NCBI GenBank assembly: GCA_013314735.1
Contig: JABUFD010000003.1
Location: 62,001 to 126,000 of the forward strand
DNA: 64,000 nt
Source of the DNA: Anaerolineae bacterium
Lineage (GTDB): Bacteria > Chloroflexota > Anaerolineae > Anaerolineales > Anaerolineaceae
Direction of reading: 5' to 3'
Shown: positions 1 through 64,000 of the stretch, piece after piece
Layout of the letters: every line of letters begins with the position of its first letter
Position numbering within the stretch: the stretch's first letter is position 1
The notes under the pieces: model-generated
What the model saw: only the letters and a program-made list of their open reading frames with translations
The model's database searches: none
What the model was told of the DNA's origin: nothing
Translations under genes and position numbers: made by a program

Positions 1-31
1 GCAAGGCCTTTTACGATAGGAGCAGTGACGA

Positions 32-664
32 ATGTACATCTACTTTATCCGGCACGGCGAAAGTGAAGCCAATGTGCTGCACGAGTTCTCCAATGGTCTC
101 AATAAACACCCATTGACCGCTAGAGGCTATCGGCAGGCACAGGCATTGGCTGCAAGGATGAAGGAGGTCCCTCTCACGGCGATTTACACCAGCCCGATCC
201 TCCGTGCCCGGCAGACCGCAGCCATTTTGGCAGAATCACAAAGGCTGATCGTGGCGACTGAAAACGCGTTGCGGGAATTCGACATCGGCCTGTTGGAAGG
301 GCATTCCGATCAGGAATCGTGGAAAACCTTTGACAAAGTCAATCAGGAATGGCTGCAGGGCATCAACCAGGATGTCCCCCTCGCTGGCGGTGAGTCGTAT
401 ATGGATGTAAAACGACGTTTCCTGCCTTTCCTGCAACAAATCATCGCAGCCCATGCCGATCCTCCCGGCCAGCATCTCGCCCTGGTGGGGCACGGCGGTA
501 CCTACCGCCTGATGCTGCCTCTCGTGATCCACGGATTGAGTGGTCAAACCATGACCGGAAAAGGAATGGGCAACACCTCTATCATTATGGCCGAAACACA
601 GAGTGGTTACTTGCGCCTGATTTCCTGGGATGGGGAAATGCTTACCCCGAATGATGGGGATTAA
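32..664 (+). CDS. Histidine phosphatase (phosphoglycerate mutase-like)
   Basis: 210 aa. The N-terminus carries the RHGE catalytic signature (R7-H8-G9-E10, in FIRHGESEAN), where His8 would be the phospho-acceptor. The second catalytic histidine is in LVGHGG near residue 162. This is the usual layout and size of cofactor-dependent phosphoglycerate mutase-like phosphatases (broad phosphatase, CobC or GpmB types), cytoplasmic enzymes that remove phosphate from small molecules. The substrate cannot be told from sequence. An AGGAG Shine-Dalgarno at 18-22 supports the ATG at 32. It ends 18 bp from the convergent beta-glucosidase gene. Family confident, substrate unknown. Confidence 0.9.
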   Translation: MYIYFIRHGESEANVLHEFSNGLNKHPLTARGYRQAQALAARMKEVPLTAIYTSPILRARQTAAILAESQRLIVATENALREFDIGLLEGHSDQESWKTFDKVNQEWLQGINQDVPLAGGESYMDVKRRFLPFLQQIIAAHADPPGQHLALVGHGGTYRLMLPLVIHGLSGQTMTGKGMGNTSIIMAETQSGYLRLISWDGEMLTPNDGD

Positions 665-682
665 TCCACTTCGTTGATGTGT

Positions 683-2932
683 TTACCCAACCTCGAATTC
701 TCCGACCAGCAAATCTTCATCCCGCGAGGAGGAACCGACCATGACTGAAAACACACCGGGTTCCACCGCGGTTTCCAGTTGCTCATTCACCAACGCCAAT
801 TCAACGTAAGGTACCACCAGTTCCACGGTTTTTTCCTGGCCGGGATCCAGCGCTACCCGCGCGAATGCCTTCAATTCCTTCACCGGTGTGATCACAGAAC
901 TGACGACATCGTTAATGTACATCTGCACGATCTCCGTCGCCGCAAGACCGCCGGTATTTCTGACCGTCACCTGCACCCTGGCTGTTTCGCCGGCATGCAC
1001 CACCGGCGTCAGTATCCGCAGATCACGATAGACAAAGGTGGTGTAATGCAGCCCGAAGCCAAAAGCGTACAAAGGTTCTGCCGGCATGTCGACGTACTTC
1101 CCGCCGTGCCAGCCGGGAAAATGATTGTAGTACACCGGTAATTGCCCGACATGATACGGGAAAGAAACCGTCAGTTTCCCGGTGAAATCGCGGTCGCCAA
1201 ACAACAGGCCGGCGATCGCCTCACCGCCCGGCATGCCGGGATTGAATGCCTGCACCAGCGCATCCGCCTCCTGCGCCGCCCATGGAATGCTCAACGGTTT
1301 GGAACTGAGCACCACCACTACCAGCGGGGTGCCGGTGGCTTTGACCGCTTCCAGCAGGGCTTGCTGCTCACCGCTCAGGTCCAGGTTGGCGCGGTCACGG
1401 AATTCACCAATATAGGGGCGGTTATCCCCCACCACCACGATCGCCAGGTCAGCCCTTGCCGCGAGTTGGACGGCGGTGTCAATCGAAGCAGGCCCCATTT
1501 TGGAGAGCATCTCTTCATAGAAAAGCCCCGCGCCAGCTTCGAAGGCATCCATCAGGCGCAGTTGTACTTCTTCATCCGCCAGGGTGCTGCAGCCGCGGTT
1601 GAACGTCACTTCGATCTTCTTACCGCCCCTGGCACGAATCCCATCAAGGATGGTGGTGGTCAGTTCACGCGGACGGTCGCGGCCGTCGGCTTCGCCGTGC
1701 GCTTCCCAACTGACCCAATCACCCAGCTGCGCGACCACATCATCCGCATTCGGCCCCAGGACGGCAATTTTTTTCACTGCCGGTGATATCGGCAATACAC
1801 CTTCATTTTTCAGCAACACCGCGCTCTGGTAGGCAGTCTCCAGCGCCGCCTGGCGATGTTCCGGCCGGCCGATCCACTCCGCCTGCTTTCCCAGGTCGGT
1901 ATAGCGGCGGTCATCAAACAACCCCAGCATGAACTTGAGGCGCAGCACCCGCCGGCAGCCATCATCAATCAGGGCTTCATCCAGTTTCCCTGCTTTCACC
2001 AGAGCTACCGCCAGCTCGCAGAATTCGGGCGTAGTCATCGACATGTCATTGCCCGCTTCCACCGCGCGACGGGTGGCATCTGTCAGGTCCGGGCTGACTT
2101 TCTGATCCTCCACCATATGCCCCACATTGAACCAATCGGTGATAACAAATCCTTCAAAGCCCCATTCCTCTTTCAGCACATCCCGCAGCAGCCAGCGATT
2201 GGCGGTACATACCACGCCGTCAATCGAATGGTACCCGCTCATAAATGTTGCCGCCCCGGCCTGTGCCGCTTTATGGAACGGCTTCAGGTACAACGAACGC
2301 AGACTGCGCCGCGTCAACTCCGCTTCGTATGAATCGCGCCCGCCGATACTGCCAGGGTATCCGGCATAATGCTTGGGGCAGGCAAGGATATGTTCGGGAT
2401 CGGTAAGGTCATCGCCCTGGTAACCGCGCACCATCGCCGCGCCCAGTTCGCCGATCAGGTACGGGTCTTCTCCGAAGGTCTCGTCCACCCGTCCCCACCG
2501 AAGGTCGCGAACCGTGCCCAACACAGGGGAGAACGTCCAATGCATGCCGGTACAGGCGGTTTCTTTGGCGGTGATGCGCGCCATCTCGGCCGCCAGGTCG
2601 GTATTCCAGGTGCAGGAAAGCGCCAGTTGGGTTGGGAAGACAGTACCCGTCGGCCAAAAACAATGCCCATGGATCGCATCAATCCCGAAGATCAGCGGAA
2701 TCCCCAGCCGGGTGTGTTCCGCCGCGTAGCGCTGCAATTCGTTGGCGGGTTCGCCGATCAGGTGCAGGAACGAGCCGACATGATGTTCGCGGATCCATTT
2801 CTCGGGATCGTTACGGCCGTCCAGCTGGCACATTTGCCCCACTTTCTCCTCGATCGTCATAAGCGCCATCAAATCATTCAACCGTTCCTCAACGGAATAA
2901 CTGCCATCCTGGTATACCATTTTATGCTTCAT
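683..2932 (-). CDS. Beta-glucosidase / exo-beta-glycosidase, GH3
   Basis: 749 aa. It contains the N-terminal GH3 TIM barrel with the KHYAGY motif and the nucleophile motif FVITDW (Asp266 of this start), then the GH3 C-terminal sandwich and a C-terminal fibronectin-III-like domain. It should remove terminal beta-linked glucose or related sugars from oligosaccharides. No signal peptide is seen, so it probably acts in the cytoplasm on imported sugars. The frame stays open upstream to 3157, but that part overlaps the next gene. The start at 2932 (MKHKMVYQ) has a GAAAGGAA ribosome site and leaves a 65-bp gap. Exact substrate is unresolved. Confidence 0.9.
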   Translation of the reverse strand: MKHKMVYQDGSYSVEERLNDLMALMTIEEKVGQMCQLDGRNDPEKWIREHHVGSFLHLIGEPANELQRYAAEHTRLGIPLIFGIDAIHGHCFWPTGTVFPTQLALSCTWNTDLAAEMARITAKETACTGMHWTFSPVLGTVRDLRWGRVDETFGEDPYLIGELGAAMVRGYQGDDLTDPEHILACPKHYAGYPGSIGGRDSYEAELTRRSLRSLYLKPFHKAAQAGAATFMSGYHSIDGVVCTANRWLLRDVLKEEWGFEGFVITDWFNVGHMVEDQKVSPDLTDATRRAVEAGNDMSMTTPEFCELAVALVKAGKLDEALIDDGCRRVLRLKFMLGLFDDRRYTDLGKQAEWIGRPEHRQAALETAYQSAVLLKNEGVLPISPAVKKIAVLGPNADDVVAQLGDWVSWEAHGEADGRDRPRELTTTILDGIRARGGKKIEVTFNRGCSTLADEEVQLRLMDAFEAGAGLFYEEMLSKMGPASIDTAVQLAARADLAIVVVGDNRPYIGEFRDRANLDLSGEQQALLEAVKATGTPLVVVVLSSKPLSIPWAAQEADALVQAFNPGMPGGEAIAGLLFGDRDFTGKLTVSFPYHVGQLPVYYNHFPGWHGGKYVDMPAEPLYAFGFGLHYTTFVYRDLRILTPVVHAGETARVQVTVRNTGGLAATEIVQMYINDVVSSVITPVKELKAFARVALDPGQEKTVELVVPYVELALVNEQLETAVEPGVFSVMVGSSSRDEDLLVGEFEVG

Positions 2933-2997
2933 CCTGTATTCCTTTCTCGCTTGCATCGCAATTGTAATGCCGCTGGTCTGCCATTGTGAAGGTCGGA

Positions 2998-3714
2998 TCA
3001 ATCCCAGGCAGGTTTGGACTGCCACGAACGCGCCAACGCGCTCCCCACCGCCACCAACCGTTCCACTTCCTCTGGCTGGAGCCTGCCTGCTTCGTGCAGA
3101 CTGACATCCAACCCCTTCGCGGTCAGGCGGATCAACAAACGCCGATTCCCGCGCCATGCCAGTAAACCGGATTCCCCCATCCCATCCAACAAGCGGGGAA
3201 TGGAATCAGCCTCATGCGCCCAGCACATATACAATCGCTGGAATTCCTGGCTGCCGTAGGGTACTGGTTTCAGGCCAGCCAGCAGACCCGCTTCCTCCCC
3301 GAACGCCAGTCCCAACACCTTGTCCAGCAGCATCTGCTGAAAACCACCCAAAGCTGCAGGCATTTCAGTAGAGGTCATTTGCGACCCCACAGCAGCCACC
3401 CCCTGCGCCAGGCCGACTGCGTTGGTGTGCCAGTGAATTTCGGCATGCGTATTGGTAGAACCCGGCCCGGCCGGTGTATCCTGGCTCAAAATCATCGATT
3501 CGAAGGTCCAGGGCATCCCATCCGTAACGCCACGGATGCGGTATCCCGTCGCCAGGCGTTCCTGCACAGTTTCCAACTGCCAGCCCCTGGCACCTGCCAG
3601 CGCCGACAAAGCCGCCATTTCACGTTGCTTGCGCTGGTTCAAAAACACAAACAAACCGATCACAAAGACTGCGGTAACCGCAATCACAATCAGGGAAACC
3701 ACCATATCATTCAT
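2998..3714 (-). CDS. Hypothetical single-pass membrane protein
   Basis: 238 aa from the ATG at 3714 (MNDMVVSLIV), preceded by AGGCAGGT. Residues about 4-24 form one hydrophobic helix followed by the basic stretch NQRKQRE, so the remainder should face the cytoplasm. The soluble part starts with an alanine-rich segment and then a mixed alpha/beta region with no catalytic motif that I recognise. It lies upstream of the GH3 gene on the same strand and could be co-transcribed with it. The frame extends to 3822, but that extension has no ribosome site. Function unknown. Confidence 0.7.
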   Translation of the reverse strand: MNDMVVSLIVIAVTAVFVIGLFVFLNQRKQREMAALSALAGARGWQLETVQERLATGYRIRGVTDGMPWTFESMILSQDTPAGPGSTNTHAEIHWHTNAVGLAQGVAAVGSQMTSTEMPAALGGFQQMLLDKVLGLAFGEEAGLLAGLKPVPYGSQEFQRLYMCWAHEADSIPRLLDGMGESGLLAWRGNRRLLIRLTAKGLDVSLHEAGRLQPEEVERLVAVGSALARSWQSKPAWD

Positions 3715-3849
3715 CACTACCTGCCTGTCGGGTGAAATCAAGTTGCTACACCACCAGTATACGCCAGGTTGACCAAACACAGGCCCCCAACAGGCCTCAT
3801 AATTCAACCAAAGACTATCCAAAGGGATAGCGTTGATGGGGGAGTGGTG

Positions 3850-3858
3850 TGATATAAT
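3850..3858 (+). promoter_or_regulatory. Extended -10 promoter of the DEAD-box helicase gene
   Basis: TGATATAAT is a perfect extended -10 element (TGnTATAAT). No good -35 box lies 16-18 bp upstream, which is usual for extended -10 promoters. Transcription would start near 3865 and leave a leader of about 190 nt before the helicase start codon. Confidence 0.55.
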
Positions 3859-3864
3859 CGCGCA

Positions 3865-4055
3865 GGTTGTCCACGGTTGGACACCATTGCACTTTTTACT
3901 GTTTTGAGAATTCCAGCTTGATGGGCAGGTACTGCCTGCGCCGTCCTTTCAATCGAACAATCGTTTTGACATTGAAAGCTCCTGTATCGAAGCGCTGTGC
4001 TTCACTGGGTGAATACAGGCATGGATGCATCAAAACCCATACAGGAGATTTTTGA
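3865..4055 (+). promoter_or_regulatory. Structured 5' leader of the DEAD-box helicase mRNA
   Basis: The leader opens with a small hairpin, TGTCC (3868-3872) with GGACA (3879-3883). CTCCTGTAT (3979-3987) is exactly complementary to ATACAGGAG (4039-4047), which contains the Shine-Dalgarno of the helicase. The first seven bases of that sequence, ATACAGG, also occur at 4013-4019, where they close a local hairpin whose inner stem is GAAGC (3989-3993) with GCTTC (3999-4003). Two exclusive folds are therefore possible: one leaves the ribosome site free and the other hides it. Long self-structured leaders are typical of cold-induced RNA helicase and cold-shock genes. That this one senses temperature or helicase level is inference. 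Confidence 0.5.
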
Positions 4056-5741
4056 ATGTCAAATGAGTTTCTATTGTTTGGCTTGCAGCCCGAATTGCTG
4101 CAGGCAATTGAAGAGCGCGGCTATACAGAACCCACAGCCATCCAGCGTGAGATCATCCCGCTCATGCTCGAGGCCAATGACGTGCTGGCCCAGTCGCAGA
4201 CCGGCACCGGCAAGACCGCTGCCTTTTCCCTCCCCCTGTTGAACCTGATCCAGCCCGGTAAGGGTCACGTGCAGTGCCTGGTGCTGGCGCCCACCCGTGA
4301 GTTGGTAATGCAGGTGGCGGAGATCATGCATGAGTACGGAAAACACACCGACAACAAAGTCCTCGCCATCTTCGGCGGCCAGGATTACGAGAAGCAGATT
4401 CGCGGATTGCGCAAAGGTGCTGATATTGTCGTCGGTACCCCCGGCCGCCTGCTGGACCTGATCCGCAAGGAAATCCTCGACCTGGGGCATGTGCGCCATG
4501 TCATCCTGGACGAAGCTGACGAGATGCTCAGCATGGGTTTCATTGAGGACGTCGAAAGCATCCTTGACGAGATTAAAATCCCCCACCAGACCGCTCTCTT
4601 TTCCGCCACTCTGCCGCAACGGATCGTCACCCTGGCGGAAAAATACCTCTACCAGCCAGTCCAGGTCAAAATCGAGGCGGAGCACCTGACGGTGGAAAGC
4701 ATCGAACAACGCTATTACATCGTCAATGAAAAAGACAAGATTGCAGCCCTGACGCGCCTGTTCGAGATGGAAGACATCACCTCAGCCTTAATCTTCACCA
4801 AAACCCGGGTCAGCACCGGCGAAGTTGCCAACGAACTGGCCCAGCGCGGATTCCCCGCGGAAGCCATCAACGGCGACCTGACCCAGGATGCGCGCATCCG
4901 CGTGCTGGACCGTTTCAAGAACAACCAGATCACCGTGCTGGTGGCAACCGACGTTGCCGCGCGCGGGCTGGACATTGAAGATATTTCCCATGTGATCAAT
5001 TATGACCTGCCCTATGAAGAAGAAGCCTATGTCCACCGCATCGGCCGTACCGGCCGCGCCGGCAAGAGCGGGATTGCGATCACGATCATCAACCCCAAGG
5101 AAGAATACCGCATGCGCCGGCTGGAGCGTTTCATCAATGCGCCCATCACCCGCCGCGAGTTACCCACCCGGGAAGAGATTCTCAACCACCGCACCGAAGC
5201 CCTGATGGCCGATATGACCAAATGGCTCAACCGCGACCGCTGCAAACAGGAATTGCTGCTGGTGAACGATCTCATCCAGCAAGGACATGATCCGCTGATG
5301 GTGGCGGCTGTGGCGCTAAAAATGGCACGTGCCCAGGAACGCCAGCGACCCATCTGGGACATCTCCGAGGTCAGGGAAGCCAAACCTCGCCGGGAACGTG
5401 CTGAAGGGCGTGACCGCCGCCCGGATCGTAAGGATTCGCGTGACAGCCATCGCAAAGGCGATCGTCGTGGTGACAAATTTGAGGCGGCTTCCACCGAATC
5501 CCACGAAGCCGGCATGATCCGCGTGCGACTCAATGTCGGCAAGCGCCATAATGCCCGTCCGCGTGATGTGGTGGGTATGCTCGCCTACCAGGCGGATATT
5601 CCCGGCTCCGAAATCGGCAAAATTTTCATTGAAGAAAAACATACCCTGGTTGATGTCCCCGAACAACGCCTGCAGGATGTCCTGAAACAATCCGGTCAGA
5701 TCAAGATGCACAAGTACCAGGTGGAAATCAAAACCGCCTGA
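4056..5741 (+). CDS. DEAD-box ATP-dependent RNA helicase (DeaD/DbpA-like)
   Basis: 561 aa. In order: Q motif region (FLLFGLQPELL..PTAIQ), Walker A AQSQTGTGKT, PTRELV, GTPGR, DEAD box VILDEADEM, SAT (LFSATLP), second RecA domain with ARGLDIE and HRIGRTGRAG, a basic low-complexity linker around residues 440-480 and a C-terminal DbpA/CsdA-type RNA-binding RRM fold (about 485-561). It should unwind rRNA or mRNA duplexes during ribosome assembly or cold adaptation. The start has an ACAGGAG ribosome site 8 nt upstream, and the leader appears regulated. A Rho-independent terminator follows at 5763. Family confident; exact role (DeaD, DbpA or CshA-type) not resolved. Confidence 0.95.
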   Translation: MSNEFLLFGLQPELLQAIEERGYTEPTAIQREIIPLMLEANDVLAQSQTGTGKTAAFSLPLLNLIQPGKGHVQCLVLAPTRELVMQVAEIMHEYGKHTDNKVLAIFGGQDYEKQIRGLRKGADIVVGTPGRLLDLIRKEILDLGHVRHVILDEADEMLSMGFIEDVESILDEIKIPHQTALFSATLPQRIVTLAEKYLYQPVQVKIEAEHLTVESIEQRYYIVNEKDKIAALTRLFEMEDITSALIFTKTRVSTGEVANELAQRGFPAEAINGDLTQDARIRVLDRFKNNQITVLVATDVAARGLDIEDISHVINYDLPYEEEAYVHRIGRTGRAGKSGIAITIINPKEEYRMRRLERFINAPITRRELPTREEILNHRTEALMADMTKWLNRDRCKQELLLVNDLIQQGHDPLMVAAVALKMARAQERQRPIWDISEVREAKPRRERAEGRDRRPDRKDSRDSHRKGDRRGDKFEAASTESHEAGMIRVRLNVGKRHNARPRDVVGMLAYQADIPGSEIGKIFIEEKHTLVDVPEQRLQDVLKQSGQIKMHKYQVEIKTA

Positions 5742-5762
5742 CGCTGTTTCAGATCAATCAGA

Positions 5763-5798
5763 ACCCGGGGAATCCCTGATATCCCCGGGTTTTTGTTT
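5763..5798 (+). terminator. Rho-independent terminator after the helicase gene
   Basis: ACCCGGGG (5763-5770) pairs perfectly with CCCCGGGT (5783-5790), and TTTTGTTT follows. It lies 22 bp after the helicase stop codon. Confidence 0.85.
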
Positions 5799-5920
5799 CC
5801 CGCCTCTCCCAACAACCTGGTGCGGAGATGCTGTGAGTGCCCAACCCCTTGCCTGCCATGCTATACTGGAAATGGAAAAGATGGATTTCCGGTTTTTTCC
5901 GCAGTCCTGGAGGTATACCG

Positions 5921-6640
5921 ATGGAAGATCATCCGATTGTTCAAACGATAACAAAACAAATCCAACAACTGCGAAAACATGCTGCAACCAACAGCACCTA
6001 TGTGCGCACCGGTGATGTACGCCGCGTGGCGCGCTCCATCAACCGCATGGCGGTAGAAGTGCCGGTGGATGAACGCCTGGACCTGATCGAGTACCTGTAC
6101 CAGAACAGCGACTGGCATTGTCATCTGTGCGCCACGCATATCCTAGCGGAATCAGTGGATGAGATCGAACCGCGGCGCCTGCCGCGGATAGCTGTGTTTG
6201 TTTCCAGTTTTGATACCTGGGGCAAGGTGGATGATTTTGCCACCAGTGTGCTGCACAAACTGCTGCTGAAGGATGCCGAAGCTGTGCTGCCGATGGTGCG
6301 GCAATGGAACCGCAGCAGCAGCATGTGGGAACGACGGTTGAGTATGGTTGCCTTCACCCGCAAAGCAGGAGCAAGCGGACGCTTCACCGCGGAATGCCTG
6401 GACCTGGCCGAGAACCTGCTGTATGACCCAGAAGACCTGGTACAAAAGGCAGTCGGCTGGGCGCTGAAGGATACCATGCGTGGAGATCACGAAACCGTTC
6501 TCGCCTATGTCAAAGAATTGCGTCAGCGCGGAGTTTCCTCTGTGATTACCCTGTACGCCATCCGTGACCTGAAAGGAAAAGAGCGCGAGGACGTGCTCGC
6601 GCTCAAACCTGAAATCCGGGTGCGAAAAAGCAACGATTAA
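5921..6640 (+). CDS. DNA alkylation repair protein (AlkD-like HEAT-repeat glycosylase)
   Basis: 239 aa, all-helical with repeated HEAT-like hairpins (for example DDFATSVLHKLLLKDAEAVLPMV and MWERRLSMVAFT). The WERR..MVAF and DLVQKAVGWALKD stretches match the AlkC/AlkD family, which excises alkylated bases such as N3- and N7-methylpurines from DNA. The ATG at 5921 has a TGGAGGT ribosome site at 5908-5914. The frame is open from 5837, but an extended -10 (TGCTATACT, 5859-5867) starts transcription inside that stretch, so the shorter start is preferred. The 3' end overlaps the convergent next gene by 4 bp. Family assignment fairly confident, lesion specificity unknown. Confidence 0.8.
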   Translation: MEDHPIVQTITKQIQQLRKHAATNSTYVRTGDVRRVARSINRMAVEVPVDERLDLIEYLYQNSDWHCHLCATHILAESVDEIEPRRLPRIAVFVSSFDTWGKVDDFATSVLHKLLLKDAEAVLPMVRQWNRSSSMWERRLSMVAFTRKAGASGRFTAECLDLAENLLYDPEDLVQKAVGWALKDTMRGDHETVLAYVKELRQRGVSSVITLYAIRDLKGKEREDVLALKPEIRVRKSND

Positions 6641-7296
6641 TACACATCCCCAAACAGTGTTTCCTGCAGTTCCAGCAGGTACACGTAAATCGTTTCCACT
6701 TCCTGGTACATCTCTTCCGGCTCTGCGTCGCTGGTTGCCAGCAGCGCCAGGCGCTCTTGCAGCAGTTCCGCAAGGGATGGATCAGCATCAGACAGTAATG
6801 GCAGCAACTTGCCAAGGTTTTCCTGCCCATTCGCCAGCGCCACCCGCATGGAGGTGGCATCGCCAATCATTTGCGCTTTCTGCATTGAGGCCAGGTTATT
6901 CAGCAGCTTCAGGTATACCATGTACTCCACGTAGAGCGCATTCTCTGTCTCCAGGCCGGCCACCTGCGCCTGCAGGTCAGAGATCTCGGTTTCTTTCGCT
7001 TCGATCTCCGTCCGGTAATCGGCCAGTTGGGTTTCCATTTGCTCCGCATTGGCTGCCAGGGCATCATGCGCCAGTTTGAGTGGGCGGAACATCAGGAAGT
7101 ACACCAGCAGGAATACCACCAGCCCGAACCCGATGAAGGCACCCACCCAGATGCCGATCGTTTTCAATTTCTGTACCCACGCGGCAGGGGGTTTCTTCCC
7201 TGGCGTCGGGGGTTTCAATGCCGCTTCCACTTGTTGCGGTACAAATTCTCCATCGACCACAGACTCGACTGCGTCATTGATCACATTATCTTCCAT
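6637..7296 (-). CDS. Hypothetical membrane-anchored coiled-coil protein
   Basis: 219 aa. A proline- and lysine-rich cytoplasmic segment (residues 1-42) is followed by one strongly hydrophobic helix (about 47-70), then a coiled coil rich in E, A and Q (about 75-120, with LADYRTEIEAKETEISDLQ) and a helical C-terminal domain. No enzymatic motif is visible. The topology, a short inside tail with one helix and a long helical outside domain, resembles envelope spacer or scaffold proteins, but that is only a comparison of shape. It is convergent with the AlkD-like gene. Function unknown. Confidence 0.7.
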   Translation of the reverse strand: MEDNVINDAVESVVDGEFVPQQVEAALKPPTPGKKPPAAWVQKLKTIGIWVGAFIGFGLVVFLLVYFLMFRPLKLAHDALAANAEQMETQLADYRTEIEAKETEISDLQAQVAGLETENALYVEYMVYLKLLNNLASMQKAQMIGDATSMRVALANGQENLGKLLPLLSDADPSLAELLQERLALLATSDAEPEEMYQEVETIYVYLLELQETLFGDVY

Positions 7297-7347
7297 TGCA
7301 TTTCTCCAATGAACCTTGTATCAACCATTCTTTTGATCGCTGAAATC

Positions 7348-8094
7348 TCAGTTAAATAGATTATAGCGGAAAATACACCACAGCGCATTCAGGCCATCAC
7401 GGAACTTGATCTTTTTCCCTTCTTCGTAGGTGCGGCCGTAGTAGGAAATCGGCACCTCGTAAATGCGGCACTTCAGTTTTGAGACACGCGCGGTTATTTC
7501 CGGCTCAAAACCGAAACGATTTTGCTTGAGCTCCATCTGCGCCAGGATCTCACGGCGAAAGGCTTTGTAGCAGGTTTCCATGTCGCTCAGGTTGATATTC
7601 GTAAACATGTTCGAGATCGCTGTCAGCACCTGGTTGGCAATAAAATGGCTGTAATACAACACCCGGTGGGGTCCACCCAAAAAGCGGGAGCCATATACCA
7701 CATCGGCCACGCCTTTGTGAAAGGGCTGCAGCAGGTGGGCATATTCTTCCGGATCGTATTCCAGGTCGGCATCCTGCACCAGCACCACATCCCCGTCAGC
7801 CTCCGCGAACCCGCGCCGTAAGGCTGCGCCTTTGCCCATGTTGACCGGCTGGAAAACAATCTTGATCAATTTTGGATCCAATCCAATCCCCTGCGGGGTT
7901 TCGAACCTGGATTCACCACGCAGCCCAGCCTGGTGCAATTGTTCCAGCCACTCCCGTGTTCCATCGGTGGAGCAATCATCCACCGCGATGATCTCTAACG
8001 CGACGCCTTCCAGGTGAACCGCCTGCACCCGGCGTAAAAGTTCAGCCAGGGTACGCATTTCATTATAAATCGGAATCACAACGCTCAGTTTCAT
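7348..8094 (-). CDS. Family 2 glycosyltransferase (dolichol-phosphate mannosyltransferase-like)
   Basis: 248 aa, one GT-A domain without membrane helices. The N-terminus VVIPIYNE, the nucleotide-binding VDDCSTDGT (about residues 38-46), the DXD-like [15 protein letters not shown] and the acceptor region GSRFLG..R are diagnostic for GT2 polyprenyl-phosphate sugar transferases (DPM1/GtrB-like). Expected role: transfer of a sugar from a nucleotide sugar to a lipid phosphate for envelope glycan or glycoprotein synthesis. The start has AAGGAG 5 bp upstream. A -10 (TATAAT, complement of 8127-8132) lies 33 bp upstream in the intergenic region shared with divergent galK. Donor and acceptor unknown. 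Confidence 0.88.
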
Positions 8095-8270
8095 ACAACT
8101 CCTTCGGGGGCATGGAAGTTCTGCTTATTATACCCTGTGGTGCCGCGAAAAAATGAAAAAACGAAACCATTTCACCTGCTGCGCTGCTGAATCCACGGTG
8201 CAATCCCCCGCTTCAGGCCAGTTACGATACAATCAATGCAATACGCACGACAAAGGAAAAAGGAAGCTCC

Positions 8271-9401
8271 ATGACTGAGTATCAATACACCGTCACCGCA
8301 CCCGGCCGGGTGAACTTGCTGGGAGAACATGTCGATTATTGCAATGGCCCGGTACTGCCGGCAGCCATCGACCGTGCAGTTTCCCTGCGATTTGCTCCCC
8401 GGGAGGATGAGCGTGTGTTGATCAGCGCCCTTGATTTGCATGAGTCGGTGTGTTTTTCTTTGCGCGAACTGGAGGCCAAAATTGATATCCACCGCCAACC
8501 CCTACCGGGCTGGGCGGCCTATCCTGCAGGTGTGGCGCATGTGCTGCAACACCACAATCTCCCGCTGCGCGGAATGAACGCAGAATTCACCTCCGACATA
8601 CCCATCGGGGCAGGATTATCCTCATCTGCTGCCGTTGAGGTTGCCTTTGCTGTGGCCTGGGACACCCTCAGCCCATGGTCATTGGACCGCATGACCCTCG
8701 CGCGCTATTGCCAGGAAGCGGAAAACCGCTATGTGGGCGTTAACTGCGGTCTGATGGACCAGTTCGCCAGCGCCAACGGCGTGGCAGACCACGCCCTCTA
8801 TTTTCAAATTCACAAACTGCATTGGGAACCGATCCCCATGCCGCCCGATATCGCCATCATCATTGCCGATTCCAGGATGCCACACTCGCTGCAAACATCC
8901 GAGTATAACGAACGCCGTGCCGCCACCGAAGAAGCCCTGCACATTTTCCAGACCGTGATGCCAGCAGTATCTGCGCTGGTAGATGTATCGCCAGCCGATT
9001 TTGAAGCCCACAAGCATCTCCTGCCGGCAAAGATCGCCCAACGGGCGCAGCACGTTGTGTATGAATGCGACCGTGTCAACCAGGCGGTGCAGGCACTGCG
9101 CGCAGGCGATGTAGCTGCTTTTGGCAAATTGATGATAGCCACCCATGCCTCACTGCGTGATCTGTACGAGGTCAGTGTCCCGGAAATAGACTTCCTGGTG
9201 GATACCGCCATCAGCCTTCCAGGGTGCTACGGGGCACGCATCACCGGTGGCGGGTTTGGCGGCTGTACCGTGAACCTGGTTGCGGCTGAACAGGCAGAAA
9301 CCTTTGCCAAAGAATTGAAGCGACGGTATGACCAGCATACCCCCTATGAAACCGAGGTCTATGTTTCCCGCGCCAGCCAGGGAGCGCATTTGCTGGCGTA
9401 A
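8271..9401 (+). CDS. galK: Galactokinase
   Basis: 376 aa GHMP kinase. The galactokinase signature GRVNLLGEHVDY lies at 12-23, the ATP-binding PIGAGLSSSAAVE at 111-123 and the third motif ARITGGGFGGC near the C-terminus. It phosphorylates alpha-D-galactose at O1 with ATP, the entry step of the Leloir pathway. The ATG has an AAGGAAGC ribosome site, and a TACAAT -10-like element sits at 8228-8233. galT and galE are not adjacent; the divergent neighbour is a glycosyltransferase. The GLGEH-type signature favours galactokinase over mevalonate or homoserine kinase. Confidence 0.93.
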   Translation: MTEYQYTVTAPGRVNLLGEHVDYCNGPVLPAAIDRAVSLRFAPREDERVLISALDLHESVCFSLRELEAKIDIHRQPLPGWAAYPAGVAHVLQHHNLPLRGMNAEFTSDIPIGAGLSSSAAVEVAFAVAWDTLSPWSLDRMTLARYCQEAENRYVGVNCGLMDQFASANGVADHALYFQIHKLHWEPIPMPPDIAIIIADSRMPHSLQTSEYNERRAATEEALHIFQTVMPAVSALVDVSPADFEAHKHLLPAKIAQRAQHVVYECDRVNQAVQALRAGDVAAFGKLMIATHASLRDLYEVSVPEIDFLVDTAISLPGCYGARITGGGFGGCTVNLVAAEQAETFAKELKRRYDQHTPYETEVYVSRASQGAHLLA

Positions 9402-9435
9402 TCCCTTATACGGCAAATTCGGCAGACCTCTGCAC

Positions 9436-9465
9436 TTGCAAAATAGAGAATATTTATAGTATAAA
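9436..9465 (+). promoter_or_regulatory. Putative promoter of the HD-GYP gene
   Basis: TTGCAA (9436-9441), an 18-bp spacer and TATAAA (9460-9465) in a short AT-rich island between galK and the HD-GYP gene. Confidence 0.4.
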
Positions 9466-9527
9466 TACTGTAAATTCAACTGTTATTGCTTCTCCACTGC
9501 CAGCATTCAGCTCCCCGGTGCATCACC

Positions 9528-10406
9528 ATGCCAGAAAAATACCATTACCCCATTCTGCGAACGGTGGGAATTTACCTGCTGTTCTCTTTTCTTTGGATAT
9601 TGCTTTCGGATCGTTTGATCAGTATCTTTACCCAGGATCCATTGGCCTTGACCCGAATCCAGACATTCAAAGGGCTGTTCTTTGTCATCAGTAGCGGCCT
9701 TTTAATCTTTTTATTGTTGCGTGCCGAATTAAAAAAACGCGAACTCGCCTGGCAGACGCATCAGGCAGAGCGTGAAACCCTGATCAAGCGTATCCAACTG
9801 AACAACGTTGAAATCCAGCAAGCCCACGATGCTGCGATAGAGGGTTGGGCACGCACTCTTGAGTTGCGCGACCGGGAAACCGCCGGCCATTCCGACCGGG
9901 TTTTACACCTGACACTTCGCCTGAGCCGCGCAATGGGAATTACCGGAGAGGAACTGCAACATATCCGCTGGGGTGCGCTGCTGCATGATATTGGCAAACT
10001 GGGCATACCCGACCAGATTCTATTGAAGCCCGGCCCATTGGATGCGGAAGAACGTGAAATTGTGCGGCGCCATCCCGAACAGGGCTACCAGCTGTTGAAA
10101 GACATCGATTACCTCGAACCGATCCTCGATATACCCCACTACCACCATGAACGCTGGGACGGCGACGGTTATCCTTGCGGACTGCGGGGGGAGCAAATCC
10201 CGCTCACTGCCCGCATCTTCGCCATCGTGGATGTGTGGGACGCGATGACCTCCGATCGTCCTTACCGGCCTGGCATTCCCTATGCAGTTACCATCACCCA
10301 TATTAAGGAACAAAGCGGTAAACATTTCGACCCGGCTGTGGTTGAGCATTTCCTCGCCATGATGGAAGACCTGCGCCACGACCCAATCCACCAGCATTGT
10401 GATTAA
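9528..10406 (+). CDS. Membrane-anchored HD-GYP domain protein (putative c-di-GMP phosphodiesterase)
   Basis: 292 aa from the ATG at 9528 (MPEKYHYP). Two hydrophobic helices (about residues 10-30 and 47-64) are followed by a short helical linker and a complete HD-GYP domain: GHSDRV, LLHDIGKLGIPD (His153-Asp154), HPEQGY, HHERWDGDGYP (about 206-216) and the C-terminal HFDP. All metal-binding residues are present, so hydrolysis of cyclic di-GMP or a related nucleotide is expected. There is no PAS or receiver domain, so any sensing would come from the short membrane part. The frame extends to 9486, but neither start has a clear ribosome site. Confidence 0.85.
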   Translation: MPEKYHYPILRTVGIYLLFSFLWILLSDRLISIFTQDPLALTRIQTFKGLFFVISSGLLIFLLLRAELKKRELAWQTHQAERETLIKRIQLNNVEIQQAHDAAIEGWARTLELRDRETAGHSDRVLHLTLRLSRAMGITGEELQHIRWGALLHDIGKLGIPDQILLKPGPLDAEEREIVRRHPEQGYQLLKDIDYLEPILDIPHYHHERWDGDGYPCGLRGEQIPLTARIFAIVDVWDAMTSDRPYRPGIPYAVTITHIKEQSGKHFDPAVVEHFLAMMEDLRHDPIHQHCD

Positions 10407-10536
10407 ATTCTGCGCAGCCATGTTCCTGGCCGCCTGGAACTCCCACAAGGAATCCCCTCCATTAATTCCCGGATTTTTCCGCAATCAACGCTATAATGAA
10501 AGGGGATACTGTGTGTAGTGTCCTAAAGGTGAACTG

Positions 10537-11658
10537 ATGGCAAAGAAAACGCTTGGATACCAGGAACTCCACTGGCGCTGCCCCAACTGCAATTCACGCA
10601 ATGTGGGCACGGCGCAAACCTGTGTTTCCTGCGGTGCGGCCCAACCGGAAAATGTCGCCTTTGAACAGGCAGCAGGCAGTCAACTCATTGAGGATGCTGC
10701 CAGGGTCGAGTCTGCCCGTCAGGCGCCGGACATTCACTGTCCGTATTGCGGTACCCGCAACCCGGCTGGAACCGAGGCCTGCCATCATTGCGGTGGCAAT
10801 TTGACGGACGGACAGCGACGCGTGAGCGGCAGGATACTGGGCGCTTACAACCCGAACCAACCAGCCTTGAAGGATATCCCTTGCCCGGCCTGCGGACAGC
10901 CCAACCATCCCCAGGCTGCTTTCTGTGTGTATTGCGGTTCGCCACTTCACCAGTCAGAAACACCCCTTCCTGCCAGCCAGGCAGCCGCTGTCACCACACC
11001 TGCCACTCAGCCTGCTGCGGTACCCAAAAAACTTCCGATGGCAGTGATCATCATCCTGGTACTGGTCTCTCTCGGTTGCGTCACTGCCCTGTTGATCGCC
11101 ATCTTATCCGGTGGCAATGATCAACCGCTGCAAGGTACAGTAACCAACCTTATGTGGCAGCGCAGTATTGAGATCCTGGAATTGCAGCCTGTTTCCCGTA
11201 CCGATTGGCAATTCAACATCCCGGATGACGGGAGGATTCAGGGCTGTGAAGAGCGATTCTACCGCAGTCAGGATCAACCCGCGCCTGGTGCCATTGAGGT
11301 GTGTGGTACTCCGTATTCCGTCGATTTAGGCAATGGTTATGCCGAAGTGGTGCAGGATTGTGTCTACGAAATTTATGAGAACTATTGCCGTTACGAAACC
11401 GAAGAATGGGTCCAGACTGAGATTCTCAATGCGTACGGCTCCGGCCACGATGCCTATTGGCCGGCAACAAACCTTACTACCGAACAATTGACCGGTATCC
11501 AGGAAGAGCAATACACAATCACTTTTTCTGCTGACGGGCAGGAAGTAAAATACCAAACGGAAGATTATACCTTCTATCAACAGGTCGATGTGGGCTCTGA
11601 ATGGTGGATTGAAACTGGTTTATTTGGCAGTGTGAAGAACATTTCACCGGCGGATTAA
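10537..11658 (+). CDS. Triple zinc-ribbon single-pass membrane protein
   Basis: 373 aa. Three four-cysteine zinc ribbons follow one another in the N-terminal part: CPNC..CVSC (about 14-32), CPYC..CHHC (about 68-86) and CPAC..CVYC (about 109-127). An Ala/Thr/Pro-rich linker leads to one transmembrane helix (about 166-188) and an acidic, Tyr- and Trp-rich C-terminal domain of about 180 aa. The ribbons should be cytoplasmic and the C-terminal part outside. It starts an apparent operon with the two SPFH-like membrane genes (4 bp to the next one). AAAGGTGA precedes the ATG and TATAAT lies at 10492-10497. Function unknown, probably an adaptor in a membrane complex. Confidence 0.8.
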   Translation: MAKKTLGYQELHWRCPNCNSRNVGTAQTCVSCGAAQPENVAFEQAAGSQLIEDAARVESARQAPDIHCPYCGTRNPAGTEACHHCGGNLTDGQRRVSGRILGAYNPNQPALKDIPCPACGQPNHPQAAFCVYCGSPLHQSETPLPASQAAAVTTPATQPAAVPKKLPMAVIIILVLVSLGCVTALLIAILSGGNDQPLQGTVTNLMWQRSIEILELQPVSRTDWQFNIPDDGRIQGCEERFYRSQDQPAPGAIEVCGTPYSVDLGNGYAEVVQDCVYEIYENYCRYETEEWVQTEILNAYGSGHDAYWPATNLTTEQLTGIQEEQYTITFSADGQEVKYQTEDYTFYQQVDVGSEWWIETGLFGSVKNISPAD

Positions 11659-11662
11659 AGAA

Positions 11663-13570
11663 ATGGTAGATATTTTCAGGAAGCGAAGCCCCAAAAAGAC
11701 CGTCAAGACCTCCTGGATCACAGTCCTTGAATGGGTACTGGCAGTACTTCTGCTGATCGTTTTCTGGAAGGATATCCTGCATGTTGCCACTGGCCTGGTT
11801 GACTGGTGGTTTCCCCGTGCCAACCTGGCCGCGCCAGAGGATATCATCACCTCACTCATCATACTTCTGACGGCGTTCATGGCATTCTTCATCGTGGTGG
11901 TACTGTTTCTGTTTTCGTTCACCCGCAAAGCAGGTTTCCCGGTGTTCAGCTATGACGACCTTCGACATCATGTCGCCCTGGAGGATGACGATTGGGAACA
12001 GGAACATGGCGCGAATTTTGATCAGCAGGAACCGGTTACACCGGATTACCTGGAGAACACCAATCCATCTGACCATGCCACTGAGCGCAATTCCCCCCCA
12101 TCGCAGCCGATTGCCGGGGAGTCAGATCATTACCCCTTGCTGCATCATTTCATCTTCGGCAGACTGGAACAAATTTTTTCCGGAACGCTGCTGCAATTAA
12201 TGTGGTTCTTCGGCCTGCGCGGCATGAACGTGGTCATTCGCCGTGGCACGCCATTGTCGGCTGACCTCGGCCGGCAGTATTCCCACATCATCAGTTCAGT
12301 CGCCTCGGATTTTGACAGCGGTTTTGTGCTGGATTCTCCCCAGGACGAAGGTGACCGCCGCCATTCACCACCGATCACCGGCTGGTATGGCCTGCGATTC
12401 ACTTTCCGCCGCGGGTTGCGTGGCAGCGCCCGGTTGGACCGCATCACCCGCACGGAAAAAGGGGTAACGGCCTTTACCAGCGATGGGATCGAGGTCGAAG
12501 CAGATGTGGTAGCCAACTTCATTCTCGGCCAGCGTCCCGAAACCATCGAAGTGGCCTACTTGAAACCGAACCTCGAAGCGCGAAAACCGTACACGGTCGA
12601 TGATTTACGGATTGTCCGGTCGCGCGAAGAGCGCGAACCCTATCCGGGTATCAGCATCCAAACCGAATACAAGGATGCCCTGGATGCGCAGGATGCCCAC
12701 TTTGTCCATAGTATGCTGCGGAGCCTGCTCAATGAAAGCGGCGACCATCATTGGATACCAGCCCCCAACCAGTACGCGCCAGAATTCAACCGCGGACGGG
12801 TATTCCGCGCCATCAGTTCCAGCACGGTTACCGCGCGTGGTGATGAAGAGGAGTGGGAATCACTGCCTTTGCATTACGCCAAAGAAGTATTCCATACAGT
12901 GCTGCTCAACTATTCCTACGATGACCTCTTTGGAGATGTCAGGGAAATCAACGGAGAAGAATACCCGGTGGATGCCATCAATGCCGAAATCCGCCGGCGA
13001 GTACGCAACAGTGCCGTATTGGGTTTCCGCCTGTTGTGGCATCAACGTTCACTGTCATTGCCGGATACCGTGGAAGGGGAATTTCCATACCGGCGCGACC
13101 GGGTGTTGTGCGCCCCCAACCGTTCCCATACCATTGACACCCCGCAATATTACGTGGAATTCCCGCCGGAACCCATCAAAGGCAGTGTCAATGGTGACAG
13201 CAAATTACTCCGCGCGCGCGGGATCAAGGTCTTCAATGCACAATTTGAGAACCTCCGCCCACGCCATGCAGAAATTGAGCAGATTCGCACCGATGCCTGG
13301 GGCGCTACATGGGAACGCGATGCCAATTTTGTGCGCGCTGAAACCGAGCGGGAATGCATCCAGATTATGAATCAGGCAGGCGTCATCACCCAGCGTGAGA
13401 TGGGTGAAAACCTGCTGCGGATTTTTGAAAGTGGAAACCCCGATGAGGTTGTCATGATGCAGATCATCTCATCACTGCAAAGCCTGGTGAACCGCCAGGA
13501 CATCCAGAATTTCCTCCCGCGCGATGTCAATACGATGCTGGGAAATATCGAACGCTGGTGGAAGGAATGA
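11663..13570 (+). CDS. Membrane protein with SPFH/Band 7-like region
   Basis: 635 aa. Two transmembrane helices (about residues 14-36 and 56-83) are followed by an acidic unstructured segment. A beta-rich domain (about 175-320) with VTAFTSDGIEVEADVVANF matches the core of SPFH/Band 7 domains, and a long C-terminal region is rich in charged helices. SPFH proteins form ring scaffolds on membranes (HflK/HflC, stomatin, flotillin). The assignment rests on pattern and on the clearer SPFH domain in the next gene. It begins 4 bp after the zinc-ribbon gene with only a weak ribosome site, suggesting coupled translation. Pairing with the WD40-SPFH protein in a hetero-oligomer is inference. Confidence 0.65.
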   Translation: MVDIFRKRSPKKTVKTSWITVLEWVLAVLLLIVFWKDILHVATGLVDWWFPRANLAAPEDIITSLIILLTAFMAFFIVVVLFLFSFTRKAGFPVFSYDDLRHHVALEDDDWEQEHGANFDQQEPVTPDYLENTNPSDHATERNSPPSQPIAGESDHYPLLHHFIFGRLEQIFSGTLLQLMWFFGLRGMNVVIRRGTPLSADLGRQYSHIISSVASDFDSGFVLDSPQDEGDRRHSPPITGWYGLRFTFRRGLRGSARLDRITRTEKGVTAFTSDGIEVEADVVANFILGQRPETIEVAYLKPNLEARKPYTVDDLRIVRSREEREPYPGISIQTEYKDALDAQDAHFVHSMLRSLLNESGDHHWIPAPNQYAPEFNRGRVFRAISSSTVTARGDEEEWESLPLHYAKEVFHTVLLNYSYDDLFGDVREINGEEYPVDAINAEIRRRVRNSAVLGFRLLWHQRSLSLPDTVEGEFPYRRDRVLCAPNRSHTIDTPQYYVEFPPEPIKGSVNGDSKLLRARGIKVFNAQFENLRPRHAEIEQIRTDAWGATWERDANFVRAETERECIQIMNQAGVITQREMGENLLRIFESGNPDEVVMMQIISSLQSLVNRQDIQNFLPRDVNTMLGNIERWWKE

Positions 13571-13577
13571 GGCCGCG

Positions 13578-16205
13578 ATGCTGCAATTGCTGGTGAATTG
13601 GATCACAAACCGGCGCGGCCTGGCGCTGTTCATCGGGGCTGTCTTCAGCCGGGTATTCTTTATCCTGCTGGTGTACCTGACGGCACTGGCCGCCACCCGT
13701 ATCAACCCCCAGGAAAGCTTCGTCTACCGCCGCAGCGAAATTTTCCGCGGCCCGACCGATGAAGTATTGGATATAGAATTTCGCAATGATGGCAATTGGC
13801 TGGCAGCCGCATCGAAAGACGGGAATATTTTCCTGTGGGATTTTGTTAATCAGTTCGATTCCCGGCGCGAACAAGGCCTTGCGCGCATCATTCTTCCCAT
13901 TCAGACCGGTGTTGCCAACGACATCATCTTCACCCACGACAACCGCTACCTGGTGAGTGGTGGAACCGATGATCGCATTCGCATCTGGGATGTGAGTGGC
14001 CTTTCCAATCAATCGGTGGAAAAGTATAAGGCTTACATCGAACAGGTGGACCAGTCTGAACCGTTTCTCCGTCCGCAAAACATCGACCTCCACAACGCGG
14101 ATGTCCTTCGCCTGGCGCTGAGTGACGACGGCCATTACCTCGCCAGCGCGGATCAGGCGGGCATCGTTTACTTATTCGACTTGCGCGCCGGTTCGGTCGA
14201 GGCGATGGTTATTAGCGCCACCCGCCTTGATGCCCATGAGGTGCCCATCACTGACATTACCTTCAGCCCGTCCACGCATTGGCTGGCGGTCAGCGATGTC
14301 AGCGGATTGATCACGGTCTGGGACCTCACCCTGCTGGAAACTGATCCCTCACGATTCACCACCCCGGCAAAACGAATTGAAACTCGTTCACGCGTGCGTG
14401 ATCTCGAATTCGACCTTGCTTTTAAAGCCCCCAACCGGCAGCCAGAACGATACCTGTTTTCGGTGGGTACGGATAAACGGGTACGGGCATGGTCACTGCG
14501 AGGTGAAAACGATACCGTTCTGCCTGACCTGCACAAAAACGGTACCGTGAAGCTGGGGATTACCCGCGACAATGAGACCAACCAGTACTGGCTGATTTCC
14601 GCCGATCAGGGTGGAACAATCATCTTCTGGGATATGAACCAGTGGGAAGGACTGCCCAATGCCACAGAAGGCGACGGGGTATATATCATCCAGACACCAC
14701 GCCGCGAAATCACAGCCATGGTAACTTCACTGCAAGCCAATGTCCCATCTGGGGCGAATGGAAAGAACCGCCACCTGCTTGTCACGGGCAGTGCTGACCG
14801 AACCGCGCAGGTATTTATGTTCAGTGCAGCCCGTGGTCAACAGACACCGGTGCTGCTTCGCCCGGTCTCCGGACGGATCAATGATGTTGCCATCAGCCCG
14901 GATCACCAGAATATCATCACGGTCGGAAAGGATAACACCATACGCTTATGGGAAACCAGCCGCGTCACCGATGTGTCACTGGCTTTCCCCACCCAACAAT
15001 TCTTGCGCTTCCTTGTACCGATCTTGCTGGCACTGGTGCTTTCGCTGCATGCCACATCCAGTTTTATCATGCGTACACATAACATTGTAAAACGAGAAAA
15101 TGCCATCACTTACATTCTTACCGCCATGTTCGGATTGAATTTCACCAACCCGGGTTTATTTTTATTGTCTTTGCTGGTGCCGATCTGGCCAAAACTGGTC
15201 ATCGAAAAAGGAAAAACCCTGACTGACCCGGATAAATTCTATGCAATGGAAGTCATCGGCGGGCCGGGGAAAGTTGTCATCCGCCCAGGGAATGTGGTCT
15301 CCTTCCAGACGATCCGGACTCGGACTGCAATCCAGACCAACAATACCTATTACATGCGTCCGTTTGAGCGCATCCGAAAAATAATCAGCCTGGAAGATCA
15401 ATTTCATGAGTACCCACAAATCGAAACCTACACCCGTGATGGGATCAAGATCACATTAAAGAATGTCCGCATTCGGTACAGGGTGATTTTCCGGGAAAAT
15501 GAATCCAATGGCCAGCGCCTTCGCGCCCGGTACCAGGATTACCCGGATCCGATTGACCCCAAACAACTGGATCGGGCACTTGAGATGTTGGCATGGAGTG
15601 AAGCGGTACAGGCGGTGATTAGAACCCGGGTAATCCATTTTGTCAACATGCGGCCGCTCGATTACTTCACCGCGCCGAAAACGATGCAGCAAAATGAATC
15701 TGTGCGTAATGAGTTCAAGGCAACTGTGGAACGCCAAACCAAAGCGGTATTAAATTCATTTGGCACTGAATTATTCTGGATGGATGTTGGTGTATTCGAG
15801 ATTGACCAGTCAGCCATTTCAACAGCACGAATGAATCTGTGGTCATGGCAGCTGCGCAAAGAGGCAGATCAACTACGGGCGAAAGGATTATCGCAGTTGG
15901 AAGCATATCGCGAAATGGGGCGTATCCGCGGTGAAGCTGAAATTGTAAAAGCCATCATCGAAGAGATCAGCCGCTGGGATCAAGAAACCAGACCGGAACC
16001 AAACCATGAACCGCTTGCGTTTTCGCTGGCAGGAAAATCAGGTGAAAAAGCCGAACACCACGAGACACGCAGTCGTGCTGCTTTCCTGGCCCGTCTGGCA
16101 GAATTGCTGCGTTCCTACTTGCGTATTGCCAGTTCGGAACGTGGAATTTTCCCCACTCCATGGACTGGTGATGCTGACCCATCGAAAAAACCTCCAGTTA
16201 AATAA
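13578..16205 (+). CDS. WD40 propeller fused to an SPFH/Band 7 domain, membrane protein
   Basis: 875 aa from the ATG at 13578 (GGAATGAGG ribosome site). One N-terminal helix (about 14-38) is followed by about eight WD40-like blades (for example [30 protein letters not shown] and [15 protein letters not shown]) up to residue about 475. Then come one or two hydrophobic segments (about 482-505 and 517-548) and an SPFH domain with [14 protein letters not shown] and [19 protein letters not shown], ending in a charged helical tail. Whether propeller and SPFH domain share a membrane side depends on whether the second segment crosses once or folds back. Part of the zinc-ribbon/SPFH operon; it ends in an 8-bp tail-to-tail overlap with the AAA+ gene. 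The architecture is unusual; function unknown. Confidence 0.75.
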
Positions 16206-18957
16206 CGGATGCCATGTGAGCTACTGCTCCAGCCAGTAATGCTGTATCCCCCGTCAAACATGATTCACCGGGGAGGTCTTCCAGCAATATCTTGTTCATG
16301 ATCTGTGGTTCCTCCTGGAGCTTCTCCGGGAGCAGCCTGACCACACGGGAACTCAGATTCGCTTTGACCACGTTGAACAAGTTCTGGACACTACGGGCGT
16401 TCCCAAACTCCCGTCCGTATTGCCGGCGTTCTGCCAAAAGGATCTTTTCCACATGCTCAAGCACCCCGGTCTGGCAATCCAATCCATCCTCATTACACAG
16501 ACGCAAAAAAATTGCAGTCAATTCATCCGGAGTGAAATCGGGAAATTCGATCTGCATAGGGATTCTCGATGCCAATCCCGGATTGGAATGGAGAAAAAAT
16601 GCCATTTCCTCTGCATAACCGGCGAAGATGATCAGTAAACGATCTTTGTAATCTTCCATCGATTTCACCAGGGTATCAATCGCTTCCTGGCCGAAATCCC
16701 CCTGCCCCCCGGCCAATGCGTATGCCTCATCGATGAAAAGCACACCTTCCATCGCCCGGTTGACAACATCCACCACTTTTAACGCGGTTTGCCCTACATA
16801 TCCGCCCACCAGGTCGGCACGGCTGACTTCGACGACATGTCCTTTGCGCAACAAACCAGCCTGGTAATACAATCGGCCTACTTTGCGCGCCAGCGTCGTT
16901 TTCCCGGTGCCCGGGTTGCCAATAAAAGCCATGTGCGACGGGTTAATTTTGCGGTTCGTTGTGATCCCGGCCAGGTCAGCACGCAACTGCTCGTACCGGA
17001 TACGGTCACTGATTTGCTCGAAGATGCGCCGGATGGAAATCATTCCCACCAGGTCGCTGAAGGTTTCATCCACCTCCTTTACATCAATCGTGTGTTGCCT
17101 GCTGTAGCCCTGGTAGCTGGAGGGTATATCATCGACTTCGATGATCAGGGCAGATGTATGAAGGCTGTTTCGATGGTTGATTGCCCATTGTTTCATGATC
17201 GCTTCCGCCAGGTTTCGCATTTCACCGGCGTTGCCAAATTGCTCATTCTTTTGCTGAACCATTGCCTGAAGGATTCGTTGCAATACAGTTCCTGTACCGT
17301 CAGAGAAAGAGAATTGTTGCTTCCGGAGCATATTGCTCAGTATCAAGTACAATTCGTCAGCTGAATAATCTCGAAACTCGATCACATTTTCTACAGGGAT
17401 GCGCCTCGGTAAACCAGGATTGGCTGCCCTGAATTTACGCATCGGTTCAGGGTATCCAGCAAACACTACCACCAGGCGATCACGTAAATTTTCCATCTGA
17501 ATCAACAGTGTATCGAGAGCTTCCTGTCCAAATTTCCCACGATCATTATCCGTCAGCATATAAGCTTCATCGATAAACAGCACCCCATCCAGTGCCTGTT
17601 CGACGATTGCCCGGGTTTTTAGTGCGGTTCCTCCAACATGGTCTGCCACTAGGTCAGCAGCCTGGACCTCCACCAGGTGTCCGCGATCAAGGTAACCAAT
17701 ATCGAACAGGATTTTGCCCATCAACCTGGCAATGGTTGTTTTCCCTGTCCCAGGATTGCCGACAAACATCATATGGAGATTCATCGGCAGCTTTGATTTT
17801 GTTCTGGATTTCAACTGGCATAGGGCAGCGATTCCATCAATATGCTGTTTTATGTCTGCCAAGCCGACCAGTTCATCCATCTCATGGCGACCGCCTGGAT
17901 CAATATCTATGACATGGCCTGGAGAGTTCGCATCCCCTCCGCCATCACAGCGAAATCGAAATTCATTACCTCGCTCTATCCTTTTTTGCCATAAAGACAA
18001 CAATCCCCCTTCGGCCTGGATTACCCGGGTGATGTTAAGAATTTGCGCTTGAGGCACATTCCAATAATGTTGAGAACAACGCAGTAATCCGCTGATCTCA
18101 TCTGTCCGGGGAAAACCAATACGCCATAATTGGTCGGCTTCATTCGCATCCTGTACAATAGTGCGAATTTCAGGCAGCGGGATCAAAGAGACCTGTTGAG
18201 ACAGGGCTTCGATTGAATTGGCAGAAAATACAAACAAGCAAAGGTTGTTCTCAGTTTCCCTTATCCTTGCCCATTCCCCCATCAGGCTAATAATATTACG
18301 CGGATCATCTCGATATTGCAGGAAACTCTCAGCTTGCATCACAACAAGTGCTGTATGGTGCTGGTCCTGGCAGCGCATGAAGTGATCCAATAATTGGATC
18401 GCAAACACATCTGACATATTATGATACGGTTCCAGGCTGCCTTCATCATATCCTTGTCTGGTTTGGATGTCCATCGGTGCACGCTGCCCTCCCGGCAACA
18501 AGGATAGGTTTCCCAATGGCCCATTCACAACTGCAGCAGGGGCTTTCGCCTGCGGCGCGGCGGAGGTTATCGGATTCACTGTGATCTGCTTGGATGCCAG
18601 GTCATTAAAATAGAAAGGTTTATGTGGGGAAACAAAAATCACCCGTTGATATCCTGCTGCTTGAAGCGACATCCGCAGTGCAGTCTCAAAATCTACCAGC
18701 TCGCACTTCGGTGTGTGCAAGGTTTCACTCGTCGGAGATGCAGAGGCAGGATAAAACAGGTCGGTGATTCCCGGCCCGAAAAGAATTCGAAATCGACTAA
18801 CCGATTCTCTTTGGATGAATTCGCTGAGACGGAGAAACATGGCGTTGGTATCCACGAGGTCCTTTCGTTTCGGATGAGCCAGGTTCCCCCAACACGTGTT
18901 TCCTGGAGAGATTGGCAGTTCCGTCTGCATGAATTGCAGGTGTGTCAGTTTGCTCAA
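16198..18957 (-). CDS. Double AAA+ ATPase of the CbxX/CfqX (CbbX, EccA) family
   Basis: 919 aa. Residues about 40-330 form an alpha/beta domain without Walker motifs (AAA-like fold, possibly degenerate). Two complete AAA+ modules follow: Walker [10 protein letters not shown] at 400-408 and 680-688, and Walker [10 protein letters not shown] at 458-466 and 738-746, each with the CbxX-type pore region and NPGL..RIP sensor stretch. Relatives remodel Rubisco (CbbX), act in type VII secretion (EccA) or in sporulation (SpoVK). The frame begins at a TTG with GGGGTGATGG just upstream and overlaps the coiled-coil gene by 161 bp. ATGs at 18930 and 18840 are alternatives. Last gene of the leftward operon; target unknown. 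Confidence 0.8.
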
Positions 18958-20233
18958 CCATCACCCCATAAGCTCCCAGTGATTCTGCGACGACTCTTCG
19001 CCGCTCGTTTAACTGGTGCCGATCCATCGGCTGGTTTTCATTACTCAGAATCGAGATGTGGTTCTGGCCAACATTGTCACCTTCTGGTTCGAGGTTGATG
19101 GTGACTTCATCTCCCACTGGATTACGGAGCACAAGCCTGGTCGGTTGCTTAATTTCGTTGGAATGTTCATCTATTAATACCGGTTCGAATCCCTGTTGTT
19201 TCATTGTAAAAAGGATGATATTGGCGATGTTGGAACGGAGTTGGCTGTCAATCACATTCTCCCGGGCGATCATCACGATATCCAATAGTTCTTCCTCATA
19301 AATTGGAACTTTCTGATCGATCCATTCGCGCAAACCACGGCATGACATCGTTTCAGGATGATCGCGTAGTTGCCCAAGAATTGTTTTCATCACATCCAGG
19401 TATTCTGACAACGCCCCATTGGACCAATAATTAACATTGATCAAACCTTGATCGACAAGGACGTTACCATGCACATCGACCGGGTAAACCAGCCGATTTT
19501 CTTTCCCCAGTTGGTAAAGACGTTGTGCGTGCTGCCGGGCAGTTTCCAATAAAATTGACCATTCGGTTTGTTTTTTCTCAAGCCTGATCCGCAGTTTCTG
19601 TATCTCCGCCAGGGTCTGCTGACAGACCAGGATCGAAGACTCATAATTTCCCATATCATAATTGCGGTTGGCCAGGTCCAGACCTCGCTCCACATCGTCA
19701 ATCCTGCCAGGCAAAAATTGCTCCCAGGGATATGAATCTACATGCCAGAGCCAGATTCCTTCCAATTCACCAATCATCTGGTCTGCCAATTGCTGTTTTT
19801 CGTTAGATGCTTCCTTGTAGGATGTCAGGGCAGTTCGTAATTCTGCAATCTGGTCATCGGTCTGGATCGTGATTTCGTCCACCAATTGAGAAAATAACAT
19901 CTCCTGGCGCTCTAACAGTTGATGTGTATTTAACGCAACATTTTGCTCAAGATATTCCATCTCTTTGACAAATGTTTGCTGTTGGGAGAGTAACGCACGG
20001 TTGGCCTCTGTTTCCAATGTCTGAATTTCTGTGCTCATCCCTGATATCATCTGCTGGTATTCACGTTGCTTTCTCTCAAGATCGTCAACCTGTGTCAGCA
20101 GGGCTGTTTCGACAGCCTGGTTATATCCAGGATTCTGGTTAACAGGAGGAAAGAGGGTAGAGCGCTCCAATTGGCGCAGGCGTTCATATTCACGGCGGTT
20201 GATGTTAACTGTGGCTTTTTTATTTGCACTCAT
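18797..20233 (-). CDS. Long coiled-coil protein, cytoplasmic
   Basis: 478 aa. Residues about 10-150 are a continuous coiled coil ([46 protein letters not shown]). A second helical section runs to about 230, followed by a mixed alpha/beta C-terminal domain and a low-complexity tail. No signal peptide or membrane helix is present. The start (ATG, GGAGG 6 nt upstream) overlaps the end of the radical SAM gene by 14 bp and its own end overlaps the AAA+ gene, so the three are probably translated together. It could be the substrate or scaffold of the AAA+ ATPase, or the target of the radical enzyme; both are inference. Confidence 0.75.
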
Positions 20234-20900
20234 AACCAGCCTCCTCCAGGGTACACTCGGTGGTTGTTACCCCGATGTCGGTTTTTGTAGTCTCGACAGC
20301 AGAGAAGAAGCCGTTGGACACATGCATGCCAGGTACGCCTACCAGAAATAACTGGGTTCCATCAAAACGAATTTCTACTTTTCGATCAACGGTAGAAAAA
20401 TTATGGTTCTGCAATCTACTTGTCAGGTAATGAACCCGCTGGTTTGCGCTTCCATACATTCCAACGCCGTTATTTTGCTCCTGTTGGTAACGTCCATCAA
20501 TGAGTACATCACACACATCGAGCAGTAACGATGACCCGCGTGGATGATTCGTGCTTAACTTCTCATAGGTATATCCTGAGTAGATGATAACATCCAGGTC
20601 CCGAATCTCTTTAGCCTGAGAGATAAAAAGGTGTAAAGCCAACGCCTGTAAAAATGGCTCACCGCCACTGATGGTCAACCCTTGAATATCTTCATTTTCG
20701 ATCACCAATTGCTGTAAAAGTGAATCCACGGTTTGAAAATTCTCAGGCATCGGAGATTGCCAATCGGGAGCAATACATCCGCGGCAATTGGCATAACAAC
20801 CCCGCACCCAGACAACCGCACGTTTCCCCGGTCCTAAAAATTCCGTGGATTTTACAGTTGCAGCAACATTAAGTAGATGAGGTGGTGTGCTTCTATACAT
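20220..20900 (-). CDS. Radical SAM activase-like protein (NrdG/PflA type, short)
   Basis: 226 aa. The cluster motif is C35-x3-C39-x2-C42 (RGCYANCRGC). The following TISGGEPFLQ and DVIIYSGYTYEKL match the SAM-binding region of anaerobic ribonucleotide reductase- and pyruvate formate-lyase-activating enzymes. The family makes a 5'-deoxyadenosyl radical, normally to install a glycyl radical in a partner. No glycyl radical enzyme is encoded nearby. The partners in the operon are the coiled-coil and AAA+ proteins, so its substrate is open. The start at 20900 (MYRSTPP) is chosen for the TGGAG 6 nt upstream; the frame extends to an ATG at 20912 and a TTG at 20924 without good ribosome sites. Confidence 0.82.
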   Translation of the reverse strand: MYRSTPPHLLNVAATVKSTEFLGPGKRAVVWVRGCYANCRGCIAPDWQSPMPENFQTVDSLLQQLVIENEDIQGLTISGGEPFLQALALHLFISQAKEIRDLDVIIYSGYTYEKLSTNHPRGSSLLLDVCDVLIDGRYQQEQNNGVGMYGSANQRVHYLTSRLQNHNFSTVDRKVEIRFDGTQLFLVGVPGMHVSNGFFSAVETTKTDIGVTTTECTLEEAGYECK

Positions 20901-20928
20901 CGTTTGCTCCATTGGGAACCGCAAAAAA

Positions 20929-20955
20929 CAGGAATATCCTGGGAGGTTATTCCTG
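20929..20955 (-). terminator. Hairpin with U-tract ahead of the radical SAM gene
   Basis: On the minus strand CAGGAATA and TATTCCTG enclose an inner CCT/AGG stem and are followed at once by TTTTTT. It should end transcripts coming from the ABC/zinc-ribbon operon 100 bp upstream. Because the next promoter lies directly above it, it could also act on the radical SAM operon. Confidence 0.7.
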
Positions 20956-20959
20956 TTTG

Positions 20960-20993
20960 ATTATACACCATATAGAACATAATTTCTATATGG
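20960..20993 (-). promoter_or_regulatory. Promoter with overlapping palindrome for the radical SAM operon
   Basis: A minus-strand -10 TATAAT lies at 20965-20960. Directly upstream, in the -35/-16 zone, is a perfect 10-bp inverted repeat, CCATATAGAA (20968-20977) with TTCTATATGG (20984-20993) and a 6-bp centre. No clear -35 is seen. A repressor or activator bound to the palindrome would cover the promoter. Confidence 0.45.
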
Positions 20994-21057
20994 TTAGCAT
21001 ATTCTTACACTTCGCAAAAGTGACAGGTCGGGAGTTTTCCACTGGGCAAAATCAAGC

Positions 21058-21840
21058 TCAGGAATCAATGAACCGTGATCCATCCAGTTGTTGTTTCAGT
21101 CTTTCTTCCTCGGTTTGCGGTTGGGCAACTGGCACGGTTGGTTCTGTTTTGGTCATGCCTTTCGCCCGTAACGCACTTTCCATCATCTGGAGTGTCATCG
21201 ACTTCACCATCACCCATTTTCCGCAATGTGGGCAGCGATCTACCTTATGGGTCAAAAGGTTTAATTTCCAAAAATGAAATGAAAACGCTTTCCCACATTT
21301 GGGGCACACCGATCCCCCCATGGTGGTGAATCCCTGCGGAATCCCATCGCCATTAAAGGCTTGTCCCTGGTTGGCCTTTTTCGAGACCGAATTCGATACG
21401 ACCCAGGAAATCAAACCAACAACCGCCATGGAACCCAACATGACCCCCAGGATTTTAAACAATCCTTGCGATGACTCTTCTTTCGTCAGGACAAATCCGG
21501 TGATCCGGTTGCTCTCCAGGCGGGTGCCATCCGCCAATTCAGCCACCGCCCAATAGGTATGTTCACCAGGCGGATAAGAATCGGTGGAAAACTGCCAGCG
21601 GTAGGGTGCATCGGTAACCTCACCCAACACGACATCATCCATCATGAACGTAACCCTGGCATACGGTCCCTCATCTTCGACGATGATCGAGAAGGTGCCC
21701 TGGATTTCATTACCCATACCGCCATACCCGAAATCACGATTCAACCGGATCTTGATGGTATCAGACTGGGCGAGTACAACACTCACCGGAACCAGTAATA
21801 ACGCGATAACAAATAAAAGGACAGCACTCATTTTCTTCAT
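21058..21840 (-). CDS. Secreted/membrane protein with Ig-like domain and zinc ribbon
   Basis: 260 aa from the ATG at 21840 (AAGGTGGA ribosome site). A typical signal peptide (KKMSAVLLFVIALLLVPVSVVLAQ) precedes a beta-sandwich of about 100 aa (ARVTFMMDDVVLG, PPGEHTYWAVAELADGTRL). One transmembrane helix (about 139-160) leads to a cytoplasmic four-cysteine zinc ribbon CPKC..CPHC (about 182-206) and a charged tail. It follows the ABC permease by 11 bp and is probably an accessory part of that exporter. Function otherwise unknown. Confidence 0.72.
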   Translation of the reverse strand: MKKMSAVLLFVIALLLVPVSVVLAQSDTIKIRLNRDFGYGGMGNEIQGTFSIIVEDEGPYARVTFMMDDVVLGEVTDAPYRWQFSTDSYPPGEHTYWAVAELADGTRLESNRITGFVLTKEESSQGLFKILGVMLGSMAVVGLISWVVSNSVSKKANQGQAFNGDGIPQGFTTMGGSVCPKCGKAFSFHFWKLNLLTHKVDRCPHCGKWVMVKSMTLQMMESALRAKGMTKTEPTVPVAQPQTEEERLKQQLDGSRFIDS

Positions 21841-21851
21841 TCGTTCCACCT

Positions 21852-22646
21852 TCATTTCCATCGCGTCAGGATGGACTCCCGCGCGAACAACTGCACACAC
21901 AAAAACATCATAATCGCATCCAGGATCAATGCTACCAGGCTCAATAACCAGGCTAGGGCTGAGCTGAACACCAGGAACCCGATGATCTGTCCGAACAACA
22001 GCACCATCACCGGCAAAATGATAACGGATGAAATCTGCTCTGCTACACGGGGGTCATTCACCCGCGACGAAACCATCAGGCAGAAACACACAGAAAGCAC
22101 TGAAAGCAGAGGTCCCAGTACCAATATCGCGGCCAGCCAACCCACATTCAACAACGTCCCAATCAGGCTGAATCCTCCTGTAATGATCACCGTACCCGCA
22201 ACAAAGATCAGGAAACCGCCCCAGGTGGCCAACACGGCAGGAATCACAGCGGCCAACATTTTTCCCAACAGCAATTCCATGGTCGAGATTGGCGTGGCCA
22301 GTAACGGTTCCAGGCTTTTATGGGTCTTTTCACCGACGACTGAATACGCGGCAATATTGATCGGGATGATCAGTGGAACAAAGATGTACATCACCAGGAA
22401 TTGGGTCATAATATATGAGGTGACGCAGTCTGCCAACTCTTCTCCTTCCCCGCATAATGCTGCAAACTGCTCAGGCAATTCCATCGCCAGGGCATCCGCA
22501 GAACTGCTGCTGGTGGTGGTGAAATACAGAAATGCCAACATCATCGCGGTAAACAAAAGCGGCAGGAAAATGATCACCGACACAACCATTTTATTGCGGA
22601 AAACTTCTGCCCATTCCTTGCGGATGATCGTTCGTATCTTATTCAT
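21852..22646 (-). CDS. ABC-2 type exporter permease
   Basis: 264 aa with six predicted membrane helices and the ABC-2 layout: KEWAEVFRNKMVV, a large loop after helix 1, and AYSVVGEKTHKSLEPLLATPISTMELLLGK between helices 2 and 3. It partners the ATPase encoded upstream. ATG at 22646 (MNKIRTI) is chosen because GAAGGAGG sits 6 nt before it; an ATG at 22652 touches the ribosome site. It overlaps the ATPase stop by 8 bp (ATGAATAA), which indicates translational coupling. Substrate unknown; NatB-like sodium or lipid/antibiotic export are typical for this type. Confidence 0.88.
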   Translation of the reverse strand: MNKIRTIIRKEWAEVFRNKMVVSVIIFLPLLFTAMMLAFLYFTTTSSSSADALAMELPEQFAALCGEGEELADCVTSYIMTQFLVMYIFVPLIIPINIAAYSVVGEKTHKSLEPLLATPISTMELLLGKMLAAVIPAVLATWGGFLIFVAGTVIITGGFSLIGTLLNVGWLAAILVLGPLLSVLSVCFCLMVSSRVNDPRVAEQISSVIILPVMVLLFGQIIGFLVFSSALAWLLSLVALILDAIMMFLCVQLFARESILTRWK

Positions 22647-23568
22647 TATCATCCTCCTTCACTAACTGCAGGTATACATCTTCCAGCGAGTGGCGCAGTT
22701 CACCCACAAACTGCACATTCGCGCCTGCCTGCACGAGGGCGCGGACCAGTCCGGGATTCTCAGTTTCAGGATCTGCTAGTCGCAGCAATAGTTTATTCTC
22801 CACTGCCAGGGCTTCAGTAACAGAAGGGTTGGATTGTACCAGCGGCAGATACACTTCTGCCGGTTCTGCCAGGTGAAACGCCACCCGCCGTCCGAATAGA
22901 TTGCGGCGCAGTTCAGCTGGCGTCCCGACCTCGATCATCCTCGTGCGGAATACACCAATCCGGTCGCACAATTGATCCGCTTCATCCAGGTTGTGGGTAC
23001 ACAGCACAATCGTCCGCCCCTCTGCTTTCAATAGCTTAATGAAATCGCGCACCAACCGCGCTGATGCCGGGTCCAAACCGGAGGTGGGTTCATCGAGGAA
23101 TACAATTGCAGGTTCGTGGAGCAACGCACGGGCGATAGCCAGTTTCTGGCGCATCCCTTTGGAAAAAGTTCCCGCCTGGTCATTGCGGCGTTCCCACAAT
23201 CCCAGCATGCGGAGGAATTTTTCCACCTGCCCTGCCACATCAGCCACTTCATATAGCTCCGCAAAAATTTCCAGGTTACGGGCTGCGCTAAGCTGCTCAT
23301 ACAACCCGGGTGTTTCTGTTAACAACCCGACGCTTTTCCGTATGGCGGTATCATCCCTGCCAAGGGCGATCCCATTCACCCAGGCTTTCCCTTCACTGGG
23401 GGCAATTAATGCAGTCAACATGCGTACGGTGGTCGTTTTCCCTGCCCCGTTCGGGCCCAGGAAACCAAACACCTCGCCTTTGGCAATCGTCAACGAAAGT
23501 TGATCAACGGCCAAAATTTCACCAAAACGGCGCGACAGGTTCTCTGTCACAATCGCTTTGTCAGACAT
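22639..23568 (-). CDS. ABC transporter ATP-binding protein (exporter type)
   Basis: 309 aa. Walker A GPNGAGKTT (38-46), signature FSKGMRQKLAIARAL, Walker B IVFLDEPTSGLD and the switch histidine in VLCTHNLDEAD are all present. A C-terminal extension of about 90 aa after the nucleotide-binding domain is usual in NatA/CcmA-like ATPases. It powers the downstream permease. The frame is open to 23733, but the ATG at 23568 (MSDKAIVT) has AGGGAAAA upstream and lies below an extended -10 promoter at 23678-23686. Confidence 0.9.
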   Translation of the reverse strand: MSDKAIVTENLSRRFGEILAVDQLSLTIAKGEVFGFLGPNGAGKTTTVRMLTALIAPSEGKAWVNGIALGRDDTAIRKSVGLLTETPGLYEQLSAARNLEIFAELYEVADVAGQVEKFLRMLGLWERRNDQAGTFSKGMRQKLAIARALLHEPAIVFLDEPTSGLDPASARLVRDFIKLLKAEGRTIVLCTHNLDEADQLCDRIGVFRTRMIEVGTPAELRRNLFGRRVAFHLAEPAEVYLPLVQSNPSVTEALAVENKLLLRLADPETENPGLVRALVQAGANVQFVGELRHSLEDVYLQLVKEDDNE

Positions 23569-23677
23569 ATTTCGTTTTCCCTTTCTTCCTTCTGTCAAAT
23601 CCGGAGAATTTACCAATGCTTTCAAACACGGTCCGAATCCGCAGCTTTTCGTTACTGGCTGCAATTCTCCCAACGAA

Positions 23678-23686
23678 ATTATATCA
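23678..23686 (-). promoter_or_regulatory. Extended -10 promoter of the ABC exporter operon
   Basis: The minus strand reads TGATATAAT, a perfect extended -10. It leaves a leader of roughly 100 nt before the ATPase start at 23568. Confidence 0.5.
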
Positions 23687-23780
23687 GCATTTTTCGTCAG
23701 CAAATCCACTCCCAGGCAGGATATCAACCTCAACTTTCAGCGGGTTTCATTCACGGGGTTCACCCACCAGGCATCCTCCC

Positions 23781-23809
23781 TTGACCGGCGCGCTTGAAAC
23801 AGGTAAAAT
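23781..23809 (+). promoter_or_regulatory. Promoter of tRNA-Gly
   Basis: TTGACC (23781-23786), 17-bp spacer, TAAAAT (23804-23809), ending 12 bp before the tRNA 5' end. Confidence 0.7.
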
Positions 23810-23821
23810 CAGGATTGAATT

Positions 23822-23893
23822 GCGGGAGTCGCCAAGTGGTAAGGCATCAGCCTTCCAAGCTGATATTCGCGGGTTCGAATCCCGTCTCCCGCT
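23822..23893 (+). tRNA. tRNA-Gly (anticodon TCC)
   Basis: 72 nt with a full cloverleaf: acceptor GCGGGAG/CTCCCGC, D arm GCCAAGTGGTAAGGC, anticodon stem TCAGC/GCTGA around loop CTTCCAA (anticodon TCC, reads GGA and other GGN codons), T arm GCGGG-TTCGAAT-CCCGT, discriminator T. The 3' CCA is not encoded. Confidence 0.95.
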
Positions 23894-23975
23894 TTTTCAT
23901 TTTAACAACCTGGTGCACCACCTGTAAAGCACCGTCCAGGTTCACCAACCCGGATGTTTCATAGAGGAGGATCTG

Positions 23976-25505
23976 ATGAAAGCGATCATGGTGATGTTTG
24001 ACAGCCTCAACCGCCGGATGTTACCGCCCTATGGCTGCGACTGGGTGCATGCCCCCAATTTCCAGCGCCTGGCACAGCATACAGTGGTTTTTGAGAACAG
24101 CTATGCCGGTTCCATGCCCTGCATGCCTGCCCGTCGCGAACTGCATACCGGCCGGTATAACTTCCTCCACCGCAGCTGGGGTCCACTGGAACCATTCGAT
24201 GAATCAATGCCTTCGATTTTGAAAGCACACGGCATCTTCACCCACCTTGCCAGCGACCATTACCATTATTGGGAAGACGGCGGCTGCACATACCATACCC
24301 GCTACAACACCTGGGAATTTTTCCGTGGGCAGGAAGGTGATCCCTGGAAGGCATGCATAGAAGACCCGGAAACTCCCCCGAATCTGTCAGAGCGCCCGAC
24401 AGGTATGCGCCGGCAGGATTGGATTAACCGCGGCTTTATGGATATTGAGGAAAAGCAACCCCAACCGCAGACCTTCCAGAACGGGCTCGAATTCCTGCAA
24501 CGCAACCACAATCAAGACAACTGGTTCCTCCACATCGAAACCTTTGATCCCCATGAGCCCTTTTTCACTCAGCAGGAGTACAAGGACCTCTATCCGCACA
24601 ACTACCAGGGTCCCCACTTGGATTGGCCTGAATACCGGCGTGTGAATGAAACCAACGAAACAATTGAGCATGTACGCTGCGAATATACCGCCCTGGTATC
24701 GATGTGCGATCACCACCTGGGCAGAGTCCTCGATGCGATGGATGAATACAACCTGTGGCAGGATACGCTCCTGATCGTCAATACGGACCACGGCTTCCTG
24801 TTGGGCGAACATGATTGGTGGGGCAAGGTTGTCAACCCGTTTTATGATGAAATCATTCACACCCCGCTTTTCATCTGGGACCCACGCAGCCGCAAAGCCG
24901 GAGAGCGCCGTACCAGCCTGGTTTCCACCATTGACCTGGCACCGACCATTCTGGAATTTTTTGGTATCGCACGCCCGGAGACCATGCAAGGCATCCCGTT
25001 GGCAGCGACCATCCGGCAGGATACCCCCGTGCATGATGGTGTCCTGTTTGGTTTACACGGCGGTCATGTCAACGTTACCGATGGGCGCTATGTATACATG
25101 CGTGCCCCGGTTACGCCAGCGAATACACCCCTCTATGAGTATACGCTCATGCCCACCCACATGCGCGGTCTGTTTCGCACGGAGGAATTGCAAAATATGA
25201 CACTGGCGGAACCATTCAGCTTCACCCAGGGCTGCCGCACCCTGCGCATCCCTGGCCGACCCTGGTCAGATTACATGCCGTACAGGACGATGTTGTTTGA
25301 CCTGCAAACCGATCCCCGCCAGGAGACCTTGCTGCTGGATGAAACGCTTGAAGTCAGGATGGCGCAACTGCTGGTGGACTTGATGCGTGCTAATGACGCG
25401 CCCATCGACCAGTATGAACGCCTGGGTCTGCCGGTGGAAAGCCCCGTGACCGATCACCATTTGTTGGCGCGCGCGCAATACCGCGAGGCGGTTCTCGTTC
25501 GCTAA
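23976..25505 (+). CDS. Sulfatase (formylglycine-dependent, type I)
   Basis: 509 aa. The activation motif is C49-M-P-A-R53 followed by RELHTGRY, where Cys49 would be oxidised to formylglycine. The metal-binding N-terminus has MFDSLNRRMLPPYG, and NTDHGFLLGEHDWWGK carries the second metal site. No signal peptide is seen, so a cytoplasmic enzyme acting on imported sulfated sugars or small sulfate esters is likely. AGAGGAGGA precedes the ATG. No sulfatase-maturing enzyme gene is in the window, so it must be supplied from elsewhere. Some members of this fold are phosphonate or phosphate hydrolases. Confidence 0.9.
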   Translation: MKAIMVMFDSLNRRMLPPYGCDWVHAPNFQRLAQHTVVFENSYAGSMPCMPARRELHTGRYNFLHRSWGPLEPFDESMPSILKAHGIFTHLASDHYHYWEDGGCTYHTRYNTWEFFRGQEGDPWKACIEDPETPPNLSERPTGMRRQDWINRGFMDIEEKQPQPQTFQNGLEFLQRNHNQDNWFLHIETFDPHEPFFTQQEYKDLYPHNYQGPHLDWPEYRRVNETNETIEHVRCEYTALVSMCDHHLGRVLDAMDEYNLWQDTLLIVNTDHGFLLGEHDWWGKVVNPFYDEIIHTPLFIWDPRSRKAGERRTSLVSTIDLAPTILEFFGIARPETMQGIPLAATIRQDTPVHDGVLFGLHGGHVNVTDGRYVYMRAPVTPANTPLYEYTLMPTHMRGLFRTEELQNMTLAEPFSFTQGCRTLRIPGRPWSDYMPYRTMLFDLQTDPRQETLLLDETLEVRMAQLLVDLMRANDAPIDQYERLGLPVESPVTDHHLLARAQYREAVLVR

Positions 25506-25547
25506 TCCCTGCTCGTGTAAATTGCGGGCATACCGGAAAGTTGCCTC

Positions 25548-25575
25548 TTGACAAAGACAGTGGTGGACATACAAT
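25548..25575 (+). promoter_or_regulatory. Sigma-70-type promoter of the KimA-like permease gene
   Basis: TTGACA (25548-25553), 16-bp spacer, TACAAT (25570-25575). It starts transcription after the first in-frame ATG at 25541, supporting the ATG at 25628. Confidence 0.7.
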
Positions 25576-25627
25576 TAATTCCGCTGGCTTTTCGAACACG
25601 TTAACCCGGCAGAAAGAATCAGGCACA

Positions 25628-27598
25628 ATGATTGACAAAGCGAATCAGCATCAAAACCCCACCCCGGCGTTGGGAAAATCAACGCATCCGCCCAAATCTT
25701 GGCGGACATGGTTGATCGGACGACCACTGCACACTGCGGATGCGCCGCACCAGACGATTGGCAAGCTGGTCGGACTGGCGGTGTTCGCCTCGGATGCGCT
25801 TTCCTCCACGGCCTATGCCACCCAGGAAATGCTGATGATCCTCGCCATTGCCGGTACGGCTGCTTTCCACTACTCCCTCCCAATCGCCATGGGAATTGTG
25901 GCATTGTTGGCAATCCTGACATTATCGTATGAGCAAACCATCCATGCCTATCCCAATGGGGGCGGGGCGTATATTGTGGCGCGTGACAATCTCGGCAATC
26001 TTCCGGCGTTGATTGCCGGGGCCGCACTGCTGACCGACTATATCCTCACTGTTTCGGTTTCCATCTCGTCCGGCATTGCACAGATCGTTTCGGCGTATCC
26101 TGCCCTCTACGGATTACGTATTGAAATCGCTGTCTTCATGGTGTTCTTCATCATGCTGATCAACCTGCGTGGAGTCAAAGAATCCGGCGCCACCTTCGCC
26201 ATCCCCACTTACTTTTTCCTGGCGATGATGTTCCTGACCGTGGGGGAAGGATTGGTCAAAGTACTGATGGGAAACCTGGGAACCGTTGTCAATCCACCAC
26301 ACATGGAATTGATCGACCTGCCGCAGCCGATCAGTTTTTTTCTGATCCTGCGCGCCTTTTCCAACGGAACCTCTGCTGTCACCGGGGTGGAAGCGATCTC
26401 CAATGGAATCACCGCCTTTAAAGAACCGCGCAGCAAAAATGCAGGGCAAACCCTGATCTGGATGTCTGTGATCCTGGGCAGCCTGATGCTGGCGATCACC
26501 TTCCTTGCTTACTCCATGGGTGCTGTTCCGTCTGAAACAGAAACCATCATCTCCCAAATCGCCCGTACCGTCTTCAATGGCACAGGCTTGCTGTACTTCC
26601 TGATGATCACCGCCACCACGGTGATCCTGGTGATGGCAGCCAATACGGCCTTTGCCGATTTCCCGCGCCTGGGGGCTTTGATCTCCCAGGATGGCTACCT
26701 GCCGCGCCAGTTCAGCTACCGCGGCAGCCGCCTGGTGTATTCCCGTGGGATCGTGGCGCTGGCTGTGATCGCCAGTCTGCTGATTATCCTGTTCAAAGCA
26801 AGCGTCACCAACCTGATCCCGCTGTACGCGATCGGTGTGTTCCTCTCCTTCAGCCTGTCGCAATTTGGCATGGCACACCGCTGGTGGAAATCCGGCCAGC
26901 TGAAACCCGGTGAGGAAAAACAGGAACCCGGTTCGGTTGTCCGTCATGAAAAAAGCTGGCTGGTCAAAATGCTGATCAACGGATTTGGCGGGCTGACGAC
27001 ATTCGTGGTAATGATCGTTTTTGCCATCACCAAGTTTACCGATGGTGCCTGGATCATCATCGTTCTCACTCCCCTGCTGGTGATTGCGTTTGAAGCGATC
27101 CATGCCCATTACAAGAATGTCGCACGCCAGCTTTCGCTGGACGCTTACGACAATCCACCACAACTTAAAGCAGACCACGTCATTATCATGTTGGGCGGTG
27201 TGCATAAAAGTTCCCTGGCATCCCTGCAATACGCCAGAACACTATCAGACGATGTGCGTGCCCTGCACGTTTCGATAGACCCGGAGGATACACGCCGCAT
27301 TGCCGCCAAATGGGAGAAATGGGGCGGTGGTGTTCCACTCGTCATCCTGGAATCACCCTACCGCTTGTTTATTGAGCCTGTGTTGGATTACATTGAACAA
27401 TTGGATCAGCAACGCGAACCGGGCGAAGTGATCACGATCGTTGTCCCCCAGTTCATCACCAGCCGCTGGCTCAATTTCCTGCATGCCCGTACCGCGGACA
27501 CATTGCGCAAAGTGCTGCTTGCCAAGGAAAATGTGGTAATCATCGAAGTGCCGTACCGGATCACAGAGCCATACGGTTTGCCGGCCCAGCACGGCTAA
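25628..27598 (+). CDS. APC-superfamily permease, KimA (YdaO)-like
   Basis: 656 aa from the ATG at 25628. About twelve membrane helices occupy residues 30-500. The region VFASDALSSTAYATQEML and the stretch around HAYPNGGGAYIVARDNLG match the APC family branch of the potassium importer KimA. A soluble C-terminal domain of about 150 aa (DHVIIMLGGVHKSSL, LHVSIDPEDTRRIAAKW) resembles the cytoplasmic domain that dimerises KimA. Likely role: proton-coupled uptake of K+ or an amino acid. It ends in a 4-bp overlap with the convergent zinc-ribbon gene. The leader of about 45 nt is too short for a ydaO-type c-di-AMP riboswitch. Confidence 0.8.
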   Translation: MIDKANQHQNPTPALGKSTHPPKSWRTWLIGRPLHTADAPHQTIGKLVGLAVFASDALSSTAYATQEMLMILAIAGTAAFHYSLPIAMGIVALLAILTLSYEQTIHAYPNGGGAYIVARDNLGNLPALIAGAALLTDYILTVSVSISSGIAQIVSAYPALYGLRIEIAVFMVFFIMLINLRGVKESGATFAIPTYFFLAMMFLTVGEGLVKVLMGNLGTVVNPPHMELIDLPQPISFFLILRAFSNGTSAVTGVEAISNGITAFKEPRSKNAGQTLIWMSVILGSLMLAITFLAYSMGAVPSETETIISQIARTVFNGTGLLYFLMITATTVILVMAANTAFADFPRLGALISQDGYLPRQFSYRGSRLVYSRGIVALAVIASLLIILFKASVTNLIPLYAIGVFLSFSLSQFGMAHRWWKSGQLKPGEEKQEPGSVVRHEKSWLVKMLINGFGGLTTFVVMIVFAITKFTDGAWIIIVLTPLLVIAFEAIHAHYKNVARQLSLDAYDNPPQLKADHVIIMLGGVHKSSLASLQYARTLSDDVRALHVSIDPEDTRRIAAKWEKWGGGVPLVILESPYRLFIEPVLDYIEQLDQQREPGEVITIVVPQFITSRWLNFLHARTADTLRKVLLAKENVVIIEVPYRITEPYGLPAQHG

Positions 27599-28128
27599 TA
27601 GCGCAGGTTTTTGGGTTGGGTCACCAGGGCAGCCAGCAATGTCAGCAGCACACCGAGGGATGCCAGCACCAGGCCTGGAAACAGTTGACTGGTCAGGCCT
27701 GAACCCTCAAGACTTGAATCGGGCATGAACCAGAACAGTTTGGGGATCAGGATCACACCGCTGAGGACACTCCCCGCGATGAAAGTCAGCCGCCGGTTTT
27801 TGCTGGCGCGTTCCGGAAGGATGGCAACCACCAGCAACAATGCGGCGATACCCGCCGTCAAAACCCCATCACCTTCCGCGCCACGGATGGTGATGCGGCC
27901 CAGCATGCTGTCCATCACTCCCCAGGGCATCAATGAACCCGCCGCAAGAACAGCGCAGGCCACGATCATCAACCAGCGGAAAGGCACCTGCACCTGGCGG
28001 GTGGGATGAAATTCCATACCGCTGCGGGCATCATCCGTGGTATGAAAATGGTTGCCGCAATGGGGACAGGCGATTAACTGTGTGTTGACTTCATTGTTAC
28101 AGAAGGAACAAATCATCATATCGGGCAT
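27595..28128 (-). CDS. Small zinc-ribbon membrane protein
   Basis: 177 aa from the ATG at 28128 (AAAGGAA ribosome site). One N-terminal zinc ribbon, CSFC..CPHC (about residues 7-25), is followed by four hydrophobic helices separated by short loops. No catalytic residues are recognised. The frame extends upstream to 28353, but that part overlaps the end of the lipoprotein gene and contains its terminator. Similar zinc-ribbon-plus-helices proteins recur in this genome (10537, 21058). Function unknown. Confidence 0.72.
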   Translation of the reverse strand: MPDMMICSFCNNEVNTQLIACPHCGNHFHTTDDARSGMEFHPTRQVQVPFRWLMIVACAVLAAGSLMPWGVMDSMLGRITIRGAEGDGVLTAGIAALLLVVAILPERASKNRRLTFIAGSVLSGVILIPKLFWFMPDSSLEGSGLTSQLFPGLVLASLGVLLTLLAALVTQPKNLRY

Positions 28129-28187
28129 GGGCAGTTTCCTTTCAATCCCACCAATCATACTACACAAGGTCCCCCCAATAAAAAATG

Positions 28188-28214
28188 AAAAATGCAGGGC
28201 ATGCCTGCATTTTT
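28188..28214 (-). terminator. Bidirectional hairpin terminator after the lipoprotein gene
   Basis: AAAAATGCAGG (28188-28198) pairs perfectly with CCTGCATTTTT (28204-28214) around a 5-nt loop. Further T-rich sequence follows on the minus strand. It closes the repeat lipoprotein transcript. Confidence 0.85.
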
Positions 28215-28237
28215 CAATGATCAATTTCACCTGGGAA

Positions 28238-30061
28238 TCATGGGACAGGTTCCTTGGTGGAAGTACAGGGCAATGTGAACAGGCGCATATTGCTATAGAG
28301 GTCACAACCGCCACCCGTATAACGGCACACCCGGAAATAATACGTAGCACCATCGGTCAATCCACCAATAGTGGCCTGGCGTACGGCAGGATCAGAAACG
28401 TACAGGTACGAATCACCCGGAAACACCGGGGCGTTGTTGGTATCAGACCAAACCACCTTGAAGCCATTCGGGAAGACCCCGTCAGCCACCCATTTTACTG
28501 TTACGGCACCACAGCCCGCGTCCTGAATTGGATTCAGTGAGATCGAGCTGGTGTCTGGTGTGGGGGTGTAAACCGGAGTCTTGGTGGGTGAAACACCGGG
28601 TACGGTATATTCCTTCATATTACTGTACAGGTCACAACCGCTCCCTGTATAACGGCACACCCGGAAATAATAGGTTTCACCCGGCACCAATCCCTCCACA
28701 TATGCAGACCTTGCTGCCGGATCACTGGCATACACATATTGGTCACCCGGGAAAACAGGGCTGGTATTGTGGGAAGAATAGGCAATTTTAAATCCCTTGG
28801 GGAAGGAACCCGTGGCACTCCATTGCAGCTGGACTTTGGTGTCAGATACCTTGGTGATTGAATTCAACACGAGTTTGTCCTCGGTACTACCACCGCCACC
28901 GGAAAGCTGGATACTGTAAGTATTGGAATACAGATCACACCCGGAACCATTGTATTTGCATACCCGGAAGTAATATTTCACGCCTTCAGTCAGACCGGTT
29001 ACAGCGGCACTGCGCGCTGCCGGGTTTGAGAGATAGACATAGTCATTCCCCGGAAAGACCGGTGTGCTGGTGTCTTTTGACCATACCACCTTGAACCCTT
29101 TCGGGAAATCACCATTGGCACTCCAACTGACCGCTACCTGGCCTTTGCCGGTTTCAGTTACGCTGGTAATCACCAATGCGCCACTTTCCGTGGTCGGTTT
29201 GGGGGTGGGGGTGAACGTGGATGCAAGGGGAACCTTGAATTCGACAGAATTGCTGTATGCCTGGCAGGCGTTGTTCAGGTACTGGCATACCCGGAAAAAA
29301 TAGGTAATGCCAGGTGTGAAATCCTTCTGCGTGGCGCTACGGGCTGCGGGGTCTGGAATCCGCTGATTCTCATTTTCAGGATAGGTCGGGTTTGGATTGC
29401 TGCCAGACCATAACAATTTGAACCCATCCGGCGCTTCCCCCTCCAGGGTCCAGCTAACCGTGACTGCACCTTTTTCTGTACTTTCGATGTTGGTGATCGT
29501 GATCTCAGCCGAAGGTATGGCGTTTTCGGTGGGCGTGGGGGACGGCGTTTTTGTTTTTTCCGGTTTCGCTTCGGTTGGTTTCATGTTTTCATCATCAAGG
29601 CTATCTGCCTTCCCGGCTTCCACGCCGGGGAATACCACCTGGATCGGGTCACTGTAGCCAACGCAATCACCATTCAGCACCTTGCAGATACGGAAGAAAT
29701 ACGGCTGGCTGGCATCGAGCGATACCATCGCTTCCCGCGCGCTGCCATCGGCAACCTGCGCCCAACCGCTGCTTCCCGGTACTGCAAAAGCATCGTCAGG
29801 CGACCAGACCAGAATGAACCCCTCCGGGAATTCCCCTGATGCTTCCCAAATCACCGTCACGGGCCCACCTGGCGTTGAGCTGTCAAACAGGAAGGACAGC
29901 AGTTTCAGGGAGAAATCCGGCGTGGCAACGACAGCCGCCTCCGCTTTGACATTCACCGGCTGATCAACCGTGGTTTTTACACCGCAGCCGGCAGTGGTTA
30001 TCAGAATGATCGACAACAGGATTGGAACAATTATGAGTTTGCGGACAGGAATCTTACGCAT
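28238..30061 (-). CDS. Lipoprotein with five tandem fibronectin-III-like repeats
   Basis: 607 aa. The lipobox ITTAGC gives Cys26 as the lipidated residue. Five beta-sandwich repeats of about 90 aa follow, each containing a W-x-(A/L)-x-G-x-(F/A)-P-x-G-F stretch, a FPG segment, DPAAR(S/Q)A and a closing YYFRVC(R/K)Y..G..C. Cys pairs recur at the same places and probably form disulfides. Pro/Thr-rich linkers (PTPKPTT, KTPVYTPTP) separate them. Repeats 3-5 are nearest to each other, also at DNA level (28260-28400 against 28610-28760). It is likely an outer-face or secreted adhesive or carbohydrate-binding protein; ligand unknown. Confidence 0.8.
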   Translation of the reverse strand: MRKIPVRKLIIVPILLSIILITTAGCGVKTTVDQPVNVKAEAAVVATPDFSLKLLSFLFDSSTPGGPVTVIWEASGEFPEGFILVWSPDDAFAVPGSSGWAQVADGSAREAMVSLDASQPYFFRICKVLNGDCVGYSDPIQVVFPGVEAGKADSLDDENMKPTEAKPEKTKTPSPTPTENAIPSAEITITNIESTEKGAVTVSWTLEGEAPDGFKLLWSGSNPNPTYPENENQRIPDPAARSATQKDFTPGITYFFRVCQYLNNACQAYSNSVEFKVPLASTFTPTPKPTTESGALVITSVTETGKGQVAVSWSANGDFPKGFKVVWSKDTSTPVFPGNDYVYLSNPAARSAAVTGLTEGVKYYFRVCKYNGSGCDLYSNTYSIQLSGGGGSTEDKLVLNSITKVSDTKVQLQWSATGSFPKGFKIAYSSHNTSPVFPGDQYVYASDPAARSAYVEGLVPGETYYFRVCRYTGSGCDLYSNMKEYTVPGVSPTKTPVYTPTPDTSSISLNPIQDAGCGAVTVKWVADGVFPNGFKVVWSDTNNAPVFPGDSYLYVSDPAVRQATIGGLTDGATYYFRVCRYTGGGCDLYSNMRLFTLPCTSTKEPVP

Positions 30062-30186
30062 TGCGTTTCCCTCAATTCAATCTACTTACTTATGAAATCG
30101 GATGGTTTTTTCTTTCAGTGCTACCAACAACAGGATTGCAATGGCCATGCCATCCGAATACACACACAGACACAATCAATATTTAT

Positions 30187-30192
30187 ATTATA
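30187..30192 (-). promoter_or_regulatory. Possible -10 of the lipoprotein gene
   Basis: TATAAT on the minus strand (30192-30187) in an AT-rich patch of the 293-bp gap, about 125 nt before the lipoprotein start. The -35 is poor (TTGGCA at a 14-bp spacing). Confidence 0.3.
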
Positions 30193-30273
30193 CGATGTAG
30201 AAATTCTGCCAAACATTGCAATCTTGTTAAGGGAAAATCTGCGAGTTTGCTCCATATCCTGCAAATACAGAAT

Positions 30274-30300
30274 ACCCGGGGATCTGGTGATGCCCCGGGT
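30274..30300 (-). terminator. GC-rich hairpin after the alpha-L-rhamnosidase gene
   Basis: ACCCGGGG (30274-30281) pairs with CCCCGGGT (30293-30300), 55 bp past the rhamnosidase stop on the minus strand. The following sequence is only moderately T-rich (ATTCTGTATTTG). It has the same stem as the helicase terminator at 5763. Confidence 0.5.
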
Positions 30301-30354
30301 TCCAAATCTGACACCGCTTAGCGTTAATGAATACTGCAATTCAGGATGCCATTC

Positions 30355-33102
30355 TCAACGGCAGGTAAAAATGTACTTCCCACTGGCGAGATTGAACACC
30401 GTTTTCCCATTTGCGTATTGAACATCAGAAACACCCGCCACACCTTCACACGCCGCATTACCGGGCAATTCCACCGTGGCACTACTATTGGCAGGAACAG
30501 TGAAGGAGTAAATTGTGGCACTGTCTTTGATCTCCCAGCTCGATTCGATCCGCCCGTACATCGAGGTAAATCCGGCGCTGGCGTTCGTCAATCCACCGCC
30601 GGGTTGCGGTTTGAGGAAAAAGTGATGATAAGCGGGGCTGTTTTCATCCATCTGGATGCCGCACATGTATTCATAGAACCAGCTGACCACCGCGCCCTTG
30701 GAATAATGGTTGAGCGAGGCACTCACAGTGCCGTCTTCACGCACACCATCCCAATCTTCCCAGATGGTGGTGGCGCCGTGGTTGATGGCATACAGCCAGG
30801 AAGGGACACCTTCCTGCAACAGCACCGCGTACGCCAGGTCTGCACGCCCCATTTCGCTGAGCACATTGCACAGGAACGGGGTGGATAGGAAACCAGTGCC
30901 CAGGTGGCACCCGGTAGCTTCCACCCGCTCCACCAGTTTTTGCTGAATGTTGGCGACCAATGATTCGTCTGCCAGGTCCAATGCCAGTGCGCGCACATAT
31001 GGCGCTTGCTTTTCACTGTATTGTTTCAGTGTGCCATCCGGCTTGATAAATTCTTTTGAGTACGCCGTTTTGGCGGAATCTGCCAGCGCAGCATATGCTT
31101 TCGCATCTTCATTTTTCCCCAACACGCTGGCAGCTTGCGACAGGAGACGGGCAGAATAGGTGAAGTACGCACTGGATACAATTGGATCGCCGAAAATGAT
31201 ATGCTTGATGATCTCTGAGAACACCTTGCTGATGGGAATATCAGGTTCCAGCCATTCACCCCAATGGTACTTTGTATCCCAGATGAAACGCTGATGCTTG
31301 TGACGCTTGAAATCAAACCAGAAAAGCGGGTTGATCCATTTGACCCAATGTGTACGACGGGCATGGCGGCGTTCATATTCCACCCACGCTTTCATGCTCT
31401 CATAGGTATCTTCCAGAATTTTCCTGTCACCAAACATCTGATACAGGGTCCACGGAATAATGACAATCGCGTCTCCCCAGCCGGAAGATCCTTCGATCAG
31501 GTTCATCAACTTTGGCGATTTTTCCGGCGGGGCTGCCGGTACGAAATTGCGGATCAAGCCGTTGGGGAACTGTTCCGCCGCCACATCTTTGATCCATTTG
31601 GCGTAGAAGGCGGCATCATCCATCAAGAGTGAGCCGGCATGCACGAAGATTTGCGCGTCCCCGGTCCAGCCGGCGCGTTCCCGCGTAGGACAGTCAGTGG
31701 GGATATCGAGAAAATTACCTTTCTGACTCCACAACACATTGCGATGAAGCTGATTCAGCTTCTCATTGGAACAGGTAAAACTGCCATTCTCACCCATATC
31801 GGAGTAGATTGCGTGGGCAGTGAAGGCAGCGGGATCTATTTCGCCAGGATATCCTTCCACCCACGCGTATCGGAAGCCGGCAACGGTAAAGTGTGGTTCA
31901 TAGGTTTCAATGCCTTCCCCTTTCAGGGTGTACTCATTGCGCTGCAGCAGGCCCTTAATTACCCCCCCATTGGTGCCTGGTGCCAGGTAATCCAGCGAGA
32001 AGTTACCATCCTGGTCGAGAGTTTCACTGTGCTGAATTTTCACTGTAATCCCCGCCGGTCCGCTGACGCGCATCGAGACAATTCCTGCCAGGTTCTGGCC
32101 AAAATCCAGCACCATCTGGCCCGAAGGGGTCTGGATCACCTCCCGCACCGGGAAGGCTTCCATTTTTCGGATGGGTGACCCCTCACTGGCGACAAGCTTA
32201 TCGAAACGGATCTGCGCCGGATGGACCGCCTGCCAACGGCTGTCATCAAATCCGGCACTGTCCCAGCCGGGTATTTCCAACCGGGCATCGTAGATTTCCC
32301 CATCCTTCATGTCGGATTTCAAAATTGGGCCGGGGCTGGTCTTCCAACTGCCATCGGTACAAACCACACTCTGGCTGCCATCACTGTAAGTGATTTCCAA
32401 TTGCGCCAGCAGGGCAACTTTTTCACCGTGGGAATTACGTGTGGAAATGGCATTGATCGAACCGCGGAACCAGCCATCACCCAGGATCACGCCCAGGCAG
32501 TTTCCGCCCGATAGCAGCAACTCTTTTACATCATAGGCCTGCACCTGCACACGATGGATGTAGGAAGTGTTTCCCGGCATGAACACCTGGTCGCCAATCC
32601 GTTTTCCATTGAGGGTGGCCTCGTACAGGCCATGCGAGGTGATATACAGTCGCGCACTGGCGATGTCTTTGTCCAGAGCAAATTCTTTACGCAGATACGG
32701 CGCGGGCTTGAATGCTTCGGGGTCGACGGCGTCTTCCGGTTCAATCCACCGCGCTTGCCAGTCGCTTTTCGCCAGGGTGGTTTCCCAATAGGCAGATTCG
32801 CTCCAACGGCTGGCCTCGCCGTGTTCATCCCGCACCCGCACCCGCCAGGTATAGCGGGTCTTGCTGCGAATCGGTTCTCCGGCATACAATACCTGGCTGC
32901 TGGCATGGCTTTCGACCCAACCACTATCCCACACCAGGGCGGCATAATCAGCATCCACCGCCACTTGCAGTTGGTAGGCCAATTGTGCCGCCCCGATGCG
33001 GTCGCAGACCATGCGCCAGCTGAAACGCGGCGCTTCCAAACCAATCCCAATGGGATTGGTAAGGTAATTAACGCGTAATCCTTCAATAATAACGTCCGAC
33101 AT
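30355..33102 (-). CDS. Alpha-L-rhamnosidase, GH78
   Basis: 915 aa. N-terminal beta domains (Bac_rhamnosid_N type, about 1-340, with WRVRVRDEHGEASRWS) precede the (alpha/alpha)6 barrel carrying the GH78 signature CPTRERAGWTGDAQ at 471-484, then the C-terminal beta sandwich ending TVPANSSATVELPG. It releases terminal alpha-L-rhamnose from plant glycosides or polysaccharides such as pectin. No signal peptide is seen. AAGGAGT precedes the ATG. It lies 51 bp below the TetR-type regulator gene on the same strand, so one transcript from the operator region at 33.8 kb may serve both. Confidence 0.92.
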   Translation of the reverse strand: MSDVIIEGLRVNYLTNPIGIGLEAPRFSWRMVCDRIGAAQLAYQLQVAVDADYAALVWDSGWVESHASSQVLYAGEPIRSKTRYTWRVRVRDEHGEASRWSESAYWETTLAKSDWQARWIEPEDAVDPEAFKPAPYLRKEFALDKDIASARLYITSHGLYEATLNGKRIGDQVFMPGNTSYIHRVQVQAYDVKELLLSGGNCLGVILGDGWFRGSINAISTRNSHGEKVALLAQLEITYSDGSQSVVCTDGSWKTSPGPILKSDMKDGEIYDARLEIPGWDSAGFDDSRWQAVHPAQIRFDKLVASEGSPIRKMEAFPVREVIQTPSGQMVLDFGQNLAGIVSMRVSGPAGITVKIQHSETLDQDGNFSLDYLAPGTNGGVIKGLLQRNEYTLKGEGIETYEPHFTVAGFRYAWVEGYPGEIDPAAFTAHAIYSDMGENGSFTCSNEKLNQLHRNVLWSQKGNFLDIPTDCPTRERAGWTGDAQIFVHAGSLLMDDAAFYAKWIKDVAAEQFPNGLIRNFVPAAPPEKSPKLMNLIEGSSGWGDAIVIIPWTLYQMFGDRKILEDTYESMKAWVEYERRHARRTHWVKWINPLFWFDFKRHKHQRFIWDTKYHWGEWLEPDIPISKVFSEIIKHIIFGDPIVSSAYFTYSARLLSQAASVLGKNEDAKAYAALADSAKTAYSKEFIKPDGTLKQYSEKQAPYVRALALDLADESLVANIQQKLVERVEATGCHLGTGFLSTPFLCNVLSEMGRADLAYAVLLQEGVPSWLYAINHGATTIWEDWDGVREDGTVSASLNHYSKGAVVSWFYEYMCGIQMDENSPAYHHFFLKPQPGGGLTNASAGFTSMYGRIESSWEIKDSATIYSFTVPANSSATVELPGNAACEGVAGVSDVQYANGKTVFNLASGKYIFTCR

Positions 33103-33153
33103 GGTTGACTCCTTATGGTGAATACAGTTGGTGAATGATGGTTCCCGGTCAGC

Positions 33154-33780
33154 TTACGCCGGGGTGATCACGTTCAGGTAAAAATCACGCAGCAGTTCTG
33201 CTTCGCGCAGGGATTCCTGTCGGCGTGACTCCCCCTTTTGGAAAGAAAAAATCGCCAGGCGCTGGATATAGGCGAAATAGGGCAGCACGATCGTATCGCG
33301 CAGGATTGCCGCATCAGCCACAGGCTGGATACTCCCATCTTGCAGATTGGTTTCCAGGTACTGGAGCAGCTGGTGGTGGAAACCGGTATTCCACGGGTGG
33401 GCTGGCATGCGGGTCGGGTCAACGTGGATGCGTGAAGCATACAGGTTATAAACAGCATCGTACACCAATTCCATCGGGGACGTCTTTAGCTTGGTGAGCA
33501 CATGATCAAGGAAGGCGCAGATAAAATCCAGGCAGGTACCGGCAGCAGGAGCCCATTCATGGTAAGGTTCGATCAGGCGAGCCAGGTTTTCCAGATAGAG
33601 GGACTCCGCCAGAACATGCTTGCTTTCAAAATAGCGGTAAAGGGTCGGGCGGGAACAATGGGCCTTTTTGGCAATCTGCATCATCTCTGTGGCTTCAATA
33701 CCCTGATGGCAAAACAGGCCAAATGCCGCATCGTAGATTGCCTGCCGGGTGAGCTGCTCTTTTTCTTCCCGTAAACTCAT
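33154..33780 (-). CDS. TetR/AcrR family transcriptional regulator
   Basis: 208 aa from the ATG at 33780 (AAAAGGA ribosome site). The N-terminal helix-turn-helix spans about 12-56 (AIYDAAFGLFCHQGIEA, then SRPTLYRYFESKH), with a helical ligand-binding domain behind it. TetR proteins repress until a small molecule binds. The palindromes just upstream fit autoregulation, and the following rhamnosidase gene is the likely target; a sugar or glycoside derivative would be the expected inducer (inference). The frame extends to 33912, but that part holds the operators. Confidence 0.88.
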   Translation of the reverse strand: MSLREEKEQLTRQAIYDAAFGLFCHQGIEATEMMQIAKKAHCSRPTLYRYFESKHVLAESLYLENLARLIEPYHEWAPAAGTCLDFICAFLDHVLTKLKTSPMELVYDAVYNLYASRIHVDPTRMPAHPWNTGFHHQLLQYLETNLQDGSIQPVADAAILRDTIVLPYFAYIQRLAIFSFQKGESRRQESLREAELLRDFYLNVITPA

Positions 33781-33791
33781 TGTATCCTTTT

Positions 33792-33827
33792 TGTTACATC
33801 GTGAAATATTTGTTACATGGTGTAACA
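33792..33827. promoter_or_regulatory. Tandem TetR-type operators
   Basis: TGTTACATGGTGTAACA (33811-33827) is a perfect 7-3-7 inverted repeat. A second copy of the TGTTACA half with a degenerate partner starts 19 bp away at 33792. Both lie 12-47 bp above the TetR start codon. Confidence 0.7.
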
Positions 33828-33924
33828 TAAATATACAACCATTTGGCCCATCCCGATAAACAGGATCTGATAAGTGAAAGAAATGAAAAATTATTCCCCC
33901 TGTGGGGAACAAAACCGTAATCGG

Positions 33925-34908
33925 TCAGGGTGCCAGTTCCGGGTAGTCAGAAGCCAGTTGTTGCAGCCCCTTGATCCGTCCATCGAAATATTCATCATTG
34001 AGCCACCCCATTCCCCAATCCGGCGCGTTGAAGGTGTGCACACTGATATGCCACAAATACCGGCAGGCGACAAAGTACGGTATCGAAGCCTGTTCCACTG
34101 CTGTTAATGGACGGACTTCCTGGTAGCCGCGCAGGAACGGCTCCCAGCGTTCCATTTCCTGCTCCTGCAGGCGGCCGCACCAACGGAAAACCGCCAGGTC
34201 GTAGGCGGTATATCCCGGGCCACCGCAATCGAAATCGTAAAATGTCATCACTCCATTCTCATCGATGTTACAGTGATAGGCCTGCAAATCGCCGTGGCAA
34301 AAGCCCTGCGGCAATGCACTGGCAGGCAGCGCTTCCAACCCGGCACGGACATGGTTGGCGAACGTCACCAGGTATTCCCAATCCTCCTTGCGGTGCAGGA
34401 GGAATGCCTCAGCGTTGACCAACACGCTCGCCGTAAGAAAATCCAGGTCCAGGGGCGCACGGGAATGCGCGCTGTAGAAATCCGCCATGGCCAGGTGCAT
34501 CTGTGCTTCGGCTATGCCATAACGGTAAGCCGTCCCGGCCTGGTCATCGCCATACGAAATTTCTTTCCCCCTCGCTTCGGAAAACAACACACCATACCGG
34601 GTACCCTCCGGCGCCCTGTACTCACTCAACTGGCTGCCATCAGTGCGGTGAATCACCCGAATGGCAGGGAACTGTTTGCTTGCCAGGTGATTCAGGACAT
34701 CGACTTCATACAGTATCTCCTCTAGCTTGCGCCAAAGGTGGCGATAGACCCGGTAATAATACCGTGTACCATCTTCACAGGCCAGCTGGTAAGTGTCATT
34801 GAATCCGCTCGAATAAAATTTCACCCAGGCAATCGGCAGCCCATAATCCAGGCTGATCTGTTTCGCCAGAGCATCTGCTGAAAGGATCGAATAATTCACC
34901 GCAAACAT
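33925..34908 (-). CDS. Aminoglycoside phosphotransferase-like kinase (APH family)
   Basis: 327 aa from the ATG at 34908 (AAGGAGGA ribosome site). The catalytic loop HGDLQAYHCNID (Brenner motif H-x-D-x4-N) and the metal-binding DFDCGGPGY give the protein-kinase-like APH fold; the N-lobe has YYYRVYRH. The family includes homoserine kinase II, choline and fructosamine kinases and antibiotic kinases. Nothing in the sequence identifies the substrate, and an antibiotic-resistance role is not supported by context. The gene stands alone between the TetR operators and the P-type ATPase. Confidence 0.82.
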   Translation of the reverse strand: MFAVNYSILSADALAKQISLDYGLPIAWVKFYSSGFNDTYQLACEDGTRYYYRVYRHLWRKLEEILYEVDVLNHLASKQFPAIRVIHRTDGSQLSEYRAPEGTRYGVLFSEARGKEISYGDDQAGTAYRYGIAEAQMHLAMADFYSAHSRAPLDLDFLTASVLVNAEAFLLHRKEDWEYLVTFANHVRAGLEALPASALPQGFCHGDLQAYHCNIDENGVMTFYDFDCGGPGYTAYDLAVFRWCGRLQEQEMERWEPFLRGYQEVRPLTAVEQASIPYFVACRYLWHISVHTFNAPDWGMGWLNDEYFDGRIKGLQQLASDYPELAP

Positions 34909-35255
34909 GCCATCCTCCTTACCGATTTCATAATTCTTGCTTAATGGTAGCACAGCCTCATTTTTACACCATTTTTTGTCCCCTCATTTTCCTGAGAATT
35001 CTGCTCCCTGTGTGAAAACCGGAGCTGGCGATGATGAAGAGCCGGGAGTGCACACCACACCCGATGGCGTTGTCCTGCTTCCCTTGCTCTTACAGCCTCC
35101 CATCGGAATCCAAAAGGCGAATATATGATCCGTATAAAATCGATCACGAAACCATTGACAAGCAAATTTGCATTCTATACACTTCACGTAAGATTTTTTA
35201 GAACATTCAGACTATTAATCCCAACCGGGATTTATCAACAGGAAAAAGAAATACT
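34909..35255. other. 347-bp intergenic region
   Basis: No gene is seen. The part from 34909 to about 35150 shows no clear element. The right part holds the P-type ATPase promoter (35155-35183) and a small hairpin AATCCC/GGGATT at 35217-35232 in the leader. Confidence 0.6.
35155..35183 (+). promoter_or_regulatory. Promoter of the P-type ATPase gene
   Basis: Consensus TTGACA (35155-35160) with TACACT at 17 bp (35178-35183) or TATACA at 15 bp (35176-35181). The leader is about 65 nt and contains a small hairpin (35217-35232). Confidence 0.65.
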
Positions 35256-37961
35256 ATGCAAACTTTACTTGGAAAACATTGGCACCATTTGCCGAAAGAG
35301 GAAATCCTCGAATTGTTGGAAACGGACGAGGTCAATGGACTTGATCTGTTTGAGTTGAACCATCGTCAGGAACGATTCGGCCCAAATGCTTTGACGCAAC
35401 AAAAAGGGAAAAGCCCTTTTATCCGATTTTTACTACAATTCAACAATCCGCTGATCTACGTATTGATCGCTTCCAGCATCGTCACAGCGCTTGTTAAAGG
35501 ATGGGTGGACGCGGCCATCATTATGGGAGTGGTCATGATCAATGCCATTGTCGGATTCATCCAGGAATCCCGCGCGGAAAATGCCATCAACGCATTGGTG
35601 AAAAGCATGGTGGCTGAAGCAACCGTGCTGCGTTCGGGCAAAAAAGAACGGGTACCCGCCACCACATTGGTGCCCGGAGACATTGTCGTACTCCAATCCG
35701 GCGATAAGGTACCTGCTGACCTGCGTTTAATGCAGGACCGCGAATTGCAGATAGCCGAAGCCGCCCTGACTGGTGAATCGGTTCCGGTCCAAAAAAATTC
35801 CGGCCAGTTAATGGCAACCGATACACCTCTCAGTGATCGACGAAATATGGCATACGCCACTACGTTGGTAACGTATGGCCAGGGTGTCGGTGTGGTGGTC
35901 GCCACTGGAGACGGGACAGAAATCGGACGTATTTCACAACTGATCGCCCAGGCCCAGTCATTGGAAACACCCCTGACGCGAAAAATTGCTGAATTCAGCC
36001 GATTGCTGCTGGTCGTCCTCTCAGGTGTAGCGATTTTGGCATTCGGCATTGGCCTGTTGCGTGGACAGCCATTCGCCGATACACTGACTACCAGCATCGC
36101 ACTGGCTGTCGCTTCCATCCCTGAAGGATTACCGGCAGCGGTGACAGTCACCCTCGCGATCGGTGTTTCACGCATGGCGAAAAGAAGGGCCATTATCCGG
36201 AAATTACCCGCGGTGGAAGCACTCGGCAGCACTACCGTAATATGCTCTGATAAAACCGGCACCCTGACCCAGAACCAGATGACCGTCCAGGTCGTGTATG
36301 CAGGGAAGAGGTACTACAACGTGGAAGGCAGCGGATACGACCCGCGGGGTGGTTTCTTAACCGAAGCAGGCCAAACCATTACAGACCTGCCAATGCCATT
36401 ACAGAGAGTGTTGCTGGTAGGGGCGCTTGTGAATGACAGTCATCTTCAAAACAACAATGGCGCCTGGCAGATACAGGGAGACCCAACAGAAGGCGCGTTA
36501 ATGGTGTCTGGGTTCAAAGGTGGATTCGAAGAAAAAAACCTGCAGCGCCAATATCCCAGGAACGATGTTATACCATTCGAATCAGCCTATCAATATATGG
36601 CAACGCTGCATGGCAATGGCGAAAACCCGCAAAAAATCGCCTTCGTAAAAGGGTCTGTGGAAGCGCTGCTCGCAAGGAGTACCCACATTATGGATGCCGA
36701 GGGCAATGTCGTTGCCATTAATCCAGAAGCCATTGTTGCGATTGCGGACACCCTGGCTGCTCGCGGGCTGCGCCTACTTGGCTTCGCTGAAAAGGCAATG
36801 CCAGAAGATACCCGCCGGCTTGCCCATGAAGATGTGGCCGAGGGGTTAACCTTCCTGGGCTTGCAGGCAATGATCGATCCGCCGCGCCCTGAAGCTGTTG
36901 CTGCCGTAGCAGCCAGCCAGACAGCCGGCATCAAGGTGAAAATGATCACCGGCGACCATCCGCTGACTGCCTCCGTGATTGCGCGCGAGGTCGGTATTCA
37001 GGAAGCGAACCGGGTGTTGACCGGCCGGGAACTGGCTGCATTAAGCGACAGCGAATTGATTGAAGCAGTAAAAACCACCGGCGTATTTGCCAGGGTGACG
37101 CCCGAACAGAAATTGCGGTTGGTGGAAGCCCTGCAAAGCATTGGCAATGTGGTTGCCATGACCGGCGATGGTGTCAACGACGCGCCGGCATTGAAACAGG
37201 CAGACATAGGCGTCGCCATGGGAATCACCGGAACCGATGTGTCCAAAGAGGCCGCCGACATGGTTCTGACCGACGATAACTTCGCCACAATCGAAGCCGC
37301 GGTGGAAGAGGGACGCAGTGTTTTCGACAACCTCACCAAGATCATCACCTGGACTTTGCCTACCAATGTGGGTGAAGGTCTGGTGATTCTGGTCGCGTTG
37401 ATCATCAATGAGGTTTTGCCAATATTGCCGATCCAAATTCTGTGGATCAATATGGTCACGGTAGCTGTGCTTGGATTGGTGCTGGCACTTGAACCGCGTG
37501 AGCCGGGCATTATGCAGCGTCCTCCCCGTAATCCGAATGCGCCCATTTTAACCAAAGCGCTCCTCCTGCGTATCATTCTGGTGGGTGTGATTATCCTGAT
37601 CGGCGCTTTTGGCTTGTTTGAGTGGGAGCTGATGCGTGGTAAATCGCTGGACGTGGCGCGTACCGTGGCTGTAAACGTCGTGGTGTTTGTCGAGTTGTTC
37701 TATCTCTTCAACAGCCGTTCACTCCATTATTCACCCTTCAAAATTGGGTTCTTCAGCAACCGTTGGCTGTGGCTGGGTGTCATCGCAATGGTTTTGTTGC
37801 AGATGGCGTTCACCTATATTCCATTCATGCAGAACATCTTCGAAAGCGCGGCATTGGGTTTCGCTGAGTGGTGGCGCATCCTGGCATTTGGCGGCATAAC
37901 CTTCATACTGGTTGAGTTGGAAAAACACATTACCAACCAGAAACACCGAACCGACGCCTAG
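35256..37961 (+). CDS. Type II P-type cation-transporting ATPase
   Basis: 901 aa. Actuator loop LTGES (171-175), M4 motif SIPEGLP (about 287-293), phosphorylation site D332-KTGT, hinge TGDGVNDAP (636-644), N-terminal cation-ATPase domain and the full set of C-terminal helices are present. In M5 Asn704 and Glu707 are kept. In M6 the motif reads INMVTV (Asn732, Thr735, Val736), with Val in place of the Asp that binds Ca2+ in SERCA-type pumps. The transported ion is therefore uncertain (Ca2+, Na+, H+ or Mg2+). It has its own strong promoter and a bidirectional terminator 70 bp downstream. Confidence 0.92.
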   Translation: MQTLLGKHWHHLPKEEILELLETDEVNGLDLFELNHRQERFGPNALTQQKGKSPFIRFLLQFNNPLIYVLIASSIVTALVKGWVDAAIIMGVVMINAIVGFIQESRAENAINALVKSMVAEATVLRSGKKERVPATTLVPGDIVVLQSGDKVPADLRLMQDRELQIAEAALTGESVPVQKNSGQLMATDTPLSDRRNMAYATTLVTYGQGVGVVVATGDGTEIGRISQLIAQAQSLETPLTRKIAEFSRLLLVVLSGVAILAFGIGLLRGQPFADTLTTSIALAVASIPEGLPAAVTVTLAIGVSRMAKRRAIIRKLPAVEALGSTTVICSDKTGTLTQNQMTVQVVYAGKRYYNVEGSGYDPRGGFLTEAGQTITDLPMPLQRVLLVGALVNDSHLQNNNGAWQIQGDPTEGALMVSGFKGGFEEKNLQRQYPRNDVIPFESAYQYMATLHGNGENPQKIAFVKGSVEALLARSTHIMDAEGNVVAINPEAIVAIADTLAARGLRLLGFAEKAMPEDTRRLAHEDVAEGLTFLGLQAMIDPPRPEAVAAVAASQTAGIKVKMITGDHPLTASVIAREVGIQEANRVLTGRELAALSDSELIEAVKTTGVFARVTPEQKLRLVEALQSIGNVVAMTGDGVNDAPALKQADIGVAMGITGTDVSKEAADMVLTDDNFATIEAAVEEGRSVFDNLTKIITWTLPTNVGEGLVILVALIINEVLPILPIQILWINMVTVAVLGLVLALEPREPGIMQRPPRNPNAPILTKALLLRIILVGVIILIGAFGLFEWELMRGKSLDVARTVAVNVVVFVELFYLFNSRSLHYSPFKIGFFSNRWLWLGVIAMVLLQMAFTYIPFMQNIFESAALGFAEWWRILAFGGITFILVELEKHITNQKHRTDA

Positions 37962-38030
37962 TATGGTGAAGACCGGGTTGATGGTGCTAATCCCGGAAGC
38001 AACACCCTTTGCCTGATGAGTCGATGGTAA

Positions 38031-38060
38031 AAAAAGACATCCCGAACCGGATGTCTTTTT
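38031..38060. terminator. Bidirectional Rho-independent terminator
   Basis: AAAAAGACATCC (38031-38042) pairs perfectly with GGATGTCTTTTT (38049-38060). It ends the rightward ATPase transcript and, on the other strand, the tRNA-Lys transcript 2 bp after the tRNA. Confidence 0.9.
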
Positions 38061-38061
38061 G

Positions 38062-38133
38062 TGAGCGCGGAAGGATTCGAACCTTCAACCAATGGCTTAA
38101 AAGGCCACTGCTCTGCCGTTGAGCTACGCGCCC
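38062..38133 (-). tRNA. tRNA-Lys (anticodon TTT)
   Basis: 72 nt cloverleaf: acceptor GGGCGCG/CGCGCTC (with one G-T pair), D arm GCTCAACGGCAGAGC, anticodon stem GTGGC/GCCAT around CTTTTAA (anticodon TTT), T arm GAAGG-TTCGAAT-CCTTC, discriminator A. CCA is not encoded. It lies 66 bp downstream of uvrB on the same strand but has its own promoter. Confidence 0.95.
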
Positions 38134-38146
38134 ATAACGATTGCAA

Positions 38147-38176
38147 AGTATATCACAAATTTCCGCTTGTTGGCAA
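38147..38176 (-). promoter_or_regulatory. Promoter of tRNA-Lys
   Basis: On the minus strand TTGCCA, an 18-bp spacer and TATACT (38152-38147), the latter preceded by TGA (extended -10). Transcription would start about 7 bp before the tRNA. Confidence 0.6.
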
Positions 38177-38199
38177 GAAATTCAACCCTTTCGGCTGCG

Positions 38200-40254
38200 T
38201 TATTCCTCACCAGCCAGGTACATCGCTTTTTGCCAGGGTTTCATTTTCAGCTGTTCCGCCAGCTGGCTGCGCAGTTCAAAAATTTCGTCGCGCAGGGCGG
38301 CGGCACGTTCAAACTCCAGTGCCTTGGCGGCATCGCGCATTTCCTGTTCCAACCGGTCGATGAAACTTTGCAGGTCACGTTCAGAAAGGGCGCGCGTGCT
38401 GACCGAAACCCTGTACTCCCCGCCGCTCTCCGCCATCACATGCTCTTCCTCTTCCTTCGCCAGCAGTGAATCTGTCAGGTCACGTACCGCTTTATAGATC
38501 GTGACCGGTTCAATGCCGTGCTCTTCATTAAAGGCGACTTGCTTGGCGCGCCTGCGGTTGGTTTCTTCAATCGCGCTGGCCATCGCATCGGTGACCTTGT
38601 CTGCATACATGATCACCTTTCCATTGACATTGCGCGCGGCGCGCCCGATGGTCTGGATCAGTGCGGTGGCAGAACGCAGGAAACCCTGTTTGTCGGCGTC
38701 AAGGATCGCCACCAGCGATACTTCCGGCAGGTCGAGGCCTTCGCGCAGCAGGTTGATCCCCACCAGCACGTCAAACACTCCGGTGCGCAGATCGCGCAGT
38801 ATCCCCACCCGCTCCAGCGTGTCCACTTCGGAATGCAGGTAATGCACCTTGAGGCCCAGTTCCATCAGGTAATCGGAAAGGTCCTCCGCCATGCGCTTGG
38901 TCAGGGTGGTTACCAGTACGCGCTCACCAACCTCGATGCGTTTGTAAATTTCACCCACCAGGTCATCCACCTGGCCGGCGGTCGGTTTTACGATCACTTC
39001 CGGGTCCACCAGGCCGGTGGGACGGATCACCTGATCCACCACCTGGTTGGTGCGTTCCATTTCATACGGGCCGGGAGTGGCGGAGGTGTAGATGGTGTAA
39101 CCCATCTTTTTCTCAAACTCATCAAAAGTCAGCGGACGGTTGTCCATGGCCGAAGGCAGGCGGAAGCCGTATTCCACCAGCACGCTCTTGCGAGATTGGT
39201 CGCCGCGGTACATCCCGCGGATCTGGGGGATGGTCATGTGGCTTTCATCGATCACCAGCAAGTATTCGCTGGGCAGGTAGTCCACCAGTGTCCACGGCGC
39301 GGTGCCGGGTTTGCGCTGGTCCATGTGGCGCGAGTAGTTCTCAATCCCTGAGCAGTATCCCACCTCGCGCAGCATTTCGATATCGTACTTGGTGCGCTGC
39401 TCGATGCGCTGGGCTTCCAGGATTTTTTCCTGGCTTTTGAAGTAATCAATCCGGCCTTTGAGTTCCGCTTCGATGTCATTCACTGCCTGGTCAAAGCGGC
39501 TTTCATCGGTGATGTAGTGCTTGGCAGGAAAGACCGAATACTGGTCCATTTCTTCAAACACCTCACCTGTCAATGGGCTGAAGCTCATAATCCGCTCCAC
39601 CTCATCGCCCCAAAAGGAAATGCGGGTGGCTTTGCGGTCTTCATACGCCGGGAAGATCTCCAGCACATCACCGCGCACGCGGAACACGCCGGGGCGCAGC
39701 TCCAGGTCATTGCGCTGGTATTGGATATCGACCAGTTGGCGCAGCAGGGCATTGCGGCGGGTGATTTCCCCCACCTTCATGTGCACCACGCCCTGGTTGT
39801 AGGCAGTGGGGTCACCCAGGCCGTAGATACAGGAAACCGAAGCCACGATGATCACATCCTGGCGGGAGAGAAGCGAGGTGGTCGCCATCAGGCGCAACCG
39901 GTCAATTTCCTCGTTGATCTGGGTTTCTTTTTCAATATACAGATCGCGCTTGGGAACATACGCTTCCGGCTGGTAATAGTCATAATAGGAAACAAAATAG
40001 CTGACCGCATTCTCGGGAAAGAATTCACGGAACTCGGCATACAGCTGTGCCGCCAGGGTTTTGTTATGCGCCATCACCAGGGTAGGCATTTGCATCTGTT
40101 GGATCACATTCGCGATGGTAAATGTTTTCCCGGTGCCGGTGGCGCCCAGCAATACCTGGTTGGTATAACCCTGTTGAATGCCGTTGACCAGCTTCGCAAT
40201 GGCTTCCGGCTGGTCGCCAGTGGGACGATAAGGAGCAGATAATTTGAATTCCAT
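38200..40254 (-). CDS. uvrB: UvrABC excinuclease subunit B
   Basis: 684 aa, usual UvrB length. Walker A GATGTGKT (37-44), the damage-probing beta-hairpin region with [12 protein letters not shown] near residues 90-101, helicase motifs DESH (VIDESHMT) and QTIGRAARN, and the C-terminal UvrC-binding helices (about 625-660, [11 protein letters not shown]). UvrB verifies lesions delivered by UvrA and recruits UvrC in nucleotide excision repair. The ATG at 40254 has GAGGGC upstream. No other uvr gene is nearby. Confidence 0.98.
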
Positions 40255-40374
40255 GCCCTCATTTTAACACACCCGGATTGATGATACGCCTGTTAATTGA
40301 TGCATCCAACCCGGATCAGGTGAAACAGTTTTTTATGAAAGCATTAAGGTTTCATCCTTGCCGTCTTGCGGGAG

Positions 40375-40380
40375 TATAAT
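40375..40380 (+). promoter_or_regulatory. -10 element for a likely leaderless transcript
   Basis: TATAAT ends 8 bp before the ATG at 40389, so transcription should begin at or next to the start codon. No usable Shine-Dalgarno fits, and no clear -35 is seen. Confidence 0.45.
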
Positions 40381-40388
40381 CGAAGAGT

Positions 40389-41108
40389 ATGTTTGAAAAG
40401 CTCATCAATACCGGAAAGCATCTGGCAAATGCAGGACTGCACACCGTCAACCGGGTTGTCAGCAGCACCTTGCACGCTCTCCCCCATGAGGAAGGGGAAG
40501 AGAATGCCAACGTCCGCCGTGAAAAACCCGCCGTTTTTGGCATGAAGACCAACTTGCTGCGGCAGGCGGGATTGAAAGGGCAGGATTTCCTGCAGGAACG
40601 CCGGGCATCACCGCATGACCGCAGTGGAAAGTGGATTCCGGCTTTACGCTTTACTGCTGTGGGCAGCGGCCAGGTGATTGACCTGCGCACACTGCATCAG
40701 CCAGCCGTGTTATTCATCAGCCACAAGGAAAACACAGAGATCACCGCGGAATGGAACAGCCGCCTGCTGGGCATGTTTTATCCCAACCCGCTGCCGTTCT
40801 TCACTGCCAATGTGATCCTGCTGGATGATATCCCGCTCTTTGCCCAACCTTTTGTACGGCGCGAACTGCGCAAGGTTTACGATACGATTATTGATCGCTG
40901 GCTGCAGGACGCCGAGTTGGCTGCACGCTGGATTCACATCCTGCCAGATTGGGACGCAGAATCGATCCATACCTTCCAGTTGTCACCAAGCCGCCCGATC
41001 CTGGCTTCTGTGGTGCTGTCACCGCAAGGGCGGATGGAAGCCGTCATTGAATCCACAGACCCGCTGCCAGAAATTATTGGCATTCTGCGACGCTGGATCA
41101 ACTTCTAA
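40389..41108 (+). CDS. Hypothetical protein, possibly cysteine-free thioredoxin-like fold
   Basis: 239 aa, soluble. The first 70 residues are basic and helical. From about residue 85 the pattern VIDLRTLHQPAVLFISHKENTEIT, followed by VILLDDIPLF and ending LASVVLSPQGRMEAVIES, resembles the strand order of a thioredoxin-like fold, but no cysteine or peroxidatic motif exists. I do not recognise a family. A TATAAT 8 bp upstream suggests a leaderless mRNA. It sits between divergent uvrB and a convergent glycosidase-like gene. Function unknown. Confidence 0.65.
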   Translation: MFEKLINTGKHLANAGLHTVNRVVSSTLHALPHEEGEENANVRREKPAVFGMKTNLLRQAGLKGQDFLQERRASPHDRSGKWIPALRFTAVGSGQVIDLRTLHQPAVLFISHKENTEITAEWNSRLLGMFYPNPLPFFTANVILLDDIPLFAQPFVRRELRKVYDTIIDRWLQDAELAARWIHILPDWDAESIHTFQLSPSRPILASVVLSPQGRMEAVIESTDPLPEIIGILRRWINF

Positions 41109-41144
41109 AAACAGGTTCAATACACCAGGTGATACCACAGGAGA

Positions 41145-42101
41145 TCAGTCCTGCTCCATTACAGCCAGGTATTCGCGGTAGCGGTTGTAGAGGTGCCCGG
41201 CCTGCTGGTACGCAGAATTCGGGCTCATGAAATGCGAAAACTCAAACGTGATTCCCTTCTCCACCCCCACCGCTGCGGCTGCCTTCAATTTCAGCCATAG
41301 TTTCTCCCACTTGATTGGCAAGAAACGGATCGGCATATCCCGATCAAAGGTTTCGCTGTTGGTCCAGCAGCGCAACCCGTGACGGTCTGCCAGTTTTTTA
41401 TTGATCTCCAGGTACGTTGGCAGTTCGTGGAAATCCACATGTCCATCCTGGAAGGCGACAATATCCACAGCACCAGCAATACCGGCCATGACTTCATCCC
41501 ACTCTTTTTCATGTTCTTCAGGCGTGATGCCGTCCTGCCGGTAGATTTCACCGCTGGCAGCAATGGGCGTTTTCATGCCATCCATCCAGGGTGAGATCAA
41601 CACCGACAGTTCACCGCCAGAAATATCCTTGCAAAATCGTCCCATCGTGGCATAGACATCAATGATGCCTTTGGTGCGCCGGCTGACTTCCTGGGTCAGG
41701 TACCAACCTTTGAACGCCGGACGTGAACCGTACTTTTCCCACACTTCCTCAATCGCTGCTTTGTTGAGGTCGATTTCCTTCTGGAACTCACCTCTGTGCC
41801 AGTAATACCCGGAATCATAGGTGCCAAAATAAAATTGCATCTGGTGTTTTTCAGAGAGGGTCAGGAACAGATCCACCAGGTCCACCACCGGGCGATGGCA
41901 CCCCTGCCGTTCGATCAGCACCTTTGAGGGATAGGTGATCTGGCGCTTGTGCCCGCTGCGGATCAGGATTACGGTATCAATACCGATCGCTTTCATGGCC
42001 TGGAAATCCTGGTCCCATTCGACTGGACCCCAGTTCTGATGGGGAATATCGTGTGAAATTTCATCCAAAAATGTGCCGGTGATCGGTGTGATTTTTTCCA
42101 T
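41145..42101 (-). CDS. DUF4434-type TIM-barrel protein, putative glycosidase
   Basis: 318 aa. The start ITGTFLDEISHDIPHQNWG followed by WDQDFQAMKAIGIDTVILIRSG is typical of DUF4434 TIM barrels related to glycoside hydrolases. FKGWYLTQEV (about residues 130-139) places a conserved Glu at the end of strand 4, and WTNSETFD a second acidic pair; these could be the catalytic carboxylates (inference). AAGGAG lies upstream of the ATG. No signal peptide. It is in a same-strand run with a P-loop kinase and a DUF4038 enzyme, suggesting sugar catabolism. Confidence 0.72.
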   Translation of the reverse strand: MEKITPITGTFLDEISHDIPHQNWGPVEWDQDFQAMKAIGIDTVILIRSGHKRQITYPSKVLIERQGCHRPVVDLVDLFLTLSEKHQMQFYFGTYDSGYYWHRGEFQKEIDLNKAAIEEVWEKYGSRPAFKGWYLTQEVSRRTKGIIDVYATMGRFCKDISGGELSVLISPWMDGMKTPIAASGEIYRQDGITPEEHEKEWDEVMAGIAGAVDIVAFQDGHVDFHELPTYLEINKKLADRHGLRCWTNSETFDRDMPIRFLPIKWEKLWLKLKAAAAVGVEKGITFEFSHFMSPNSAYQQAGHLYNRYREYLAVMEQD

Positions 42102-42140
42102 GCAGTTCAGCTCCTTTTTCCGGGTGTTGATACCATTCTA

Positions 42141-42683
42141 CTACGGCTGGCTCTCTTTTTGCGTAGCCAACTGGATAAAACGGTTTGCCTTTCGCGGCTT
42201 GGTGAATTCAATCATGTGCAAATGTGGATATGGAGGATGATCAAACAGTTCCCGGTACATTTTCCTGCGCTTCCAGAATGTTCTGAAAAACCAGATGAAC
42301 AGGGAATCGCTACTGAGAAACTGCGAATGGAATGTTTCCACACAGCCTTCAAACACTTCTTCATGTTTTATCACCCGCTGAACGGTGCGCCAGAACAAGC
42401 GGCTGAAGTTGATCAGGAATGGGTAATTCAACCACACCACCGTGTCCGCCCGGCCCCATACCCGGTCGCGGTTCTCACGGGTGTTACCATCCATCACCCA
42501 CCCATCCTGTGCCAGGGCTTCACCAAGAAGTCGTTGGTATTCAGCAGTATCACGCTTTTGCCAGTTGGGCGACCACAGGAAACGGTCCAATTCGACAAAC
42601 GGCACCCCCAGGGTTGCCGCCAACCGCCTGCCAAACGTCGATTTTCCTGAACCGGTCGTCCCAATCACCACAATCCGCTGCAT
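42141..42683 (-). CDS. P-loop nucleotide kinase-like protein (FlaR/adenylate-kinase-related)
   Basis: 180 aa. Walker A GTTGSGKST (about residues 8-16) at the N-terminus, VELDRFLWSPNW as the acceptor-binding strand and WVMDGNTRENRDRVWGRADTVVWLNYP as the Walker B region. This is the pattern of small bacterial proteins annotated as topology modulation protein or AAA family ATPase, with an adenylate kinase-like fold. The phosphoryl acceptor is unknown. AAAGGAG precedes the ATG. It lies 39 bp upstream of the DUF4434 gene and is probably co-transcribed with it. Confidence 0.75.
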   Translation of the reverse strand: MQRIVVIGTTGSGKSTFGRRLAATLGVPFVELDRFLWSPNWQKRDTAEYQRLLGEALAQDGWVMDGNTRENRDRVWGRADTVVWLNYPFLINFSRLFWRTVQRVIKHEEVFEGCVETFHSQFLSSDSLFIWFFRTFWKRRKMYRELFDHPPYPHLHMIEFTKPRKANRFIQLATQKESQP

Positions 42684-42757
42684 CTCCGCTCCTTTCCTTC
42701 CAGGGATGAAGATTGTACCACGCGTCGTGCAGGCTGAAAACGGGTGTTATTGATCTA

Positions 42758-44308
42758 TCAAATGGGATACCCGCACACCGCCAGCCAATCGCGCTGATCA
42801 GGCAATGAAATCACACCTTGCTTCACCTGGGCTGGGTGAACCTCTCCGGAACGCGGATCTACCACGTTCACCGGCTGTGGAATGGTCGTATCCACCGTGA
42901 AGGTTACCGTTCCGCCGCAGGGAGCATACACCACCATCCGGCCTTCCGGGGTTTTCGCGGCTGCGATAAAGCACTGTATGTTGTCATCGCCAGGCTGCTG
43001 CGCCAGCACCTCCGGGCAAGGCGCCAGCTGCGTCCAATCCAGGCGCTCCATCAGATCACGCATCACACTCATGCTGCGGATGCCTTCCGTCTGCAAACCG
43101 GTATGCCAGGGCGGTACCGCCCCATTGTGCCAGTTGCCGTGTCCTTCTGAAGGACCGGTTTCCGCATTCCAGTTCCAGATTGCGTCATGTCCGTAGGTCA
43201 CCCCGGCAGTCGGGCTGACAAGCAAACTCCAGTACACCGCCCGGCGCACATGAAAATCATCATACAGTGTATGATGGTGGTAACCAACGGCATTTTCATA
43301 ATTTGGTTCCATATTGATCACCGGCAGGGCAGGCTCCTGCTGCCATTCCACCGCGGGCGGCCCTTTTACCAGCCATTCGATATGTTCCAGCAGATCTCCA
43401 TGCCCACTCTGGTAACCGATGATATCGTACCAGGGTTCGCCGCGGAATTCCTCGCCCACCCAATTCTGCCCGCAGGGGTGCAGCGCGACCAGTCGGTCAT
43501 GCCGTTCGTCGAACAAATGGCGCCCGATGCGCTTCCAGCGCTCAACCCCGATCTCCTGGTAATTGCCATCGCCGCCCAACAGCCATACCAGCTGGTAGGC
43601 ACCGTAGCGCGCGATGATATATTCCGCCAGGCGGGTCGCATCCGCCTCAGACAACAGATACCCCGGATCGGTTGGCAGCAAACTCCACAGGACAACCGGC
43701 GCGGCCAGTAAACCGAAGGCATTGATCATCGCCGCACGCCTATCAATCCGCTGAAAGTAAGCCGCGTTGATCTGAATCGGGTCCTGCCCAATATAGGAAG
43801 CTTCTCCCAGTTCATCCAGCGCGTCACCGCGCCAGCTGCCGCTGACATATTGGATCACGCTGAACCCCTGCTGCGCACGCAATGCGAGGTACTCCTCCCA
43901 TTTGGCATCATCGCCGCGAATCACGCCATTCCACGCGGTATCTGCCAGCCAGAAAAACGGGGTGCCATCACGGTGAACCAGGTGACGGCGGTCGGCAGAC
44001 AATTGCAACGATCCATGCCGGTATAACGGATTTTCCCCGTGATATGCGGTACAGGTAAACTCACCGGTATCAGGTGTAAACCCCGCAACCGGACCATCCT
44101 GGCAGTAACTGCGCCAGCGCCATTCACCCTCCTGCGCCGGGCTGAAGCGTACCCGCCAGGTGACACCACCATCCCAGAAAGCTGGCTGCACCTGGCAGCT
44201 TCCATCCGGTGCTGTGAATGCCACCCTGATTCGTGCTTCCGGGTTTTCCACACCGCATTGTGCCAGGTGTGTCTCAAACACGCCGTATTGATAGACTGTA
44301 GTGTTCAT
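42758..44308 (-). CDS. Apiosidase-like glycoside hydrolase (DUF5060-DUF4038, GH140-like)
   Basis: 516 aa. An N-terminal beta sandwich (DUF5060-like, about 1-95, with VAFTAPDGSCQVQPAFWDGG..W) is followed by a TIM barrel with HRDGTPFFWLADTAWNG, the DUF4038 signature, and YQLVWLLGGDGNY. A small C-terminal beta domain ends the protein. Relatives cleave apiose or other side-chain sugars from plant polysaccharides such as rhamnogalacturonan II, which fits with the rhamnosidase in the window. No signal peptide. AAGGAGAA precedes the ATG; a -10 TATAAT (complement of 44350-44355) and a CRP/FNR-like palindrome lie upstream. Confidence 0.82.
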   Translation of the reverse strand: MNTTVYQYGVFETHLAQCGVENPEARIRVAFTAPDGSCQVQPAFWDGGVTWRVRFSPAQEGEWRWRSYCQDGPVAGFTPDTGEFTCTAYHGENPLYRHGSLQLSADRRHLVHRDGTPFFWLADTAWNGVIRGDDAKWEEYLALRAQQGFSVIQYVSGSWRGDALDELGEASYIGQDPIQINAAYFQRIDRRAAMINAFGLLAAPVVLWSLLPTDPGYLLSEADATRLAEYIIARYGAYQLVWLLGGDGNYQEIGVERWKRIGRHLFDERHDRLVALHPCGQNWVGEEFRGEPWYDIIGYQSGHGDLLEHIEWLVKGPPAVEWQQEPALPVINMEPNYENAVGYHHHTLYDDFHVRRAVYWSLLVSPTAGVTYGHDAIWNWNAETGPSEGHGNWHNGAVPPWHTGLQTEGIRSMSVMRDLMERLDWTQLAPCPEVLAQQPGDDNIQCFIAAAKTPEGRMVVYAPCGGTVTFTVDTTIPQPVNVVDPRSGEVHPAQVKQGVISLPDQRDWLAVCGYPI

Positions 44309-44387
44309 TTCGGTTTCTCCTTGCCCTGGGTAATATTGGGGATGGCATCATTATAACAACCTCGCGGATGTTTTTCCCTCTCCCGGG

Positions 44388-44403
44388 TGTGACTCACGTC
44401 ACA
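44388..44403. promoter_or_regulatory. CRP/FNR-family palindrome
   Basis: TGTGACTCACGTCACA is an exact TGTGA-N6-TCACA site. It lies about 52 bp upstream of the predicted start of the leftward DUF4038 transcript and about 90 bp upstream of the rightward phospholipid operon. Confidence 0.6.
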
Positions 44404-44470
44404 TCAAGCCAAATGAAAACATGACTGAAAGCATCGATTTTTATCCGATGAGGAACTTTTAATATTTTGG

Positions 44471-44479
44471 TGATATGAT
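44471..44479 (+). promoter_or_regulatory. Extended -10 promoter of the acyltransferase operon
   Basis: TGATATGAT (TGn plus TATGAT). Transcription would begin near 44486 and include the small leader reading frame at 44517. Confidence 0.45.
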
Positions 44480-44516
44480 AAGATTGTGCAAACAAAATAA
44501 GGAAGAGACAGCACCC

Positions 44517-44612
44517 ATGAAATTGATCGCGCACTGGCGCATCTGCGCAGTGATACAAATCAAGGTTCATCAATCACTCTCACGTTCCATCACCTTACAA
44601 GAAACGTGTTAA
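44517..44612 (+). CDS. Putative 31-aa leader peptide
   Basis: The ATG at 44517 is preceded by AAGGAAGAG and opens a 31-codon frame (MKLIAHWRICAVIQIKVHQS and on) that stops 14 bp before the acyltransferase ATG. It lies wholly inside the predicted leader. No run of regulatory codons is evident. The good ribosome site and tight spacing suggest translation coupling, because the acyltransferase start has only a weak site. It may equally be chance. Confidence 0.3.
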   Translation: MKLIAHWRICAVIQIKVHQSLSRSITLQETC

Positions 44613-44626
44613 TTTCAGGTTCGACC

Positions 44627-45538
44627 ATGACCGACAACAATGAATTAAACAATCCGTTGCTATTAAATACGCTCCTCTACATTGCGCGCAGTGCTTCACC
44701 GGGGTTCGCCCGTTGGTTGCTGCGGACGGCTGACCGCATGCGCGGTGGGATCGTGCCGCTGAATGACAACCAGCGAAAGATGATCGCCAACCTCCAGCAT
44801 GTGTTTGGTGATGCAATGAGTCCAGACGAATACAAACGAACCGCCCTGCGCTGCTTTTACCTGCGTTCGATCGCGCTCTATGACTATTACCACCATGTCA
44901 CCCGCCGTGGTGAGTTGCGCAAGCGCATCCAGTTAACCGAACGCGCGCGGGAATTCATCAATTACTTCAAACGGCAGGAGAATGGTGCGGTGGCGGTTTC
45001 ACCGCATTTTGTCGCCAATGATGTGGTTGGCATGGAACTGGCGCAACAGATTGAAAACGTACAGGTATTGTCGATTGCCAATCCCGGCACCAGCTACAAG
45101 AGCGAAAACGAGATTCGCACCGCATATGGCATCCGTGTGACGCCAGCTTCCAGCCGCGCCCTGCACGAGGCTGCCATTACGATCAAGACTGGCGGGTTGA
45201 TGGCATGCGGAACCGACCGCGCCCACCAGGAGGAACAATACCCGGTAGCGTTTTTCGGCAAGACCGCCCACCTGCCAACCGTGTACACGCGCCTGGCGCT
45301 GCGCTATAACGTACCTGTTTTTCATTTCACCGGCATCATGAACGAAGATATGGAGTATATCCTGGATGCCTCTGAACCGATCTGGCTGGACCGATATCCG
45401 ACCCACACAGACGAAATTGTCCGCAACACCGAGAAAATCCTGCGGCATTCCGAAGCCGCCATCCGCCAACACCCCGAACAATGGGGAATGTTCCATGCCA
45501 TCTGGCAAACCACATCACCTGAACAGAAAGAGGTATGA
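44627..45538 (+). CDS. Lysophospholipid acyltransferase (LpxL/HtrB or PatA-like)
   Basis: 303 aa from the ATG at 44627. The HX4D catalytic motif (SPHFVANDVVG, His127-Asp132) and the later GGLMACGTDRAH..PVAFFGKTAHLPT segment are those of the LPLAT superfamily acting on lipid A or phosphatidylinositol mannosides. No lipid A genes are seen, and the next gene is a CDP-alcohol phosphotransferase 0 bp away, so acylation of a phospholipid or glycolipid is more likely (inference). The frame extends to a GTG at 44606, but the ATG is preferred. Confidence 0.82.
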   Translation: MTDNNELNNPLLLNTLLYIARSASPGFARWLLRTADRMRGGIVPLNDNQRKMIANLQHVFGDAMSPDEYKRTALRCFYLRSIALYDYYHHVTRRGELRKRIQLTERAREFINYFKRQENGAVAVSPHFVANDVVGMELAQQIENVQVLSIANPGTSYKSENEIRTAYGIRVTPASSRALHEAAITIKTGGLMACGTDRAHQEEQYPVAFFGKTAHLPTVYTRLALRYNVPVFHFTGIMNEDMEYILDASEPIWLDRYPTHTDEIVRNTEKILRHSEAAIRQHPEQWGMFHAIWQTTSPEQKEV

Positions 45539-46261
45539 ATGGGAAAGAAAAAAGAAAGCCTGAAAGAAAAAGCCAACCCACAACGGATCAACAACACCAT
45601 TCTGGGCGGCGCGGAAACACGCTTTATTCATTGGTTTGAAAAAATTGCCCCGGACTGGGTTTCGCCGGACCTGATGACCTTTGTGGGGATGATCGGAACC
45701 TTTTCGATCCTCATCGGCTATGCCCTCTCCCGGGTCCATCCTGCATGGTTGTGGCTGGCCTCATTCGGTTTCTTCCTCAACTGGTTCGGCGACTCCACCG
45801 ACGGCAACCTCGCGCGGCTGCGGCACATTGAACGCCCGCGTTATGGTTACTTCCTGGATCATTGCCTCGATACGATCACAATGTTGATGGTATTCATCGG
45901 CGTCGGGCTGACGCCGTTTGTCGATATGTACATCGCCCTCTTCACCCTCATCGCCTACCTGATGATGAACGTGTATGTGTATGTCAACACCCAGGTCCAC
46001 AAGAAATTCCAGCTGTCATTCGCCATGCTGGGACCAACAGAAGGACGCCTGATGTTCGTCATTGCCAATACGGTGATGATCTTTGCCGGGATGGTCAATG
46101 TCACCCTGATCGGGATTGAATTCAGCATTTATGACCTGTTCTTTTTGGCCTGGATGATCTTCCTGTTCTGGTTGTTCTTCAGCAATGTGATCCGCGGTAT
46201 CGTCAAGCTGTACAAGGAAGAACCCCCGCTCAGGTACCACCGCCCCAAAAAACGCGCCTGA
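45539..46261 (+). CDS. CDP-alcohol phosphatidyltransferase family enzyme
   Basis: 240 aa with about six membrane helices. The family motif D88-G-x2-A-R93-x9-G103-x3-D107-x3-D111 is complete (DGNLARL, then GYFLDHCLD). It transfers a phosphoalcohol from a CDP-alcohol to a second alcohol, making phosphatidylinositol, phosphatidylglycerol phosphate or similar lipids. The ATG directly follows the acyltransferase TGA (TGAATG), so both belong to one operon. Acceptor unknown; a phosphatidylinositol-type lipid is a reasonable guess given the acyltransferase. Confidence 0.9.
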   Translation: MGKKKESLKEKANPQRINNTILGGAETRFIHWFEKIAPDWVSPDLMTFVGMIGTFSILIGYALSRVHPAWLWLASFGFFLNWFGDSTDGNLARLRHIERPRYGYFLDHCLDTITMLMVFIGVGLTPFVDMYIALFTLIAYLMMNVYVYVNTQVHKKFQLSFAMLGPTEGRLMFVIANTVMIFAGMVNVTLIGIEFSIYDLFFLAWMIFLFWLFFSNVIRGIVKLYKEEPPLRYHRPKKRA

Positions 46262-46288
46262 CCTACTACGCGAAACAATGACCCACCA

Positions 46289-46327
46289 ACGGGCGATGTA
46301 TGCCATCGGCAGTTTCGCCCGTCTTTT
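46289..46327 (+). terminator. Terminator of the phospholipid operon
   Basis: ACGGGCGA (46289-46296) pairs with TCGCCCGT (46315-46322), followed by CTTTT. Confidence 0.55.
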
Positions 46328-46408
46328 CGTCCGCCGGATGAGGAGGGACAGGTTGTTTATGTTATTATTATAATAATTATCTATCATTTAGTTTGAAGGA
46401 ATCAACCC

Positions 46409-48445
46409 ATGCCCAACCGCCTGCAACATGAGAACTCGCCCTACCTGCTCCAACACCAGTACAACCCGGTTGATTGGTACCCGTGGGGCGCGGAAGCCCT
46501 CGAGCAGGCCGCACGGGAAGACAAGCCGATCTTCCTCAGCATTGGCTACGCCGCTTGCCATTGGTGCCATGTGATGGCACATGAATCTTTTGAAAATCCC
46601 ACCACTGCTGCCCTGATGAATCAAAACTTCATCAACATCAAGGTCGACCGCGAGGAGCGACCGGATCTTGACCACATTTACATGCAGGCGGTGCAGGCGA
46701 TGACTGGCAGCGGCGGCTGGCCGATGAGCGTCTTTCTCACCCCGCAGGGCAAGCCGTTCTGGGGCGGTACCTACTTTCCACCATCGCCGCGCCCGGGCAT
46801 GCCGTCCTTCAATCAGGTGATCGCCGCGATCGCGGAAGCCTGGCGCAGTGACCGCCAGGGCATACTCTCCAGCGGGGAAAACTTTACCCAAAAATTGTAC
46901 AATGAAATCACCGCTGCTGACCCACAGGCACTTTCCCCCCAGGCGCTGCGGCAGGCCGCCGCCAAACTGGCGGACGGCTACGACAGGCAGGAAGGCGGTT
47001 GGGGCACCGCGCCCAAGTTCCCCCTGCCGGTGCGCTTGTTGTTCTTGCTGCAGCAGGCCGCGGGCAGCGACCAGGACAGCCTGAAGCTGGCGGAACATGC
47101 CCTGCAATCCATGGCACAGGGCGGTATGTACGATGTTGTTGGCGGTGGGTTCGCACGCTACAGCACCGACGCGCGTTGGCTGGTGCCGCATTTTGAGAAA
47201 ATGCTGTATGATAACGCGCTGCTTGCCCGTGCCTACCTGTATGCCTACCTGCTCACCGGAAATCCAGAATACCGCCACATTTGCGAGGAAACCCTGCGCT
47301 TTATCCAGCGCGAGATGACGCTCCCCGACGGCGGCTTCCTCTCAGCCATTGATGCCGATTCCGAGGGAGAGGAAGGTAAATTTTACCTGTGGCGCGATGA
47401 TGAGATCGACCGGGTGCTGCCTGACCCGGAGGACAACCTCCTGCTGCGCACGGTGTACCATGTGCCGGTGCAGGGCAATTTCGAGGGCCGCATTATCCTA
47501 CAGCGCATGCGCCCATTGGCGGAAGCCGCCGAACGCCTGGGGCTGACACTGGATAAATTGCAGCAACGCCTCGACCAAGTCCATGGCATCCTGTACCGGG
47601 AACGGGAAACACGCATCCACCCCCACCGCGATGACAAGGTACTGACAGCCTGGAACGCGATGATGATCCAGACGCTCGCGGAAGCCGGCCGTTACCTGAA
47701 CGATGCCAGCTGGCTGGCTGCTGCGCAGAATGCTGCGGAGTTCCTGCTGGCAAACCTCTACCCGCAGGATCACCTGCTGCGCTCGTGGCGGAAGGGGAAA
47801 GCCCGGGTGGATGGCTTCCTGGAAGACCACGCCGCCCTGATCCTCGCCCTGCTGGAGCTGTACCAGTCAGACGCCAACCCGCGCTGGTACGCTGCCGCGC
47901 GCAGCCTCACGGAAACCATGCTGCGGGAATTCCATCAACCCGGGCAGGGCTTTTTTGATACCCCCCGCGGCGCCCAGACCCTCATCACCCGCCCGCAAGA
48001 CCTGCAGGACAATGCCACCCCCAGCGGCAGCGCCCAGGCTGTGCTGGCATTGCTGCGGATGGCCGCCCTGGAAGGCAGCACATCCTGGCATGATCTGGCC
48101 GTGGAGACCCTCCAGCGCCAGGCAGCAATGCTTGTCCGTTACCCGGCCGTATTCAGCCACTGGCTCAGCGCCTATGCCCTGGCGTTGGCAGAACCGCGTG
48201 AGATCGCTATCATCGGTGACCCCACGGAGGCGGACACCCGCCACTTATGGGAGACCGCCTGGTCAGCGTACCGCCCATTCCAGGTGTGCGCGGTCTCATC
48301 CGACCCGCCAGCCGCGGACGCACCGCCGCTGGTGCAGGACCGCGATAGAGTCAACGGTCAGGCAACCGTCTACGTCTGCCGGCATCATGCCTGCCAGGCA
48401 CCGGTGACAACGGCACAGGCACTGCAAGCACTGCTGGCAGACTGA
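46409..48445 (+). CDS. Thioredoxin-domain protein of the YyaL/SPATA20 family (DUF255)
   Basis: 678 aa. The N-terminal DUF255 thioredoxin-like domain has CHWCHVM (Cys50, Cys53) and [22 protein letters not shown]. The remaining 500 aa form an (alpha/alpha)6 barrel similar to N-acylglucosamine 2-epimerases and glycosidases ([40 protein letters not shown]). The family is widely conserved, and its biochemical role is not settled. No signal peptide. TATAAT at 46369-46374 lies in a short AT-rich stretch ahead of the gene. Confidence 0.92.
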
Positions 48446-48494
48446 TGCGCACCAACGCGGCCAGAGCCAACGAGCGAGCGGTGTTTCGTGCCGG

Positions 48495-48698
48495 TCAGCC
48501 CCTGAACAGGGACATCATCCCGATCCCGCCGATGATGGAGATGATCAGGAAAATGATCCCGACAATGATCCCGATCAGCAGGCTCCACAGCAGGATCGCC
48601 GCGTAGATCTTGCCGACCAGGACAAACACATCACCAAAGGGAATTTTCAGCCCGGTGATCCGGGTTTCATGGACCTGGTTGGGGGGTAATTGCATCAT
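48495..48698 (-). CDS. Small membrane protein, 67 aa
   Basis: The first 24 residues are polar (MMQLPPNQVHETRI) and the rest is hydrophobic, enough for two membrane helices (about 25-45 and 46-65, with GIIVGIIFLIISIIGGIG). AAGGAGAT sits 7 nt before the ATG at 48698, which is the main reason to call it. No family is recognised. It is convergent with the YyaL-like gene. Confidence 0.6.
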   Translation of the reverse strand: MMQLPPNQVHETRITGLKIPFGDVFVLVGKIYAAILLWSLLIGIIVGIIFLIISIIGGIGMMSLFRG

Positions 48699-48818
48699 CG
48701 TGGTATCTCCTTCTTGATATGACCTGGCTTCTGGTACAAAACTGGCCTGCTATCGCCTGGCCAGTAACCGACCCATTGTGTTTCAGTAAACCTCTAAACT
48801 TCCCGCCCTGCCGGTGAT

Positions 48819-49682
48819 TCACGGTACAGGCGGTGGTTCGACGGTAATCCATTCCACCGCTGCGCCCAATGCAGCGAAGCGTTCCCGCATCACGGCAATC
48901 GCCTGGGGGTTGTTATCGGCCAGCAGGAAGGTGCAGCCGCGTTCCAGTGCGGCTTCGCCGGTGGTGCCGGAACCGGCAAAGAAATCCAGCACCACATCGC
49001 CGGGGTTGGCGGAAGCTTGCAGGATGCGCCGCAGGACACCCATCGGCTTCTGGGTGGGGTAACCAGTTTTCTCTTTGCCGTTGGTGGCAACGATCGTATG
49101 CCACCACACATCGGTCGGGAACTTGCCGCGCTCGCGCTTCTCGGCACTCACCAGGCCCGGCGCCATGTAAGGGATGCGCTCGACCTCGTCCCAATTGAAG
49201 GTATAGTTCTCGATGTCCTTCACATACAGCAGGATGTTGTCGTGCTTGGCAGGCCAGCGGTTCTTACCGCGTCCGCCGTAATCGTAGGCCCAGATGATCT
49301 CGTTCAGGAAGTGGTCCCGCCCAAAGATATTGTCCAGCAGAATCTTGCAGTAATGCACCTCGCGGTAATCGATGTGAAAATACAGGCTGCCGTTGTGCTT
49401 GAGCACGCGGTAGGCTTCCCGCAGGCGCGGTTCAAGGAAAGCCAGGAAATCATCGAAAATGTCCCCATACGCCGAACTGCCGACCGCCACACTCTTGTAT
49501 TCGTTTCCGCCAAAGCCCACCCGGTCGCCCTGGCCGGTCTCCGCGCGAACGGTCTTGATGCGCGTACGCCCCTGCACTTTGCCGGTATTAAAGGGCGGAT
49601 CGATGTACACCAGGTCAACAGATGCCGATGGCAGGCTCTCCAGCACGGCCAGGTTGTCGCCAAAATAGACACGGTTCTCCAT
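48819..49682 (-). CDS. Orphan DNA methyltransferase (beta-type N6-adenine/N4-cytosine)
   Basis: 287 aa from the ATG at 49682 (MENRVYFGDN). Catalytic motif IV DPPFNTG lies near the N-terminus (28-34) and the SAM-binding motif I FAGSGTTGE near the C-terminus (235-243), the order of beta-class amino methyltransferases. GYPTQKP is motif X. DPPF suits an adenine-N6 or cytosine-N4 enzyme. No restriction endonuclease or specificity subunit is adjacent, so it is a solitary enzyme, possibly regulatory or a remnant. The frame extends to 49991, but that part overlaps the divergent HD gene. Confidence 0.87.
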   Translation of the reverse strand: MENRVYFGDNLAVLESLPSASVDLVYIDPPFNTGKVQGRTRIKTVRAETGQGDRVGFGGNEYKSVAVGSSAYGDIFDDFLAFLEPRLREAYRVLKHNGSLYFHIDYREVHYCKILLDNIFGRDHFLNEIIWAYDYGGRGKNRWPAKHDNILLYVKDIENYTFNWDEVERIPYMAPGLVSAEKRERGKFPTDVWWHTIVATNGKEKTGYPTQKPMGVLRRILQASANPGDVVLDFFAGSGTTGEAALERGCTFLLADNNPQAIAVMRERFAALGAAVEWITVEPPPVP

Positions 49683-49735
49683 GCCTATTATTCTAACAAA
49701 TGCCGGGAAACCGTGGGGGAAAAACAGGCTTTCGG

Positions 49736-49765
49736 TTAACAAATCCGAAGTGCCTGGACTATAAT
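49736..49765 (+). promoter_or_regulatory. Promoter giving a likely leaderless HD-protein mRNA
   Basis: TTAACA (49736-49741), 18-bp spacer, TATAAT (49760-49765). The ATG at 49773 is 7 bp after the -10, so the message should start at the initiation codon. No Shine-Dalgarno is present. Confidence 0.55.
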
Positions 49766-49772
49766 CACGGGT

Positions 49773-50369
49773 ATGGACAGGAACGAAACCCGTTTGCTCA
49801 CCCTCACCGACATCGAATTCTGCACCGCCGAGGCCGGCGAAACCTGGGCGGTGCCGCACATCCAGCGCCTGCTGGCACTGATCCCGCGTATCGCCGAAGA
49901 TCGCCCGTATGAACAAGAAACCCTCACCTGGGCGGCATGGCTGCACGATTGGGGAGCGTTTAGCAGATACGCCCAACCGGGGGTCGATCATGCCCTGCGT
50001 TCACGCCAGGTGGCTGAAGGTGACATCCTGCCCCAGGCGGACTTCCCGGCGGAAAAGATACCGCTCCTGCTGGAGATCATCGAACACCACGATTACCGCG
50101 ACGCCACCCCCGCCGCGTGCTTTGAAATGCAGTTGTTCCGTGAAGCCGACTTCCTCGACTTCCTCGGCGCAGTTGGCATGGCGCGCGAATTCGCATGGGG
50201 ACCGGGAGACCTTTCCGTGGTGGCCCGCCGCATTCGGTCCCGCATGGGCGGCATCCGCGGACGCTTCACGCTGCCCGTTGCGCAAGCCATGGCAGAGGCA
50301 CGATTGGCGGAAATGGAAACCTTCCTGGCATCTTTGCGAGAAGAAGGATTGGGGACAGTGGCATGCTGA
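49773..50369 (+). CDS. HD-domain phosphohydrolase
   Basis: 198 aa. The metal-binding set is visible: H in VPHIQRL, WLHDWGAF (HD pair, about residues 58-59), H in VDHALRS, EHHDYRD (about 108-114) and a distal Asp in READFLDFLG. It resembles small HD hydrolases of nucleotides and nucleotide-like compounds. The stop overlaps the start of the nucleoside hydrolase gene (ATGCTGA), so a shared operon in nucleotide or nucleoside salvage is plausible. The C-terminal tail (AEMETFLASLREEGLGT) is closely matched by the end of the broken gene at 53228-53515. Confidence 0.8.
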   Translation: MDRNETRLLTLTDIEFCTAEAGETWAVPHIQRLLALIPRIAEDRPYEQETLTWAAWLHDWGAFSRYAQPGVDHALRSRQVAEGDILPQADFPAEKIPLLLEIIEHHDYRDATPAACFEMQLFREADFLDFLGAVGMAREFAWGPGDLSVVARRIRSRMGGIRGRFTLPVAQAMAEARLAEMETFLASLREEGLGTVAC

Positions 50370-51325
50370 TGCCATCCTCCCCTTCGCATCCCATCCGGGT
50401 TCATCTCGATACCGACCTTGGCGGCGATATTGATGACCTGTGCGCGCTGGCCATGCTGCTGCGCTGGCAGCCGGCACTGGCGATATGCGGCATCACCACC
50501 ACCGCCGAAGCCGGCGGACGCCGGGCGGGTTATGTCCAGCACGCGCTGCGATTTGCCGGGCGAAGTGACATCCCTGTTGCCGCCGGCGCGGATGAGGCGC
50601 AAGGGTTTTACCGCTATCCGCGCCTGGGATACTACGACGAAATTACCTATTGGGGAGAAGCCATACCAGCGGCACCCGGCCCTCTGCAGCAGGCACTCGA
50701 CCTGCTGGAAGCCAGCATCGAGAGCGATGCACTGGTGATTGCCATCGGGCCTTATACCAACCTCGCCTTGCTCGAGCAACGCCGTCCCGGCATTTTGGAG
50801 CACGCCAACCTGGTGCTGATGGGCGGGCACATCCACCCCATCCGTCCCGGTTATCCCGCCTGGGACAACACCTATGACTGGAATTTCCAGGTGGATACCG
50901 CCTCGGCGCGGTTCGTGCTGGAACACAGCCATCCGACCCTGATCCCTTTGACGGTCACGGTTGAAACCGCCCTGCGGCGGGAATATTTGCCGCAACTGGC
51001 AAGCGCCGGCCCCCTGGGTGCGCTGATTGCCCGCCAGGCACAGGCCTTCGCCGCGGATGAAGACAATGAACGCAAGATCGGGACGGTGTATCCCTGCGTC
51101 CCGGATGACCTGATCAATTTCCAGCATGATGCCCTGGCTTGCGCGATCGGCCTCGGCTGGCGCGAAGGGGTTGTGATCGAAGAACTCCCTCTGCACCTGA
51201 CCGAACGCGGCGGCTGGCTGTACGAAACCATCCATCCAGACGGAAAGCGAACCCGCGTGGTGACAGCCGTGGATGGTGAAACCTTCAGCCGGTATTGGTT
51301 GGCAGTGGTCAGCGGCGAAGTATGA
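50363..51325 (+). CDS. Inosine-uridine preferring nucleoside hydrolase family protein
   Basis: 320 aa. The Ca2+-binding signature DTDLGGDIDD (16-25) is complete, and the family's second half has VLMGGHIHP, TYDWNFQVDT (N and D ligands) and VPDDLINFQHD. It hydrolyses the N-glycosidic bond of nucleosides to base and ribose. The ATG at 50363 overlaps the HD stop by 7 bp; an ATG at 50369 is nearly as good. The frame stays open upstream to 50195 inside the HD gene. Confidence 0.88.
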   Translation: MLMPSSPSHPIRVHLDTDLGGDIDDLCALAMLLRWQPALAICGITTTAEAGGRRAGYVQHALRFAGRSDIPVAAGADEAQGFYRYPRLGYYDEITYWGEAIPAAPGPLQQALDLLEASIESDALVIAIGPYTNLALLEQRRPGILEHANLVLMGGHIHPIRPGYPAWDNTYDWNFQVDTASARFVLEHSHPTLIPLTVTVETALRREYLPQLASAGPLGALIARQAQAFAADEDNERKIGTVYPCVPDDLINFQHDALACAIGLGWREGVVIEELPLHLTERGGWLYETIHPDGKRTRVVTAVDGETFSRYWLAVVSGEV

Positions 51326-51384
51326 GAATCAACAAGAAGGCCGACAGGCTAACCCTTTTCAACAATTTACCTAAGGAGAAAGGA

Positions 51385-52281
51385 ATGCCCATCTACCAGA
51401 TCACCCAATACCAGCCAGGTGTGGAAGCAGAACAAGCCCGGATCGGAATCGAAGCGTCGCGGGACTGGGTGTGGCCTTTCGCCCACGATGAGCAGGGTTG
51501 GTTTCACCTGCACCAGTCACCAGATTTTGACCCCGACCTTTCTTTTTTTGCCTGGGGCGATGGGGCAATGGTGGGACATCTCACCTTCTTTCCGCAACCT
51601 GCCGCCCCGGATTCCCCCGACCGGGTAACGGTGTTTATGGAATTTCCCCGCGTGCTGCCGGGCCATCCGGATGCTGCACAATCCTTGATCATCCATGCCG
51701 AACAGGCTTTGCGCCAAAAAGGCATCGGGCACATCACCGGGCGGCTCAGTACGATGAATCCACAAGAACTGCCTGTAATGGAAAAACTGGGCTACACCTT
51801 ACGAGATCGCGGTTATAAACTTTACTATGTCTACCCGATGGAGCAAGGCCGGATTGACCACCCCGCACTCGCTCAGGTTGCGCCTGTCCGCTTCCCGGAC
51901 GATCTGGATGAAGCAGCCGCCTTGGCTGCCAGATGGTACCATCGCCCCGCAGCCTGGTGCCGGGAACACCTGGTAGAATGGCACCGCGAAGGCATCATCT
52001 CGCATTATTGCATCCGCAGCACCTCCGAAATGATCGCTGCCTGCCTGACAGCCGTCAATGAAAACCGGCCGGTTACTGCCGCCAATTATTCCATTTACAC
52101 CCCCGACAGCACCACGCTGGAACCCCTGCTGGCTGCCGCGGTGAATGCCTGCATCACTCATGGCATCCGCGAGCTGGTGGCAGACCTGGTGAATGAACAC
52201 CGACCATATGAGGATACTTACCAGAAACTGGGATTCCAAAAAGCAGCCGAATGGGTAAACTTCGAGAAGAACCTGGTATAA
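51385..52281 (+). CDS. GNAT-family N-acetyltransferase, two-domain
   Basis: 298 aa from the ATG at 51385, with AAGGAGAAAGGA upstream. Two GNAT-like halves are visible: residues about 1-150 (HAEQALRQKGIGHITGRLS, then LPVMEKLGYTLRD) and about 165-298 (YEDTYQKLGFQKAAEW). The acetyl-CoA loop consensus is weak in the second half. It follows the nucleoside hydrolase by 59 bp. The acceptor is unknown. It is a different subgroup from the interrupted acetyltransferase at 55634. Confidence 0.72.
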   Translation: MPIYQITQYQPGVEAEQARIGIEASRDWVWPFAHDEQGWFHLHQSPDFDPDLSFFAWGDGAMVGHLTFFPQPAAPDSPDRVTVFMEFPRVLPGHPDAAQSLIIHAEQALRQKGIGHITGRLSTMNPQELPVMEKLGYTLRDRGYKLYYVYPMEQGRIDHPALAQVAPVRFPDDLDEAAALAARWYHRPAAWCREHLVEWHREGIISHYCIRSTSEMIAACLTAVNENRPVTAANYSIYTPDSTTLEPLLAAAVNACITHGIRELVADLVNEHRPYEDTYQKLGFQKAAEWVNFEKNLV

Positions 52282-52389
52282 CTCAGAGTTCCGACAGGGA
52301 TACTTCCATTAGATGTGAATTCATTAACCATCTCCGTTTGAGGGAACATTCACAATGCCTATGGCGTTCCACACTCCAAGGAGATCATA

Positions 52390-53109
52390 ATGAAAAAAAA
52401 CATACATCTCATCCTGATTATCATAATTGCTACCCTCGTTGCCTGCGCCCCCAGGGAAACGCTGCCCCCTACTGCTCAGCCGGCGGCAGTGACAGTCATC
52501 CCGGCAGCAACGGAAACCGCATCAACAACCCCGACAACGGAAGAAACCCCATCTTCGAGCTGGCTGCAATACAGTAATACTGACTATGGATTGGGATTTC
52601 AATATCCCGTCGATTGGTACGGCCCCGAAGAATATATCGCTGAACCCATTCTCCGGGTTGAAATCGGGTCTGATCTCGTATACCCCTATGGAACAGACCC
52701 CACCGAGCGAGTGTACAATCAGGTAAATTCCTATTCGATCGTCATCCAATATTCCCAAAATGAGCAGACCAATGCCTGGACCGAAACGTACCAGGCATTG
52801 GAATCGCTGCAGGACGGTGAATCATTCTCTGATGCAAGGGTTACCATCACCCGGGCCAGGCAGCTAACCCTTGGGAATTTCACCGGATATGAATACACCA
52901 CCGCCCCTTCAGAAACCGCCCAGACAGAGCGCTTTTTCAGCCGGGAAGTCATCCTGGTCGATGACCAATCCCATGTGTTGACGATATTTGGGACACCCAA
53001 CAATGTTGAAATCAACGATGGCGCCGATTGGCGAAGTATCTATCAAGAGATCGATGCAGCCAACCTCGAAATCTTCCATCAGATCGTCGAATCGATCACC
53101 TTCGAGTAA
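52390..53109 (+). CDS. Putative lipoprotein
   Basis: 239 aa. Signal sequence KKNIHLILIIIIATLVAC with the lipobox LVAC (Cys19), a Thr/Ala/Pro-rich linker to about residue 55 (TTPTTEETPSSS), then one compact beta-rich domain (YSNTDYGLGFQYPVDWYG..) like the PsbP/DUF1795-type domains that begin with FQYP-DW. Probably anchored on the outer face of the membrane. AAGGAGAT precedes the ATG. A strong hairpin terminator follows. Confidence 0.75.
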   Translation: MKKNIHLILIIIIATLVACAPRETLPPTAQPAAVTVIPAATETASTTPTTEETPSSSWLQYSNTDYGLGFQYPVDWYGPEEYIAEPILRVEIGSDLVYPYGTDPTERVYNQVNSYSIVIQYSQNEQTNAWTETYQALESLQDGESFSDARVTITRARQLTLGNFTGYEYTTAPSETAQTERFFSREVILVDDQSHVLTIFGTPNNVEINDGADWRSIYQEIDAANLEIFHQIVESITFE

Positions 53110-53137
53110 TTCAATCCAATCCATTTGGAAACCGCAG

Positions 53138-53192
53138 GAATTCTACCATTTCAAGGCCATAAAAGGCCCTGAAAATGGTAGAATTCTATTTT
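53138..53192 (+). terminator. Long hairpin terminator after the lipoprotein gene
   Basis: GAATTCTACCATTT (53138-53151) pairs with AAATGGTAGAATTC (53173-53186). GGCC (53155-53158) with GGCC (53165-53168) extends the stem around ATAAAA, and TATTTTT follows. Confidence 0.8.
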
Positions 53193-53227
53193 TCACTGAA
53201 ATTACTTGCTTTTTACCAGTGGAGCAA

Positions 53228-53515
53228 ATGATGGCTCTTTTCACCAATTCCACCCACAATCTCATCCGCAGCATCGAAACCAACCAGTACGCCCTGTGGT
53301 TGGAAGCCGCGCAGCTCACCGGGCACCCATGGCACCACGATCCACAGATCACCTGGGTCGATTGCAGCCCCTCCCCCTCGCCGCAGGGCATCTTTTCCGC
53401 CCGTTTCGGCAAGGACGAGGCCCAGGAACGCGTGGCATGGGTAAAAAGCCAGGTACTGGCAGAAATGGAAGCATTTCTCACCGCTTTGCTGGAAGAAAGT
53501 TTGGGGACAATGTGA
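53228..53515 (+). pseudogene. Truncated 5' part of acetyltransferase gene fused to an HD-protein tail
   Basis: 95 codons. The ATG at 53228 has GGAG upstream and is the original start of the acetyltransferase gene now continued at 55634. Residues 16-78 (IETNQYALWL through KSQVLA) are identical to that gene because they lie in the 189-bp direct repeat. After the repeat, the last 17 residues (EMEAFLTALLEESLGTM) no longer match the acetyltransferase but closely match the C-terminus of the HD protein at 49773, with about three quarters of the bases identical. The product would lack the whole GNAT catalytic domain and is presumably non-functional. Confidence 0.8.
53272..53460 (+). repeat. 189-bp direct repeat, left copy
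   Basis: Identical over its full length to 55675-55863, as far as I can align by eye. The flanks differ at once on both sides (G/C before, A/C after). It lies within codons 15-78 of the acetyltransferase gene. Confidence 0.9.
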
Positions 53516-53525
53516 GTAATTTCGC

Positions 53526-53553
53526 TTGACAGGGCTAAGTATTCATATAAAAT
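53526..53553 (+). promoter_or_regulatory. Promoter of the nuclease-helicase gene
   Basis: TTGACA (53526-53531), 16-bp spacer, TAAAAT (53548-53553), inside the insertion. The cargo is therefore expressed from its own promoter, with a leader of about 80 nt. Confidence 0.6.
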
Positions 53554-53638
53554 GACACTGTATGGGATCGATAAGGTAACAGCCAACTACAAACAGGATT
53601 TCTTATTTTGTTTATTATGTGAGTATTGAGGTGGGTGT

Positions 53639-55567
53639 ATGGCAATTTGTATACCAGAAACAAATAAAAATTTTGAAACACCTGGCGAACGAAAATTCTT
53701 TTTGCTGCTAAAAAACCTACCTGATTCATGTCTTGTGTATTATGAAATGGTAATTGGCGAGCGTGATAGACGGCCAGACTTTGTTGTTATTGATAAAAAT
53801 AAGGGAATAACAATTTTTGAGGTAAAAGATTATGGAGTGGACACAATATTAGAAGCCACCCCTAAATGGTTCAGAATCGCTGCATCTCAGAATCGAACCC
53901 AAAATCAAAAGAACCCAGACTACAAAGTAAAGCAATATATCGAAGATTTGCGGGAACAGTTGTCAACTCAGGAAACTTTATGCGATACAAGAGATAGGCT
54001 AAAAATCGAAATTTTTCATTTTCTGGTTTTTACTACCATGAGCAAAAGTGAATTCATTGATGCATCATTATCTGAGGTTGTAAAAACGACAAATATACTA
54101 TTTAAAGAAGATATTAAAAATCCTGAGTCGTTTATAAAAGTATACAATCAGTATGAAGATAAAAAAATCACTTCGCCATTAAGTTCTCATCAATTAAATG
54201 CTATCAGGAATTCTTTGTTTCCAGAACTGCTAATCCCTGGTGGAGAACAGTGGTTTTCTTCAAAATCAAAAGGACCAATTATTTCAATTAACAAAAGTAA
54301 TTATGAGTTCGGATTGGACCTCCAACAAGAACAAATGGCGAAATCTTTAGGTAGTGGACCACGCTTTCTACATGGAATTGCTGGCACAGGAAAAACCTTA
54401 ATATTGTTGTTTCACGCCAAATTAATGTCTGCGAATGCATATCACTCCAAAAGGACTCCGAGAATTCTAGTTTTGTGTTGGAATATTAGCTTGGCTCAGT
54501 ATATGAGACATGCATACAAAGCGATTCAGATTCCTGATGCAGTAGATATCGATATTATGCACTTTTCAGCATTTGCTCGTAAAATCATGCGGAATTCTCC
54601 TGGCTTAAATTTTCCGAAACTAAAAGATTTAGATTTTGACGAGAAATTGACTGATGTGCTTAACAATGTTTATGTTAATGAAAATCAAAAGTACGACATT
54701 GTGTATATAGATGAAGCACAAGATTTTCAAAAGGATTGGATCAAATTTATATTTGACAAACTTCTTGAAGGTTCTGCTGACGAACGAAATCTTGTTATTG
54801 CAGGAGATTACGCACAGCAGATTTATAGATATCGGAATTTTGCTAGATCATCTGGTTTCACATGGAAAAGTATTGGAATTCCTATGACAGGAAGGGGGAA
54901 AGCAATCACTTTAAAAAAAATTTACAGAAACTCTGCACGCGTTTGGTCATATGCTGCCGCCTTTTTAGGAGATATCAATAAGTATTATGAAGATAAGGAA
55001 ACAAAAATTTCATTCGCTCCCAAGAAAGGGATAGACCCTCGATTAATCGAGTGCAAATCAATAGATGAGCAACTAGACAAAGCAGTTGATTATGTTTCAC
55101 GGTTGGCGGAATATGGTTACTCGCCCAGAAATGCAATGGTGCTATATAGATGGTCTACATATAAAGGTATTCCTATAATTGCAAAACTGATTGACAAATT
55201 CCAGGAAAGAAAAATACCATACCAATGGATTACTGAGGATAATGAAAAAAAAGCGACATTTGAGTGGGGTGAAGAAAGTGTGAAGATTTCGACAATCCAC
55301 TCAGCCAAAGGGATGGATGCTCCAGTAGTCATTATTTTAGCTGCAGAGGCATTTAAAAGCAAAGAGGAGGAAGATGATAATGAAGGCCAGGATGAGACCA
55401 AGCTTATGTACGTTGGCTTGACAAGGGCACGAGAATTGTTGGTTATTCTACATACAGGAGATAACGGTATGGTACCAAACTTAAAAACAGCTATGGCATC
55501 CTATCATAAATGGAAAGAAACAATAGAACGTTTAGAAGCTAAAGCGAATAAGGAAATTACAAACTAA
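53639..55567 (+). CDS. NERD nuclease-UvrD-like helicase fusion (putative defence gene)
   Basis: 642 aa. The N-terminal NERD domain (about 10-130) has GERKFF, the acidic D47 in RPDFVV and the FEVKD motif (Glu61, Lys63) of PD-(D/E)XK-like nucleases. The SF1 helicase follows: Walker A GIAGTGKT (246-253), DEAQ (VYIDEAQDF, 355-363), AGDYAQQIY (388-396), KIYRNS, STIHSAKGMDAPVVI and motif VI YVGLTRAREL (591-600). Nuclease-SF1 helicase fusions occur in phage-defence loci. The base composition is unlike its neighbours and it lies inside the repeat-flanked insertion, so transfer is likely. GAGGTGGGTG precedes the ATG. The defence role is inference. Confidence 0.88.
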   Translation: MAICIPETNKNFETPGERKFFLLLKNLPDSCLVYYEMVIGERDRRPDFVVIDKNKGITIFEVKDYGVDTILEATPKWFRIAASQNRTQNQKNPDYKVKQYIEDLREQLSTQETLCDTRDRLKIEIFHFLVFTTMSKSEFIDASLSEVVKTTNILFKEDIKNPESFIKVYNQYEDKKITSPLSSHQLNAIRNSLFPELLIPGGEQWFSSKSKGPIISINKSNYEFGLDLQQEQMAKSLGSGPRFLHGIAGTGKTLILLFHAKLMSANAYHSKRTPRILVLCWNISLAQYMRHAYKAIQIPDAVDIDIMHFSAFARKIMRNSPGLNFPKLKDLDFDEKLTDVLNNVYVNENQKYDIVYIDEAQDFQKDWIKFIFDKLLEGSADERNLVIAGDYAQQIYRYRNFARSSGFTWKSIGIPMTGRGKAITLKKIYRNSARVWSYAAAFLGDINKYYEDKETKISFAPKKGIDPRLIECKSIDEQLDKAVDYVSRLAEYGYSPRNAMVLYRWSTYKGIPIIAKLIDKFQERKIPYQWITEDNEKKATFEWGEESVKISTIHSAKGMDAPVVIILAAEAFKSKEEEDDNEGQDETKLMYVGLTRARELLVILHTGDNGMVPNLKTAMASYHKWKETIERLEAKANKEITN

Positions 55568-55633
55568 AGAATCTAGCGCCTTACATGACTAGTGGTGATG
55601 TCGCGTACTTATTTCTTAAAGGTGTTGGAACAT

Positions 55634-56434
55634 ATGCCGCAAGATATACTCAAACCGTCACTAGTGACCACTGCCATCGAAACCAACCAGTACGCCCTGT
55701 GGTTGGAAGCCGCGCAGCTCACCGGGCACCCATGGCACCACGATCCACAGATCACCTGGGTCGATTGCAGCCCCTCCCCCTCGCCGCAGGGCATCTTTTC
55801 CGCCCGTTTCGGCAAGGACGAGGCCCAGGAACGCGTGGCATGGGTAAAAAGCCAGGTACTGGCCGGCAAAGCTCCACGCCTGTGGATGTGCGGGCCTTCC
55901 CAACAGCCGGATAATCTCGAGACCATCCTGGAACAGCACGGCTTTGTGCGCCGCTCGGAAACCAGCGGGATGGCACTCGACCTCACCTTGCTGGAAGACG
56001 ATGAAGCACCCCCAGCCGGTGTTGAAATACATCCGGTTGACCGCACCAACCTGACCGCCTGGGCGCGGGTGGTCGGCGAAGGGCTGTTCCGCTGCGATGA
56101 GGAGCGCGCCGATGCCTTCGCCGCAGTGATCGGCGCCCTGCTCGACCGGCAGCGGGTTACCGCCTACCTGGCGTATTGGCAGGGCGAGCCTGCTTCCGCC
56201 AGCATGGTGTACTTCGCCGAAGGTGTGGCGGGTATTTACTACGTTGCCACCCGCCCGGATTTTCGCAGCCACGGGCTTGGGCGTGCGGTCACCCGCGCGC
56301 CGTTGCTGCAGGCGCGCAAGTCGGGAACCCCGGCCGCCATCCTGCATGCCACCGAATCCGGGGCGCGCGTCTACCGCAAACTGGGATTCCAGGCTTACAG
56401 CCTGCTGGGACGCTATTGGCTGGTAGAAGACTAA
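55634..56434 (+). CDS. GNAT-family N-acetyltransferase with replaced N-terminus
   Basis: 266 aa from the ATG at 55634 (AAAGGTG upstream). The GNAT core is complete: IYYVATRPDFRSHGLGRAVT with the R-x-x-G-x-G acetyl-CoA loop (RSHGLG), then SGARVYRKLGFQ near the C-terminus. The first 14 residues (MPQDILKPSLVTTA) come from the AT-rich insertion and replace the original 15 residues left behind at 53228. The protein is thus almost unchanged in length (266 against a reconstructed 267). GTG 55592 and ATG 55598 are longer alternatives. Acceptor unknown. Confidence 0.78.
   Translation: MPQDILKPSLVTTAIETNQYALWLEAAQLTGHPWHHDPQITWVDCSPSPSPQGIFSARFGKDEAQERVAWVKSQVLAGKAPRLWMCGPSQQPDNLETILEQHGFVRRSETSGMALDLTLLEDDEAPPAGVEIHPVDRTNLTAWARVVGEGLFRCDEERADAFAAVIGALLDRQRVTAYLAYWQGEPASASMVYFAEGVAGIYYVATRPDFRSHGLGRAVTRAPLLQARKSGTPAAILHATESGARVYRKLGFQAYSLLGRYWLVED
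55675..55863 (+). repeat. 189-bp direct repeat, right copy
   Basis: Second copy of the repeat at 53272-53460, offset by 2,403 bp. It continues in frame into the intact acetyltransferase gene and has the GC-rich composition of the host DNA. Confidence 0.9.
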
Positions 56435-57645
56435 TCAGGCTGCACCAGATACCGCACGATCTCCTCACCGACCTGGTACTTATCCATCCAGTCAAACTGC
56501 TGCACAGAACCATCCCGATCCAGGAATGCCACCCGGTTTTCCGCTGCGCCAAACACGATTTTTTCAACCCCGCTGACGTCATTGGCTACGACGAGATCCA
56601 ACCTTTTTTGCGCCAATTTGTTTGCCGCGTTTTCCAGCAAATCCTGTGTTTCCGCTGCAAAGCCAACCACTTTCATCGAGGGTTGATGGATGGTGCGCCA
56701 GTCACTCACCGCTTGCAGAATGTCTTCAGTCGGGTTGAGTGCCAGCATGGCGCTTTCACCAGTTTTCTTCCATTTTTCCGGATGCAATTCCGCGGGGGTG
56801 AAATCCGCCACCGCAGCCACGCTGATGAAGGCATCCATGCCGGGTAGTGCCGTCATTACAGCAGTTTTCATCTCCGCGGCGCTGACCACCGGGATCTCAT
56901 ATGCCCCCACCGGTGCGGTCAATGCCGTCGGGCCGCTGACCAGGGTCACCTCCGCCCCGGCATCCTGCAGCGCCTGCGCGATGGCATAGCCCTGTTTGCC
57001 GGAGGAAGCATTGCTGAGGTAGCGCACCGGGTCAATCGCCTCGCGCGTCGGTCCGGCTGTTATCAGCACCTTTTTCCCTGCCAGCACCCCGCCGCGGCTG
57101 AAATGCCAGCGCACCTGCGCCAGGATGTCCACCGGTTCGGTGAAACGCCCTTTGCCGACCAGCCCTGATGCCAGCCTGCCCGGTTCCGGCCCGATGAAAA
57201 TTGCCCCGCGTTCCTGCAGGATGCGGACATTTTCCGCCGTCGCCGGGTGTGAGAACATGCCCGCATCCATCGCCGGTGCCAGCATCAAGGGGCAGTCGGC
57301 CGCCAGCGCAGTCACCGCCAGCAGGTTATCGCCAATCCCGTGAGCGAGTTTCGCCATCGTGCTCGCCGTCGCCGGGGCAATCAGGAGCAGTTCAGCCGCC
57401 CGTCCCAGGGCGATATGCACCACGTGCCCGTCACTGCCCCACAGGTCGGCATCCACATAGGCTTTGCGCCCGGTTACCGATTGGAATGTGATCGGTTGCA
57501 TAAATTTCACTGCCGCTTCGGTCAGAATGCAATCCACCAGCGCCCCCGCCTGCGTCAGTTTGGAAGCCAGGTCGGCCGCTTTGTAGGCGGCAATCGAACC
57601 GGTGATGCCCAGCACAATTCGTTTTCCTTCGATGGGATTGCTCAT
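56431..57645 (-). CDS. coaBC: Phosphopantothenoylcysteine decarboxylase / phosphopantothenate-cysteine ligase
   Basis: 404 aa bifunctional enzyme. CoaC flavoprotein domain (1-185): GSIAAYKA, the catalytic-type His in DGHVVHIALG, and PATAS. CoaB ligase domain (190-404): LITAGPTREAIDPVRYLSN and GFAAET. It converts 4'-phosphopantothenate and cysteine to 4'-phosphopantetheine in coenzyme A synthesis. In CoaC the PXMNXXMW motif reads PAMDAGMF (Asp instead of Asn), and the lid Cys of E. coli CoaBC (Cys158) is Ser160 (RLASGLVGKGRF). Start overlaps the coaX stop by 4 bp (ATGA); its 3' end overlaps the acetyltransferase stop by 4 bp. Confidence 0.94.
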   Translation of the reverse strand: MSNPIEGKRIVLGITGSIAAYKAADLASKLTQAGALVDCILTEAAVKFMQPITFQSVTGRKAYVDADLWGSDGHVVHIALGRAAELLLIAPATASTMAKLAHGIGDNLLAVTALAADCPLMLAPAMDAGMFSHPATAENVRILQERGAIFIGPEPGRLASGLVGKGRFTEPVDILAQVRWHFSRGGVLAGKKVLITAGPTREAIDPVRYLSNASSGKQGYAIAQALQDAGAEVTLVSGPTALTAPVGAYEIPVVSAAEMKTAVMTALPGMDAFISVAAVADFTPAELHPEKWKKTGESAMLALNPTEDILQAVSDWRTIHQPSMKVVGFAAETQDLLENAANKLAQKRLDLVVANDVSGVEKIVFGAAENRVAFLDRDGSVQQFDWMDKYQVGEEIVRYLVQPD

Positions 57646-58409
57646 TCGTGTTCCTCCTCCCAGATCATGCGCAGCCCCTGCAGGGTCAGCCAGGGATCGA
57701 TATGGTTAATGCAGATGGAATGCTCCCCGATCACCTGTGCCAGGCCGCCGGTGGCGATCACGAGCATATCTTCGCCAAGCTCAGCGCGGAATCGCGCCAC
57801 CATGCCCTCCACCAGGGAGATGTAACCATACATCAAACCACTCTGCATGGCATGCACCGTATTAGTGCCGATCACCGAGGGCGGTATCTGCAAATCCACC
57901 TTGGGCAGCTTCGAGGTGCGTGAAAACAATGCTTCTGCCGAAATGCCGATACCGGGGACGATTGCACCGCCCAGATAATTGGCATTGCGGTCAATCGCAT
58001 CAAAGGTGGTGGCGGTACCAAAATCCACCACGCACGCCGGGAAGGCATACATCTGCTGCACCGCCACGGCATTGATCAGGCGGTCAATCCCCACCCCGGT
58101 TGGCGGGTCATACAGGATTGTGATGCCGCGGCAGTGGCGGCTCTCCACCGCCAGCGGGGTCAGTTTCAGGTATGCCTGGCAGGCTTCGATCACCCGTCCG
58201 GTCACCGGCGGCACCACCGACCCGATCGCGATCCCGGTCAGGGCGCTGCAGGGAACACCGCAGGCGTTGAGCAGCCCCAGTAATTGCAACCCGTACTCGT
58301 CCGGCATGCGTTGCGAATCGCTTGCCAGGCGCCAATGCGCGTACAGCAACGGACCGTCAAACAGGCCCAGCGTAATATTTGTGTTGCCAACATCGAGGGT
58401 CAACAGCAT
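57642..58409 (-). CDS. coaX: Type III pantothenate kinase
   Basis: 255 aa. ASKHA-fold kinase: LTLDVGNTNITLGLFDG (ATP phosphate loop), PPTGVGIDRLINAVA, VDFGTATTFDAI (catalytic Asp region) and GGAIVPGIGIS. These are the diagnostic CoaX motifs. It phosphorylates pantothenate with ATP and monovalent cation, the first step of CoA synthesis, and is insensitive to CoA feedback in studied members. It forms an operon with coaBC (4-bp overlap). AAAGGAA precedes the ATG. Confidence 0.96.
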   Translation of the reverse strand: MLLTLDVGNTNITLGLFDGPLLYAHWRLASDSQRMPDEYGLQLLGLLNACGVPCSALTGIAIGSVVPPVTGRVIEACQAYLKLTPLAVESRHCRGITILYDPPTGVGIDRLINAVAVQQMYAFPACVVDFGTATTFDAIDRNANYLGGAIVPGIGISAEALFSRTSKLPKVDLQIPPSVIGTNTVHAMQSGLMYGYISLVEGMVARFRAELGEDMLVIATGGLAQVIGEHSICINHIDPWLTLQGLRMIWEEEHE

Positions 58410-58443
58410 TTCAAATTCCTTTATTCAAAGATGGTGTGGTCTA

Positions 58444-59421
58444 TCACAGGTCCGCAGCACACGGCAGCGCACCCAGGCTGCGGGCGGAGTGTACCGCGTT
58501 CAGGATCGCTGCCGCGGTTACCTGGGCCGCAAATGCACCCACCAGGTTGAAATCCACTTTCACCAGGCCGGTGGACAGGGCGAACAGGGTATCACCATCA
58601 AACATACTGTGCGCCGGGCGCACGCTCATTGCGATCCCATCCTGCGCCATCTGCGCCAGCTTGTTGGTCTCTTCCTTGCTCAGTTTGGCATTGGTTGCCA
58701 CCACACCGATGACAGTATTGGTTCCAGCCTGGGCGGCAAATTGCGCCCCAGCCAGCGCCTGCATTAACGCCAATGTGCCGGCAGGCTGGCCGGTTTCCGG
58801 TGAACGCACCCCGGCCACCAGCGAACCATCCGCCGGGTCGATGATATCGCCGAAAGCATTCACCACCACCAGCGCCCCGATCATCAGGCCCGGCAAAATC
58901 TCAATCGAAGCCGATCCGATGCCGGATTTCATCGCATGCTCCATCCCCAGTAATTTTCCCACTGTCGCGCCGGTGCCCGCGCCAACACAGCCGACCGGGC
59001 AGGATTTGCTGTTGCCATCGATCGCATCGGAGGCAGCGGCGTATCCCATGGCGTTATCCGGCCGCGTGGTCGGTGAACCCACACCAAGGTCAAAGATCAC
59101 CGCGGCAGGCACGATCGGCACCACCCCCACCCCCACCGGGAAGCCGCGCTCGATCTCTTCCAGGCGGCGCATCACCCCGCCGGCAGCATCCAGGCCGTAG
59201 GCGGAACCGCCGGTCAGCAGCACAGCATCCACATGGCTGACCATGTGCATCGGGCGCAGCAGGTCGGTCTCCCGCGTGCCGGGCGCGCCACCGCGCTGAT
59301 CGACCCCACCCACGGCGGGATGTTCACAGTACACGACCGAACAGCCGGTGATCCCGCTAGCGTCCTGGGCGTGTCCCACCCGGATGCCATCCACATCGAT
59401 GATCGAATTTGTGCGTTCCAT
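58444..59421 (-). CDS. P1 family (DmpA/BapA-type) aminopeptidase
   Basis: 325 aa from the ATG at 59421 (AAGGAAAA ribosome site). IDVDGIRVGHAQD at the N-terminus, VLLTGGSAYGLDAAGGVMR and GVVATNAKLSKEE are the family hallmarks. The N-terminal nucleophile Ser or Thr created by self-cleavage is expected near GATVGKLLG or ATNA, but I cannot assign it exactly. These Ntn hydrolases release N-terminal D- or beta-amino acids from small peptides and amides. It lies 34 bp upstream of coaX on the same strand, so co-transcription is possible. Substrate unknown. Confidence 0.87.
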   Translation of the reverse strand: MERTNSIIDVDGIRVGHAQDASGITGCSVVYCEHPAVGGVDQRGGAPGTRETDLLRPMHMVSHVDAVLLTGGSAYGLDAAGGVMRRLEEIERGFPVGVGVVPIVPAAVIFDLGVGSPTTRPDNAMGYAAASDAIDGNSKSCPVGCVGAGTGATVGKLLGMEHAMKSGIGSASIEILPGLMIGALVVVNAFGDIIDPADGSLVAGVRSPETGQPAGTLALMQALAGAQFAAQAGTNTVIGVVATNAKLSKEETNKLAQMAQDGIAMSVRPAHSMFDGDTLFALSTGLVKVDFNLVGAFAAQVTAAAILNAVHSARSLGALPCAADL

Positions 59422-59693
59422 TATGGTTTTCCTTCCATCATTATTTCCAATACAGGTAAATGAATCCATCGGAATCTGCGATATTCTTGATGATCTGATT
59501 ATATCAAGTTAACGTGGTTGACCGAAATCCGTTGTTTGGCGGGAAAACCTGTCTTAAAAGATAGGTAATTTGTTGACAAACCCAACAAATGAAGGGAGCG
59601 AAACTGTATTTTTACAGCGTGGCAACAGAAATTATTCATCCTATAATTATCAAGTAAGGTGATATGGGTTATTCTTGGAAACAAGAAAACTTA

Positions 59694-59767
59694 TTACAGG
59701 TACTCCTTATTCTCAGTGAATTATTGGTGAATCAACGGTCTCGGGTCGTTCGGCGAACCCGAGATCC
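59694..59767 (+). repeat. Hairpin repeat unit 1
   Basis: Begins with 28 bp identical to unit 2 (TTACAGGTACTCCTTATT and on), then a partly conserved linker with ATTGGTGAA. The hairpin is TCTCGGGT (59739-59746) with ACCCGAGA (59757-59764), extended by GG/TCC at the base (one G-T pair). Confidence 0.7.
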
Positions 59768-59924
59768 TTGGTTTAAGGAGGACGTTGCTTTGCCTGTCTT
59801 AAAGGTGAGTAATCCCAATCCCAAATCCATTAAAAACAACAGGGGCAAACCCGCCCCAAAGAGCGTGAACAAACCATACCAGCACGGTATACTGAAATTG
59901 TAACGAACAAACATGTGTTTGTGC

Positions 59925-60002
59925 TTACAGGTACTCCTTATTCTCAGTGAATCAAATTGGTGAAGCAACAATCCCGGGTCATCGGCAAACCCGGGATTGT
60001 TG
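59925..60002 (+). repeat. Hairpin repeat unit 2
   Basis: Starts with the same 28 bp as unit 1, 231 bp further on. Its stem is a perfect 14-bp inverted repeat, CAACAATCCCGGGT (59966-59979) with ACCCGGGATTGTTG (59989-60002). It may also end the leftward photolyase transcript, whose stop codon is 26 bp away. Confidence 0.75.
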
Positions 60003-60027
60003 TATTGCGAACACCTGCACGCAGAGC

Positions 60028-61425
60028 TTACCCTTTACGCCCATAGACCTGCAGAACTTGCTGTCGGGCTTCGGCATGGTCCACCAGCGGTAAGGGGTAG
60101 TCACTACCAGGGCGGAAACCGTACTGCTGCGCAAGCAGCGGCGGCATGCGCCACGGTTCGTGAATCCATTCCGCAGGCAGCGACGCCAGTTCGGGCACCC
60201 AGCGGCGGATATAGTCCCCTGCGGGGTCAAACTTGCGGCTCTGTGATACCGGGTTGAAAATGCGGAAATACGGCGCAGCATCGGTACCCACACCGGCAGT
60301 CCATTGCCAGCCACCGTTGTTGCTGGCCAGGTCACCATCTGCCAGGTGGCGCATAAAAAATGCCTCACCCTCCTGCCAGTTAATCAGCAGGTCTTTCACC
60401 AGGAAGGAAGCGGTGACCATGCGTGCCCGGTTGTGCATCCAGCCGGTGGCCAGCAGTTGCCGCATGGCCGCATCCACAATCGGGTAACCGGTCAGCCCCT
60501 GCTGCCAGGCTCGCAGACCCTGCGGATCATCAAGCCATACCAGCTGGCGGTATTCGGGGCGGAAAGCGGTTTTGCGGACGAAGGGAAAGTGGTAAAGGAT
60601 GGCAGCGTAAAATTCGCGCCAGATGATTTCATTCAGCCAAACTTCGCAGCTGCGCTGCTGTTCAGCCTCTGCGGTGGCTGCCTGCGCCTGACGCGCCAGG
60701 GTGGCCGCCTGGGCGGCGGAAACCAATCCAAAATGGAGTGCCGCTGAAAGCTGCGAGGTGCCGTTGAGGTCCACCCGGTCACGCTCCTGTGCATAACGGT
60801 AAATGCCATCGGCCGTGAAATTTCGCAGCCGCGCCAGGGCAGCCTCCTCACCGGCTTGCAGGTTGATGATTTTGGGCTCGGGCAGCAGTTCAGAATTCAG
60901 GTGTCCTATTTCTGCCCAGCGTACAGCCGGCAGGTGAAAATCGGCCGCCGGCAATGGCAGGTTCTTCCACGTTTTGGAAAACGGTGTGAATACTTTGAAC
61001 GGTTCTTCGTCTGCTTTAACGACCTGTTGCGGTGGGATCGCTGTTACCCCGCCGCTGAGGCGCAACGGAAGTACTGCGGCAATACTACTGTCCCGCCGAC
61101 GGGCGTATGGGGTCACATCAGCTTCGGCGAAAATTTCCGCCCCGCCGAGGGCATGGCTCAATTGCAGCAGCACCGCCAACGGAGAACCGCTGCGCAGCAG
61201 GAGCCTGCCGCCCTGTGCCCGCACAGCCTGGTCCAACGCAACAAGCGCGGAAAAGAGGAAATCCTTGCGCGCATTACCAGCCCCCGCCAGTAAAACCAGA
61301 TCAAGGATAAATAAGGGCAAAACCCTGTCAGCAGACTGGACTGCCGCAGACAGGGCATGGTTATCCCGCAGGCGCACATCACGCCGGATCCACCAGATGG
61401 CGGTTTTATGGTCAGGCGCGGGCAC
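60028..61425 (-). CDS. phr: Deoxyribodipyrimidine photolyase
   Basis: 465 aa from a GTG at 61425. The N-terminal alpha/beta antenna domain has [15 protein letters not shown]. The FAD-binding helical domain has [44 protein letters not shown] and [14 protein letters not shown], the class I CPD photolyase/cryptochrome signature. It repairs UV-induced pyrimidine dimers with blue light. The frame is open to 61542, but upstream coding belongs to the TspO-like gene; the GTG overlaps that gene's end by 14 bp and has GGGAA close by, so translation coupling is likely. Confidence 0.93.
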
Positions 61426-62179
61426 GTTTCCCGATCCAGAACGGCTTCTCACGCCGATCCAGGTACATGACAAGAGCCAGACCGAAAGTGACAATCGCCG
61501 CTGCAATCCCCAGCACCAGGCTGTCCGCATTTTGCACGCCAATCCCGATGGAAGCCCAGATAATCACAAAGGCGTACACCCAATCATGGCGTAGAATGAT
61601 CATCAAGGTCGCCAGGGCATACGCTACCAGCATCATTGCCACTGTCCAGAACTCACCGGAAACCCCCAGGGTGGTGATTCCCTCTGTTACAAGCAGGGCA
61701 CTGGTATTGGCCACCGTTGCCACGCTGATCCATCCCAGGTACAGGCTGAAGGGCGCTGCCACAAACCAGAAATCCTTGCGCGGCAGACCGGGCAAATCAG
61801 CATTCATGCGCAGGTAGGCTGCCAGCAACGAACCCAGCAGCAACACCATAAAAACTTCAGACAACCAGAAAATTTCAAACATCCACACCACCAGCCACAA
61901 CATATTGAATACAGAGCTGAGCGCGAACCAGGAACCAATCCGGTCAATCAGGGCATTGTCCCGCTGCTTGCGGCCCAATCCGTAGATTGAAAACGCACCC
62001 AGACCAAGATAGATCAGGCCCCAGATGGAAAACACATAACCGGCAGGGGTAAACACAGCCGGGATATTGTCAGAAATATTACCCACATTGCGACCGTCTA
62101 TGCCGATCGATCCCGCCCAATAGTTCAGGCCTACCATCATCAGGAATAATACCAGGTTCAAAATTCGGTTCGGTTTCAT
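61412..62179 (-). CDS. TspO/MBR-related tryptophan-rich membrane protein
   Basis: 255 aa with about seven hydrophobic helices rich in Trp. [19 protein letters not shown] (about residues 43-61) is the hallmark of this tryptophan-rich sensory protein relative, longer than classical five-helix TspO (about 160 aa). TspO proteins bind porphyrins and respond to light and oxygen stress. Its overlap with the photolyase gene suggests a light- or UV-response operon (inference). TGGAGGA precedes the ATG; the upstream 50 bp are strongly AT-rich, which fits a promoter. Confidence 0.78.
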
Positions 62180-62393
62180 TCAATCCTCCAGGAAATTGAT
62201 TCCAATATTTTTAATAATAATAAGTTAACTATATTAGAATCCGATTAGAAGCAAGCAGGACTGGCTGGATACCGCGAATGAAAACAGTGTCCTTTGGTGG
62301 CACACTCTGCGGTTGAGCTTTTTTTTGATACAATTTTGCCAGGTCAATGTGCCTGACCCCCAAGTATTCCATCACAAGGCAAGGAGCCGCCCC

Positions 62394-63527
62394 ATGCATG
62401 TCCGCTTGATCGATACTGCCAGCCGCCGCGACGTCCGCCGTTTTGTTCAGTTCCCGTTCGACCTGTACCGCGACACCCCAGATTGGTGCCCGCCGATCCG
62501 ACTCGACCTGTACAGCATCATGAACAAGAAAAAACACCCGTTGTACCGGGATTCAGATGCTGATTTCTTTATTGCAGAAGAGCGTGGGAGCGTTGTTGGC
62601 CGGGTGGGTGTGCTGCACCACAGTGGTTTCAGCCGCCACAAAGGGCGGGAATGCGCCTTTTTCAACTATTTTGATGTGGTTGATAATCCCGCCGTTTCCT
62701 GTGCGCTGTTTGATGCCGTGTTTGCCTGGTGCCGGGAACGGGGAATCGTCTTCATTGAAGGCCCCACCGGGTTTACCCGTTCTGACAGCAAGGGTCTTCT
62801 GGTGGAGGGATTCGAATTCAGGGCCCCGGTTGGGGTCAACTACAACCATGCCTACTATGCCAATCACATCCTGGCAGCGGGGTTTGAAAAGCATGTCGAT
62901 TACATTTCCGGCCATATCAACAGCCGCACCGACCCGATTGACCAGCGTGTGCACATCATTGCTGACAAGTTAAAATCGCGCGGCAAGTTTGAGGTAGTTC
63001 GCTTCAGCAGCAAAAAGGAGATGAGGGCTTACCTGCCTGACCTGTACCGCGTCAATATCGAAGCCTTCCAGGACGCCCCCGAATTCGTACCCTATGGGGA
63101 GGAGGAATTCATGGCGATGGCCAATGACCTGCTGGCGATCGTTGAACCGGGGTTGCCCAAGCTGATCAAAGCGGAAGGCAGGGTAATCGGTTTCGTGATT
63201 GCCTACCCTGATATCAGCGACGGCATTCGCAAGGCCAGTGGGCGCGTGTTCCCCTTCGGCTGGTACCACCTCCTGCGCGCCCGTAAAACCACCACCAACC
63301 TGGTGCTGAACGGGGTCGGGATCATCCCCAAATACCAGGGCAGCGGTGCCAATGCCGTGCTGTATTCCGAAATGGACAAAATCCGCACCGAATACCCGCA
63401 GTTCCTCACCGCTGATAATTTGCAAGTGGCTGATTACAACCTGCGCAGTTTCGCAGATATGAGCAGCGTAGGTACGCATTGGGCCATCACCCATCGCGTC
63501 TATAAAAAAGAACTCCAGGAGAAATGA
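62394..63527 (+). CDS. GNAT-fold protein, putative acyltransferase
   Basis: 377 aa from the ATG at 62394 (CAAGGAG upstream). VRFVQFPFDLYRD..WCPPIRLD at the N-terminus, FFIAEERGSVVGRVGVL and GYFDVVDN-like FFNYFDVVDNPAVSCALFDAVFAWCRERG form a GNAT-like half, and the C-terminal half repeats it (GVGIIPKYQGSGANAVLYSEMDKI). It matches large bacterial N-acetyltransferase-like proteins of unknown role (YghO type). The stop is 1 bp before the next ATG, so it shares an operon with the GPH symporter. Confidence 0.72.
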   Translation: MHVRLIDTASRRDVRRFVQFPFDLYRDTPDWCPPIRLDLYSIMNKKKHPLYRDSDADFFIAEERGSVVGRVGVLHHSGFSRHKGRECAFFNYFDVVDNPAVSCALFDAVFAWCRERGIVFIEGPTGFTRSDSKGLLVEGFEFRAPVGVNYNHAYYANHILAAGFEKHVDYISGHINSRTDPIDQRVHIIADKLKSRGKFEVVRFSSKKEMRAYLPDLYRVNIEAFQDAPEFVPYGEEEFMAMANDLLAIVEPGLPKLIKAEGRVIGFVIAYPDISDGIRKASGRVFPFGWYHLLRARKTTTNLVLNGVGIIPKYQGSGANAVLYSEMDKIRTEYPQFLTADNLQVADYNLRSFADMSSVGTHWAITHRVYKKELQEK

Positions 63528-63528
63528 A

Positions 63529-64000
63529 ATGAGCACCACACCAACCGCACCGGTTCGCAAATTATCCCCATGGTACAAATTGGTCTACGGCTCCGGCGAC
63601 ATCGGCCGTGCCAGCTTCAATACCCTGCGGATGATCTTTTACGCCATCTTCCTCACCGACGTGGTCGGACTCGACCCGCGCCTCGCCTCTTTCGCCTCCC
63701 TGGTATCCATCATCTGGGATGCGATCAACGACCCGATTGTCGGCGCACTCAGCGATAATGTGCGCACCAAGTGGGGAAGGCGGCGTCCCTTCCTGCTGAT
63801 CTTCGCGGTTCCCTTTGCCCTCGCATTCCTGATGCTGTGGTGGGCACCGCCCTGGCAAAGCCAGGTATTGCTGATGCTGACCGTCACCCTGGCCTACATG
63901 ATCAGCGACACCGTGCAAACGTTGATCTCGGTGCCATACCTTTCCCTCACCCCGGAAATTGCCGATGATTACGATGAGCGCACCTCACTCACCACCTTCC
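63529..64000 (+). CDS. GPH-family sugar:cation symporter, 5' part (cut by the window end)
   Basis: 157 codons are visible without a stop. After the polar start MSTTPTAPVRKLSPWYKLVYG come SGDIGRASFNTLRMIFYAIFLTDVVGL (helix 1), the loop ALSDNVRTKWGRRRPFLL typical of MelB/XylP-like symporters (D-x3-R-x3-GRRRP), further helices and SVPYLSLTPEIADDYDERTSL, the other family hallmark. It should import a sugar or glycoside with H+ or Na+ and belongs with the glycosidases of this region. It follows the GNAT-like gene by 1 bp (TGAAATG arrangement). Confidence 0.9.
   Translation, partial: MSTTPTAPVRKLSPWYKLVYGSGDIGRASFNTLRMIFYAIFLTDVVGLDPRLASFASLVSIIWDAINDPIVGALSDNVRTKWGRRRPFLLIFAVPFALAFLMLWWAPPWQSQVLLMLTVTLAYMISDTVQTLISVPYLSLTPEIADDYDERTSLTTF

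What the first reader, a model, noticed from the sequence alone, without database searches (positions are those of the whole stretch)
53272..55863. Nuclease-helicase gene inserted in an acetyltransferase gene between 189-bp identical direct repeats
The AT-rich 2.2-kb block with a NERD/UvrD-helicase gene splits a GC-rich acetyltransferase gene, and the ends are a 189-bp perfect direct duplication of that gene. Transposons make target duplications of a few bases, so this needs another route. Single-crossover (Campbell) integration of a 2,403-bp circle that already carried 189 bp of the acetyltransferase gene explains the layout, as would a replication-based tandem duplication with captured DNA. 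No recombinase is encoded. This may represent a minimal, host-dependent way for a defence gene to move.
Basis: partly seen in the sequence, partly recalled or inferred. Interest (0 to 1): 0.85.

Follow-up and report, generated by a model that had tools for sequence, protein, structure and literature searches.

The report
Foreign helicase gene between duplicated halves
A foreign DNA-cutting helicase gene sits inside a bacterial acetyltransferase gene between two identical 189-base copies of that gene; the ends of the insert look like pieces of neighbouring genes from a relative, so this looks like a one-off recombination accident of a known kind rather than a new type of mobile element.

Summary
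A perfect 189-bp direct repeat (53272-53460 / 55675-55863) flanks a 2,214-bp insert whose only long ORF is a 642-codon NERD-UvrD gene. It is the longest exact direct repeat in 400 kb of this contig.

The insert's two ends change the reading. The left end matches the 3' end of the HD-domain-like gene 3 kb upstream (39/51 nt; 0 of 1000 genomic controls score as high). The right end looks like the start of another GNAT gene: it replaces the first 14 codons, in frame, so the downstream copy is again a complete 266-codon ORF. The donor was therefore probably an HD'-helicase-GNAT' stretch, joined to the host by about 4-5 bp of microhomology on the left and near the matching GNAT position on the right. 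A template switch out and back, or a single crossover of a re-circularised fragment, gives this layout and the duplication.

A habitual mobile unit is not supported: 0 of 57 helicase-family loci have an exact flanking repeat of 20 bp or more (41 with at least 500 bp on both sides). "Insertion with long target duplication" and duplications from one-sided homology are published. New member of a known kind.

The parts
53231..53460 (+). Upstream, truncated copy of the GNAT acetyltransferase gene with its own N-terminus (MALFTNSTHNLIRS...); runs in frame into the insert and stops at 53515
53272..53460 (+). Direct repeat copy R1, 189 bp
   Evidence: 100% identical to R2
53461..53515 (+). Left end of insert: 3' end and stop of a diverged HD-domain-like phosphohydrolase gene (donor HD')
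   Evidence: 39/51 nt identity of 53462-53512 to 50310-50360, SW score 54; 0 of 1000 genomic 57-mers reach it
53526..53553 (+). Sigma-70-like promoter TTGACA-16-TAAAAT ahead of the helicase gene
   Evidence: 11 of 12 consensus positions; 9 such sites found in the region against 6.0 (sd 2.2) in shuffles, so weak
53639..55567 (+). NERD nuclease - UvrD-like SF1 helicase gene, 642 aa
55634..55674 (+). Right end of insert: donor-type GNAT start (MPQDILKPSLVTT-), in frame with R2
55675..55863 (+). Direct repeat copy R2, 189 bp
55634..56434 (+). Hybrid, complete GNAT acetyltransferase ORF, 266 aa
49773..50369 (+). Local HD-domain-like phosphohydrolase gene whose 3' end is matched by the left end of the insert
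   Evidence: Pfam HD 0.023 and NCBIfam phosphohydrolase NF007515 3.9e-8, both below the curated cut-off; its homologue in L063 (51% id.) hits Pfam HD at 1.7e-8

Best explanation
A fragment of a relative's chromosome with the order HD'-helicase-GNAT' entered the cell and was joined to the host GNAT gene by two unequal joints. On the left, the host sequence runs to the end of R (..CTGGC) and continues into the 3' end of the donor HD' gene at about 4-5 bp of shared sequence (illegitimate joint). On the right, the donor GNAT' gene leaves off after about its 14th codon and the host GNAT gene takes over at, or within one codon of, the matching position (homology-guided joint). Because the host was left at R position 189 and re-entered at R position 1, the 189 bp were copied twice. 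A replication or repair fork that switched template from host to donor and back is the simplest single event that gives two identical host-derived R copies. The helicase gene arrived as a passenger; the host kept a full-length acetyltransferase ORF with a foreign start. Shown: the repeat, the gene-end match on the left, the in-frame full-length hybrid ORF, the GNAT-like N-terminus (statistical), no Ku match, a ComEC match. Inferred: the donor, the order of events, template switching, uptake by transformation.
For: Left end: 39/51 nt match, in frame and within two codons of the stop, to the HD-like gene only 3 kb upstream, same orientation; 0 of 1000 random 57-mers of the contig match the window as well. 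Right end: the N-terminus MPQDILKPSLVTTA fits the nearest GNAT homologue found (L129, 38% id.) at 147.8 bits against 140.7 for the host's own N-terminus; 0 of 2000 genomic and 0 of 2000 shuffled N-termini reach it; L140: 0 and 5 of 2000. Hybrid and empty-site ORFs are both 266 codons. R1 = R2 at 189/189 although the left end is only 76% identical to its host counterpart and the N-terminal 42 nt agree at only 11 positions: both R copies are probably host DNA. No Ku match, so joining by canonical NHEJ is unlikely; ComEC/Rec2 match at 9e-54. In published E. coli work, imported DNA meant to have homology at one end gave mostly duplications of the homologous locus, 109-950 bp in the 14 sequenced (PMC3240628, section 12 read).
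Against: No donor was found: helicase homologues at E<=1e-20 in 3 of 147 family genomes (the window's own, G003, G007) and in 1 of 400 phylum genomes, the own one; the best, G003, is 46% identical over residues 330-634 of a gene cut by the contig end. HD and GNAT2 homologues are not neighbours in any relative locus examined: 0 of 90 loci with a hit (overlapping loci counted; most have 1.5-kb flanks) carry two of the eight query genes; in L063 a GNAT gene lies directly upstream of the HD homologue, but it is not a GNAT2 relative by tblastn. Over all homologues the N-terminus test is weaker: with a profile of 19 rows 31 and 90 of 2000 nulls reach the score, and in 5 of 13 distinct homologues the host N-terminus scores better. 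The published duplications were ascribed to single crossover, not to template switching. The joints cannot be read exactly without the donor.
Confidence: 0.5

Rival explanations
1. Single crossover (Campbell) of a re-circularised donor fragment. A linear donor piece was trimmed into GNAT' on one side and HD' on the other, its ends were joined to a 2,403-bp circle, and this crossed once with the host GNAT gene within R.
For: Gives the same layout including the swapped N-terminus. Same product class and size range in E. coli: 56 of 60 clones gave the PCR product for a duplication, 14 were sequenced (109-950 bp), explained by the authors as a single crossover of a circular molecule that had lost part of the homologous segment (PMC3240628, section 12).
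Against: The two R copies would differ wherever donor and host differ. They do not differ at any of 189 sites, while the insert's left end is 76% identical to its host counterpart and the N-termini agree at 11 of 42 nt. Needs an identical donor R or gene conversion over all of R.
Confidence: 0.27
2. Insertion with long target duplication in the sense of Nobusato et al. 2000: the helicase unit inserts at a long staggered break or between sister chromatids, independently of homology at its ends (the staggered-break and sister-chromatid picture is mine).
For: Same layout as reported for restriction-modification genes; long and variable (order of 100 bp) target duplications are described (passages in PMC3874152, PMC3031569, PMC1643837; Nobusato 2000 and Furuta 2010 themselves not seen).
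Against: Does not explain why the ends match an HD-like gene 3 kb away and a GNAT start near the matching codon. 0 of 57 helicase-family loci show exact flanking repeats >=20 bp. No Ku match.
Confidence: 0.1
3. A site-specific or trans-mobilised cassette that carries a replacement 5' end for its target gene, R being an attachment-like repeat.
For: The insert supplies a new in-frame start so that the target ORF is again full length, as gene-end-restoring islands do (recalled, no call).
Against: No integrase in the insert; helicase relatives lack exact repeats, and five checked loci (L105-L107, L165, L166; L107 and L165 hold the same gene) show no GNAT or HD match; a single case.
Confidence: 0.06
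4. Assembly or strain-mixing artefact.
For: The genome is a 13-contig assembly, 95.5% complete, 1.95% contaminated; reads are not available.
Against: The R1-insert joint shares only 4-5 bp with the likely partner, too short for a k-mer join (inference); the contig is 565 kb; both ORFs are intact.
Confidence: 0.07

Closest known systems
Insertion with long target duplication (Nobusato et al. 2000; Furuta et al. 2010; known here only from passages in PMC3874152, PMC3031569 and PMC1643837)
   Same: A DNA-acting gene unit, no recombinase, flanked by a long direct duplication of the order of 100 bp of the target
   Different: Gene is a NERD-UvrD helicase, not restriction-modification; here the insert's ends resemble gene ends of a donor, giving a homology-based reading; no sister strain with the empty site is available
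Homology-facilitated illegitimate recombination and the duplications found beside it (PMC3240628, section 12; PMC5361080, passages, for effector-immunity arrays)
   Same: One joint homology-guided, one joint illegitimate; duplication size in the published range
   Different: Classical HFIR gives a deletion; seen here only as a natural product without its donor
Tandem duplications in transformation by pairing with sister chromatids (PMC3784515, abstract and passages)
   Same: Partial duplication driven by imported DNA with homology
   Different: Those are about 100-900 kb and need a chromosomal repeat; here 189 bp
PADLOC candidate NERD+UvrD (PDLC01087, C3a187); Nhi-like systems
   Same: NERD plus UvrD helicase in one protein, E 2.4e-74; NERD is listed for Mokosh type I and Nhi-like systems (PMC10952713, one passage)
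   Different: Defence not tested for this protein; Nhi or Mokosh membership not tested. Of the two Anaerolineae homologues with full-length genes, L105 lies beside an E1/E2-like cluster and L106 beside glycine-cleavage-like genes (the latter by eye), so a defence neighbourhood is not clear

Membership tests
Insertion with long target duplication | Insert flanked by long (order of 100 bp) direct duplication of target sequence | tested here: met
   189/189
Insertion with long target duplication | Uninterrupted single-copy target in a closely related strain | tested here: inconclusive
   Joined flanks give an intact 266-codon ORF, and distant homologues exist (22 of 61 and 67 of 400 genomes with a match, own included), but the one same-genus genome G001 (69% complete) has no match
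Insertion with long target duplication | Insert is a restriction-modification unit | tested here: not met
   Only a NERD-UvrD gene
Homology-facilitated illegitimate recombination (HFIR) | One end of the imported DNA homologous to the recipient at the joint | tested here: inconclusive
   Right end GNAT-like and within a codon of the matching position; donor not found
Homology-facilitated illegitimate recombination (HFIR) | Other joint illegitimate, at no or few shared bases | tested here: inconclusive
   Left joint CTGGC against TTGGC in the local HD-like gene; the donor's own letters are unknown
Homology-facilitated illegitimate recombination (HFIR) | Deletion of recipient DNA of similar size | tested here: not met
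   Duplication instead; published as the commoner product in one E. coli set-up
Transposon | Terminal inverted repeats, transposase, short target duplication | tested here: not met
   No transposase ORF, no inverted repeat pairing the two ends of the insert in the list, 189-bp duplication
NERD-UvrD defence candidate (PADLOC C3a187) | Profile match over most of the protein | tested here: met
   residues 14-604, profile 16-542 of 559, 2.4e-74
NERD-UvrD defence candidate (PADLOC C3a187) | Protects against phage | not testable with these tools
   needs an assay

The most novel reading that the evidence does not exclude
The unit is a gene-restoring, recombinase-free cassette: a defence-like helicase gene that travels with a substitute 5' end of a common acetyltransferase gene, so that homologous recombination in the host inserts it without loss of the target gene, and recombination between the 189-bp repeats can excise it precisely as a 2,403-bp circle.
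Probability: 0.06. Interest if true: 0.75.

Novelty: new member of a known kind. Interest (0 to 1): 0.33.

Why it matters
It is an unusually readable scar of how a single foreign gene enters a chromosome without a recombinase: the insert's own ends point to the donor gene order and to one illegitimate and one homology-guided joint. If a donor turns up, the 189 bp can tell template switching from single crossover, which is otherwise hard to do for the long target duplications known from restriction-modification genes. It does not show a new mobile element.

Tried and rejected
Transposon or integron cassette: rejected, no transposase or integrase and no terminal inverted repeats. Canonical NHEJ capture: made unlikely by the lack of a Ku match in a 95.5% complete genome (among 14 control genomes the same search found Ku only in Bacillus subtilis). 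A second copy in the own genome: none, one match only. Origin of the right end from the own GNAT paralogue on contig C4: no useful nucleotide match (best local score 22 of a possible 214; no null was run).

Habitual mobility of the helicase with repeats: first tested on 28 loci that I had picked, then on all 57 loci: 0 of 57 with an exact flanking repeat >=20 bp; 41 of 57 have at least 500 bp on both sides; 8 of 57 had no usable flank (under 30 bp) on one side for the gapped search. Gapped hits in 4 of 57: L085 (47 bp, 74%), L094 (66 bp, 76%), L116 (43 bp, 86%), L118 (40 bp, 77.5%); not followed further. Many of the 57 are distant relatives with matches to part of the helicase only. An old, decayed duplication could be missed.

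Donor search in viral contigs and plasmids with the GNAT protein: no viral relative; 26 plasmid records, all below 60% identity; in phages the helicase has matches in 5 records, none covering 80%. First genome-contig scan with the single helicase gave none. Gene order around coaBC in 29 of the 47 relatives with a match: none has GNAT2, HD or helicase within the 1.5-kb flanks. In the N-terminus test four of 19 homologue rows were dropped for the single-homologue runs (L148, L152, L005, L006: match did not reach the N-terminus or was in a wrong frame) but stayed in the 19-row profile, and two genes occurred twice (L004/L025), leaving 13 distinct. I did not run a structure prediction.

The alternative polarity (the right-hand start being native and the left-hand one foreign) was considered. 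It is disfavoured because the right N-terminus needs a one-residue gap near the joint in 4 of the 11 alignments listed, but it is not excluded; the right N-terminus in fact scores better than the left one in 8 of 13 homologues.
Full report
What is there. The window lies at bases 62001-126000 of a 565-kb contig (C6) of a 4.09-Mb, 13-contig genome. Its closest helicase homologues are in MAGs named Anaerolineae; I take it to be an Anaerolineae bacterium (inference). A 189-bp segment occurs twice, 53272-53460 and 55675-55863, with no difference. With 0 differences in 189 sites, the 95% upper limit on divergence between the copies is about 1.6%, so the event is not old, or the copies have been kept alike. 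In 400,000 bases of the contig there are 9 exact direct repeats of 24 bp or more; this is the longest by far, and five of the others, including the next four in length, lie in or beside a tandem pair of MFS transporter genes.

The insert. Between the two copies lie 2,214 bp, 53461-55674. They hold one long ORF, 53639-55567 (642 aa), with a NERD domain (residues 15-132) and UvrD-type helicase domains; GTGKT, the DEAQ box and the EVK of the nuclease domain can be read in the alignment with plasmid relatives (motif names recalled). Its G+C is 0.358 against 0.508-0.649 in five neighbouring genes. A promoter-like TTGACA-16-TAAAAT lies about 85 bases before its start, though such sites are only slightly commoner here than in shuffles (9 against 6.0, sd 2.2). 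No recombinase is encoded.

The ends of the insert. Left: 53462-53512 matches 50310-50360, the 3' end of an HD-like phosphohydrolase gene 3 kb upstream, at 39 of 51 nt, in the same orientation and with stops two codons apart. Against the window, 0 of 1000 random 57-mers from the rest of the contig score as high (54 against a best of 42). Right: an ATG at 55634 opens MPQDILKPSLVTTA, in frame with the second copy, and gives a 266-codon acetyltransferase ORF, the same length as the ORF obtained when the two flanks are joined. This N-terminus resembles N-termini of GNAT homologues (QDLFTPALV-TAIEAN in L129, QDLSEPSIM-NAIEAN in L140). With L129, the nearest homologue found, 0 of 2000 genomic and 0 of 2000 shuffled N-termini do as well; with L140, 0 and 5 of 2000. 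Over 13 distinct homologues the new N-terminus scores above the host's own in 8 and below in 5, and with a profile of 19 rows the result is only suggestive (31 and 90 of 2000). At the DNA level the two N-termini agree at 11 of 42 positions, as by chance.

Reading. The insert is best seen as a piece of a donor chromosome with the order HD'-helicase-GNAT'. The left joint is illegitimate: host CTGGC against TTGGC in the local HD-like gene, that is about 4-5 shared bases (the donor's own letters are unknown). The right joint falls at, or within one codon of, the matching position of the two GNAT genes, as homology would dictate. If copying left the host at the end of R, followed the donor and came back to the host at the start of R, R is duplicated in one event and both copies are host DNA, hence identical. 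If instead the fragment was closed to a circle and crossed once with the chromosome, the copies should differ wherever donor and host differ. The divergence of the insert's ends (76% and chance level) makes an identical donor R unlikely, but gene conversion could hide it. I put template switching or an equivalent two-joint repair at 0.5 and single crossover at 0.27. The R1-insert joint is unlikely to be an assembly join, since 4-5 shared bases are too few for one (inference; no reads seen).

Routes in. The genome has a ComEC/Rec2 match, so uptake of DNA is possible; it has no Ku match by Pfam search. Precedent: in E. coli, among 60 clones expected to be HFIR products, 56 gave the PCR product for a duplication of part of the homologous locus (14 sequenced, 109-950 bp), ascribed to single crossover of a circular molecule that had lost part of the segment, and 4 appeared to be true HFIR (PMC3240628, section 12 read). 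Effector-immunity arrays have been explained, tentatively, by HFIR (PMC5361080, passages), and long, variable target duplications of the order of 100 bp are described for restriction-modification genes (PMC3874152, PMC3031569, PMC1643837, passages; the primary papers were not seen, PMC2853133 is not held). None of the titles and abstracts listed in searches reports a NERD-UvrD gene in such an insertion; these searches cover only the open library.

Is it a mobile unit? The close helicase family is patchy: E<=1e-20 in 3 of 147 genomes of the family and in 1 of 400 of the phylum (the own one included in both); tblastn at 1e-5 finds 80 plasmid records, all below 60% identity. In all 57 helicase-family loci, 41 of them with at least 500 bp on both sides, none has an exact flanking repeat of 20 bp or more; a gapped search gives hits of 40-66 bp at 74-86% in 4 of 57 (L085, L094, L116, L118), which I did not follow; the window in the same test gives its 189 bp. 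The Anaerolineae homologues L105, L106 and L107 show no GNAT or HD match nearby (L106 has only about 140 bp on its left and L107 is cut by the contig end). So the layout is a single case, and the family does not habitually move this way as far as these loci show. Some distant relatives keep company with defence-like genes: a viperin-family gene on a Nostoc plasmid (L073) and an N-6 DNA methylase on a Vibrio plasmid (L074); two E. coli plasmid relatives lie among transposase and toxin-antitoxin genes. With the PADLOC match this makes a defence role plausible, not shown.

Verdict. A real, well-observed recombination scar of a known kind: interest moderate, novelty a new member of a known kind.

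Noticed in passing
window 48819-49991 (-), next to the HD-like gene: DNA methylase gene (N6_N4_Mtase, 2.8e-46); no restriction partner was looked for.
   Followed up: no
L105 7973-10769: The Anaerolineae helicase homologue lies beside a cluster with a ThiF-type E1 (1.2e-29) and a weak E2-like protein (UQ_con 0.0076, below cut-off), i.e. a possible ubiquitin-like conjugation system.
   Followed up: partly
L034 457-2253: The NERD-UvrD homologue in G007 has one in-frame TAG: decayed gene or sequence error.
   Followed up: no
G000 contig C6 164-167 kb, outside the window (L176 4136-7182): Tandem pair of MFS transporter genes (Pfam MFS_1 3.9e-37 and 5.5e-35), 1.75 kb apart, with exact shared stretches of up to 56 bp.
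   Followed up: partly
L073 (Nostoc plasmid pn2) and L071 (Euhalothece plasmid pEu1): NERD-UvrD relatives with another UvrD-helicase gene directly upstream (L071) or close upstream (L073), the latter after a viperin-family and a deoxynucleoside kinase gene.
   Followed up: no
L063 456-2061: In a relative (G041) a GNAT gene (Acetyltransf_1 6.1e-13) lies directly upstream of the HD homologue; it has no tblastn match to the window's GNAT genes.
   Followed up: partly
L116, around 662 and 2906: A 43-bp, 86% direct repeat brackets the partial helicase gene of an Elusimicrobia MAG contig; could be an intergenic repeat or an older duplication.
   Followed up: no
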